The position numbers were made by a program, and so were the translations under genes. From Owenia fusiformis (taxonomy: Eukaryota; Annelida; Polychaeta; Sabellida; Oweniidae): a DNA stretch of 64,000 nt. Every line of letters begins with the position of its first letter. Positions within the stretch are counted from its first letter, which is position 1. Location of the stretch: positions 5,837,341 through 5,901,340 of the forward strand of contig CAIIXF020000008.1 in assembly GCA_903813345.2 (NCBI GenBank). The letters run 5' to 3'. Under the pieces are notes generated by a model. The model did not search any database. It was not told the origin of the DNA and saw nothing but the letters and a program-made list of their open reading frames with translations. Below, piece by piece: positions 1-64,000 of the stretch.

Positions 1-31
1 TCAACTTTTAGATTACCCTTTGGAGTAGCCC

Positions 32-472
32 GTGAGCCAAAAATACAGTTTTCAATATAAACTCCTATTAAACCTCACGCCATGCAATCTATTTCTCTTT
101 AATAAAAAAATAATTGGCCAAATTGACGATACTCTCCATTTTTACATAAATTGCCCAACAGTAGTGAACTTCTGGAACGACATGTCAATTCTTTTCAATA
201 ATATTCATTTAAACAATAGGGAAATACTACTAGGCATCACAAATAATCCAGAAAATGACAACAAATCTGCACTAAACTATTGCCTACTCTACGCAAAAAA
301 TTACATTCACTCCTCTAAAATGGGTAACTCGATTATCAACATAAATGGGTTTAAAAATATCATAAGAAACAAAATAAAAAACGAATTAGGAAGATCAACA
401 GAAAATCAGACTAGGCCACTCTTTATTAGAAAATGGAATTTTATTCTTAACAAATTAGAGATACCGTTTTAA
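32..472 (+). mobile_element. LINE fragment: C-terminal tail of a non-LTR retrotransposon ORF2
   Basis: About 146 open codons ending at a TAA, with an in-frame stop (TAG at 26-28) just upstream. The residues resemble the zinc-finger-like region that follows the reverse transcriptase in many LINEs: a Cys, then 'DDTLHFYINCP', then 'NFWNDM' and 'REILLGI' (the C...DT..H.F..C....FW spacing). The second Cys of the usual pair is missing, so this is probably a decayed or 5'-truncated copy. It lies in a Claspin intron, and no reverse transcriptase core is present in the window for it. The assignment rests on motif spacing only. Confidence 0.6.
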
Positions 473-1141
473 CAAAAACTGTACTGTACCTTCTTGTATT
501 TTATTACCGTATTGTATTTTTATATTTCTATGTACCTGTATGCTATGTTCATGTTGTACAAACATGTTTCAATTATTGTATTTTTATAGTTCTGCTATTA
601 CAAGGTAGCTCTTTTGACTTCTCAAAGTACCAAACGTTGTGCTTATGTGTGCGAATTGTGATGTATTGTAAATGGCGAAGATTTCAATGGGTTCTATGTC
701 TGAACACATAAAAATTAATACCCTGAAAGCCTTTTGATATTGACTCTACAGACATATAAAAAATGAACTATGACGAGAAAAATTGATTAAGTTTGATTAA
801 CACAGTGTGTCTTAACCCACTTGATACAATTGTCTATTTCAGACACATGGTACATTATTTTGAAAAAGAAGTCATAGCTTTATTGTAGTTAAAATCTATG
901 ACCAATATGTACCTATATAAACTGATTTTGCCTCGATGCCCACTCAAGTAATGATGGGTGTCGGCCGAGGGATCAGACATATATTTTATCAAAAGAAAAC
1001 ATTAGTAATCACCCAACCTAAGTTGCACCCAATTGAAAAGTGAGAAAATCATGATCAAAATTGTGAAAATTTGAATGTTTCGCCTGCTTGTCACTATTGT
1101 GAGAAATACATATATATTTTTTTTTGTTATCATCATTCCAG

Positions 1142-4100
1142 ATTCCAACTCCCAGCAAGACCTTTTCAACCATGAATCTGATCAGGAAGATGATAATGAG
1201 GCTGAACATGAGAATGAGGCTGAATGGCGAATGAAACGTCTTGAGCGAGAAAAATGGCTTGAAGAGCAACGGGTGAGAGCCTTTTCTTGTGGTTGAAAAT
1301 TTGTTTCAATCTGAATCTGCCAGTCTTTATACAAACAAACACAGTTAGATTAGATCATTTTAGTATATTTATTAAATTCCTTTTATAGTCAAAATTGTCT
1401 TCCAAAATGCTGATATCCTTATACCTCTTTTGAATAACTGCATTTCCCTGGAAAACAACCAAAAGTAAAATTACATACTGAATTATTCTAACACAAAATA
1501 TGAAAAATAGAATTTTGAACCAACACATGCTATCAAAAAGTACTTGTTATTATAATGAACTACCTATTTCACCCAATGGAACCTCTATCATGCCACTCCC
1601 TATGCATGTCAGGCCACTTCTACAAGGACATTTCCAATACATGCCTTGGGATGGATCAAATGTTGCCATTAAGCAAGCTACAATTATTGAAATGAGTTTA
1701 ACATTTTTCAAATAAACTCATTTAAACTAAAACAACAATTATTTGAATTCAAAGCAAATATAATTTTGTTCAATAACATTATATAATATCATTTTGTAAT
1801 GAAGATTGTTTAAACCTGTGTTGTAATTTACTATAAAAATATTTAACTTAAAAAGAAATATTGAACTAATAATGTGGCATAATACAAACATAATAAAAAC
1901 ATTTGTGTTTTTCTCATAGATTTAAATGAATTTTAAAGGATCTTGGTTTAGATGCATGGTATTTTGAATTGAAAATTGTCACATCTTCAAAAATTAATAT
2001 TTATGAATACCCTTTTCTGAAATTTAAATTCAATGTTCCATATCATTCTAAAACTAATTAATTTAATAAATATAGTGGTTTTTACCATCACCAAGTTCTC
2101 CCAGTCTCTCACAGTGGCCTCCATATGGTTCTGGTTTCAAAAGCACACTTGTCAAATCTCTCTTTCCAATTGGCTGATTATCAGCAACGCAACATGCCCG
2201 TTTTCCACATTGTCTCGAATTTTTGCACTGTTTTAATCCTAATGCCTATTAAGTAATTGCAGTATTCACCTATTAAGCCACTAATTCTTTTAAAATTCCA
2301 GAATTTTCAGAGTTTAACTTTAGATACTTGGTAGTCTTTTTTTCTAGAAACTTAATCAATCAAAGTTTGTAAGAAGTTAAATATAGTAGATGGATCAATT
2401 GCCTCATGAATTGAAAAGGGTACATTTAGTTTTTAAATTCAATTTAGAACTTCTAACACTGCTTTACTCTAAGTTTGATTAAAAGTCTATTGATAATGGA
2501 AGTAACAGATCGTTAAATTAATAACAAAATGCCTACACTTCAAACAGACACTGCCCTTGTCAGAAGAAAGTAAATTTCATTTAAAATGTTAACAGTCGAG
2601 TGAAAGCAAATGTTTTTGTTGTATTATAATACTTACCAATGTTGTAACTATGGTGAGAAAAATAAATACAAAGAGTCCAATTTTTGTCATATTGTGTGTC
2701 TCCAATTTTTTGTCTTCTAGAAGTTTGTTTGAAAGCAAATGCGTCTAGTTAGTTTTATTGATTTAAATTGATGTTGCCCTTTAAAGTTGACTGCATCTCA
2801 ACTCACATCTTAATGATTTTTTAATGATCACTAAATGCAGACTGCTGCGGAACTTAATATAAAAATATCAGTTTTTCATTTATTCAAATATCTATCTGAA
2901 ATAGTGTATCCTGTATCATTGTGGTTTATTAGGTTCATGGGGGTTTGGATGTATGTTATACATGGGTAAACATGTGTGTTCTTGTTTTTTTGTTGATTTG
3001 TCCAACAAACGTAGCTTTAAAAATCAGCATTAAACTTTTAAATGTCATTTTCAATCAACTTATCTCAGATTAAGTACTCATCCCTTTATAATGTGTAGTA
3101 TTGAACAGTTGGGCTATTGTAAGTGTGCGTCTATTTGTAAATGGACCAAGGCAAGCAGAAGTTGTATTGTAGTATTGATATCTGCACAAATGCACAGAAG
3201 TCATCAAAAATACTACACAGAACTTTCTAGTATTATTTCCAAACTAGCAGAGAGAAGCAAGAGTATATTTGAAATATTTATTTCTGATTTCAAGCATCTT
3301 GCAGATATTTTTTATGAAAGAGTCCAATCATCAATTCTCATCTATGAAAGTTTTTAACTTGATTTTTTTAAAATTTGAACTTGTTTATACAGGGTGACTC
3401 AAAAAATGCCAACTACTAATTTTGCAATAACTTTCTTAATAATGATTCCTGATTTTTTTGTCAACTAAATAGAGTGTCCAGTAGAAGAAAGATTGTTGTA
3501 CTTGTATAGCATCAACAACTTCAGAGATATAGCATATAAAAATCATGAAGATTCTTTCATTATTGAGAAAGTTATTCCAAAATTGCAATTGTGCAGTCAT
3601 CACTAAGCTGGAAAAGATTTATTTCACTAACAATAGATTTGTAGGCAAATTTTAAGTTTATATATTTATTTAATGGTTTCTTTAATAGTTTACGATTTCT
3701 TGTTCACAATTATAATGATTTTCTTCTCTTACATTTCACCTGGTTCGTCGACTGTACAAAAACCTGCAAAATGAAAAAAGCAAGTGGAAGTCTGTTTTAA
3801 TGTTATTTTCTATTTCTGGTTTAAAAGATCACTGTCACTCTTATGAGTTTTGTACTGAAACTCTTGAACAAAGAATTATTACTTTTTCAGTGACTCAGCC
3901 CAGTACCCATTTTCTGTTTGTTAAGAAAACAATGAGTCAGTATTATTGAATTTTATTTTTAAGCTCACATGGTGTCTATCCGTCAAGTCTGTCTTTCCAT
4001 CTGTCCGTCAATAGTGGCACATTTTAAAACCTGTGTAGATAGGATTCCAGTTTTAAGTTATTTTTGTTCACCATCAATACCGAACCCCTCTCCCCTCCTG

Positions 4101-7100
4101 GTTCAAAAGCACGCCTATTTTCAAAATGGCCGCCATTTTTGTCTCACAAAATTCACTTTTAGATGATTTAGTAGAAAATCTTTGTTGATAGGATTCCTGT
4201 TCTAAGTTTTTTGTTAAACATCAATACCAAAAAAAACCAATGACTTCTTGTTAAAGCTCGCCTATTCTCAAAATGGCCGCCATTTTTGTCTCACAAAATT
4301 CACTTTTGGACCATTTAGTAGAAAACCTCTGTTGATAGGATTCCCGTTTTAAGTTTTCTTGTTCAACATCAATACCAACCCCTTCCCCCTCCCCCCATTG
4401 AGTCCCGGTACAAAAGCTCGCCTATTTTCAAAATGGCCACCATTTTTGTCTTGCAAATTTACTTTTGGACCATTTACTAGAAAACCTCTGTGGATAAGAT
4501 TCCCATTTGAGTTTTTTTTTTATTCAACATCAATACCCTCCCCCCCCCCTCCTCCCTAATGATTCCTGGTTCAAAAGCTCGCCTTTTTTAAAAATGGTCA
4601 CCATTTCTGTCATGCAAAATTCACTTTTGGATCATTTGTTAGCTTTATAAGGTATATAGTAAAAACCCATGTTCCTGTAAAAAGTAGATTTATGAAATAA
4701 TTTTGTAAAAAAAACTATTTTGTTCACTCAACCCCAAACCTTTCCCAAGGGCCTTCTAATGATTTACAAATGCTTAGTATTTGGACATTCTCGGTAAATT
4801 TTTAGTTGTCGATTTTGGACCTTTTGTCCATCAAACTAGTAACACATTTATTTGTAAAATACTTCAGATGAAAAAAATTTAATAGCAATGATAACACAGA
4901 AACACAACCCTAATTCCAAAAATGATAAGTGTACAAAATTAGAATATACTTTACCTCTTTCATATCCTGTTATTGGATTATGGTTAGGATTACTTGGTAA
5001 CTCTTCATAACTCTTACATACCATCCCAAAATCACAATCACACATCCATTCTTTACCAGGAGGAGGAAGGTTTTCATTACTTTTTTTTATCAGACATTCT
5101 GCAAAGTCAGAATAGATGAACTTTATTAGCTGTATATATTATTAGGTCGGACAACTCAACAGAATGATTAATGGGCCCATCTTAAAATTAATTTAAATCA
5201 TGAAAGTGACTTAATTTGATTAAATCCTGAATTGTATATTATTCAAATTGGTTTATTGTGTCATACATTTATAAACTTCTGTCTTAATGGGATGCATTAT
5301 TTCTGAGTGTTGATTGTGTTAAACCATAATGTTCTCAGAAATAAACTTATAATTGATCTAAAACTTATTATTGAAATAAGCTTATAATTGATCTTACCTT
5401 CTCCTACTTTTCGATATTTTCCACATATCCCTTCATTTTCATCGTTTCCTAAACTGGGCTTTACTAAACAGCAAGTCGTCATACAATAGACGTTGTGGGA
5501 GCATTTTTTGGCTACATCTGGTTTGATTGCAGATGCCTTAATAAATAATGTTATAGCATGAGTATTGGTCATGCTTCTGTGGTATTTCTCTCTAACATAT
5601 TTAGTACACCCCTGACTTTCTGTTATGAAACCACGAAGGGCAACATTTATAAAAATAACAAAAAACTGTATCACGATATAGAAGTTTAGTCTCAATTAAT
5701 TGTATATCGTAAGTGAATTGAGATATTATCAAGTAATTTTCCATTCCATTCTATGTTGTCCCTGTGTTGAAAATTTGTAAATTGTCAAAATCGTATTTTA
5801 CTTTTTACTCTTTATTTTACTTACCAACACAATTAAGAAAATAACTCTTTGAACAACTCCTCTCATTGTCTGTAAATACTCTGAAAGTTTTCAGTCCAAG
5901 TAGCGGAATACAACTGTGTACAAGGGTTTGGTTTTATATGTCAGTCAGTGACTCACTTGAAGTTTTCACTTGTTACTATTAATGGAAAATATGTTTTATG
6001 TGATTTGAATCACTGACCAGCGATAATAAAATATCAACAAACAAGCCATTGTTCCACGATAGTAATTGTTAATCCATTAGTAATGTTGTAAAACTTAATG
6101 AAAACTTCTTTCATTCATTCAATGTCTTTCATTTATAGTTAAACAGGTCATAAAATATGGTTAAAAACAATGAACTTCAATTTACATGTCATGGATGAAA
6201 AGCGTTTCCCTGTTTGAGTTCTAATCAAATAGAAATGAAAAATGTTGTGTGTTTGACTGCATCTCATCCCACATCTTAATGATTTATGATGATCACTAAA
6301 TGCAGACTGCTGTGAAACTTTATTTAAAATATTTATGTTTTTCATTTATTCAAATATCTATTTGAAATGGTACATCCTGTTCAATAGTGGTTAATGTGGT
6401 GCGTAGGGGTTTGTATGTTATACATGCATGGCTTAAAGTCTTCAGGAATTTCAGGAAATTTCACGAAAAAATTGACCAAAATCTGACCCCATTGAGTTCA
6501 ATCAATTTCTAGGGGGGGGAGTAGGGGCTCAAGCAAGGATTTCAAAATTAAGGTCTTATTTGTTTAATTTTTTCCTGTGAAAATATTTTTTTCTTCCAAA
6601 ATTAAATTTTATGTAATGGGTCTATATTACTCTTAAAAGCACTCAATCAAATCTCATTTTTCCAAAGTGTCTCGTAAGGAGGACCCGCCAAAACCCACCA
6701 CTCCCTTGACCTGCGTCTTTCACCATTCAATTTTCTTGAAATGTGTTGCTTTTAGCCATGTACATGTGTTCTTCTTTCTTGATTTGTCCAATCCAAATCC
6801 GCAGCTTGAATAAAAGTCAGCATTCAAATTTTAAATGTCATTTTCAATCAACATATCTCAAATCAAATAATTATTCCGCGGAATGAAGGTTGGGAGGGAT
6901 GTAGGAAAGCTGTCCGCTTGTCTGTCCGTTTTAAGAAAGGCAACAGTTGAATTTCAAAATGGCTGCCATTTTTCATAAAATCATAATCTTTGATAACTCA
7001 AATACCAGTGGATGGATTTGGTTCAAATTTTATATGTATATACCCAGGGACAAATGAGCACCGTTGAAAAAGAAATTTTCATGATGGCCGCTATCTATCA

Positions 7101-10100
7101 AAACATAGCATTTTGAAATTGGCCGCCATTTTTACTTGTGCTATTTTACGTTTCTTACTATAACTCAAAAAGTAATAGAGCGATTTTGCTCATATTTGAT
7201 TTATGAACACTCACAAGCATGGCACAATGTTTTATGCCACTTTGGCTAGAAGGTGGCCATTTTGAATTTTTGCCATAACTGAAAAAGTTGCAGAAGGATT
7301 TTGTAAAATGGCAGCCATGACTGTTCGATGGGATTTGCTACGCTTTGGCATTGCTGTTGTCTAGTTCCCATCTAAGTAAGTTTTTAACTTGTTCACAATT
7401 TGGGATGCAACAGGACTTGATGCAAGAAATGTAATAGAGTTATCACAAGTTAGCTTAATTACATTGCATTTGTCAAAAGTTAGAAAAGATTAAATAATTT
7501 CACCAACAACAGACTTTTAGGCAAATTTTTCGATACAAGTTATATTTTACTGTTTGTTTTATCGTTTACAATTAGTTGTTAACAATGATAATGGTTTTCT
7601 TCTCTTACTGCTGGATCATTCTTCTGTGCAAACACCTGCAAAATGAAAAAACAACTAGAATTCTTGGTTTATGCTTTTTGGCCATTCCTGGTTTGAAAGA
7701 TCACCCAATTTCAAAATGGCTGCCACTCTTATATGAAATACTAGTACCAATCGAGTTTTGTACTGAAACTCTTGAACAAAGAATTATTACTTTTTCAGTG
7801 AGCCCAGTTGTAGCACCCATTATACTGTTTATTAAGAAAGGACAATGATGCTATATTGTTGAATTTTTGTTTTCCATATTTATTTCCCTCAATGGATAAA
7901 AAAACTAAATAGCAAGGACAACAATGAAACACAACCCTGATTCTAAAATGATAAAGTGTACAAAATTAGAATATGCTTTACCATGTTCCCCTATATTAGG
8001 AAGTGTAAACTGGCCACTACCATCACATATGAGGCCATCCCCACATGGACACTTCCATTCTGTACCAATAGGGGGAGCTATTGCACCATCAGTTGCTATC
8101 AGACAATCTGCAAAGTCAGAATAAATTAATATACTCGTATGTAAGTTCAGTCAACTCAATCAAATGATTAATAGACCCATCATAACATGAATCAATATTA
8201 TGAAAGTGACTTAATTTGATTAAATCCTGAATTGTATATTACATGTATTCATATTGGTAGATTGTGTCATACATTTGTACACTTCTGTCTACACAGCCAA
8301 CATAATTCGGTGCCGTTTCGGCATCGGAAAAATTTGGCGCTGTTCCGGCACCATTCTGGCACCGAAACCTTTGAACACTTAAATTTGCTACCGGACTAGC
8401 CAGTCCATTTGGTGCCGAAACGGCATCGAAAATCAGATTGCATTTTGGGGGTGTAAACGGGATGCACCAGTTCTGAGTGTTGCCTATGTTAAACCACAAT
8501 TTCCTTAGAAATAAATTATCATAGTTCTTACCATCCCCGATTTCTCCAAATGTTCCACATATCCCTCCATTGTAATCTAAACCTCGTTTTCCTCGAAGTT
8601 GTACTTTAGTTAAACAGCACCCATTCTTACATTGTTTGGAATTCTTGCATCTTTTCACTCTATCTGGTTCTATTGTAGATGCCTTAATAAAGTTTATAGC
8701 GTGAGTATTGGTCATGCTTGTGTGGTGTTTCTCATGAGAACATATTTAAAACACCCCTGAATAACTGTTGCAAAAGCATCAAGGGCAACATTTATAAAAA
8801 AGATATAAGAAACCTTAGAACTTCAGTTTCAATTGAATATCGTTAGTCAATTGAGATATTAATAAGTAATTTTTCATTCCATTCTATGCTGTTCTTGCGT
8901 TAAAAATTGTAAATTGTCAAAATCATCTTAGATTTTACTCACCAAGGTAGCCAACACAATTAAGAAAATAACTGTTTGAACAACTCCTCTCATTGTCTGT
9001 GAATACTCTGAAAGTTTTCAGTCCAAGTACAAGGGTTTGGTTTTATATGTCAGTGACTCACTTGAAGTTTTCACTTGTTACTATTAATGGAAAATATGTT
9101 TAATGTGATTTGAATCACTGATCAGCAATGACAAAGTTTCAGCAAACAAGTCATTGTTTCATGTTAGTAATAATTATGACTATGAAAATGGTGATATTAT
9201 AGAGAGTGCATTTGTCTGTCAGTCTGGGCTATAACTCAAATACCACATGTCTGATATCGCGGTTATTTATCCCATTAAACAAAGTTCAGAGGGATACAGG
9301 GCACGCCTCCGTCCATCCGGGATTCCGGGTGATAACTCAAATACCATTGGACAGATTTGGTTCACATTTTATATGCTAATGCCAAGAGAAGCAAATCTGC
9401 CCAAGAATAAATTTTTAAGATGAAGCTGAATTTCAAAATGGGTGCCATTTTTCATTAAAAAAAACTTTCGTAACTTAAATACAAGTTGAAGAATTTGGTT
9501 CAAGGAGCACTGCTTGAGAAGGAATTTCCCAGATGACAGCTGAATATCAAAATGGCTGCAATTTTTCTTAAAAGAGTACAAAAAGTGAATGAATTTGGTT
9601 CGAATTTTGCTCCGTGGAGCTGTTTTCTAGTTTATAATTTCTTTCATTCAATGACTTTCATTTATCGTAGTTAAACATTTATCCTAGTTAAACAGATCAT
9701 CAAATATGGTTGGATTGGATACAATAAACTACAATTTACATGTCATGGTGAAAAGCAAGATTCATGTCTCTGTTTGAAATCTAATCAAATAAAATGAATT
9801 GATGGTTTGACTTGATATATATTTACAATTGTACCACAACGACCTAGTATTTGAGAATCATGCAGTCATTTTCTTATATAGTAATCGGTGAACATCAGGG
9901 AAAAATAAGATTATCAACAACGTTTTGGACAAATAGTGAAATTGTTCAATACAATTTTATTCTATGATCTGTCTCAATTTTATGTCCACAAAGATAATGA
10001 TTTTGTTCTCTTACTGCTTTATCTTCACTCTGTGCAAACACCTGTAAAATAAAAATGTAATAACTTCCGGGAAGTAATGATGATAAAACACTTCGCTATA

Positions 10101-13100
10101 TGAATACAAGGGCAGCCAGATGATAAGATTTACAGTGTACAATATCATTCAGATACAATTTTTTTTTTAATTTTGTAACTTAGGACTTAATTAGGATTAC
10201 CATTTTTACAGTTCCAGAATTAAACCTTTATTCATTGTATTTCTACATCTAATAAATCAGATCACCACTGTGACAAATTGATATCACAAACTTTTTATGT
10301 TCCATGTTTAAATGGAAAAATTGTATTTTACCTACCTATTTTACCTAGTCCTCCTACATATGTAGGGAGATAATTTCTTACACACTTAAGTGAAGACTGA
10401 CAGGGGCACATGTACAACATTCCCTCATCATTAGAGCTAGAACCTGCACCCACCAAGCACCCTGCATTCAATGAAATCAAATTGAACTTCTTCAGTACAA
10501 ACTTTACAGCGTTGTCCTCATTATATCCACTGATTTATTTATTGCTTAGATTACCCCTTGCTTTTTGGGTTTTCAGTGGCTATATAATAGCATTATCATT
10601 CATATTGTTGAAACATTCTGGAATATTCAATAAGTTGTAAAAGCTGTTTTATGATGAATACAGTTATCTTGAGTAAAAGTGTCTCCTTACCACTTCCTTT
10701 GACACCTAACGGGGTGCAGATTCCTCCTTCCAAGTAACTTGGCAGTTGTTGCCTTTTCCAGGGCCTCAGTAATCCTATCAAGCTCCTCTTGCCTAAAGGC
10801 TGGTTGTTAGCCACACAGCATGCATCGATACCACAATCTTTTCCCGTCTTACATTCCTCAGCTGAGCATAACTGTAAAACAAAGAAAACTTGTTTTAGCT
10901 CTTGTCTATTGGCTGTTGGTTGGCAGCACAATAGGCGCATGGGCCATCGTGTTCCACTCTCTTACATTGCTCCGCTGAGTATTGATTGGAAACTGTAATA
11001 TAGAGAACACTCATCACATCTTTCTCACATACATGGACTGTAGCAAGCTCACAGACCATACTATGTGCCACACAGGAATGTGCAAATTGCTTCTAAAAAA
11101 AGTAAAATTAAAACTTACCAAAAATGTTGTGAAGATAACAAGAAATACTTTCATTGTACACATCTATAGGTTTCAGCTTCCTTGGATTTAAGATATCCTT
11201 AATTATTTTGAAGTTGTGCAGACCTTATTGGATTAAAAACTCATCATTGGATAACTAATTCATTTTGAGTTCATCAAAGATTCAATTAAGATTTAATCAA
11301 AACTCTTTGTTTGGTAAATCATATTATCTTTTAACAAATGTCACATCTAATGCTCAGAAATATATTAATGGCTGAAATTGATAACCATCACTGTTCCTAA
11401 CATTAAATTGTACTGAGTATCATGATAGCTTGATAGTGTGCCATATGCACTGTTCCATAACTAGTTACTTTGACGGAACATCAATGTAACAAATGGATGA
11501 ACTTCCTTTTTTTATTAATCATTTTTATTTCAAGTTCATATATTATAACATTTAATATCATACAATGAAAATTCAACAAGATGAACTTCCTGGTTGCGAG
11601 TTTTTTGTTTTCTCGATTTAAACCTTAACCCTTAAGAAAAAAGCCATGGTAAACATGGTGCGTCCATGGTAATCCATGATTTTCCATGGAAATTCATGGT
11701 TTTTAATGGTATTTTCCATGGAAATTCATAGACTCCCATGGTTATTTTCCATGGATATTTACCATGATTTTCCATGGTAATTAGTGGTTTTGTAATTGGT
11801 TTTTCATGAATGTGTCATGCTTTTTACTATGACACATGGAGATGTAAAATCAACAATTTTGGTCGGATTTGTATTTACCAAAATCTTCAAAATGAATGTA
11901 TTGATGATTATCCCACTTAGACTGAGACGAATCATTGAGAAAAAAGGGTGGACATTTCATTTTTTAGGGTTTAGCAAGAACATTTAATGAATGTTAAACT
12001 CAGCTTCCTTACAAATGAGAAAATATGTGAAAATTAGGTAACTTTTCTTTTAAAAAAATATGATAATGCAGCACAGAGTTGGCCATAAGATTACAAAGAG
12101 AATTGTTAAAAGGGCTCTTGGATCAAGACTAGATAGAGATTGCTGATTTTTTAGGCCAAACACTTCTTTCCTTTGAAAAAGATTAAGTCAAACTAGCCCA
12201 AGCTCTGTTTTTTCACTACTTTAATTTTTCAGTTATAAAAATCAATATGAAATAATTTAGTAAATAAATAACTTATTTTCTTAAATTACATTTCTTACAT
12301 TTGAGAATGCAATCAAAAACCATGGTTTCTTTCTTTGAAGTTGAGGAAACTGCAATCAAAAGCCATGGAAGTCAGTTGATTGCAATCGAAAGCCATGCTT
12401 TTCCATGGTTATTTCTTTGATGTTTCAGAAAGTGCAATCAAAAGCCATGGTTTTCCATGGTTTTTCTTTTGATCTTTTAAAAGTCCATACTTTTTGGTCT
12501 TGGGGGTGCAGAAGAAAAGAATAATACATTATGTTTCTAAATGAAATTATCCTTTACAAGCACATTATCTGAAAAAATCAACAGAAAGTATATACTTTTT
12601 CAGAATTTTGACTTGAAATTGAGATTGGGGATAAACACAAGTATATGGCTGCAAACTGAAATGTAATACCTAAGTGATCAAAATTCAATTTGTCTTGGTA
12701 AGAATATTATATATAATCCATTTAAAAAGAAGTTGCATGAAGGAGAGGGGGGGGGGGTAACAACACCATTTGGCTTAAAACATGAATCATATACCTTGAG
12801 TAATCAAAAATTGATTTGTCTTTGAATAGGAATATATAATCATTTGCATATTTTTTAAATATTTGGTTGCTATTGTTCTTTGTTAATTAGGTTTTTTAAC
12901 TCTCAAATTAATGTTAAAAATTAATCTCTGCGACGATTATAATAGTTAATTTGCATACTTCTTAAATATTCTGATCTTAATTGTTATTATTTATGATAAT
13001 CTTGCACTCCCCTGTGCTTCCTCTTCAGTAATTATTATTGTCTGTGAGTGTAGACAGTGCAAGTCAAAAACTCATTGTTGATCAAATAAAACCAAATAGG

Positions 13101-15616
13101 AAATACTCCAAGTAAAAATGTTTATTTAGTCTGCAATAAGGGAATCCGGTGAGCTGATTTCATCACTTATTTTGTCTTTTTTACGTTTGTGCCAAAGTTA
13201 AATTATAGCAATTAAAAATCCTAGCAAACCATTTATTAATTTTAATTGTGTCGTCAAATCATCAATTAAAAAATTATTAAATAAAAAGTTCTTTGTCATA
13301 TAACACTATGTACAGAATGACTAAACATATATTCAGATTGTAAAAACATGGTTGTATTTCAGGCCTGAAATCATCTTTTGTCAAAAAGGTTGACCTTCCC
13401 AATAATTTGAGGGGGACATCATATTCTCTCTATGATTAGTCTCAATCCAGCTTGGATTCATTCTTTAAAACATTGATTCAATTGGAAGATTTGGGAAAAA
13501 CAAAACCTGCCCAAATTGTAGATTTTACAACCCAAGTGCTATGGCATAAACATGACATGTCCATGAAAAATCAATTACCAAACCACTAATTTCCATGGAA
13601 AATCATGGTAAATATCCATGGAAGATCCTCATGGGTGTCCATGAATTTCCATGGAAAATACCATGAAAAACCATGAATTTCCATGGTAAACCATGGATTA
13701 CCATGGACGCACCATGGAATACCATGGTTACTTATAAGTCAAGTTAGAGCATTTCTTTAGAGCTAGACTCTAATTTTGTGCCAAATGATAATCCGCAACT
13801 TGACTAATAAGTAGGCTTAAATCGAGAAAACAAAAAACTTGTATCCAGAAAGTTCATCCATTTTGTTACATTGACGTTCCGTCAAAGTAACTATTTGTGG
13901 AACAGTGATATGGAAGTGAGTCTGTTAGGGGTATTCTGCTGCGCAGAGTATGCATTGATGATATACAGGGTGTCCATGAAGTCTCTACAATTTCTGAACA
14001 AAAGTCTGTGTAAAACGTAGAGACTTAATGGATACCCTGTATAGTGTATTCATATACATGTACATATATTAATGTTCGAATTTGTATTTCTAGGAAAAGG
14101 AAGAAGACGCAGGAGATGACAGTCAACTACTGAAACTTGGCAAGATTATTTTCAAACAGAAACAAAAGAGGGCACCAGCAGGTGAAACCTCCGAAGACCC
14201 CTCGAAAACAACCTCAGTGCCAAAAAAAGTAGAAAATGTGCCCAAATCACCAGCAACAATGTTCAAGTTCTCAGTAAGTTTAATTTAATGGAATATGCTA
14301 TGTATTTAAAGTGCCTTCTCCTTACACATTATCTGCATTGTAAATTACATTGTTTTTTCAAATGATTGTACATGTACATTATAACTCGTATTATGTTTGT
14401 ACAATTGTATTGACCAGTTCAAAAAAATCTCGTAACTGTTCAGGGATTTTTAACAGCAGGCAACAGGCAATTTTCACCGGTTGTTTTCACAAAATTGCCT
14501 GTTGTTTTTAGGGACTTATCAACTTTTCCATGTTGAATATATGGTTTCCATTAATTTTGCCTGTTGTTTTCATTTATTTAGCCTGTTGTGAGAAATTCTA
14601 GTGAAACCCCTGCTGTTTCATACAGGCCATGATGAGATCAAACAGTAAAAATATAGCCTATTATGATTAAATACATGATGAAACTTTATTATTTTAGCAA
14701 AAGAAGCATGGTTCATTCCTCAGCAGAGATCAGAGTCTTCTTCAGAAGATAGTGGGAAAGTCCAAGTCCGTGAGCAACCCCAATGGTCCCCGTAATTCTA
14801 AGAACTTTGTATTTGCTGCTGTGTCACCCAATGAGAAGGCAGCTGAGGAAAAGAAGCCGGTAAGTTATTACCCTTCACAAAAGCTCAATCTCATCTACAC
14901 TCTTTGAATTTTAGATGATTCTGTGATCTATCCTATATCCAATCACATTGGTTAGTAGGAAATTCACCTGAGGAAAATTCATGACTTCATTTATTCAAAC
15001 TAATATAAAAGGCTATGCATTGAAAGCAACATTTGAGCTTGTTATGGTCTAATCAACATTTAAACTGTAAAATCATTTTTATTATGTCACCACCACAAGT
15101 AGTGACATATTGTTATAGTCTCTTGATGTTGGTGTTTGGCATTCTACAATTGGTGTCTCTATCAAATGGCAGGTAGTGCCATTCTACATGTCAATGCCTT
15201 GTTTGTAATAGTCAGAGGGTCGATTGTTAAATGGGGATTTAGGGTAGTAACTCACAAAAATATACCATTTACATCACCATTGCCTGTCTCCAGACACCAC
15301 AGATAAAATGGTCCAATGAAGTGTGCCAAGCAAAAAACTAGTACTGTTTTTGTGAAATAAATTTGTTAAGCACAGCAAGTTGAAGAGATCCAAAAAACGT
15401 TACATGCCATATCCTTTTTAAATGTATATAGTGCATCCTACTCATGATGTATTAAATGTTCAATGATTTTTTGACTAAACTCTCATTACACATGATTCTT
15501 CACTGTTGCAGGCTGTGAAGAGATCTAGCAGTGTTCGTGATAAACCAGCAGCTAAGAGGCCAAAACTTGACAGAGCTAATACATTCTCAGAGGACAGTAT
15601 ATTTAACCTTTTATAG
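1142..15616 (+). CDS. CLSPN: Claspin, C-terminal four exons (partial; 5' part outside window)
   Basis: Claspin is the nuclear replication-fork and checkpoint adaptor that lets ATR activate Chk1. Four exons are visible: 1142-1272, 14094-14273, 14698-14859 and 15512-15616 (TAG), joined in phases 1-0-0-0 with clean AG/GT sites (gtgaga, gtaagt and gtaagt donors). Together they encode about 191 residues. Family landmarks are 'QQDLFNHESDQEDD', 'RMKRLEREKWLEEQR', 'GDDSQLLKLGKII', 'GPRNSKNFVFAAVSP' and the terminal 'SIFNLL', each with a counterpart in the same order in vertebrate Claspin. The Chk1-binding repeats would lie upstream and are not in the window. The first intron here is 12.8 kb and contains four complete antisense genes. 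The 3' UTR (15617 to about 16280) holds a tandem repeat and ends near an AATAAA at 16261. Confidence 0.93.
1419..2690 (-). CDS. Prokineticin/astakine-like secreted cysteine-rich protein, array copy A
   Basis: Four exons, read right to left: 2637-2690 (ATG, 18 codons), 2086-2245, 1564-1677 and 1419-1447 (TAA), phases 0-1-1, 118 residues. Exon 1 is a hydrophobic signal peptide (starts MTKIGLFVF). The mature part has ten Cys in the prokineticin/colipase-like order: C-x5-C-x4-CC, then GGHC.RLGELGDAC, then KCPCRSGLTC and a last Cys in the short final exon. The opening C-x5-C-x4-CC spacing equals that of vertebrate prokineticins. The N-terminal AVIT hexapeptide needed for prokineticin-receptor activation is absent, as in invertebrate astakines (blood-cell cytokines). 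Exon 2 could use other nearby AGs; the one chosen (tatag before GCA) keeps phase 0 and matches copies B and C. AATAAA lies at 1373-1368, 46 bases past the stop. No transcript evidence. Confidence 0.85.
3731..5866 (-). CDS. Prokineticin/astakine-like secreted cysteine-rich protein, array copy B
   Basis: Exons 5825-5866 (ATG), 5398-5536, 4955-5098 and 3731-3765 (TAA), phases 0-1-1, 119 residues. The signal peptide begins MRGVVQRVIFLIVL and the mature chain probably starts near SAIKPD. Ten Cys: C-x5-C-x3-CC, GIC, 'RKVGEEC', 'WMCDCDFGMVC', then one in the last exon (GFC). The G-x-x-G-E-E-C and C-D/P-C-x-x-x-x-x-C blocks are the family signature. Donors are gtaag/gtaaa type; the exon 2 acceptor is a weak pyrimidine tract ending attaag. 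Intron 3 contains a four-unit repeat (4018-4640). The promoter, 5' flank, introns and 3' end are near-duplicates of copy C, pointing to recent duplication. AATAAA is at 3670-3665. Confidence 0.87.
4018..4640. repeat. Four tandem units of about 155 bp containing 'caaaatggccgccat'
   Basis: Four head-to-tail units (starting near 4018, 4171, 4320 and 4481) share the order: 'gataggattcc', 'catcaatacc', a C-rich stretch, 'gctcgcctatt', 'aaaatggccgccattt', 'cacttttgga'. They sit in intron 3 of copy B. Related single-copy pieces with 'aaaatggctgccat' occur at about 6950-7330, 9420-9570 and 59570-59700. Confidence 0.8.
5931..5955 (-). promoter_or_regulatory. Putative core promoter of copy B: TATA box and AP-1-like site
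   Basis: On the minus strand, CATATAAAAC (5940-5931) lies 65-74 bases before the ATG, and TGAGTCA (5955-5949) just upstream of it. The same pair with the same spacing occurs before copy C. Function inferred from sequence only. Confidence 0.5.
6880..7375. repeat. Dispersed repeat with 'ataactcaaatacc' and 'aaaatggctgccat' motifs
   Basis: Between copies B and C. Contains several short blocks ('aaaatggctgcca', 'ataactcaaa', 'atttggttcaaattttatatg') that recur at 9200-9620. No ORF. Probably an old non-autonomous element; class not determined. Confidence 0.5.
7616..8993 (-). CDS. Prokineticin/astakine-like secreted cysteine-rich protein, array copy C
   Basis: Exons 8943-8993 (ATG), 8532-8682, 7982-8107 and 7616-7635 (TGA), phases 0-1-1, 115 residues. 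The signal peptide starts MRGVVQTVIFLIVLATL with a strong gtgagt donor. Ten Cys: C-x5-C-x3-CC, GGICGTFGEIGDDC, 'KCPCGDGLIC', then VC three residues before the stop. Closest to copy B: the two signal peptides differ by one substitution over the first 14 codons, and both flanks and introns align by eye. Intron 2 carries a small GC-rich inverted repeat (8295-8440) and intron 3 has an extra 'aaaatggctgcca' segment absent from B. Probable extracellular ligand; receptor and role are unknown. Confidence 0.87.
8290..8445. repeat. Small GC-rich inverted repeat in intron 2 of copy C
   Basis: 'ttcggtgccgtttcggcatcgg' type motifs appear at about 8307-8328 and again near 8410-8428 with local palindromes (ggtgccg/cggcac). 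The stretch is much more GC-rich than its surroundings and absent from copy B, so it is probably a MITE-like insertion. Confidence 0.5.
9040..9060 (-). promoter_or_regulatory. Putative core promoter of copy C: TATA box and AP-1-like site
   Basis: CATATAAAAC at 9049-9040 and TGAGTCA at 9060-9054 on the minus strand, 47-67 bases before the ATG. The block is shared with copy B, but copies A and D have no equivalent in their immediate upstream sequence. Confidence 0.5.
9190..9635. repeat. Second copy of the 'ataactcaaatacc' dispersed repeat
   Basis: Between copies C and D. Shares 'gataactcaaatacca', 'gatttggttcacattttatatg' and 'caaaatggctgcaattttt' with the 6880-7375 block. No coding signal. 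Confidence 0.5.
10025..11154 (-). CDS. Prokineticin/astakine-like secreted cysteine-rich protein, array copy D
   Basis: Exons 11119-11154 (ATG), 10691-10871, 10336-10461 and 10025-10041 (TGA), phases 0-1-1, 119 residues. Signal peptide MKVFLVIFTTFL plus the first residues of exon 2; cleavage near 'LCSA' would remove one Cys and leave the canonical ten: C-x5-C-x4-CC, 'GGICTPLGVKGSGC', 'YMCPCQSSLKC', VC. Of the four copies this one looks most like vertebrate prokineticins (ICTPLG block, CPC block), but it too lacks the AVIT start. Two overlapping donors exist at exon 3; the one at 10335 is chosen because it preserves phase 1. Its flanks do not align with B or C, so it is probably the older copy. 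AATAAA lies at 9961-9956. Confidence 0.87.
10895..10992 (-). pseudogene. Decayed duplicate of exon 2 inside intron 1 of copy D
   Basis: Within intron 1 of copy D, the minus strand at 10978-10895 reads 'SAEQCKRVEHDGPCAYCA' and then 'ANQQPIDKS', followed by TAA. It parallels the start of true exon 2 (SAEECKTGKDCG..ACCVANNQPLGK). The CC pair has become YC, the stop falls before the GIC block, no donor is visible, and the nearest acceptor (ttacag, 10998-10993) would give a shifted frame. It is best read as a relic of a tandem duplication of the acceptor side of the exon. Confidence 0.7.
11448..13907. mobile_element. 2.46 kb non-autonomous DNA transposon with long TIRs and a 5-bp TSD
   Basis: Both ends begin CACTGTTCCA (11448 rightwards; 13907 leftwards on the other strand) and stay alike for about 59 bases (TAGTTACTTTGACGGAAC, then TCAATGTAACAAA and GGATGAAC). 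The element is flanked by a direct ATATG duplication (11443-11447 and 13908-13912). Subterminal zones at 11645-11790 and 13555-13735 are crowded with CCATGG/CATGG palindromes and are inverted copies of each other; more CCATGG lies at 12320-12465. No transposase ORF exists inside. The 5-bp duplication and CAC start suggest a Transib-like or other 5-bp-TSD family; this is not proven. Confidence 0.85.
11509..11580. mobile_element. Short insertion within the left TIR of the 2.46 kb element
   Basis: The left inverted repeat is interrupted: ATGAACTTCC at 11499-11508 recurs at 11581-11590, bracketing about 72 bases that begin with a T run (tttttttattaatc). A 10-bp direct repeat plus a terminal T run fits a short retroposed 3' end in reverse orientation. 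The right TIR lacks it. Confidence 0.6.
13964..14041. mobile_element. Near-palindromic 78-bp mariner-type MITE
   Basis: TACAGGGTGTCCATGAAGTC at the left matches, inverted with few changes, GACTTAATGGATACCCTGTA at the right; TA ends and the ACAGGGTG start are typical of mariner/Tc1-derived MITEs. It lies 52 bases before the Claspin exon at 14094. Confidence 0.7.
15084..15190 (-). mobile_element. MITE of the 'ATGTCACCAC' family
   Basis: Starts ATGTCACCACCACAAGT and continues with 'tatagtctc' and 'gtttggca', the reverse order of the clearer copies at 45733-45846 and 35999-36095. Located in the last Claspin intron. The far end is indistinct. Confidence 0.5.
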
Positions 15617-16020
15617 TACATGCAATCAACACTAGGTATGTGTATGAGGGGAACAGTACATGTAATTTTGACTTATTATAGTAAAGCAAAACTGTTTATG
15701 TTAACACTTGATAATCACATGTATGAGGAGAACAGTACATGTATATTTGATATTTTATAGTAAAGCAAAACTGCTTATGTTAACACTATAGTTACATGTA
15801 TGAGAGGAACAGTACATGTATATTCAATCTTTTGTAGTACAGCAAATCTGTTTATTCTAACACGATAGGGACATTATAAGGCAAGCAGTACAGCACATGT
15901 ATGTAACCTTTTATAGTACAGCAAACTGTCCATGTTAACACTTTGGTCACATGTAAGAGGGAACAGTACATGAACATTTGATCTTTTATAGTCCAGCATA
16001 TCAGTAGGGACATTATGAGG
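15580..16020 (+). repeat. Tandem repeat (about 75-80 bp unit) spanning the Claspin stop codon and 3' UTR
   Basis: About six diverged units share 'aacagtacatgtatatttgatcttttatagtacagcaaa..gttaacac', written here in pieces: gaacagtacatg, then ttttatagta, then gttaacact, then acatgtatgag. The first unit is coding: 'GAGGACAGTATATTTAACC' then TTTTATAG encodes the final EDSIFNLL and stop. Later units keep 'ttttatag'. The array therefore looks like it expanded from the terminal coding segment into the UTR. Confidence 0.75.
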
Positions 16021-16260
16021 GCAACCTCAGTATGCTATATTCTCTAATGCCATCTATAGATGTCATACCTGTCTTGCATCTTTGTAGTTATTTTGAAGAT
16101 GAAAAAGCTGACTTCAAAGCATATTAATGTGTAGTATTCCAGACTTTTAGAATGATGTAAATAGATGCTAAATTTTAAAGGTTCTATGTAAAAATGTACA
16201 AAATGTAAATATATACTGATATGATATTTTATGTATGAATTGTAAAGGCTGTTACATCAG

Positions 16261-16266
16261 AATAAA
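16261..16266 (+). terminator. Polyadenylation signal AATAAA of Claspin
   Basis: AATAAA about 645 bases past the TAG, followed by an A-rich and then T-rich stretch. Best candidate for the 3' end of the gene. Confidence 0.6.
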
Positions 16267-18376
16267 TACAAAAAATATAAACTAGGCTTGTTTTTTAAAA
16301 AGTCACGTGTGTTCCTAGATTCATGAAATTCAGCTGAAATTAAGAATCCATAAAACATGATAAAAATTACATTCAACCTTGAGTGACATCACAGCATATT
16401 CTTGTGAGATCACAATTTTAAGAATGTTTTAAAAGTTTATATATTCATGATTGAATGAAACGACAAATTGAAACGAAGTATTATTTTGATTAAGAATTTT
16501 TGGAGTTACCCTCCTTTCTTCATCCTTGTTTGTTTTATAAATCAACTTACCAATAGCATTGATGCAGTTACTAACATTTGCAACCTCACCATTTTTTCAA
16601 CTTTTTGTAGAGTGTTTGCTGCTTGTATGTTTCACAATTATCGTACCTGCTTTTTATAATCCTTTTGAATATAACATGATGGTATATTCAATAAACTTCA
16701 ACAGTAAAAAGTTTTCACAGGATATGGAAAAACATTAAGATAAGGATTTATTAATGTCGAATATTGTGTGATATGTCACTGACGCATGAAAGTGAGCTGT
16801 TAATGAAAATGTGATTTATTGTCTGTTTAAAATGTCTACATTTTGCCCCCCCCCCCCCACACACTCACACACATACACAATTCAAAATATTTTGATCTTT
16901 TTATTATCATCTATTGTGAACTGGCGTAACTACCATAATCCATTTACATTTAATACTCCTTTAACTTTAATTTAGTCTGTTAACTTGTTTGAGATATTAC
17001 ATAGGCGAAACACATTATTGTTGGGTATTTTTCAAATAATGGATGTGTGTATTATTGGTCCGTAGCATGCTTTTGAAGTTTATGGATAATCTAGTCATTT
17101 CAGAATGAATGGCATTTTTGTTATTTGAATAATAAATCAATTTTTAACTTCACGATTGCGTTATTGACATCTAAGACAAAACTAAGAACTTTAAGGTGAC
17201 ACGGGTACATAGTGAACATTCAAGGCACTATCAATTACATTTTCAATGCCATATAGTATAAAACACATTGTTTTTTCAAGACAGCTGGGAGAAGTCATAG
17301 AAAAGGGAAGCTAGCAAATAACACCCTGACCCACCTTGCGCTGAAACTTTTTAATGTATTGTCTGGACACCTTTTATTCCATAGTTTATTCAATACTTTT
17401 TTGAATTTGGATGAAATAACGGTTTTAAAGCACCTGTCCTGTGCGCTCGGTATATGGAAAGATGCAATGGAATTAATTTCTATTTTTTGGATACCGTCAA
17501 TTGCGTGTCCACTACAAACAAAAAGTAATTCAGTTTTCTTGGTTCACATTAAAATTTGTTGAAACAGTAAACAATGTTCCGTTATGGATTATTCTAGAGA
17601 GCACGGAGTGTCAAATTTCAACATAATATATGTGATATACATCTTAATTTCAGATAGCAATTTTAAGATGTACCTGGGATATTAGGTGAAATGGATTGTT
17701 TTAAATCAGCTGTTTAATTTACAGCGTTTACAATTAAAGATTCCATGAACGTGATGAACTCCTGTATGAAATGTCATTTCGATTAACCATATTTCACTGC
17801 GATAACTCGAAAACCTGGATGACCAATTTGTTTTGGCCGAATTTTAGGACACATTGTAGTGTTGCTTCGTAGCCTATTCACTTTATTTTTTGCAAATACC
17901 TCTCATTGTCCCTATATTTTCTATTTCAAAAAATAATTATCGTAACATTTAACTTCAGGAATGTACTACAATTGACCCCTGGTTATTAGAGTGCATTGTT
18001 TTAGTTCGATGTCGTGGATTATTGATTAAAATCATCTGTCTATTGTTTAAACCATTCTGGCCAAGGTATTGTCTTTCTCTTTTGTTCTAAAGATTAGGGA
18101 TCCATGATTTATAAAATGGGTTTTGGCAAGGAATTATCCTGAATACATTATTCAGAGAGTGAAGGGATCTATGTTTGTGTACACCATCCCGACAGTACCA
18201 AACTCTCCACATTGGAAAAGTGGTTTGATTTCGCATAAGTTTATATATAATGTACGATAGTTTAAAGAATAGGGACTGATAGCATTTATATATTTTATTT
18301 AGTTGCGGATTCCTTTATTTGACTGAAGTAGTTATAGTGTATGACTAGTTTAAATCCACTATAAACGAGTAATCGT

Positions 18377-18439
18377 TACCCTGCACGCAGAGTCTAGTTA
18401 TGAACGAAGCTCTCTTTTAAGAAACGAATGCAAAGGGTA
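18377..18439. mobile_element. Short element 'TACCCTGCA...GCAAAGGGTA', copy 1
   Basis: A 63-bp unit bounded by TACCCTGCA and TGCAAAGGGTA with 'gaacgaagctctctttta' inside. Further copies are at 35303-35371 (same strand) and 20641-20743 (inverted, diverged). Confidence 0.6.
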
Positions 18440-20384
18440 CAAAATCATGTGAAAGTGCTAGTAATTTAATTATATAATGGCCCCAATAGCCATGTTAATC
18501 ACGTTTGATGTGATTGATCACCTTGGAAACTTGATCAGGGAATCTGGATCCCCGGGGTCCAGATCCTAAAAACCACGGTAGCGTTCACTGTAATCAAGCT
18601 TCCAGAATCTAATTAAAATCTAATCAACCTGTTTTTACAATTACAGCCTGGAGGTGAACTCGAGAGCTCACGCAACTTCCAGACTGAAATACACATTTTT
18701 GAGTCTTTGTTTCCTGGATTGCATCTGCTTTCAATTTGCATAAATGATCAGAAAGATCAATGGATCCTATGTATTGGATCCCTCGACGCCTTCTGTTGAT
18801 CAGTTAAAATTTCCAATCTTGCCGGCGACCCTCGGATAACGTGTCGTGATGAAATGTTTTAAAATGCAAATTAAAATCTTAAGAAAGAAAGAAGCAAGAA
18901 ATTTAATATTCATGGCTGTTATGATTGGTCTTGATTGTATAGAAATGCAAGAAATTTAGAATTTCCATTGAAGTTTTAGAGAGAGTGGCGTTTATAAACA
19001 AGACTGGAATCAAATTTCAAAAATGGGTAAATTACTTATAGACAGGTGATTAAAACAAAAGGTGCAAGTGCAGTTATCATAGCGACATTTTTAACTATGA
19101 GGAATATGAAATGTATCATTTACGGATGCTGCGATGGGGACGCTAATAAATCCAGTTGTCATGGTAACCAATAAATGCCACGCGTTCAGAAAAAAGATGC
19201 ATTGTTGCACAAACTTAAGGCATTTTCAGACAATGCAGGTATTTTTCATAGATTTCCCATGGCGAGCTGGCATAATTAACTGACACAATTTTTGTGAAAA
19301 AGCTGAATAACATTTTGAAAATTGAATTATCAGTAAAAAAACAGTATCCTTTGTCAATGATGCCTCCCACTTTTTTAATCTGATTTAAACCCGAAGTATT
19401 GGGTCACTTTAATGTCACTGGTAAAATTTTATTTTCAAAAAAATAAATTTTATTTTTACAGTGGATAAATGTGTAAATATGCCTATGTTGTGTTACAGTA
19501 ACGTATGAAGCTCAGCAGGACGTTGCTTTTCTTGATGCTCGTATCGTTGATGAATTCCTCCACTTTGTTCATACTTGTCAACATGTGTTTACAAACCCTT
19601 TATGTCAGTCTGATAACATATACATGTGATGTAATTTGCCCCAATTTATTTAATTAGGCCGTTTTCAATTGATTATGCAGAGCATGTGAGCATACCTTTG
19701 GTTACGTCACACACCTGCCAGACCAGGTGAAGCACTGACCAATGACCTGCCAGATAATATTATTTAGATACCACTTTGAAACGTAAAATAGATTGTAAAC
19801 GAAGGGAAACACCAAAGAATAAATCCAAAACCATTTAGTGAATACTCTAAATTGTACAGAAATGCAAGAATCTCGATTACTTTATTCAAATTTTAGAGTG
19901 AAATCAAGTTGCAAAAGGTTTACCCAAACGAGAAGCTCTCCTCGTATGTCATCTTATTTAATCAACACTCTCGGCAATGTGTGATGATTACCAAAGGGAT
20001 TACGTGACCAATGATTTCAACGATTGTTGAATTCGGTCAATATTTGATCAATTCAACACCAAACTGCAGATTGTTATGTCTATGATTGAATTTGTTTACC
20101 CGAGATTACGTGCATTGTAAACAATGTAAACAACAAAGGTATACAAACAAAACTGTTTCGCCGTATTGATTGCACTCATTTTTCTAGTTTTCCAATTAGT
20201 GTCACGCTATCGTTCACAACTAATTTCAATTTTCGTGAGAATTAAATTATTGCTCTTTTATATTCCAGTTCATTAACTTTTTGGATTAACGGGACTTGAT
20301 AACGTTAATCCAAACGTGTTTTGCATTCATCCTGTTTTTGCTTCATACAGTCATTGACTGTAAGGTATGAAATGCTTTAGACTA

Positions 20385-20515
20385 CAGCTGACTATAGCTA
20401 CAAACCCATGTAATCCCCCCCACACTACTTGAATATACATTTTCTCTCACAGGGGAAGGTGTGTAGCGGGGATGGGGTGTCACGGGGGCTTTATGACTCC
20501 TGTAGCTATAGAAGA
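20385..20515. mobile_element. Inverted-repeat element with ends 'ctatagctaca'/'tgtagctatag'
   Basis: Ends CTATAGCTACA (about 20391) and TGTAGCTATAG (about 20501) are inverted, with a C-run and a GGGG-rich arm inside. A related unit is at about 38622-38722 ('tctagctacaagcc', C run, G run, 'ggcttgtacctagg'). Confidence 0.55.
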
Positions 20516-23500
20516 AAGATTGTTCATTCTGATAATCATCTTTCTGTTTTACAACTAGAAAGGAACATACAGAAAGCCAGATCTTCGACATGCGGGAGTA
20601 GAGATCTGGGCCAGACGGGTTTGGTTAGAGGTAAGCCTCTCGGGGTAAGCCTGCACATTCGTTCGACTTCGCTTCTTAAAAGAGAGCTTCATCACGTCTT
20701 CCGTCTTCAGGTAGTTTATAACTAGACTCTGTGCGTAGGGTAAGCATAGTTTAGGTAATGAGTTGACAATGAAGATTCCGAAACTAATTGAGGAATATAA
20801 CTTTGATGGATGAAGTGTATCATTCTGATGATATTCGGCATCAATCTCTAGGATAAAGAAAATAAATCTTCCAAAATTCAGATAATTTAGTGTGGAACGA
20901 TTAGATCTCTTGGATCAAGTATTTTCACCTTCGACCATGCATAACAGTTTTTTCATCTATTATCTTCTCTGGACCCGCAACGTTTTAGAATGCAAGTACA
21001 GTAAAATACGTCTTAGTGAACACCTCTCTCTTGTCTACAGTCCTCTCTGTAGTGAACACCTACGAACACTGAATGTTTTTTCTCGGCAAATATTGTTCAA
21101 TATTCACAGGTTTTATAGTACTACCAGATACGAACATGGTAACAAGCCCGGTGATCCTAAATCTTTCCCTAAAAACAATTATTCAAACACAAAACGCTCC
21201 CTGATGGTCTGCAGGGTTAAGGCGATATCGCGTGAAATAATCAAGGTCGATTGTAATAATGACAATTCAGGGGATATCAGCCGTGATACTTTTCGTGCAA
21301 TTAATCAATGGTATTTCCCTACGACATATTGCTCTATTGGTATAAAAACGTGGAAATTAAATAAACTAATTCATATGCAAAGCCTTCCTGTATTGACATA
21401 ATCACATTCGAGCTACTTGGCCTATGAGTTAATTTCCATTATTAACCCCAGTTACTCCCTCGCCTTGTCATTCTTTCACACGGTGCGATCTTTCGCGATC
21501 GATTTTGGGCGGCGGTCCGTTGTAGTTTCTGGGCTTAATCAGGAAGATTGTCACAACGTATTATGGTGTCTTACTACCATGACATATGTTGAAATTCCCA
21601 TATTTAATCCATAATTTGCCTGATTTACACCAAATATTCTGACAAAGGTCGCTATTCTAGGATATGCTACCTACGTTTAAAATCATATTTGTAGAGCATA
21701 TATCGAATTTTACGTTTCCTGTGACTGTTTTTATAGGTTTCAAATAAAATGTTCAATTTTCCGGCGCATACTTTTATACTAGTTTTGCGCTTGATTGACT
21801 GTTTGTTTATATTCTTATCGATTTTAACTAATTTAACATTTCAGGATATAACCATTATTACATCTTACTGCGGAATAATTAAGATTGTAGGTCTATATAT
21901 ATAATTTAAATAGGACGCTATAACGCCTAATTAATTACCAAGCTATTGTTTATCGTTACTTCTTTTTTTATATTTTAATGAGGGTAATTACAGTAACTAT
22001 TTTTGTCAGATTCAAATCGAGAAAAGGTTTTAATTATAATTAGAAAAAATATCAATTATTAATCGTGGACTTGTCTGGATAAATTTACAGATACATAAAT
22101 AAAATATTAAATGATAAATTACTATCAACGATCAATCATAAAATATGTCACTCACTACAAAGGTTTTAGGACACTCATTTAAACACTAAACCGTACTGGG
22201 CGAAATTATATAGTGGTCCCGCAGTATGAAAAACAGTTATAAACATACGTTTGGTTAGTACAGTCAAGAGAGGGACTCAAGACCTCTGCAAACATTGTAG
22301 AATACAAAGGCCTTGGTAAATTCCACTGCCACGTTTGTGAAGTTTCAGAAAGATACTTCTACACGTGTTGGAATAATCAACTCTAATTTGCGACCAGCAT
22401 ATTTTTGACATATTAAAGGAGCACAATTGGTGCTTGACCCCAAATGAAAATGATGACCAGAAATTACATTTTGAAATGTGATCAGTATATTTGGACACGC
22501 GTTCATGTTTGATCATTTCTTCGTGCGCAAACGCTTCGTTAACCACGTGGTCAATTTTTACGAGTATAATTGGCATTTTTGCGAAGTGATATTCTAAAAG
22601 TAATGAAGGATGACATATAATGACTAATTAAAATTTCACCTACAGAGCGACTTTTTTCAAAGGCAGCCATTTATATTTAGAAATATGACATTTAGCTGGT
22701 GCGTACAAATATGATTGTTTGGCCACTTGTTCACCATTGGCTATCAGCTGCATCAAACACAATTTCTCCTTCAACTGGGACCACAACTTGATATATTTAT
22801 TATGTTTTATGTTTAGTTTCAATGTTTTATGAGTTCTTTTGTCGGAATCTCAATTTTGTTTATCTTTTCAGAAAATACAAGATCAATTTCAGCGAATCTG
22901 CATTTTCAATGCAACAGCTGGGTAGGTACAATTTTAAAAGGGACAACTAAATAAAACATAATTAAATAATTTCGTTTTTTCCTAAAGGAATCAATAAAAA
23001 AAATCAGAAGTCTGTAACCGCAAATTTTTGCACAGTTTTGTTGTCTTTGTATTTAGAATGAATGATGTGTATGATTTGACGTATTTTCAGTGTTCGAATA
23101 TATGTGAATAGGAGTCGAACATCGACGGTAACATCTGCCAGATAAAATGAATGTTTTCCTTCTAATATTGTTATCCTTTTTAATATGGATGATTTATATT
23201 ATAGTGTTATCACATGAGATTATTCTATTTGTGTAATCAATATTGAAATGTAAAAAATAGTTTTTCCAACATTTAAGTCAGCAACAGCTTGATATTTGCA
23301 GCATGCGCAAACATGTTGAAAATGAAATCTCTGATGCGTGTGGGGTACGTGTAGTCTGATTCAATCAATAAGTTGAAATTGTTGCATTGCATTTTATTCG
23401 TTTACTACCAACTATTGTTTCTACACTTTTTGATGATATTGAGCAATAGGAATTTGATTTGAAGTTAAAAGGAACACTTTCATTAACACTGGGTTTTAGG

Positions 23501-26500
23501 AAACAATTGTGCACCTGACATGGATTAGCAACAGATTCTTTCATCAATTATTAAAACCCGACGTCGTCCTAATATGCTTAATTATTTATTCGTATTTGTC
23601 ATGATTATGACACAACGATAATCTTCGAAATATGAGGCTCATCAAAATGGATGAAAGTAATAGAAATCGAGGTCCACGAAGGTGTTATTGTACCATTTAA
23701 ACATGGCCCTATTTGGCCATGATTGAGTATTAACTAATAAGGAAAGAGCCATAAGTAGGTCCCTGATTTATTGTACGGCTATAATTTAGCAGAGGGGACA
23801 ATACAAAGTTCAGAGCCGTCTATCTATTATCTATTTAATATCTATTTAAACTCATTTTAGAGGGCAAACCATGCCACGAAATTTCCTTACAATCGCACCC
23901 CCTGACTGAAAACCGAAATTTATTTGGCGACCGCAACCCCCCCCCCCCCCCCCCCCGACTGAAAGCTGCATGGCTACGCCCCTCCATACTTAAAGAAGAT
24001 ATTAAATAAATGATGAGTTATCATATTTTTAAGAATTCTACAATATTTGACACTTTGACACTCGAATGAAATATGACTAAAGGATGTTAAGGTAAACATG
24101 GGAAAGTGATTAATTGGGTTCATTATACGTAGGCCCGCATATTGTCACAAATGTCTCCATGTACCTTAAAAAGAAGTTTAAGCCGATTTTATGATAAACA
24201 ATTATACCTATACACACTTCTTGCTAATTTTTGTATTTAATTATATATAAAGGTATGCAGTGATAGTTGAAGATGATCAAATAAAAAATATTATATTGAA
24301 CTCATGTGAATGGGCTGTTTATACATTACCAATACTAGAAACTAAATGGCTTTTCTATTTCTTTAAGTGCCTACTCACTGCTCATATACAGTATCCCTAA
24401 TGACATGTGAATCGTACGATTATCATTATTACTACATCTTTGTTATCTGATCATATAGTTGTGAATTATTACATCTATGAATGAATCATTAATGTGATCA
24501 TTCACTAATAATTTACATTCATTTATATGATAAAATTCCAAATAGAATTCTGGAATATGACTCGCTATATTATAATAAGACCAAAGATGACACATCCGAG
24601 ATCGTGTATCTCATTGATATCTAAGAACAAAAGACGACGTAATAAACATAACCAGGTACTAATTGCTATAGAATACCTGTTAATTAGGACTCCATCCACC
24701 TGTCTAATTGATTACCTGTTAATCACAGGTATGAGTCGAGACGCTGCGGGCCATGGCACCTGATGCTTTTCTCAACGCTCGGTAGTGTATGTTGTTTTAT
24801 ATTTTCAAAAACGATATTTGGATGTTTTCTTCTTACACTGACTTATATTTTTCTGTATCAATTGTATAGTCTTGCGTCACACAATTAGGGAGTGATGTAA
24901 GACTACAACTATAATTAGGGAGTTTAAGCTTGGATTTAAAATCGAAACGCCAACCTATACGTATGACCAATCGCCCATACAAATGCATCGCTTAAATCTT
25001 TTCCGTTCATGTTTAGGTTGTGAAAAACATTGCAAGCTAAAATTCCCTATTATAAAAAAAATGCAACGTAAAAACTAATAATATACAATTTATTCTCATT
25101 TCTTCGGTCTAAATATTGTTGTTAAAAAAATAACACTGTTATATAGTGTGGCATATGATGAAGTTGTCATTTTCAAAAAGTGTTCATGTCATTTTTATAT
25201 TTGAAGTAGTTTATCAATCTAAAAATTGACGTTTAACACTATTTCGACGTGATATATTTTATCAATATTGGGCAGTACAGTACATCAAAGCCTGAACTTG
25301 CTAAGATAATCTGATTTTTGTATTTTCTTTGTCAGACTACACTAATGAACGTTTTCAGTCGATTTCAATTCCAGTAGTTTTATCATCTCGCAATTATAAA
25401 TAATCCCTTATTATCCGTACCACTCTTATCACCCATCGTTTAATCTAATTTGGTGCCATCATTCTAATAGATTTACAGCATATCGATTTTGTATCAAATG
25501 CACGCCAACACAAAGGCTAAAAATCCTCGCGTCGCCTTCAGCAAATTTTTCTCATTTTGATATTATTGATTTTTAATTCTATTGTCTCTAGTTATTCGGG
25601 ATTAACGATTAAATTTAGAAGCGTGTGTGGAAGTATTCAGGAAAGTCCAATATGGATTACAATACAGCTGTATGGTAATTTTTCTGTTTTTATAATATAA
25701 ATAGATCGATCGAATACCCGCATGTATAGACATACAGTACACATAAAAAAGATGCGCGCGACCAGCGATCCGTGGTCGTGCATAGTGTTACATTAGACTA
25801 GTCAAACATAGACTGGCGTTCAACAATGTACGCTTCAGTTTTTTATATTTTTTCCATATGTACTTTGTTCCAGTGTGGTTTCCCTGTATATGATGGTATG
25901 TTTTGATCTTGTGACAGGAAAGATTGACGAGGTTATGGATATTATTGAAATGCCAGCATCGTGTCACAGAAAAAATAAAGAATAAACTAATGAGATTTTT
26001 ATCACTGCATCTTTGCTCGACGTTTCCTTACATAAAATGTAAAAAGGCAGAAGGTGTTTCTATAATTTAACGATATTGCCTATTGGTGATTGTGTTATAC
26101 CCATGGCACCCTGAATACCGGCAAAGTGTATAAGAATTTTTCAACTAAATTCTAACAGAAGTGACCACGCCTATTTCACCGGCTACTGAATAAACACTTG
26201 CGCAAATCTGCCTTGGTCACTCCAAATGTTAAAGGTCTGTGGCCACCCTTTAGCCTTAAATCTTAGATGATCATTTCCGTGTACACAAATTTGACCCTAG
26301 CTCAACTTTGGTTCAAATGCTATTGTCAAACTAGTATAATAGCACTTTAAGTACTGTTTTCATTCACATCTGGCTTCATAAACTTGAATACAGTACATCC
26401 TTAATTTCTACGCTAAAACGCCATTTTTATTTGTTAAATTCTTACTATTGTTTTTAACTTTAATTGTCTCCCCATCTGCGACCAGTTGTTTTGAGACGTC

Positions 26501-27204
26501 TATGTATCTTTCATTCATTATTAAAAGAAAGTTGTTCACAAAATCAGATTCAATTGAAAAGTCAATAATACATGGTTCCAGATAGTGAAGTATTTCTGAA
26601 GGTTTATTTGGAGGTATTTCTATGACTGTTTGAGTAGCGGATTGTGTTGTAAATAGTGAATTGAAAGCAATGCAATGCTATCGTAATGAAATATGTGCAC
26701 AGCAAACAGAATTCTATCACCTCCGGTCGTGTGCCACAACTTTACATTATGTCACCTGCAAAATTAGTTTTTGTAAGAACCTTTCTTATTGGTACATTGG
26801 AATTCAGTTAACCAATAAAAAGCACTCTTTTGGAATTTTCCGGAATCCATTGCAGACGTACTCTCGTCTGATTAATAAAGACTACAAGTTGTTAATATTG
26901 CTAAATATATCAATGATGTCTGAGTCATGCATTGTTATTGTATGAACACTTGCAGGCCAGGCGAGTGAAAGAAGATAAAGTAGCTCAGACAAAATACAAA
27001 TTGAAAGACATAACACACTGACACTGAAATACATTAAGGCTAAAAATATAAACAGTTAAATGCAGTAATTAATGATTTTACTGTTATTTGTGTGTCCACA
27101 CGCAACAAAGGCAACACATGTGGTACAGAGACAAAGCCGCCGGCACGCGACTCATTTGCATATGAATTACACGGGCGCATGCCAGGTGAAAGAACAGACA
27201 ATGA

Positions 27205-27213
27205 TATATAAAA
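27205..27213 (+). promoter_or_regulatory. Candidate TATA box of INSM1
   Basis: TATATAAAA about 260 bases before the ATG. Nearby are an octamer ATTTGCAT (27154-27161), a CAGGTG E-box (27183-27188) and a CAGCTG E-box (27344-27349). Vertebrate INSM1 is driven by proneural bHLH factors through E-boxes; their relevance here is inference. Confidence 0.45.
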
Positions 27214-27472
27214 TGCACACAATCGGAGAACGTTGCAGATCAGCTATTACCACCAAACTGTTAACATTATTCAAGAGGAATTGAATCTCAAGAGACGCCA
27301 GGACATTTAAAAATGGACGCAAGATAGAAATGTGAAAACTTCTCAGCTGATCTGCACATAGTATTTATATTATTTATTTCAGATGTTTTCATATTTGGAT
27401 ATTTAAAACAAAGTATTTATTGCTATGTATTAAAAAAAATTTATATATTAAGAACTTTAACTAAGTAACACG

Positions 27473-28981
27473 ATGCCTAGAGGATTTTTAGTGAAAAGGA
27501 CGAACAGATGCTCCGCTCATTCTTACCGAATACGCCGCAACTCGGAGGAAGACCGAAGTGACAGCGGATCAGAACATGAGCTTAGTCCTGTATATACTCG
27601 ATATGGAACGCCCGACTCTGGGTTTGTGTACAGCCCAGTGTCTGTCGTAACAGCTAAGGAAAATGAACTTAGATTTAAATATGATCAACATCAAAATCAA
27701 ACTGACAATCGATTCAAATACGAAACTGATTCTGCCTATTCCACACCAACTGGATCACCCAGACATTTAGCTGTTAGCGCAAACACGATCGGATCACCTT
27801 TCTATTTCTCAACGTTTGACCGATTGAGCGTCTCATCTGGAAGTCCAACGCTACAGACACGATTCCTGAACACCGAAAGTCCAAATCCGCAGAGTCCTAG
27901 CAAACGACGCACTCCTGACCACGATGCAGACGTCAAGCCAAAATCACCGAAAAAGCCAAAAGCTGCGAGAAAAATTGACTTTGCCGAAAAAACAGCGGTT
28001 GCCAGCGTGTCGAGTCAGGATGACACCGAGGTGACTGAAACTCGACTTCCCGATGGAGGTCGATTGGTAAAGGGAGACATTGACAGCAGTCTTAACTTTG
28101 TAGAGGTCACACCTGAAGCACAAGCTGAACTGGAGAAAATTGAAAACAAAATCGGTGACTTTATTTGCCAATTATGTAAAGACTATTTCGAAGATGCATT
28201 TAGGTTGGCTCAACATAAATGTTCACGTATTCTTCATATCGAATATCGATGTCCTGAATGTGACAAGGTCTTCAACTGCCCCGCCAATCTCGCTTCTCAT
28301 CGTCGCTGGCATAAACCCCGGCCTAATAAGAACAATACAACTCAGCCTGCCAAACTTCTTCCAGCTATTGCCAAGGTTTGTGATGATAACGCCAATAATA
28401 ACACTGTTACGAACGCGAATGAAAATAATCTTGTGACAGTGAATGGTGCTGATATCCGCAGCGCTGATTCGCCGATTGAGATCAATAGAAACGACCCTGT
28501 TATGATCCGCCCACCACACGTAGCTCCTGCCTCTCCCTCCCATAAGACCGAGGGGCTCTTCGAGTGTCCCCAATGTACCAAGAAGTTCCGTCGACAAGCA
28601 TATCTACGCAAACATATTGCAAATCATTCCGCCGATGATAAACCCCATCCTTGTCAGTTATGTTCCAAGGTGTTCAAGTCACAAGGAGCACTTTTGAAGC
28701 ATGTAGCGTGTCACCGTACATGTCCCACTGGGGATTCCACTCAGGGAGATCAGAATGACACGCAGAAAGAGCATGTCTGCAGCGTTTGCGCCAACACCTT
28801 CCAGAATAAAGCAGCTTTGGAGAGACATTTGAAAACCCATTCCAATCAGACATTTCCTTGTAAGTATTGCGAGAGCATATTCTACAGTTCCCCGGGATTA
28901 ACAAGGCATATTAACAAATGTCATCCCTCCGAAAACAGACAGGTTATCCTTCTACAAGTACCTGTAAACAGACCTTGTTAA
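27473..28981 (+). CDS. INSM1: INSM1-type SNAG zinc-finger transcriptional repressor, single exon
   Basis: A 502-residue intronless ORF. The N-terminus MPRGFLVKR is the SNAG repressor motif that recruits LSD1/CoREST-type complexes in the family. A Ser/Pro-rich, basic stretch follows (about 135-170, with SKRRTP and KSPKKPKAARK, a likely nuclear signal). Six C2H2-type fingers: an atypical one at about 228-250 (FICQLC...QHKC), then about 257-279, 363-385, 391-413, 433-455 and 461-484. The tail 'HPSENRQVILLQVPV' is a hallmark of INSM proteins. INSM1 (egl-46 and nerfin-1 are relatives) promotes cell-cycle exit and differentiation of neurons and endocrine cells. The intronless structure matches vertebrate INSM1/2. 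The start is fixed by SNAG, which must be at the extreme N-terminus. Confidence 0.97.
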   Translation: MPRGFLVKRTNRCSAHSYRIRRNSEEDRSDSGSEHELSPVYTRYGTPDSGFVYSPVSVVTAKENELRFKYDQHQNQTDNRFKYETDSAYSTPTGSPRHLAVSANTIGSPFYFSTFDRLSVSSGSPTLQTRFLNTESPNPQSPSKRRTPDHDADVKPKSPKKPKAARKIDFAEKTAVASVSSQDDTEVTETRLPDGGRLVKGDIDSSLNFVEVTPEAQAELEKIENKIGDFICQLCKDYFEDAFRLAQHKCSRILHIEYRCPECDKVFNCPANLASHRRWHKPRPNKNNTTQPAKLLPAIAKVCDDNANNNTVTNANENNLVTVNGADIRSADSPIEINRNDPVMIRPPHVAPASPSHKTEGLFECPQCTKKFRRQAYLRKHIANHSADDKPHPCQLCSKVFKSQGALLKHVACHRTCPTGDSTQGDQNDTQKEHVCSVCANTFQNKAALERHLKTHSNQTFPCKYCESIFYSSPGLTRHINKCHPSENRQVILLQVPVNRPC

Positions 28982-29336
28982 TAAGTTACCATAACAACCA
29001 GCGTCGTTGAGGTAACTGTACATAAGGGCAGGTTTGCGCAAAAACAATGACATGAGTAATTGAATCAACTCTAATTGCGAACAGAGCACTTAAGGCTCAA
29101 CAGTTTGGTAACATCTAGTAATGAATCAATCATTTATCGTTAAGTCATTCCTACTTTTATCATCATTGAATGGCTTTACAGAGGCGATTAATTTCACCAG
29201 TTTCCCGTGTCAATTTGTCATTTCATTACTCATTATAAATCGCCAAATCATATCTGCAATTTATTCAAACAAGCTCTATACAACCCTAATCTGATTTTCT
29301 TCCAATTATGTGTCATTCTGAATAATGAAAACTTCT

Positions 29337-29403
29337 AATAAACTCATAATCCCCATTAGCAGATAATTATGCGTCATTCTTTGGACACGGAAGAGTTAAT
29401 AAA
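29337..29403 (+). terminator. Candidate polyadenylation signals for INSM1
   Basis: AATAAA at 29337-29342 and again at 29398-29403, about 360 and 420 bases past the stop. Which is used, or whether the UTR runs further, cannot be told. Confidence 0.4.
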
Positions 29404-30343
29404 CAAATTCAATTTTCCAGATACTTTTTTTCAACGTGCGCAATGCCTTTAAATTATTGACCATGATCCGTACATCAAATTGTTTTACTTTTCACCAATT
29501 ATCAATTCATTTCATTTATACGTTTGCTTCATTCTTGCGGACAATTTTAATTGCTCTATTTGGCCTATATTGTAAATTAGAACTGTTAATCATCTGTACG
29601 TTTTTGCTGCTTTTATTGTCTCAAGGCAACTCCTATACTTAAATGGAACAGATATACGAGTGCAATATGGATTTTTTAAAATCCATTTATATTCAGTAAT
29701 AGCTTTATGAAGCTAAAATCAGGTTTCAATGATGTATTGATAATTCCTTTGTTTTTGTTCACTGGTAATACCACCAGATGTTTCAGTTGCAGAGACCGTT
29801 GTTATAGAAACAAGCTCCTCGCGTGAAAATGAGATAAGGTTTTGATTAAAAGTCCAAAAAGTCACAAAAAGTATTGTAGTAGATTAAAAAGAAATATGAA
29901 TTATTTGTAGTATATCAATGTTAGATCTTTATTTCATTTTGAATGTATTTTGATATCAGCTGATGTGAAACATTTTTAACTTGATATTTCTAGCTCATGA
30001 AACACTTAAGCAAAAAATTGTCACCAAAACTGTGTTAAAATTGTACCAGCAGCTGGTGATAGAATACAACTAGTTAAAATTAATTCTGTTACCATGAACG
30101 TTTGAGTGAATGTTGTATTTCAATGCTTATATACCTACAGTTGCAATTGTTGTATTTATCTTTATTTAATGGAATTGTGTCATTCCTTTTGATGGTACTA
30201 TTCCAGCAGTAGAATAGACACTTTGACCTCACTATTACGGTAAACTGGTACGAAATGTTCCCAAAAATGAAACTCTTGCGTTGGAACTTTTTGGACGCAA
30301 TTCGTACTGTTGCCAGTAGTTAGGTCACTGTGGTACAAGTATA

Positions 30344-30510
30344 GCGCATTTTTGTAGATTTATACATGTATTGGGCATTTTGTAGATTTAAAAATGTATA
30401 GGGCATTTTGTAGATTTAAAAATGTATAGGGCATTTTGTAGATTTATACATGTATAGGACATTTTTGCAGATTTATACATATATGGGGCCTTTTTGTAAA
30501 TTTACGTAAT
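30344..30510. repeat. Minisatellite, about 33-bp unit, five to six copies
   Basis: Units read 'ggcattttgtagattta' followed by 'aaaatgtata' or 'tacatgtata', with the two central copies nearly identical. Confidence 0.85.
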
Positions 30511-30772
30511 ATGTATACTTGTATAGGGTACATTGTTTCATATATCGGCATTGAGCATCCTCAAGACGTGGGGCTTCACTACATCCACTTTTCTTTTTTC
30601 AAAGAAGATATTTTTGGATATACCTTGGAGCCCCTGCGATTGGAAGATGGATTTCGGGCTGTTAATTCAATATTAACCCCAAAGTTATAAACCTCAAAGT
30701 TACAAAGTGTACCCGATGCTGTATACTATGTAGAGGAGCCACTTCTTTAAGAAATGTAAGCTCTAGTCGAGA

Positions 30773-30815
30773 GAACGTTTTTCAAAAGTTGAATTAGATT
30801 TTTTGAAAAACGTTC
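30773..30815. repeat. Perfect 15-bp inverted repeat (hairpin)
   Basis: GAACGTTTTTCAAAA (30773-30787) and its exact complement TTTTGAAAAACGTTC (30801-30815) around a 13-base spacer. No ORF or known element around it. Confidence 0.8.
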
Positions 30816-33800
30816 ACAAAAACTCTCATGTTTTGAATCTCAGACATGTCTCAGCACATCGTGCAATTATTCTCATCGTGCCATTGTATTTATTATTTAT
30901 GTATACAATTATTGTTATTATTTATTATTTATTTTAAAAAAACTGATCATCTTCACGTGAGGGGCTATGTGGTATGGTGGGTCAGGGTGACGTCATCAAA
31001 AAGTGTGTTGTCTCGTGATTAGCTAATCAAGGAGTTAGAGATACTTTAAAAATTAGGGAGTTATTTATCTTTAGTATACCAAGTATACACTTCATTAATG
31101 CAAACAATGGTTTTTAATATCCAGATTGAATTATATTTAAATGATAAATGTACCTTCTATTTTGTAACTAGTATATGACAAGTAGTGCCTATGTAGAGAG
31201 TGCACATTCCTACGCAAATTGTCATAATATACACTATTAAGTATCAATTTTTATATTTCCATTTTTGGATACAGATTTTGATAATAAACATGTGCAGGGT
31301 GTCAAGTACTGGACCAAATAATGTACATTTATACAGTCTGTCCCACTTTTTTATGAACACCCTGTAAAGTATATTTAAAGACTGAAAATTGGACTAGTAT
31401 ATGGGACCATAGATATAGCCAGTAGTGTAGAATCTCATAGAGCTTGTATATACATTATAATGGTTTTTGATAACAATGGTTTTGATACATTAGAATAGAT
31501 TTTGACAATGTTTTTTATAGCGCTGCATTTAATGCACCAGTGTAATCAATATTATGATTAAAATATGCAAATATTAATTCAAGTTCTCCAATATCAACAT
31601 TTGATCCTCAAATACGAGTGCCTATTGTTAACTTGCTCATGTTATAAATATCACCATTTAAAAGCATTCCATTCATAACCACACTTGATTGTATTTTTTA
31701 CAAATGTAATTTTATATAATAGTTTATTTCAACAATGAAAGGGGTTTTATAATTGAAAAGGGGAATATAGGGTGCATGAATATTTTATTGTTTTTTATGA
31801 GTTTGGCTTTATATTTCTTAAACCGTTAATGAGGGTATCAACTGATTTAAAAAACAATGTATTTTTTAAGAATTTTGAAAGCATAGTAAAGCAAACAGTG
31901 GACCTTTGTATATTTCTTCGGTCAATAAAAACGCGAGGAACATATGCGTTTTTCTACTGTGTCAGATGTTTGCTTTTTGAATGTTGATGCCTTTGTGAAT
32001 TCAAAAAGTTTTGGGCAATGCTTACATTATAGTTCCATTGAATGATTTGCTTTTCTGGGACACGTTGGCAGATGTTTTTTTTTTATTCCGACGTCTTGAA
32101 TATATTTTTGTACTTAGATCAGTATTTGAATAGGAGAACAAATAGTAAATGTGTTAAGATAGGTTTCTTTTATCATCACAGATTCGATGACATTTATATT
32201 GTGGCATTTAATAATTTATATATAAAATGCATTAATTTTTGTATTGAACACAGCACTTATGTACATACTTAGGTTTTGTACGGATCACAAAATTTTGGAA
32301 ATAAATTTCGTAAGAATATAGAAATGAAGCATCTACTATCTGTTATAATATATGAAGTGAGTTATATTGTACTAATATCATTTTAGAAACAACACAAATA
32401 GTCCAATAGTGTAAATCTTATTCATCTTCATCCTTCGTCCCAGAATAGAATAGAAGCAAGTCTAGACCCCCTATCCCAGAAAATAGAGGTCGCTCTCTAG
32501 GTCCGTGGTTCACAGATTGAAGTAACCGAAGACCAGGATGAAAAAGAGCCAATCAGGAGTCATATTTACGAGCATCATTAACCGTAATAACATCAAGGAA
32601 ATAGATAACGATTCATGATCTATTTTAATCATTCGTTTGTTATTCTTTCTTTATTCTTAAGACAAAAGCACGAAATCGAAGAGATGTTTTTTGTGCTCTT
32701 TAACAAATTGATTTGTCCTCGTATCTTGTCCTCGAATACCCCTTTAAAACGACAGTGTACAAACTTTTGTTGAGTTTTCTTACCTCGATACATCAACTGG
32801 AACATGAACGTCAAAATCAATAACATGACATCACTAAAGATTTGAAGAAATCCTTGGATAAAGGAATGACAGAGGGAATGATATTTGGTAATGTGAGTAG
32901 TGTCTACATATCTGATTGAGCTCTTTGAATACCTTGTTTTAAGTGTCACTCTGGTGATTATCATTCTGCGCATTTTCTTAATAATTCGAAGGACACAACT
33001 GAGCGTTGAAACATATTCTATTTTTCTGAAAACAGAATTCATATCTTTTGAAAAGTATTTTGGTGGCCTCTCTCTTTTCACTTTATTTTAATTGGGACTT
33101 TTCAGACATTTTGATCGCGGGTTACACTAGAAGCGACGGAATCCCAAGCTTTACTTTCTACCATTTCCTTTAATCTACCCCCAAGGGTTTATCTCTCCAA
33201 ACACAATCTTCTTACGACAAAAGCCACGTGCATTCCAAAATATGACTCATTAATATCATGCAATCCGATATTCTATGCGTCTTTTATAATTAATAGAGAA
33301 AAGATAACATAGACAAGTCATCGTGACCCTTTGACCTTTGTTTCAACGTTACATAGAATTAGAATACGTAATACAACTACTTATTCTCAATTTTAAGTAG
33401 ACTGCAGATTAATACTTTGTTCAAAATTACATTGATTATTAAACCATAAATATTCATTTTAATGAGTAGCTTGTTAGAACAGTTCATATGGGCAAATCAA
33501 ATTCATTCAATTTCTAAATTTATTTAGCCGGCAGATGATTTTGGGAAGATAACACCATTAATATTTCATGCATCTATTACAAGCAATAACACCACCTTGC
33601 TTTTAATTCAAAACTTTAATTAAGAAATAATATAGCTCACAATCATAAATAGGGCCTAAATAAGATATATCAAATAATTCAACAATTTTAATAATTATGT
33701 TTTAATCATTAATCGAATATGTCACGGTTATTTTGTGTTAAGTCTGCGACACTTTTCTGTTGAGCATCATTGCGACGGTGATCTGAAACCCACTCATTGT

Positions 33801-35302
33801 CAACTACTTACTACTCACTGACTCAATCCCTATGTAATTGTTGATGAAATATAAATATAAGATAATTTTGGATTATTTTTAGTCATCAAAACTGACACGC
33901 CAGATTTGTTAAGAAAACACGGAAAGCTTTTAACATTTTGTACTTCATTATAAATGACAATGCAATATCGCATATTAACAATATATTGATTGCTGTCAGA
34001 CGGAATGTAACGTATAATGTTATCATTATTCTCCTAAATAGACCAATATCACGTTATAATTAACAAGAGATCCATATTATATTTGTTTCCTTTGTTGGTA
34101 TGGTATGCAGGTGATTTTTCAAACGTAACGGTATGTTTAAAAGAAATTGATTAAAATAAAAAATAAACATTGAAACATCGAAAGTACAGCTGCTACCAAA
34201 GAAAAAATAATATGACTTTCTTTATATTTTGTACAAACAAAAGCTGATTATATTGTATTTTAAAGGCAGAATCAGATTTAGATGGGGTGATAAAATTACA
34301 AGCAGTATGTATCTTATTGAAAGCCCATGGTATAACTGACCTACAAATGTATGCCCTACAAGCTCAAATATAATATCTCCCAAAAGATCCTTGATTTTAT
34401 ATCAATTTGTGTAGTTATTTAAAAGATTCAAAGTACAAAATGGGGGGGGGGGTGTTTAAATTCTCCCAAATAATAAAAATGGTTTACCATATTTATAGAC
34501 AAATGAATTGATTGCATTATTGTAAAAAATGTCCTCATTTTTAGAAAATAGACATGACAAGGAATGATATGAGCCCAAAATATTGTAAAATTGAAACATT
34601 TTTCGTCAAGATCTTCATGATTCTAATGATGGATCATTGCTAGATCGGATTCTGCCTTTAATCAAAATCTGATAATCTCTCCATCCAGGAGAGCGTCTTT
34701 TGAAAACCAATGATAATATTAGTCTAGTCGTATCAATGGAAAGAAAAAAATCACGAGAATATGAAATAATTTTGTCATTCCGATTTGTCTCCAGAGTATA
34801 TGCCATTATGCCTCCAGAATCAGAATCCAGACGGATTTAAAACAGCAACATTTGGTAAAAGCGAAAGTGTGGTCACATTACGATGAAAATACATCTATCA
34901 ACTAATAGCGTAATACAGGAGACACGATTCACGATGATGGAGCCATAATTAGCGACCGTGTAAATTAAAAATGGATCAATACATTGGAGACAGGAATCTC
35001 CTGAGTCAGAAACTGATGCCTGTCTCTAACCAAGTCATTATTTATTGCTTGCTCATTGACAAATATTTTTGTCTTAATCTTGATTTAATCGTATTAATCC
35101 ATCTACGCAACAGGTTATCTGTCAATTCGATAATCCAGCATCAAAGAACGAGACTCCAATGACTAGACGGAACCTTGATTGGTCATACATGAGGTCACTA
35201 GTCACAGAGTCAAAATAATTGATGCCAATTTTATAATCACATATTGACAAAAAGATTGGTCATTCATACGAGACAGTTCTCCAAGTTGGCCATGTTTTTT
35301 CG

Positions 35303-35371
35303 TACCCTGCATACAGAGTATGAAGACGAAGCTCTCTTTAAAGAAAGAAAGTCGAACGAATGCAAAGGGTA
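35303..35371. mobile_element. Short element 'TACCCTGCA...GCAAAGGGTA', copy 2
   Basis: A 69-bp unit with the same ends and core ('gacgaagctctcttta', 'cgaatgcaaagggta') as 18377-18439. Confidence 0.6.
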
Positions 35372-35998
35372 GTTTTTCTGAATATGGATGGGAATATAAG
35401 CATTGATGACCTAATCCAAATCTTTTACCGGTACTTCGTTTTTGTTTTGTTACTATATACATGTTTCCAAAGATCAAGGATTGGAAATAAGTCATGGAGA
35501 CAAGATGTGACAAGGCATTAACATGCAAGGTGTCACCACTTGGCATGTGTTACAGACGCCGATCGCCGAACGATGTTACAAACGCAGAACGCTGTTCATA
35601 GACGCCGAACATACACCATCCACAAAAAAAGTTGGAGACTATAACAGTATAACAATATCATGTCACCACTCTTATTGGCAACATCAAAATCATATTCAGT
35701 TATGGGTTTTATGAGAAATAAAAGCCGGGGCCACTCGTCATTGTTACAACTGTACATTCTTTAAACTAAATTACAGTTCATTCTATTGTGTTGCTACATT
35801 AGTGGGGTCTAACATCCATGAAACCACTTTTCAAATAGAAAATACACTGGTCATTTATTCTGTGTGTTCAAGCAGAAACCATCTAAAATCAGAACAGCTT
35901 CATTTGGGTGATACACATCAAACCTCTTACTAATACAGCGTTGGAGAAATAGTAAGAGCTGTGGATATGATAAAGAAACAGAACATTAATATACAAAA

Positions 35999-36095
35999 TG
36001 TCACCACCTGCCATTTGTTACAGACACAAAACCTCAACACCATCCACAAAAACATTGTAGACCATAACAATTTGTCACACTTTTGGTGGTGACAT
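35999..36095. mobile_element. MITE with perfect ATGTCACCAC / GTGGTGACAT ends
   Basis: A 97-bp unit with 10-bp perfect terminal inverted repeats and the internal order 'ccatttgttacagac', 'accatccacaaaaa', 'gtagaccataaca'. Diverged relatives: about 35525-35665, 45733-45846, 48425-48525 and 15084-15190. Confidence 0.75.
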
Positions 36096-36141
36096 AATAA
36101 CTATAAATGCACACATAAATGGTCACATTGAGAGGAATACT

Positions 36142-36272
36142 GAAAGCCAAGTTTTACTGTATGCCATTAACTAGTTCCATTTCTTTGATGATGTTAATAA
36201 CTGTGTTGATAGCCAAGTTTTACTGTATACCATTTAACTATTTCCATTTCTTTGATGATGTTAATAACTTTA
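36142..36272. repeat. Two tandem units of about 66 bp
   Basis: 'gccaagttttactgtat' to 'tttgatgatgttaataact' occurs twice in a row with few changes. Confidence 0.8.
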
Positions 36273-36874
36273 TCAACACTAGCAACCCAATCATCCTCTC
36301 CATGTTAACATCTTTACTTGTGTGATCAGCTCTTGAAAATACAATTTAAAGAAATAGAAAATGTGTCTTATCTACAAGTCTACAGGTATTTATCCCAAGT
36401 AGAAAAAATGTCGAGAAAATGTCAACGTGGCTTTCTAAGTACAACATATGAAGACGAAAATGGAACTGACAAGGTCAGTAACAGACTAGTACTTACTCGC
36501 CCTAACTCTTTACAAATGTACAAGATAAGCTGATGTTTCATTTAGTTCTTATATGGTGTGGTATATTTTGTATGGTGGTATGCTGCAGGTAGTTGCAGAC
36601 TTTCCGATTCTTCCGAGATTCCAAATCGTTATGTTACATTAATAATCTAATCTTTGCTAATCAGTGATTTATTTTGTGCTAGCACTTGAGACAAGATTGC
36701 TATTCAAAAAACTTCTTATTTGTGCTGTTACAGCTAGATGTCTAAAGCCACGACAGTCTCTATGAAATCCTATTTCATTTGAGTAAAATTTTATGATTAT
36801 GTACTGACTAACTTTATGGTCATCATGGTCATTATGGTCATCTTGCATTCCTCTCAATTAAAATCCTATCTACA

Positions 36875-37035
36875 GTAAAACGTGTGTACAGTGAACACCT
36901 ATGGAGCTACAAAAATGTGTTCACTGTAGGTAGGTGTTTATATAGAAGTCAATTGAGTATGTGCTGAGAAAGGGTGTTCACTAGAGAGAGGTGTTCACTA
37001 GAGAGAGGTGTTCACTAGAGAGAGGTGTTCACTAT
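36875..37035. repeat. Dispersed 'acagtaaaac..gtgaacacc' repeat with 17-bp minisatellite
   Basis: Begins 'acagtaaaacgtgtgtaca' and contains four units of 'ggtgttcactagagaga' (about 36969-37032). Other members start at about 20999, 38414 and 40988 with the same 'acagtaaaa' lead and 'gaacac' motifs. Confidence 0.7.
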
Positions 37036-38106
37036 ATACAATATACACAATATTCAAAATATACATGTCTTCTCCATGGACCAATGCACTTGTCTTTCCT
37101 GTCACGTCACAGATATGCTTCTTTATTAAACACAACTTACTAATAATTTCTGTAATGTTTTATTCATTTGGTTATTGATAATGCAAATAAATGCGTTTGG
37201 CATTAAATATTACCTGATTGTAATCACAGGTAACCTTGATTCTCATTCCACAATTGTCTACTAAATAATAGAAATCATAAATACACATGTAGTACATAGT
37301 TTTATATTAAATTGTTAAATGTATGTAGTATATGTAGTACAGTTTGTATACATGTATTTTATACAATATGTTATATGTTACATTTGGCAGATACCCCTTA
37401 AACCTTAATTACAATTTTTACAACTTTAAACCTTAAATTAATATTACTTTCTCTTTAACTAATCACTCATATTCCTATTGTGTCATTTGATATATCTGTA
37501 TCACATAGCAAAGAGAACATTACATTAATTGTGCAATGGTTCATTTTGTGAGAAATTAATATAATAAATGTACCATGAGATATTTGATATGTGACTATGT
37601 ATCATTCATCAAACTCATTTATAATTCCTCAGACACATTTTGATATCAGATATAGACAACTATCATTTCAGATAATTTCTGCATAGATTTATCATTTGTT
37701 GCAATTTATTGAAAATTGAATTTCAAATATCAGCTCGTGAATATTAGAGAAAATTAAATAATAAGAATGATTATCGCATAATTTTCATACCTCATCACAA
37801 AATTCACGATTACTTATCACGTAATCTATCATAACTTATCACATAATTTTCATACAGTTTATTAAATTTGAAATGGCACATGTCATTGAGCAGGTCTTCA
37901 TAATAATTTTCAATTTGTGCTGGTAGTTACAGACTGACAGGAAAATTGTCATGTACACCATGTGAACAATGTTTCAAATATCAACAATATGTGGATTATC
38001 ATCCTTCATTCAGAGGCTTCTTTTATTCCTCAACTTAACTTGGAAAGAAGTGAAATACCCTTGGACCAAGTATGTTTGACTAAAGCATTAGGTTATCTCA
38101 TTTCAG

Positions 38107-38222
38107 TTTCATCCATCTGATCCACGAAATAATAACATAAATCCATCTGATCCACTAAACAATAACATAAATCCATCTGATCCACTAACAAATCCACCTG
38201 ATCCACTAAACAATAACATACC
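38107..38222. repeat. Minisatellite, about 31-bp unit, four copies
   Basis: Units read 'aaatccatctgatccact' followed by 'aaacaataacat'; the third unit is shortened. Confidence 0.85.
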
Positions 38223-39190
38223 CTGGACCTTTCTGGACATTTTAAGCTATACTTTTTACATTATAGTAATAGCATAAAGGCATTCTCTCTCTTATGCAGA
38301 AATTATCTGTTATGAAAGTGTCCATAATAAATACATACATTATCTTTTAATTTATAATTCCATGATAAACTCAATTTAAGTAATAACTAACAGAATAACA
38401 TAATTGTTAATACAGTAAAACCTGTATATATAACCGAACATCTCTCAATTTGAACAGTTTTTTGCGGTCCCAATTTTCTTACCTCTCACTGACTCCCATA
38501 TTAAGGAAGAGTTAAAATATGTGAGCACCTGATAATCTGATCACTTTAGCCAGGCCAAATGCCATACGGATTAAACAGGTTTTACTGTATGTATTAGGTA
38601 CCTTACATTTATAGGGTGCTTTAGTCTAGCTACAAGCCTCTGTGACCCCCCCCCCCTCTACTTGACTGAACCTTCTCACACTTGTTGTAATGGGGGGGGG
38701 GGGGGGTCACACGGGCTTGTACCTAGGCTAAGTGTGCTTTGAATATTAGACTTAATAATTATATTGCACCATTGCCCTATTAAAGGGACTAAAAGGATAG
38801 AGACAATATTGATGATCTCATCTTTCCATCAAGCCAATTTTCTAGAAACCCAATTCTAGCTTTATTCCAGGATTTCTTTGATTATCTGGTCAAAGAATTT
38901 AAATGGGGAATGTACTATTTTAATTTCTAATGCATTTGGACATAACAACATCTCTAATCTCTCATAAAGTCTGTATTTAATCCATGATGAGATATCTCAT
39001 TTTCGAAAATAAAATCAGGATTGTTAGAAAAACAATGGCTTGATTTTTGAAAAGATTGCTTCAAATATTTTACACTCTCTATCCTTTCAAATTCAATTAC
39101 ATACAACCACTGACTTAGAACTTTTAATAATACATTGTTAATCTGAAAACATAGGATCAAATCCTATGCTAAGGGCTGATGTGAAAAAGT

Positions 39191-39258
39191 CACTCCACCC
39201 TGGTGGGAATCGAACCCACAACCTCCCGATTACATGTCAGGTGCTGTACCACATAATT
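39191..39258 (-). mobile_element. tRNA-derived SINE head
   Basis: The minus strand reads 'ggttgtgggttcgattccc' (polymerase III B box, plus-strand 39202-39220) preceded by 'gtacagcacctgacatgtaatc', similar to the D-arm and anticodon region of a tRNA-Thr-like gene. The acceptor stem does not pair properly, so this is a SINE rather than a working tRNA gene. Confidence 0.7.
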
Positions 39259-39699
39259 TAATTTAATTTTCTGTATCATTATTGGGTTAAACAATGGTTG
39301 TTAACCCATGTCAGGCCATTTGTACAATTGGTCACTGCTGTATTTGGATGGTTCACTTTTGACTGTTGACTGACTGGAGGTTTTAGCAATAAATGTACAA
39401 TGAACTAAATGAAGCCTAGAAAACATACAAAATCCAAAAAAGGTTTTACATATAACTTTAATGTACAACATCGCATTTAAACAATTCAAATATACTGTAA
39501 CAAAGAAGTAATAAAAAAAGAGTTAAAAAACGATATTTGCATATTTAAAGCTCGGTTAGAACTTGTTGTTGGAGGTTCACCCTGGACTCTCTGGTAGTCA
39601 ATCAAATGTTGGCTCAACATGTAACTGAATTCATTCTGTTCACCAATGAGTGATTAACAAGACATAGACTGATAAATATCACACTCTGAAGACCGAACT

Positions 39700-39860
39700 G
39701 GTTGCCATGTAATTTAATTTATCAAGCATGCCCAAAACCTAATCAGATCTTGGCACTAGTCTGCTCTTCAATATAGAAAAAGTTCAAGTTGAATGGATTA
39801 AGCGATTTTCCTGAAATTTTCATGACAAGATTAATGTGGCACCCCCTACCCAGACTCACA
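39700..39860. repeat. Dispersed repeat 'aacctaatcagat.ttggcactag'
   Basis: Shares 'aaacctaatcagat' and 'ttggcactag' with blocks at 57481-57520 and 59700-59740, and continues into 'gcgattttcctgaaatttt'. Class unknown. Confidence 0.5.
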
Positions 39861-40585
39861 ATACTCATGCATGCCAAGCTGCACAGGACGATGACAATAA
39901 AGAGGTATATAAAGAAGTATGTCTCAGCGAGAAGATTCCAATACTGAACCTTGAACATAGGGAGAGGGCAATAATCAAATGTTGAACTCACAATAAAATC
40001 AATTTATATGTATTTTAATATGACTAATATTCCATCAGACCTTCAGTCATTTTGCAACTTGCTGGCTTTAATAATATGTTCTACATGAAAAAAGTACCAT
40101 ATTACACTTATATTATATTGCATCTCCCAGTATATACATATATACATACTTTACATAACAAAAGCTATACAAGTTGGGTAATTACATTACAAAACTTTAC
40201 ATTTCTTAACTGGTATAATTTCATTAACCATTTATATCCAACCAATATAGCTTTGTACAAGGTATATATAGCACAAATGGCTGTTTAACTATATATAAAG
40301 CCAATGGGAATGGAAAATGGCAATATTCGTTGTTCTGCATCTTTGAGTTTACATATGTATTCTGCTTGATACTTGATGATATGGATGATAATTCAAAACG
40401 ATAAATCCAACATTCCAATATTAGACCTGTTCCTGTTACGAAGAATGCAAACGAACAATTTGAATTCATACGTTCAGAGATGATGAAGAACCATACACAC
40501 TAGGCATCTTAAACATAGTTGTTGATCATTATGGAAGATCTCGGTTGGATCACACGGAGAAGTCATCATTACGGTATGAATTGGA

Positions 40586-43500
40586 TCATCTCCGGAAAAT
40601 ATCATCTGGACTGTTAGGTGGTGATGGGTAACTACTCAATGACTGTGTTGAGGTCTTGCGCGGCTTAGCTATAGATGATTTCGACTTCAATGAGAATCTC
40701 CTTGTAACAGACTCGTATGGTACTCCTGGATCTGAGATGTTGGGAGAAGGCACTGAAATAGATCAGAATGCAATAGTTTAAAGTCAGGTTTTAACATTGC
40801 CAACCAAATAAGACATGAGAATTTAAACCACTCAGCCACTACTGGCTTTCATTCTTATGACTGGATGTAAGAAAGGTCCAAGGTTGTGAGAGAAACATTT
40901 TTTCCAATCCTTCTTGGAAAGAACCTGGACTAGTTTTAAAGGTTTTTGTGGGTTTGTGTCAGTAATATAACCCTTGCCTTATTCTACAGTAAAACCTGTA
41001 TATGAAAACATTCTTTTTGAGAAACTCAAAATGTGAACATTTTTACACGGACACCCATTTCACCAAAATGAACACATAAAGGCAATCTCAGTGGTGTTCA
41101 CTTTAAACAGAGTTCAGTTTCTGGAATGCAATTATTAACCAATCACTGACTATTGATACTGATATGTTATTGTGAAAGACAAAGTATGACACACAAAGAC
41201 ACAACATAAAATCTGGGCTTGTAATAATAATAAAAATACAGATAAAATTGTATTTGTTGATCATGCTGACAAAATAAACAACAAATGAACATCTTATCAG
41301 TCAAGACAGTTACAAACATTTCATTTTTTGGATTTCATTACAGTGACTAATGTTGGATGCTGGAGTTAAAATAGATGTAGAATTGTTTCAAACTTTTGCC
41401 CATGAAAACGTTTAACCCAGATTTTGTAAGCAGTGAAAGAATACTGAACAATCAATGATATGAAACATTAACTGAATTAAGTGTACATATTCTACCCTAA
41501 AGGTGTCACTAAACTTACCTACAAAAGCGCCCCCTATACAGCTATATTTTGCCTATATAGAAAAGAGCAAAGCTACATACAGTATGTTATACAGCATAAA
41601 GCAAACAATGTTATTATATTAAGGATCCACTTTTGGCACAATTGCAACTTAACAATTTTAAATAAAATTCAGAAGAACATCACTTTTCTATGTCTTGTAA
41701 ATTACACATGTACCAAAAAAACAGACCTAAGATCATAAGCATTTAGTATTGTCTCTAAGTATTGTCTCTGTAATATCGTCTCTGCAGTATTGGGTGAAAG
41801 GAATGCAAATAGTGGAGAGGCTCACATGAAATGGTCTAAAAAGAGTTTGTTATGTTGTTGATATTAAATTGTAAAATCCATTTCCTGTAACCACATGATC
41901 CAGGGGTCAGTTTATACAATTTTTTAAAGCAAATCCTCCACTGTCTATTTTTTGTCTATTTTTAGATGAACGATAGGTGGAAATCAAATCGTAGGTTATG
42001 ACGGTTCTAAGAATGAGCCTCAGAGAGCTCATCATAATGCTAGGACAATGAGGTCCTAATATAGCATTTTATCATCAATTTTTTTCAGCATCATTTTATT
42101 CTTAATATTTATAAGAGACAATACTTTATTGATACTACTACGGGATATTAGTATTAAGCCGATACTAAATGTTTTGTTATGCCTAAAATTCTACGAAAGC
42201 TTTCAACTTGCCTGTAATGGATTCAATGTTAGTAAATACAGATGTTAAGATAAATTGTACAATATAAAGAAAATGACAGGCACTGTATTTACAACATCAA
42301 TACAACAACAGTCCAAATTAATTCATGTGTTAAGATAGGGTAAAATATAATGTACGAGTATGTTTAGCATTTCTGTCGCATACATGTATCTTAAAAAAAA
42401 TGTATAGTAAATTAAAGCATTTATGAAACATTGTGATTCTCAGTATACATTATATCATTGGATAAATAAATAAATAATAAAAATAAAAAAAAGATATGAA
42501 GCCCGTTCTTCATCTTCACCATCTTGGTATTTGAAAGAGAAGCAATAACTGCTGAGTCACATTCGCTCATCCTCATACAAAAAATCCCTAAACAATGAAC
42601 TGAATGGCGCTAGGATCATCCACGGATATTATATTAGTAATAACACACGATCATTACCATCTAAAATATTCAAATTATTACGAAAGGCTCATTTGTAGGG
42701 CTGTAACAGCTATTAAAATAATACCAGTAGTTTGTCATTTGCTTAGATTAAAACAGTTAGTGAGATTTGATAATTTAGTATATGGTGTTGAACAAGGGAA
42801 GATGCTTTGGTTATTTGAAGATCAAAATTATTACGGTTGTAAAAATCAAATTGGGCGAACAATAGTTTGATTTTAATTACATGATTAAGTGCTTTTATTA
42901 TTCAATACGATTTTGTTAATAACTGTTAGAATCTACAAGACTTGATTTGTAATTAAATATCTACATAAAGAAATTCTTAGGATGATTTAATAGATCTAAA
43001 AGTATTTTGATAATTTTTCTTACAATTTTTTAATTAATATAAAATACATACAAATGTAAATCAATGTACATTAAAGATAAATATTTAAAAACATTTGAAT
43101 TGTCTCAACAAAAATGCAATCGAATTCAATTCATACCTAATATATTACAACAAGAGGTCATAGGTCAAAGAGGTCATATGTCATATGAAGAGAATGGAGT
43201 CATAACAACAAAATTCTGTCCATATTTTTCAACAACATGAGTCACAAATCACAACATTTGAATTTTATTCAGAGTAAACAACAAGTTCTGTACCATAAGG
43301 ACAACATCAAATAAAACAAATAAAGGAGCTACTCTTTTAGGAGAAAGTTAAGTTTTGTGGAAATAATAATAAAGGACCTCACTGAGTAAGAAATTATGTT
43401 TATATACATATATAGTACTAACAATGGGTATAAAGCATGTCTCTAATTGAGCCCTCAGTTGGTTTTTTGTCAAAATAATAATAAAGGACCTCACTACGTA

Positions 43501-46500
43501 ACATATATAACAATAGGTATAAAGCACGGTTCAAACTGAGGCTTCTCCTACCAGAGACAATGGGATATAACTGGCCAGACAACAAGCAAGGTACAATATG
43601 AAGAACGTAACAACATTTTGATTGGTTCCTTTACCTGACCATATATGGACTCAGAACTCAGTAGAGGTAAAGAGGTCTCTTAAACGCTTCAATTTCAGGG
43701 AATGTGAATCAAATATGTGAGAGTCAAAGACATTATGGTGGCTACCCTCATCTTCCACATCTGTAGTGAGGAAGAACAATTAGCCTGAAGAATATACTTC
43801 TGTAAACTGATGAAAAATCTTTAAATCTTTTATTCCATGAATTTATACACATTCATCATTATACATTAATTATACAATAAATGTACCGTACTTTTAAACC
43901 AGGCATAATGAGAAGCATGGCTTTAGACTTAACTCAATCTTATAAGAGGTTATAAAAATTCATCCGAAAGCACAAGAATAGACTTAGCACTGCTAGAATA
44001 ATAGCCCAAAGCCCATTATATTTACAGTGTAACATCACAATGAACTAGAATTCTAGAATATGACAGGGATAATTTCTATAACCAATATGAGAAGGTCATT
44101 TCACACATTAAAGGGACCCAGTTCCCATTTTGAGCCTAAAATACCCCAACTATGATTCAGAATAAGACTTCCAACTTGCTATATCCCAGGATTTGATACA
44201 TACTTATATTTTGTGTGAATATTGTGTTCTGTAAAGTTTTAATATTTACATAAAGTTTTGTATCAAATTCTGTCAAGTTGTAATATCTTGTATGTATAAA
44301 AAGGTTTGAATCAAATTATATTAATGGTGAAAATTCTATTCTAAATTTTTAGAGATATTGGGGTCTTAAAGGGTCAGAAATATGCACTGAGGTTAGGCAC
44401 TTTAACACACCACATACTTGTATAGAGTAATTCAAAGAAGCAGAATCAAGAAATAAAATTATGATTATTATTGATTCAATGATTGATTGTGAGTAAAAGT
44501 CAATATATACAGAGTGTCTCAAAACTAGGTATGTGTACCTTTGGAGTGTTTAGCACTGGTGAGTGGCTTGCCATTCAGCTCTGGTGTATGTGTAGAGGAA
44601 GTGGGAGATGGTAAACTGAAGTCCATACCAGTGATGTCAGAACCTACAAAACAACAATGTGATTTGTCACAACACCCACAAAACAACACTTATTCGTAAT
44701 TTGAGAACCTACAAATTTAAGTAATTTAAGTTAGGTACTAAATTTAAGTAAAGTTCTTCAATACTATTTGTAGAATATTTTTAAGTATTATTTTATGACT
44801 ATAATTCAAAAAGAAAATACTTGTATATTTATACTTCATATATTTAGAAGTTATAGTAAGGATAAGTAAAAATCAAAGTATGGTTTCAAACCTGGTGCTA
44901 AGACTGGTGCAAAGACATGACCAGCAAACTCCTCAAACATAGTGGCTTGTTTATGTTGTTGTATAAGAGTCTCTAAGTACTTGGTCCTCTCCTCATAGCT
45001 AAACACTGTGAAGGAATCTATTTAGTTATTTAGCCATTGATTGAGATTGAATATGAATTCAACACAAAACTGTGGTATGCTTCAATACAAGTTTCCAAGA
45101 CTTCTCATACACGTACAGGGTTAACCAAAACAGCAGCCCTCTATTATGGAATAATTTTGTCAGTAATAATGGATTCCTCTTGTTTTTTAGTAGCGAGTTC
45201 AATTGGTCAAAAAGTTATGTACTCACAGATATTTAAAGAAAAACACTCAGTCTAGGCTAGGCATACTCTCACATTAGCTTTAGGAAAATTCAGGTTCTGA
45301 AGTATGGTTGATCTTTCTTTACAATATTTTCCAAACTATTTTAGCACTCTATTCTGAGGCTTTGGAGATCTTAATCCATCTTAGCTACAGTCTACCAGCA
45401 CTATTAACTACTTAGATGACCTCAACATAATAACATAGTATGTATAATTAGTAAAGGATACAATGCCATATAGTAGGGCATAGTGGCACGTTTAGTTCTG
45501 CTTGCATTGATAGCTGTAGCCCTGACCAGGCCTGGTAGGATAGCATGGTCAACAATAGCACCATCAAACAATGGACCAAAGTATGGCACCTACAATATTA
45601 AGACATCATACTTGTATGAATACTTTATTAAATACATGTATCCCCAAAATCTTTTACTGATTTCATTTTGTAATTCTATATCATGTTTCAATTATTTGGA
45701 ATACATGAAATAACAAGGCAATAACATGCAAAATGTCACCACATGCCATTTGTTACAGATGTCAAACTCACCACCAACCACCATCCACCAAATGCCGAAC
45801 ACATTCCACAAAAAATTGGAGACTATAACACTTGTGGTGGTGACATAAAGTGTTTGAATGGCAAAACATTTTGGAATATCACAAATAAATCAAGTATCAT
45901 TTAAAAAATTTTAACTGACATTTGAATGTACCTCTGGTTTCCTGTCTATGTGTATCCTGTAAAGGCCATTGTGCAGAGGGCTGATTACAATGATGACATC
46001 ACCAAACTCAGTAGGTATAATACCACGTCTGTAGTCTCTTGTATGCTCTGACCATATTATGTGAACCTCATCATTGCCCAAGTGGCGCAACTAATGACAA
46101 AAAATATTACAACACAATCATGTTAGGTACAGTACAAATTAATCATCTAAAGTATTTAATTGGAGATAAGTTGAAGGAAATCTTACAAGTCATTTTGTAA
46201 TTCCATCTACTTAGTAGCTCATAATATGGAATTTGTAGAGTCTTGAAAGTCCATGTTGATAATAATAGGGGGCACTTAATGGAATAGCATAAAAAAAAGT
46301 AAAATTCCATCAAAATCCCATCAAAATATATTTTAAAAGATATCTGGCACACCGATTTACAGTATGCCAGTATGCATGTGCACAATATTACAAAAATGGT
46401 CACATGTATGTTTATACACTGTATAAGATTGGATATGATGATGATGAACTTATTATTTACATATATTGAATTATTTCATTGTACATACCTTTCTGTGTCT

Positions 46501-49500
46501 CTCATCCTCAGTGTCGGAAGGCATCCTTGTCGACACATGGAATATCACCTCTAGTGTTGATGTGGCATAATAGGGGGCACTGGTGCCTGTGGATTTGTTA
46601 CGCTGAAGCCCACCTAGGAACCCACAGTGAGTTTCTAGGTCAACCTGAATAAATATAAAATTTTTCATTTAATTTTGGAGTCTCTCCTTCAAATATTCAG
46701 TAAACATTTCTTAGTGTGACATGTATGTAACATGCATTCCATATGTATGAAAAGCAAGAAATAAACTAAAATCAAAAGTGACTTCCATCTGAAGATGCTG
46801 ATGACCAGAAGCAGACTAAGAAATGGCACACAAATTGTAGGCCAGAGGCGAAATAACAAGGGATGGAGCAAGGGCAAAATCAGAGTCTTTTAATATTGTA
46901 AGTAGGTTAGATCATTTTCAATGTTATATACCTCCCATCCTAGACCAGCCAGGAAGTCCTCGTACTGTTTACTACCTCCTTTATTAGAGAGCAGGCTCTG
47001 TTTATCCTCCTGACCTGGCCCTATGTAAAACACTGCAATCTTGTGGGTCTCACGGCTGAAATAATACATGTACCTATCAATAAATAATGCATAGAAATAT
47101 AAACAAGAAGATCTGAATTCTACTCTTTAAATAATTAATTTGTGTTGTGTTTTCTGTTGATACCAACTAAATGTATCACTCACATATTCGTTTAACCTCT
47201 TGAATCCTGAGGCTCTAAAATTGCTTGAAACCAGAGAATTTTTCATTTTTGCCACCTTTTGACATTTGTTTTCATACCTATACAACTTTAGATGCTCAAC
47301 TTAGTAAAATCAGATGGCAGAGATCATTTCTACACGTTTTAAAACAATTTTTTTGTAAATTGGATGAAAATTGTTCAAATAAGAGCAATTTTTATGAAAA
47401 ATTTTGTGACAGATTTTCTCGTCCCTCTGGGTTTCAAGGTCATTTAAAGGTAACGTGAAATCTCGTCATTCTGGGTAGTCAAGAGGTTAATCAAAAAATT
47501 CATAAACTGTTAAATTAGGAATCTGCTTCAAATGGGCATATTAACCTTTTGCAGTTTAATGGCATAGATATACATGTATTGACATCTTTGGACAACATAC
47601 AGGGTGTCAAATAAGTCCCGTCCCCCCTGCTACAGCTAGAACCTTAACAGACGGCACTTAGTGTGATATACCATTGGAAAGATCATCCAAAGTTATGTTA
47701 ACTCACCAACTCTCAAGTATTTTGAATGAAATTTACCTATATTTTTATTATGTCTTTTATAGTTAACATGCCCTCCTTTTAGTAGCTTTTTTGCGTCAAA
47801 ATGACAAGGATATGACCTCAGAAATACGTCAAAAAGTTCATCTTTTTCGCATTTTACTTGTTACGAAAAGGTTTTCACAACTTTCCTTGCACCTTTATTT
47901 TCTGAACATCTAACCCTATCCAGAAATTGCTTAAATTCATCGCCATAAACATATTTAGTCATCTTTTGGTCCCTTGACCTTTCCAATACCCGATTCTTAA
48001 AATCCGGCCAAATACGCCAAATTGCCATGTTTCTAGGCATATGGTCACCTCAATTGATACAATGTAAAAATTGGTGAGCTTGATTGACATGTGTCAGATA
48101 TATGCCAATCAACGTAACTTTGGAAGACCTTTCCAATGATATATCACACTTGGTACCAAATATCTTGGATTTGGCTGTAGAGGGGGGGACGGGACTTATT
48201 TGACACCCTGTATATATCTTAGATATTCTACATGGGACCAGATGTTATTTATCTTAACTGCAATAATTCTCTTATGTACAAAGTCTCAATCTGGAAGAAT
48301 ATGACAAATGCCCCCAACTCACCACCGTTGTGAATCCAAGTGCTTCAACTCTCTTAGTAATTTCTCATTTTTCTTCAGCAGATCAACTTGAGCACTGCAA
48401 TTACAAACAAGGTTTCATCATACAAAATGTCACCACCTGCATTTCTTGGACACCGACTGCTGAGCACCAACCATCGAATTTCAAAAACTGTCCACAAAAA
48501 TTTGGAGGCTATAGCAACAGTGTCTCGAACAATCAATGGCATGCAGTGAAGATGAAAATACATGAAGAAACTATCTCAAGCATTTCCATTTGTATAATGG
48601 ATATTCTATATAGGATTTGGAAATACACTTTTAAACTAGTTCCAAAAAGAAATAGTTGATATTTTATTGGTTTAAAATATTTTTCATTTCATGTTTCCCT
48701 TGTAGGCTCTCTTTCTGGTATATGAATATTTAAAAAAAATACCTCAATCAAAACTAAACATTTTAGAGTGGTTTTAATAATGCACAAAATATAGTAGTAC
48801 TCCAGGCTTACCGTTTCCCCCAAGACATAAGGCCTAGCTGGTTGACCATGTGCCTACACAGATGAAATGGAGAGTTCTCATCTTTACTAATAGATGGCGT
48901 GAGAGGCTGGGCAACCATGCTGGAATAGAATAAATGTCATTTTGGGATTGACTGTAAATAAACAAAAATAAATATAACAACTGGATTTGTTTAAGCTATT
49001 GAAAACATCTGAAATATAACAATCATTACAAAAAGTTTGAGACTCTGTAACAATATGTCACCACTCAACTCTCAACTTACCTATTGTCAGCTTTGTGTTT
49101 CATGAAATAGTCCATCTCCTCATCTCTCTGAGTGAGTACAGTGGACACCATCTTGCTCTCAAGGTGACAGTTCAGGGAGCTGGGGGCTGCAGGTGGGATG
49201 TTGAGGGGCTCCCCAGGGTGTAGCAGACATTCAGGGCTTGTGTGTCCAATGTATTGCAGCAGCTAAACATAAGATTAAGACTATTAATACAGGACTATAC
49301 ATAGACATTTCAGGGAGCTAGGTGCTGCAGGTGGGATATTGAGGGCCTCCTCAGGGTGTAGCAGACATTCATGGCTTGTGTGTCCAATGTATTGAAGCAG
49401 CTGTATAAATGTAAGAATAAGTTTTCCTGCTTTTTAACATGTGTAGCTTAAGACAAAAAAATGCCAAGAAAGTCAAGTTTTTCTCATTTGTTCCCATTTT

Positions 49501-52500
49501 CATAAATTCTTGAATTTAGGCAAACCGTATTTGATGTTCTAGGTGATAAGCATCTCTGCAATATATGTTCGAATAAGATCTATAAATCACGAAAGAATAT
49601 TATAAAATTGCATGCTTTTCAGTACTTACATCATTGAGGTTATCGTGGTGGTCCTGAGTAGTGCTGTAGTCTGGTAGTTCAGTGGGATTGCGTACCACTG
49701 TGATATGTCTGTCATACTTTGCCTGGAACTCCCCTAGCACCTCCTCTGTTAGACTTTTACGATCCCCAACATGAAATCTTGGCTGTGGCTCTGCAACATG
49801 CAATATATTACTCAGTAATCTACAGTTGTATATGTAACATAGATCCATTACATTACTAGACACAGTATATTGCATATATAAAGGTTGAACTCTTACCTCC
49901 TTATAGAAGAGTTTGATAGAATAGCACATCATCAAAATTACTTCAATAAAGCCTCATACACAACAGACTTGAAGATTTTCTTCAGTCCATGCATGATATT
50001 GCATATTATTGAATAAAGTCTTCACTGCCACATTAAGGATATTCATGTCATATAAATATGCTCATATACTGGACACAATCATACCTTCTGGGAATGACCC
50101 TGCTCTGCACCTAGGGGGTCCATAGAGTATAGAGCTGTCCCAGCAGAATTTACCACAACTATCCCTAATGATTGCCCTTGTAACTGTTTTGGCAGTTGTT
50201 AACCCTGCAGTAACCCCACCTCCTGGCATATCCTAAGAAAAACAAAGATTATGATGTACAGACTACACCAAGACTTTTCAAAAGGGAAGTTGCCTGAGTG
50301 GAAATATCACTATTAGTCTCCCTGTCTTCTCTACAGGATATCGTTAACAAAACGAAGACATTGTGATCAAATAGATCTAATTTAAAACTTTGTACAACAA
50401 AATTAAACATCCACAGCATTGGAGCAAACTGTTGAAAATTCAAAAATTACATGTCAACCTGTAGAAAATTAATTATTATCTACTTAAAAAGGAATATTTC
50501 ACACATTTTGATCAATACAGGTTAAGTTAGGATTTAACATGGGATCTGCCATTTTTGTTAAATTTCATGAAATTCATCAATTTTGACATCAAATTTTGAC
50601 CCAATGTAATGGAGATATAACATTGAAATGTTGCAGACTTTATAGGGAATAGAATCAAGATACAGATTTATTTTCTGTATTGCGATTTCTTTTGTTCCCC
50701 TCTTAGAAAATAGTCGTTCAAACAAATATGGGGGTTAACATGTAAACCTATGAGGAAAACCACTGGTCCTTAACTTTTTTTGAGGAGTATATAAGAACAG
50801 AAAGAGCTTATACAAACCATAGCAGGAACCTCAACAAACGAGACTAGAGTTGAATTGTTCAGTACAAAGAACTGCACATTATTTTGACTAAATATCTCAG
50901 TATTGAGATCTTCCATTTGTTTAGCTGCCGAGTCATGCTGTTCCTGAACTTCGCTGTTCAATCTACCAGCACCACTCCCCATTGGAAAATGTCCCAAGTG
51001 GTTAACTAAATGCGACAGCGCAGTCCTAGCAGCTAGTTTTACAATATTGTTTTCAGTAATTTTTGGAATATCTGAACCAGCCCTTCTATGGCCTTTAATA
51101 ATATCAATATGGTCGTTGGGAGTTTTTGGCGTGTTTGGCGTCATTGTTCCATCACGTAATGAATCAAATTCATCATCTTGAATAAGTTCTGAGAATGAGG
51201 CCACGCTGGCTTTTGATGACATTCCATGTGGACTGACTCCATTTACTGCAAGATTTAGCACCTGGAAACGTTTAAAATATAAACATGTGAAATATACTAC
51301 TTTTAGAAAACTATGAGACTGAAATGCCATAGATTTTTACTGAAATATCATACATTTTTACTGAAATGTCATACATCTTTGCTGAAATGTCATACATTTT
51401 CTATAGGTGGTGAAATAAGAAGTATCCTTTAAAAGACTGTCGTTATATCCAAACTAAACTAACACCCCAGAGATTGTTGGAACATTTCACACTAACTTAA
51501 AAACAACGAACAGACCAACGGACAGATGGATGCCTGGTCGATCCCATAGGCTCACTGTGTGAGCCAATAAGTACCATATTCACTTGAATGTGGTATTAGG
51601 TGATGAAGAAATGAGAATGCTTTAAATCAATAATTGTATCTTACCCGAAAAACTTTATATATAAGAGTTGTATTTGACTCTGTGAGACCTAGTAGCATCT
51701 CTATAGGGACCCTCATGGTCCACTCAAGCAAACAGAATATCATAGACACCATGAGTGTCTTATCATCCTCATGACTGTGCTCTAGTCCTGGTAGAAGGGA
51801 TGATATAGTGGATGCTGTGACCTAGAATGAAGAATATTTCAAAGTTTCAACTATGTCTGAATCTGCACATATGAAGCAAATGTTTGACAATATTGTATAC
51901 ATTGGTATGGTTATTCATTGATTAGAAACTGGACTGCTAAATTCAGTTGGTGAGAATGACCCTTTCACAAGTGATATTCCAGGAAGCCCAAATTGCTAGT
52001 GGAGTATCATCATGTGAAAGTGTCACAGGTATTCACCAAAAATTGACTAAAAATTGTTTTATTATAATATTACTGCCAAGCTTACCATCATTAATATTAT
52101 GTGCGTCCAAAACATGTGTGATACAGTAATACAGATTCTGTATCCCAATGCAGTATGTCTTGTTTTGTATAAATATCAAATGTGCATATCAAATCTTGTG
52201 AAATTTCAAACTCATTGAATAATACTTCACTTCAATGAAAGCTTCCTTTCATAGGTTTATTCATAGGTTCAAACTCATTGAATAATACATTACCTCAATA
52301 ATTCTCTTTGGCAAGTCTGGCTGATGGTTGAGTAGGGCATCTACATGGTCACATAGCAATAATAACATGTCTGCTGCTACCTGAGCAACATTCTTCTGAT
52401 TGAACTACAACATAAACAAGTTCAAGTATGAGTATCTTTGTAAGTCTGGCTGATGGTTGAGTAGAGCATCTACATGGTCACATAGCAATAATAACATGTC

Positions 52501-55500
52501 TGCTGCTACCTGAGCAACATTCTTCTGATTGAACTACAACATAAACAAGTACAAGTGCACCCTACAGTATGAGGATGTTTTAAACCTTACCTTTCACAGT
52601 TCAATTGGACAAGGTTTTAGTTTTGGTTTAGCTTCGAATGGATTTGGCCAAACTGAAAAGTGTACTATTTACTGAAAAACTTCATTTATAGATAATGTAC
52701 AAGTATGTGAATCGCTTTAGTGCAGAAATATATTCCATTGTTTTTCTCTTTCTCTTACTTTTATAATGTCATGTTACTTACCCTAAGAGTGACTAGTAAA
52801 ACATTAATGGCTTCTTTCAATCTGCAGTGCATTGTTCTATGTGTTAGCTCCTCATATAAGAACACACCAAGACTACTGATTGCAATACATCTGAAATATA
52901 CATATATAAAACATTAATGGCTTCTTTCAATCTGCAGTGCATTGTTCTATGTGTTAGCTCCTCATATAAGAATACACCAAGACTACTGATGGCAATACAT
53001 CTGAAATATACATATATAAAACATTAATGGCTTCTTTCAATCTACAGTGCATTGTTCTATGTGTTAGCTCCTCATATAAGAGCACACCAAGACTACTGAT
53101 GGCAATACATCTGAAATATACATATATAAAACATTAATGGCTTCTTTCAATCTACAGTGCATTGTTCTATGTGTTAGCTCCTCATATAAGAACACACCAA
53201 GACTACTGATGGCAATACATCTGAAATATACATATATAAAACATTAATACACATATATAAAGTAAAATCAAATCACTTAACCCTTTATTTTAGAATACAC
53301 AAGCCATTCAATTAACATGGCTCACATACTTTCAAGTTTTTATCAAACTACAGTCACTTTTAAAATTCTGAAATTAAGATAATGCTCTGGCTATATCAAT
53401 TCACAATTTCAGTTGCAATTCAATCAATATGCTCCCTACACTCCTATATACTAGAAAATGGTACAACATTACATACCTGGCCAGACCAGCTGGTTCCTTC
53501 TTTCCTGCCTTCAATAGCATTGTTATAATATGATCCTTTGAGTCACTTGCTGTGAGGTGTGTTATATCAACAGATTTGGGTTTTAATACAGGCATCTCTC
53601 CAAATTGATTAGGAAAACACAGTAGTGAACCAAGCAGAGATATAGCCTCGGCTCTTGGTGTCTGGAAGCAATAAAACATGATTTAAATGTTAAATGCTTT
53701 AATACAGGCATCTCTCCAAATTGATTAGGAAAACACAGTAGTGAACCAAGCAGAGATATAGCCTCGGCTCTTGGTGTCTGGAAGCAATAAAACATGATTT
53801 AAATGTTAAATGCTTTAATACAGGCATCTCTCCAAATTGATTAGGAAAACACAGTAGTGAACCAAGCAGAGATATAGCCTCGGCTCTTGGTGTCTGGAAG
53901 CAATAAAACATGATTTAAATGTTAAATGCTTTAATACAGGCATCTCTCCAAATTGATTAGGAAAACACAGTAGTGAACCAAGCAGAGATATAGCCTCGGC
54001 TCTTGGTGTCTGGAAGCAATAAAACATGATTTAAATGTTAAATGCTTTAATACAGGCATCTCTCCAAATTGGTAAGGAAAACACAGTAGTGAACCAAGCA
54101 GGGATATAGCCTCGGCTCTTGGTGTCTGGAAGTAATAAAACATGATTTTAATTTTAAATGCTTTAATACAGGCATCTCACCAAATTGGTAAGGAAAACAC
54201 AGTAGTGAACCAAGCAGGGATATAGCCTCAGCTCTTGGTGTCTGGAAGTAATAAAACATGATTTCATTGTTAAATGCTTTAATACAGGCATCTCACCAAA
54301 TTGGTAAGGAAAACACAGTAGTGAACCAAGCAGGGATATAGTCTCGGCTCTTGGTGTCTGGAAGTAATAAAACATGATTTCAATGTTAAATGCTTTAATA
54401 CAGGCGTCTCTCTAAATTGGTTAGGAAAATACAGTAGTGAACCAAGCAGGGATATAGCCTCAGCTCTTGGTGTCTGGAAGTAATAAAACATGATTTCATT
54501 GTTAAATGCTTTAATACAGGCATCTCTCCAAATTGGTAAGGAAAACACAGTAGCGAACCAAGCAGGGATATAGCCTCAACTCTTGGTGTCTGGAAGTAAT
54601 AAAACATGATTTCATTGTTAAATGCTTTAATACAGGCATCTCACCAAATTGGTAAGGAAAACACAGTAGTGAACCAAGCAGGGATATAGCCTCAGCTCTT
54701 GGTGTCTGGAAGTAATAAAACATGATTTCATTGTTAAATGCTTTAATACAGGCATCTCTCCAAATTGGTTAGGAAAACACATTAGCGAACTGAGCAGGGA
54801 TATAGCCTCAGCTCTTTGTGTCTGTAAGTAATAAAACATGATTTCAATGTTAAATGCTTTAATACAGGCATCTCTCCAAATTGGTTAGGAAAACACATTA
54901 GCATTAGCGAACTGAGCAGGGATATAGCCTCAGCTCTTTGTGTCTGTAAGTAATAAAACATGATTTCAATTTTAAATGCTTTAATACAGGCGTCTCTCCA
55001 AATTGGTTAGGAAAATACAGTAGTGAACCAAGCAGGGATATAGCCTCGGCTCTTGGTGTCTGGAAGTAATAAAACATGATTTCAATGTTAAATGCTTTAA
55101 TACAGGCGTCTCTCTAAATTGGTTAGGAAAATACAGTAGTGAACCAAGCAGGGATATAAGCTCAGCTCTTGGTGTCTGGAAGTAATAAAACATGATTTCA
55201 TTGTTAAATGCTTTAATACAGGCGTCTCTCTAAATTGGTTAGGAAAATACAGTAGTGAACCAAGCAGGGATATAGCCTCAGCTCTTAGTCTCTGGAAGTA
55301 ATAAAACATGATTTCATTGTTAAATGCTTTAATACAGGCGTCTCTCTAAATTGGTTAGGAAAATACAGTAGTGAACCAAGCAGGGATATAAGCTCAGCTC
55401 TTGGTGTCTGGAAGTAATAAAACATGATTTCATTGTTAAATGCTTTATACAGGCGTCTCTCTAAATTGGTTAGGAAAATACAGTAGTGAACCAAGCAGGG

Positions 55501-57392
55501 ATATAGCCTCAGCTCTTAGTCTCTGGAAGTAATAAAACATGATTTCATTGTTAAATGCTTTAATACAGGCGTCTCTCTAAATTGGTTAGGAAAATACAGT
55601 AGTGAACCAAGCAGGGATATAAGCTCAGCTCTTGGTGTCTGGAAGTAATAAAACATGATTTCATTGTTAAATGCTTTAATACAGGCGTCTCTCTAAATTG
55701 GTTAGGAAAATACAGTAGTGAACCAAGCAGGGATATAGCCTCAGCTCTTGGTGTCTGGAAGTAATAAAACATGATTTCATTGTTAAATGCTTTAATACAG
55801 GCGTCTCTCTAAATTGGTTAGGAAAATACAGTAGTGAACCAAGCAGGGATATAGCCTCGGCTCTTGGTGTCTGGAAGTAATAAAACATGATTTCAATGTT
55901 AAATGCTTTAATACAGGCGTCTCTCTAAATTGGTTAGGAAAATACAGTAGTGAACCAAGCAGGGATATAAGCTCAGCTCTTGGTGTCTGGAAGTAATAAA
56001 ACATGATTTCATTGTTAAATGCTTTAATACAGGCGTCTCTCTAAATTGGTTAGGAAAATACAGTAGTGAACCAAGCAGGGATATAGCCTCAGCTCTTAGT
56101 CTCTGGAAGTAATAAAACATGATTTCATTGTTAAATGCTTTAATACAGGCGTCTCTCTAAATTGGTTAGGAAAATACAGTAGTGAACCAAGCAGGGATAT
56201 AAGCTCAGCTCTTGGTGTCTGGAAGTAATAAAACATGATTTCATTGTTAAATGCTTTAATACAGGCGTCTCTCTAAATTGGTTAGGAAAATACAGTAGTG
56301 AACCAAGCAGGGATATAAGCTCAGCTCTTGGTGTCTATAAGAAAGTGCATTGAGAGAATGAAAGATGACTTTGAATGAACAAATGTAAAACACAAACGTT
56401 TTACTGCACTTTGAAATTCTGTTTTTATAGATGTCTCTCATGTAAATCACTTTCCAGATTAAGTCTCAAATGGTATTTTGTTTTTCACATTATGGCCTCC
56501 ATGTTTGATTTTAAATGTAGATACAATCCACAGAGTTAACATAAAATCTAAGCAAACTAAAAATATTTTCTTGAAATTAATCAACAATCTTTTAACAACT
56601 TCAACTCTAATTTATATGAAAACAAGATATGGTACAAGTATGATTCATAACACACTTCTATTTTTCTTATTTTTAAAAGTATCCAAAAAGCTATTTTATA
56701 GTCACTTCAAATCGAATGTTTGCTATTTATGTGTTTATGTAGCACTTACCTCTTTAACATTGGTGCTAGCAACCACTGTGCTTGCGGCATGTATGAAGTC
56801 TAACATAAGCATAGTGTTACCATCAAGGGGTGTGGAGAAAAACTTCAGTCCACATCCCTGCACCAACTCATTTATAACATCCTAGAATATAGAAAAGAAA
56901 ATTTATCGGATACAAAATCTTAATGCTTCATCATCAATCAAAATTGTATGTATCTAATTATTGATACTTAATTTAATAACCATGTAATTAAATTGTTTGA
57001 CATAATCAAGTAGCAACATGTTCAGCAGCGACAAAATCTTCACATTATAATATAAAACTTCATCAAAATATTACATAAATAGTTAATGGTCAAAAATGAA
57101 GTTAAATACCATATTTTATCACAATACCAACACTACCTAATACAAAAAGCCTCAGTTATTCTGAGAATACATTACTCTTTACAAAGAGTGTTTTTAGAAA
57201 TACAGGGTGAGCAAAATGGAATAATGTGTACCAAACCTGATCAGAGTCAACCAGACTGTAGTGTAGCACCCTGTAGAATTGTGACAGGTGATCCATCCCC
57301 AGTATGCTGTCATGGCGACGTATAGTTAACTCACACAGCAGTCTGTAAGCTAAAAGTTTACCCTTCTTGTAAGTTTGGGGTAGATTTAAAGC
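40586..57392 (-). CDS. RALGAPA1: Ral GTPase-activating protein alpha subunit, C-terminal 976 residues (19 exons; 5' part not seen)
   Basis: Catalytic subunit of the RalGAP complex, which pairs with the beta subunit to switch off RalA/RalB. Exons, 5' to 3': 57237-57392, 56750-56881, 53477-53661, 52782-52890, 52294-52404, 51645-51821, 50818-51261, 50085-50232, 49630-49790, 49081-49262, 48812-48919, 48323-48394, 46932-47055, 46489-46644, 45932-46090, 45462-45589, 44892-44998, 44539-44643, 40586-40752 (TGA). All phases join and the total is 2931 nt. Landmarks in family order: '[14 protein letters not shown]', '[14 protein letters not shown]', '[13 protein letters not shown]', '[13 protein letters not shown]', '[12 protein letters not shown]', '[15 protein letters not shown]', '[13 protein letters not shown]', 'GPLFDGAIV', '[12 protein letters not shown]'. 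The GND motif carries the asparagine thumb of Rap/Ral/TSC2-type GAPs. The last two exons add a Ser-rich tail. RALGAPA1/2 are vertebrate duplicates, so the symbol stands for the pre-duplication gene. Confidence 0.95.
43325..43560. repeat. Two tandem units of about 115 bp in a RalGAP intron
   Basis: 'aataataataaaggacctc' followed by 'acaatgggtataaagcat' occurs at about 43361 and again at about 43474, with 'actgagtaag' versus 'actacgtaac' between. Confidence 0.7.
45733..45846. mobile_element. MITE with ATGTCACCAC / GTGGTGACAT ends in a RalGAP intron
   Basis: 114 bp, 10-bp perfect terminal inverted repeats, same family as 35999-36095. Confidence 0.75.
47598..48212. mobile_element. 615-bp mariner-type MITE in a RalGAP intron
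   Basis: Ends TACAGGGTGTCAAATAAG at the left and its inverse CTTATTTGACACCCTGTA at the right, extending into matching G/C-rich bases (about 31-bp TIR). TA at both borders and the ACAGGGTG start fit Tc1/mariner. The interior has no transposase and includes matching 'acctttccaatgatatatcacactt' arms (in inverted form near 47660 and 48130). Confidence 0.8.
48425..48530. mobile_element. Diverged MITE of the ATGTCACCAC family
   Basis: 'aaaatgtcaccacctgca' followed by 'ggacaccgac', 'accaaccatcg', 'tccacaaaaatttggaggctata', in the order of the 45733 copy. It sits directly upstream (gene sense) of the exon at 48323-48394. Confidence 0.55.
49300..49410 (-). repeat. Extra diverged copy of acceptor plus 5' half of RalGAP exon 49081-49262
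   Basis: Exon start 49262 has a partner at 49400 (138 bp upstream) with acceptor 'tatacag' and about 98 coding bases ('[18 protein letters not shown]'). It is about 90% alike by eye and lacks a donor. Confidence 0.9.
51329..51402. repeat. Minisatellite, 23-24 bp unit, three to four copies
   Basis: 'tgaaatgtcatacat' and 'tttttac' alternate three to four times in a RalGAP intron. Confidence 0.8.
52430..52550 (-). repeat. Single extra copy of acceptor plus most of the following RalGAP exon
   Basis: 'gttgtag' plus about 92 bases of the exon (true start 52404) recur 129 bp upstream (start 52533). The copy keeps the reading frame '[19 protein letters not shown]' but stops before the gtaatg donor. 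Confidence 0.93.
52790..53247 (-). repeat. Four-unit, 110-bp array of acceptor plus 5' part of the next RalGAP exon
   Basis: Exon-start positions 52890 (true), 53000, 53110 and 53220. Each unit has 'tatatttcag' and about 95 of the 109 exon bases ('[17 protein letters not shown]' and on), then jumps back into intron sequence before the donor. Confidence 0.95.
53583..56340 (-). repeat. 24-unit, 116-bp tandem array of acceptor plus 5' half of a RalGAP exon
   Basis: Unit 1 includes the true exon start (53661, acceptor ttccag). Its last about 79 coding bases plus 37 intronic bases repeat every 116 bp out to 56340, apart from a 6-bp insertion near 54900 and a 1-bp loss near 55447. Each unit encodes '[14 protein letters not shown]' to about 'PVLK' or a variant, preceded by 'tttattncttccag'. 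The real donor (53476) lies outside the unit, so the 23 extra copies have acceptors but no donor. Units next to the exon are identical; distant ones diverge. The strings of about 70-residue open frames here are products of this repeat, not genes. Confidence 0.97.
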
Positions 57393-57524
57393 CTGAAAGA
57401 ATATAAAAGCAATTTATAGTACATGCACTCGAAAAAAGTGCAATAAAAATTCAAAATGGCCACCATGTTGTTTACATAGCATGTCAATGCCGAAAACCTA
57501 ATCAAATGTTGGCACTAATTTGCA

Positions 57525-59340
57525 TTTTTTTTTTTTTATTAAAAATATTTATTCTCTAAAATTAAAATCAAATACATAATAACACTTGACACTTTTAATA
57601 AGTGTATCAGCGTGAAAACATTTAAATATTAACCTGAGTCAAATGGAAATGAGAAAAAAAGAACAATTTAAAAATATTTACTCAGTTAAATGAGAATAAA
57701 ATTGATAACAATATATAAAATCTACATATATGTTTGTCAGTAATTCAGTTCAGAATAGGTTGATGTCATATGAATTTTAAAATTCTTTTTAAAACAGTTA
57801 ATGGAAGGTAATGTTTTCAAAGAAGTTGGCAGATAATTCCAAAGCTGAGCACCTAAATATTTTATTGAGTTTTGACCTATAATTGTTCTAAATTTTTTCA
57901 TGTGAAGGCAATTTTGGAATCTTGTCTCATGTTCATGAAATATCAAATTTGGAGTAAAATAATTTTCAAATATGTCAAAAGGAAAGCCATCGGGTTTTGT
58001 TGTGTATTGATAAAGAAATTTTGCAACTTCAAGCTTATGTATGTCAAAAATATCTAGAAAATTGAGTTGTTTAAAAAGAGGTGGGCTATGTGCTAAAAAG
58101 TCAGAATTTGTGATTATTCTCACTGCACGTTTTTGTAACAAAAGCAATTTATTCAAAAAGGTTTTACATGCATTACCCCATATGATGTTGCAATAGTTCA
58201 ATTGTGATAATATAAGTGAATTATAAATGGTAATCATGGTTTTTGTATTCAATTTATATTTAATTTTTCCCAGAATACCAATAATTTTAGATATTTTATG
58301 TATAACCTTATTTATGTGCTCATTCCATTTTAATTTACAATCAATTGTTACTCCCAGAAAATTTGTATACATTACTCTTTCAAGAATATTACCCCCTATT
58401 TTTATATTAAAATCTTGATTTTCATCAATATTTAACTTTGATCTTGTAAATAGCATATAATTTGTCTTGTCTATATTCAAAGAAAGTTTATTTGATTTGA
58501 ACCATTCTAATGTCTTTTCCATTTCTAGATTTACATTTCTATATAGATCATGAAGGTCTTTGTTTGAACATAAGATATTTGTATCATCTGCGAAAATAGT
58601 AAATTTAAGAATATTTGAAACCTTATGTAAATCATTTATATAGAGAATGAATAAGATGGGACCTAAAACAGACCCTTGAGGTACACCACAAGTGATAATA
58701 TTTTCTTCAGATAGAGTGTTGTTAAAAGAAGTAATGATTTTCCTATCAGATAAATAGCTTTCAAACCAATTTTTTGCGACATTGCGAATTCCAAAATTTT
58801 CAAGTTTTTTTAGAAGAATTTCATGATTTACTGTATCGAAGGCTTTCGATAAATCTAAAAATATTCCAATAGCATGAGTTGAGCTTTTATCTAGAGATAT
58901 CCTCACTTCTTCCAAGAAGGAGAGGATTGCCATATAAGTTGAATAATGTTTTCTAAAACCAAACTGATTTTTGAATAAAAGTTTGTATGTTTCAATAAAT
59001 GTTATTAATCTATTTTTCATGATCTGTTCTAAGAGTTTAGAAAAGACACTAAGTAGAGATATAGGTCTATAGTTTGAAAATTTTGAAGTATTTTCTTTTT
59101 TAAAAAGTGGGATAACTTTGGCTGTTTTCAACTTAGTGGGAAAAACCCCTGTATGGATAGACAAGTTTGCTATATGAACAAATGGTAAAAGTAAGTTATT
59201 TCTTGCATGTTTAACTACTATTGGTTTGAATTCATCTAGGCCTGGTGAGCAATCTTTTAAAACTGACATTAAATTTTCGATTTCATTCTTACTCACAGGA
59301 GTAAGTTCTAAAGAAGATTCATTGATTTCCATAAATGTAA
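57525..59340 (-). mobile_element. LINE (non-LTR retrotransposon), 5'-truncated, with open reverse transcriptase
   Basis: An uninterrupted 531-codon frame at 59332-57737 encodes the reverse transcriptase. Blocks in order: 'KVIPLFKKEN', 'NYRPISLLSVFSKLLE', 'NQFGFRKHYST', 'FLDLSKAFDTVNH', 'CGVPQGSVLGPILFILYINDL', catalytic 'FADDTN', and the downstream 'LNYCNIIWGN' and 'LLLLQKRAVRII' blocks typical of the CR1/jockey-like group. No endonuclease domain is present, so the copy is truncated at the 5' side. The minus-strand 3' end runs into an AATAAAA tail (T run at 57525-57537 on the plus strand). It lies in the same orientation as the RalGAP gene, upstream of exon 57237-57392. No stop in the RT suggests a young insertion. 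Confidence 0.92.
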
Positions 59341-59423
59341 AAGGGGACGTTTTTGAATTTTAACCATTAGATGTTTCCTATAAATCATGCCATATTTTTA
59401 TCCACACAGAAAATACAATATAC

Positions 59424-59534
59424 TAGCTAGATTCATGATGTCATTGGTTGCAATTGTTCAAAATTAGCAATAAGTTAATACTATTTTTCATGGACAGATT
59501 TCTACCTACAACCAATGACATTATCAATCTAGTC
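59424..59534. repeat. Inverted repeat of about 24 bp arms
   Basis: 'ctagattcatgatgtcattggt' and, inverted, 'accaatgacattatcaatctag' with about two mismatches and a 60-base spacer; possibly a small MITE. Confidence 0.65.
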
Positions 59535-59559
59535 AATAAATTATAGTCAATAAACTGCG

Positions 59560-59790
59560 CGCCTATTCAAAAATGGCAGATTTCAAACTGTGTGCATGTA
59601 AATGTAAATGTGTTTCAAGTTCTGATGACAAGATTTATTCGAAATTCAAAATGGCCATTGTGAGGAAAAATTCAAAATGGCTGCTGTGTAGTTTACCTTG
59701 AGCAAGCCTAGAACCTAATCAGATGTTGGCACTAGCTTATCTAGCATCTGTAAAATTTTGAAGTTGATCAGGTATGTCCATTTATTTCTA
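59560..59790. repeat. Dispersed repeat with 'aaaatggc' and 'aacctaatcagatgttggcac'
   Basis: Matches the block at 57430-57520, just beyond the 3' end of the LINE, and partly 39700-39860. No coding content. Confidence 0.5.
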
Positions 59791-59877
59791 ACCAATGAAA
59801 CCAATACTACCTCAAGTCTGAAAGTATTTAAGTTTTAAGAGAAAATTACCAGTCTGAATTTTGTGTTCCCCTGTACT

Positions 59878-60201
59878 CTACATGTATATTTGTAAATTAA
59901 AAAGATAAATAGACTGGTTTGACACATGATTGCAATAAATATAAAATAAATCATATAATGCTTTAGAACACAATATTATCAATGCACAATGGGACATTGG
60001 CAACATTTTGCCATTGACTAACTGTACAGTCATGTGGTGCATAATATGTAGCACAAAATCTAATACATGAACTGAAGTGGAATCACTGAAGAGTAACAGA
60101 GATTGTAGATTTTCCAGAAGAACAATAACATATTTCTCAACACTTTGCATGGAGAAAAAAGGAGGAATTGTTTCCATAAAAATACGGACATAATCACTAG
60201 T
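59878..60201 (-). CDS. Possible exon of unknown gene (low confidence)
   Basis: The minus strand is open from just after a TAA near 60202 to 59878. The reading ('DYVRIFMETIPPFFSMQSVE', 'KYVIVLLENLQSLLLFSD', 'HVLDFVLHIMHHMTV') is helix-like and rich in Leu/Val, more protein-like than surrounding frames, and a possible acceptor (aactag) precedes 'TGATTATG'. No convincing donor and no family recognised; it does not match the part of RalGAP-alpha expected upstream of exon 57392. It may be a chance frame. Confidence 0.25.
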   Translation of the reverse strand, partial: TSDYVRIFMETIPPFFSMQSVEKYVIVLLENLQSLLLFSDSTSVHVLDFVLHIMHHMTVQLVNGKMLPMSHCALIILCSKALYDLFYIYCNHVSNQSIYLFNLQIYM

Positions 60202-60298
60202 TTAATAAGTGTGATACGAGGAAAATGAGAAAATGAAAATTAATGAAGGAAAGCAATTAAAATTAATAAGATAAAACATAAAATTCACTTGACTTCAG

Positions 60299-60435
60299 AA
60301 TGGCATCAGTTGAAGTAGAGGCTGCGCCAAAAGGCTTATTTGCAGGTAGGAAAACATTTTTAGATCATAAGCAGAAGAAACACAAAATGTTTAAAGCAGA
60401 TGATGCTCCAGATTCTGAAGAGGATATTCTAAACG
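60299..60435 (+). CDS. Candidate (first?) coding exon of an unknown gene
   Basis: Acceptor cttcag at 60293-60298, then ATG at 60300 and 45 codons ('MASVEVEAAPKGLFAGRKTF', 'LDHKQKKHKMFKADDAPDSE', 'EDILN') ending at a good donor, gtaagg (60436). The composition (basic KQKKHK run then acidic tail) and both splice signals suggest a real exon of a + strand gene. The next exon was not found: the following 2 kb is tandem repeat. Family not recognised. Confidence 0.45.
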
Positions 60436-60689
60436 GTAAGGTTTAGTACAATTCTAACTAGAAACTTTTTTATGGACACCATAAAAAGGTGTATATACTG
60501 CTTGGTTAAAGATAAATTGAATACATGTATAACTAGACATGTAAATTGAACAAGTTCAATTTAAGACTCCAGATTTAAAACTTTTTTTAAGCTGAGTCAT
60601 CCAAAATACTGTAAGCTGAGCCATTCAGAATAAGCTGAGTCATCTAGAATACAGACATTTAGACAACTCTTAAGTAAGTTATCTTTGTC

Positions 60690-62260
60690 TCCATTGGCTT
60701 AACATGGGGATATCATAATATCGACTTTTCGAGACTTCAAACAACTATAACTATCTAACCAGAATTTGGGTCGAAATTTGGTTTGCAGATTCGAATTTCT
60801 GAGAAAATTCTACGTTTGTGTCATAACTCATACATTAAATTTTGAGAACTTTTTGTGTTGACCTACTTTCCGGACGCCATTCCTCAAAATCGGTAAGAGT
60901 AATCAAAAAAGACTAATAGTGAATAGTGACAAAGATAATTGACATAACATGGGATATCAAAATACCGATTTTTTTTAATTTTTCAAAACGCCATTACTTC
61001 CAAACCGAGTGTCGGATTGATTTGCAGATTCGGATTCCTGAGAAAATTCTACCCTTAATTCATAACTCATACGTTAAATTTGGAGAAACTTTCATGTTGA
61101 CCTACTTTTCGGACACTATATCTCAAAAGTGGGTCAAAATACTTTCTGACGGCAAAAGGCTAACACCATTAGCACACTCTTTGCTACCTGTATCCAAAAT
61201 TTTGAAGCAAATAATTAAAGTGTAGTGTCAGAATCGCAAAAATAAGTTAAAACTATAAATTTGACCTAGATTTTGACCTAGGCATTTTGGTGTCCAAATT
61301 GTGAAGCTAGCTAGGTTTTGAGGTCCCTTTCTTTTATAGGCTTTCATTATGTAAAGCTGTACTTAGTCTATATCTCGTATTTTACACTTCAAAAAAATCT
61401 TTTTCCCATTGCCATAACATGGAGCACCAAATTTAGCGATTTTTGAGCTTTCAAAACGACATAACTTCCGAACCAAAAGTCGGATTGAAATTTGGATTGC
61501 AGATTTGGATTTCTGAGAAAATTCTACCCTTAATTCATAACTCATACGTAAAATTTGGAGAACTTTTCAGTTTGACCTACTTTTCGGACACCATATCTCA
61601 AAAGTGGGTCAAAATACTTTCTGACGGCAAAAGGCTAACACTATAAGCACACTCTTGGCTACATGTATAAAAAATTTCGAAGAATATAATTAATCTGTAG
61701 TGTCAGAATCGCAAAAATAAGGAAAAACTTTGAATTTGACCTAGATTTTGACCTAGGCATTTTGGTGTCCAAATTTTTATGAAAAGAAGGTCTTGTGGTC
61801 CCTTTCTTTTATGGGCTTCCATTATGTTTAGCTGTGCTTAGTCTATATCTCGTATTTTACACTTCAAAAAAATATTTTTTCCCATTGAATTAACCAAATT
61901 TAGCGATTTTTGAATTTTCAAAACGCCATAACTTCTGAACCGGGAGTCAAATCGAAATTTGGTTTTCAGATTCGGTATCCTGAGAAAATTTCCTATAAGG
62001 CTGATATCCTGGACATTGGATTCGGAGAACTTTTTTTTGGACCTCGTTTTCGGACACTGATATCTCGAAATCGGTTTGAGATACCAAAAAACTAAATCGA
62101 CCCTAGCTTTTCTACTTTTTTATGAGGAACACAATGAAAAAAACCCGGATCAAAAATATTGAAGGACGACCGAGATAATGGGAAAAAGTGACAAAGTACT
62201 GGATTTGACCTAGTTCTTGACCTTTGACCTAGATAAAAATTTGACCTAATTTCCCAGAAA
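60690..62260 (+). repeat. Tandem repeat, about 470-bp unit, four copies (first one short)
   Basis: Units start near 60700, 60944, 61415 and 61887. Shared order: 'cataacatgg', 'aaaacgccataacttccgaa', 'ggattgaaatttg', 'gagaaaattctaccc', 'gacctacttttcggacac', 'tttgacctagattttgacct'. Units 2 and 3 are closest. Short open frames inside are repeat-derived. Confidence 0.9.
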
Positions 62261-62344
62261 GCCAGATACATTCCCTAGTTAACCATGTAGGTTGGATTAA
62301 GTAAGATGTTATAGTTGGAGAGAAAATCTGTTAGGAGGAAGAAA

Positions 62345-62420
62345 GAATAATAATAATAAGAAAACAGGCAAAAACAATAGACTCCAGATTTTCAATCTGG
62401 AGTCTAATAATAATAGTGCA
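62345..62420. repeat. (AAT)n-flanked perfect hairpin at the end of the 470-bp repeat region
   Basis: AGACTCCAGATT (62379-62390) and AATCTGGAGTCT (62394-62405) form a 12-bp perfect stem with a TTC loop, preceded by 'aataataataataag' and followed by 'aataataatag'. It looks like the terminus of the dispersed element that supplied the repeat. Confidence 0.75.
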
Positions 62421-64000
62421 GAAAAATAAATAAGTATAAATAAGAGCACATTAACAGTCGTATGGGAGGAGCAGGGGAGTGAGAGTAAAGTGAACTATGT
62501 TAACTTGGTATTGATCTTTGGCAAATACTGCTGGAGATGGTAAATTATGATTAAATACATTTTTGACCTATATACAGGGGGGCGATCCATATATTCTGAT
62601 TAAAATGCTCTCATTTTGTGATTTTTTCACAAATTCCTTTCATGTAGATGATGAAATTACACATACAATGCTGAAATATTATAGATATATCTTAAATTAA
62701 TTTTGAAATAAGGTTGCCATGGTAACCTGTATTTAGGGTAGGCAGGTCAGTTAAATTATAACGTATAAAATAGATAAATTTGTTAAAGATGTTAATTTAA
62801 GAGCAAAAAAGGCTCCAAAACTTAATGAAATATGTAGTTTGGATGTTCATTTATGTTTGTGGATTATATTTTATACCACAAACACTTTATAAATACCTGA
62901 AATTTGCAATAAAAGTGCCCAACAATTGTTGTTTCGAAATTCCCCATTTTTCCTGTATCGCGCTAGTCACGTGACCATTACGCGTAGCAGGCAATGTACA
63001 GATATTACAGTACATATAATATGTTCAATATGGCAAACATCAGCGATTCTGATTCCCGGGTTCTGGGAAATGGCTATATAAATCGGCGAGAGGGTGTAAT
63101 TTGAATGAAGCCTATTTAAGGAGGGGAAATGTGTGCAAGTATGGCAGTAAGAGAGCAGATATGGGGACTTTAGACAAGAACTATGACGGAGAATCAACTA
63201 AAAATGTGAGTTCTGGAATGAAGACCCGTTGCCATTGACTGAAGATTCCAGCGATCCTATTATCATACTCAGTTTGAATCTAGACGCGGAAAACAGATTA
63301 TGAAAACAGGTTTTCTGCAAAGTTATCAAATTTAGAAAATATGGATCTTGTTTTTGAGTGGCTTAACAAGCATTTAGATACAAGACTTGGCGATATCTCT
63401 TGTCAAATACATGCACTGGACTTGCAGTAAATTGGCCATTGCAAATTGCAAAATCAGATCGTCAAATTAATCGCTTCGTTTTTAAACCTACGCTTCATAT
63501 CTTCTTCCAAAACTTTAGGATTCGATAGAGATAAGTTATAACTTGTACAGGAAAAAATGGCAGATCCTACCTTAATTTAGAATCGCTGATTTCTCTGGAC
63601 AAATTCCGAGAAGAAATTGTTCAACATCGCGATCACCTCAGACAACATGTCGCGTGCGTGTCACTCTGAACTCACGTGATAAAATACGGCATCTTGATTG
63701 GTTACTACTCGTGTTGTCATGACGCGAAAAGCAGTAGTAAGCACTGAATATGTTAATGAACTGCCATATATGGAACAATTGTCTTTCTGATTGGTTAACT
63801 TTACACGCGTCCTAAATGAATATAGTAGTCGTAGTAAATGATTCATTGATAACTCTGAAAGTGGGCGTGACCAGCTTCATTTTGACACCAAATTCAAGAT
63901 GTTTCAAATCAAAATGGCCTCGCAAGACGAGGTTGAAATATCAGCAATTTGATACTGATATGGTCTACGATAGATCAAAATTGCCTGCCCCGCGTCACAT
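62421..64000. other. No recognised gene; possible promoter-like block near 63070
   Basis: A CTATATAAAT box at about 63075 follows GC-richer sequence, and the last kilobase is richer in CpG than the rest of the window. Only short open frames are present. This could be the 5' region of a gene beyond the window, but no exon can be supported. Confidence 0.35.

Follow-up and report, generated by a model that had tools for sequence, protein, structure and literature searches.

An array of 24 acceptor sites at a RalGAP-alpha exon of Owenia fusiformis, apparently a large mirage outside amphioxus

Results

The window, by which the whole analysed stretch of 64,000 nucleotides from the annelid Owenia fusiformis is meant (contig CAIIXF020000008.1, positions 5,837,341 to 5,901,340), carries on its minus strand a gene that, judged by protein alignment, is RalGAP-alpha. 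Its spliced exons flanking the array described below align to residues 1028-1469 of chain A of PDB 9qwp, human RalGAP-alpha2 (E 6e-89), and the protein joined through the last array unit aligns continuously. The main features of this part of the gene are as follows (positions in the window).

56751..56882, minus strand: upstream exon B (DVINELVQG...NVKE), donor GAG|GTAAGT; boundaries set by eye
56335..56380, minus strand: intron end preceding the first unit, ending in TTATAG; beyond this AG it shows no match to the intron stretch that the other units carry
53582..56336, minus strand: 116-bp array of 24 units, 23 decoys and the start of the real exon (TRF, direct parsing)
53477..53661, minus strand: real exon C, 185 nt, starting at 53661 and ending at 53477, donor CAG|GTATGT
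45923..46647, minus strand: Rap_GAP (GAP-domain) exons, around 46.5-46.65k and 45.9-46.1k; each of the four duplicated exons lies upstream of them

Elsewhere in the window, the intron adjoining the 57.4k exon holds an open 540-aa reverse-transcriptase frame of LINE-like type (57740-59359, minus strand; RVT_1, E 9e-38), imperfect repeats of ~160-690 bp are clustered at 60681-62091 in an intron or flank on the RalGAP side, and between 5000 and 11000 the minus strand has several cysteine-rich frames resembling one another (e.g., 8242-8745 and 10599-10961), which perhaps encode small secreted proteins of one tandem family.

The array is a minisatellite with a period of 116, 23.7 copies and 96% matches according to TRF, and direct parsing of the minus strand divides it into units of 115, 116 or 122 nucleotides with 24 acceptors. 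Each unit consists of 36 nt of intron end closed by the terminal AG and 80 nt of exon start, and its intron part contains a TTAAC motif, which could be a candidate branch point, followed by a T-rich tract ahead of the AG. The last unit is the acceptor of exon C with the first 80 of its 185 nt. The preliminary description of a 116-bp minisatellite with 24 acceptors made from an intron-exon boundary, having captured the 3' splice site and about 79 coding bases of a RalGAP-alpha exon, was therefore correct in both respects, and such an array of exon starts with their splice signal is real in the assembly and striking. By DNA search the array sequence occurs at a single locus of the genome, in the one haplotype represented.

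In consensus, the decoy acceptors do not differ from the real acceptor of exon C. The donor of this exon matches CAGGTAAGT at 8 of 9 positions and is the single strong donor for 24 units, only the last of which continues to it, while the best GT within the decoys reaches 4-5 of 9 against the donor consensus (CCT|GTATTA, 4/9, in most of them). Twenty of the 23 decoys are devoid of a plausible donor; U15, U18 and U19 contain TTG|GTGAGA, a plausible one, which could define a frame-shifting cassette exon of 61 nt. The earlier statement that only the last unit has a donor is thus valid for strong donors but not for plausible ones. Splicing to any of the 23 decoy acceptors would bring in a stop 25-64 codons later, and with the Rap_GAP exons lying downstream, the anticipated truncation ahead of the GAP domain would indeed follow from mis-splicing. 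The exon would extend over 301-2858 nt through the decoy acceptors versus 185 nt through 53661.

Between the decoy exon stubs 20 changes were counted, 14 nonsynonymous and 6 synonymous, at an expected nonsynonymous share of 0.71-0.74 (p 0.81), so that the stubs vary neutrally. The AG is preserved in 24 of 24 units, as had been noted, but this is unremarkable and uninformative because only about 0.45 hits on its two bases are expected; selection on decoy AGs was dropped from consideration on this ground. The four 3'-most units are identical to each other, and the block U02-U05 is repeated as U09-U12, single differences aside. Such identical 3' units and multi-unit blocks fit unequal exchange, and the functional start of exon C accordingly shares in the turnover of the array. 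Inner units are homogenised and the cluster boundary is divergent, the intron before U01 being the divergent part.

Duplication of an acceptor together with the exon start is also present in three other exons of the same gene, D, E and G (52294-53220 and 49081-49400).

52782..52890, minus strand: real exon D, 109 nt
52797..53248, minus strand: exon D array, 110 bp, 4.1 copies; acceptor and 94 nt of exon D
52294..52404, minus strand: real exon E, 111 nt
52298..52556, minus strand: exon E duplication, 129 bp, 2 copies; acceptor and 5' part of exon E, decoy acceptor at 52533
49081..49262, minus strand: real exon G, 182 nt
49166..49402, minus strand: exon G duplication, 138 bp, 2 copies, 92% identical; acceptor and 97 nt of exon G, decoy acceptor at 49400

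The exon D array has decoy acceptors at 53220, 53110 and 53000 and a 12-nt homology at the junction, and all decoys of the three exons run into stops. Each local repeat found by self-BLAST of 44.5-57.4k at E 1e-6 covers an acceptor. A purely intronic 21-bp unit is repeated four times at 51318-51400 (TRF) with TTTCAG in each copy on the minus strand, forming an acceptor-like row that shortly precedes the RalGAP exon at 51260 and its own acceptor.

The supposed uniqueness of the array was not sustained, at least nine acceptor-side cases being present in the same genome, three of them in the further exons of RalGAP-alpha itself; the genes named below are read from translations and their families come from Pfam searches. 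Over the exon of its catalytic cysteine, a USP22-like gene carries a 150-bp unit 11 times (L077, G000:C9:8171400-8174000); this array stays in frame for 666 aa with no stop, and its read-through would yield a protein in which cysteine boxes recur. In a kinesin gene a 159-bp unit is present 18 times, in an ISWI-like SNF2 gene a 137-bp unit 5 times, and in a myosin gene a 122-bp unit 15 times or more, where the unit is a whole exon with altered donor (GTTTAG for GTTTGT); a second myosin exon is accompanied by a single decayed copy (L068). In all these cases the last copy is the one continuing to the donor, and at one myosin exon the arrangement is reversed, with the duplication on its donor side (L076). 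Searches of the genome for HECT, PTP, ABC, ion-channel and sugar-transporter families gave no additional array. A kinase tandem (L079, G000:C10:2256650-2257450) was ruled out as a case of this kind, since it comprises two complete adjacent exons, each with a donor, probably mutually exclusive exons of a GSK3-like gene. Two other repeated matches came to light in the course of the searches: a single myosin-head exon (profile about 25-84) that recurs many times across 8 kb at G000:C9:37986009-37994334, likely a cluster of alternative exons, and ~17 equal-score matches to the HECT profile (range 234-284, 161-aa frame) on most chromosomes, probably belonging to a mobile element.

The intron parts of the array units are short (about 15-54 nt). 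In the RalGAP D and E, USP22-like, kinesin and SNF2 arrays they correspond to the intron before the first unit, whereas for RalGAP C and G and the myosin array the match to the intron ahead of the first unit ends at the AG, similarity further on being no better than between unrelated intron ends. This mismatch in RalGAP C, G and one myosin array counts against simple duplication; either the boundary copy diverged while exchange kept the exon part alike, or the intron part of the unit came from elsewhere.

In the 180 kb of flanks around 60 survey exons, 6.3% is tandem repeat with a period of at least 25 and a score of at least 100; the share is about 2.3% less than 250 bases away from these exons, and the matched coding bases are free of such repeats. 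With such coverage of gene flanks some repeats lying over acceptors are to be expected, if they are tolerated. Duplicated exons amount to 4 of about 19 in RalGAP (exons counted by eye) versus 1 of 60 in the survey (p 0.011), which is somewhat higher also against the 6.3% background (p 0.03). The acceptor side prevails over the donor side 9:1 by exon (p 0.02) and 6:1 by gene (p 0.13), counts to which cases found partly through exon homology contribute, favouring units made mostly of exon.

Discussion

Tandem duplications of minisatellite type comprising an intron end and the 5' part of an exon are known in amphioxus as mirages, in the genes of Adh3, globins BflGb6 and BflGb9, TnC and PGBD5 (PMC3087553, PMC3902484). 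Units of the globin and PGBD5 mirages measure 108-160 bp (PMC3087553, PMC3902484); those of BflGb6 (150-160 bp) join intron end and exon start, and BflGb9 is a donor-side case (PMC3087553). RT-PCR showed splicing there to be regular, copy number varies between haplotypes, and inner units undergo concerted evolution, boundary units excepted (PMC3087553). The RalGAP-alpha array has the same structure, including the decoy splice signals and concerted evolution within the cluster: the tandem repeat spans an intron-exon boundary, and at the cluster end stands the authentic exon C (53661-53477), intact, open, with a strong donor and aligning to 9qwp. It differs in size (24 units compared with 6 and 3 in BflGb6), in affecting several exons of one gene, and in having counterparts in at least five genes; normal splicing was demonstrated for amphioxus, whereas the Owenia arrays are known here from DNA. 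Apparently, then, this is an unusually large new mirage outside amphioxus, in a genome that is rich in them.

Other systems share particular traits with it. Tandem and mutually exclusive exons likewise stand in a row, but each copy has both splice sites, as in the kinase pair above, together with coding constraint; the RalGAP-alpha decoys mostly have no donor, and their nonsynonymous share is neutral. A minisatellite of the human gene IFI6 (6-16, G1P3) is reported (Turri et al. 1995) to multiply donor splice sites, with multiple donor sites in the transcript, while in RalGAP-alpha it is the acceptor that is repeated. Intron gain by tandem duplication of exon sequence containing AGGT also multiplies splice signals but creates a new intron, the present array only lengthening an old one (PMC4974935).

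We regard it as quite probable that the array is a mirage whose decoys are intronic passengers, the last copy being selected by exon definition. A tandem duplication across the intron-exon boundary, in an animal genome rich in minisatellites, would have given rise to a minisatellite which then expanded by unequal exchange; the copy of exon C nearest to the single strong donor would be chosen because it alone makes an exon of normal size, and the 23 upstream copies would be spliced out as intron, varying neutrally, whereas coding falls to the last unit. Exon definition had been proposed in the preliminary description, and with the one good donor as its basis it is the likeliest reason for the decoys being ignored. 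Two points count against the explanation: the nearest decoy, U23, would yield an exon of 301 nt, still in the usual size range, and the GTGAG donors of U15, U18 and U19 could delimit the 61-nt cassette. As the matching exon end exists in the last copy only, the array is most likely harmless.

Could the decoys instead be used in a regulated manner, giving truncated NMD-prone transcripts and tuning the level of RalGAP-alpha by copy number? Their early stops and the consensus they share with the real acceptor would suit such a role. Variation in copy number is itself plausible by analogy, since amphioxus BflGb6 haplotypes have 6 and 3 units (PMC3087553). The neutral variation of the decoys, however, lends the suggested tuning no support; arrays of unrelated genes differ in frame, the USP22-like one being in frame and stop-free, so that no common output is to be expected; and amphioxus mirages are spliced regularly (PMC3087553). 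We consider regulation of this kind improbable.

A similarly low likelihood is ascribed to a mechanism linked with 3' splice sites, e.g., copying of splicing intermediates, as the maker of the arrays in place of random minisatellite formation. The excess of acceptor over donor cases, the short intron parts and the homology ending exactly at the AG in 3 of 8 arrays speak in its favor, but tandem repeats occupy 6.3% of gene flanks and their coverage drops rather than climbs beside exons, a donor-side case exists (L076), and the search partly through exon homology favored mostly-exon units. The wider proposition, that a splicing-linked mutational process in this lineage systematically couples tandem amplification to 3' splice sites and makes decoy arrays a genome-wide trait tolerated by the spliceosome, seems equally improbable.

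An assembly artefact, whether in the array as such or in its number of copies, is very unlikely: a draft genome of amphioxus did contain one misassembled mirage (PMC3087553), but here the variants that distinguish the units follow a structured order, the contig is chromosome-scale, and many loci have similar arrays with different units. Introns of 44 nt are below the usual minimum in animals, and this, along with a neutral nonsynonymous share and the 4/9 donor on which the idea was rejected, makes it extremely unlikely that the units are real in-frame mini-exons of 72 nt (24 codons) separated by 44-nt introns starting from CCT|GTATTA, even though 72 is divisible by 3, this stretch is free of stops and frameshifts in 24 of 24 units, and the 6-nt insertion of U13 preserves the frame.

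Read as a mirage, the array extends a phenomenon of amphioxus to apparently another animal, whose conserved genes hold arrays with up to 24 near-identical acceptors. Since the splice signal is alike in decoys and real site, what chiefly sets them apart is where each lies with respect to the donor, and such arrays are natural experiments on the choice of the spliceosome among identical 3' splice sites. They also place coding sequence in concerted evolution with its own non-coding copies.
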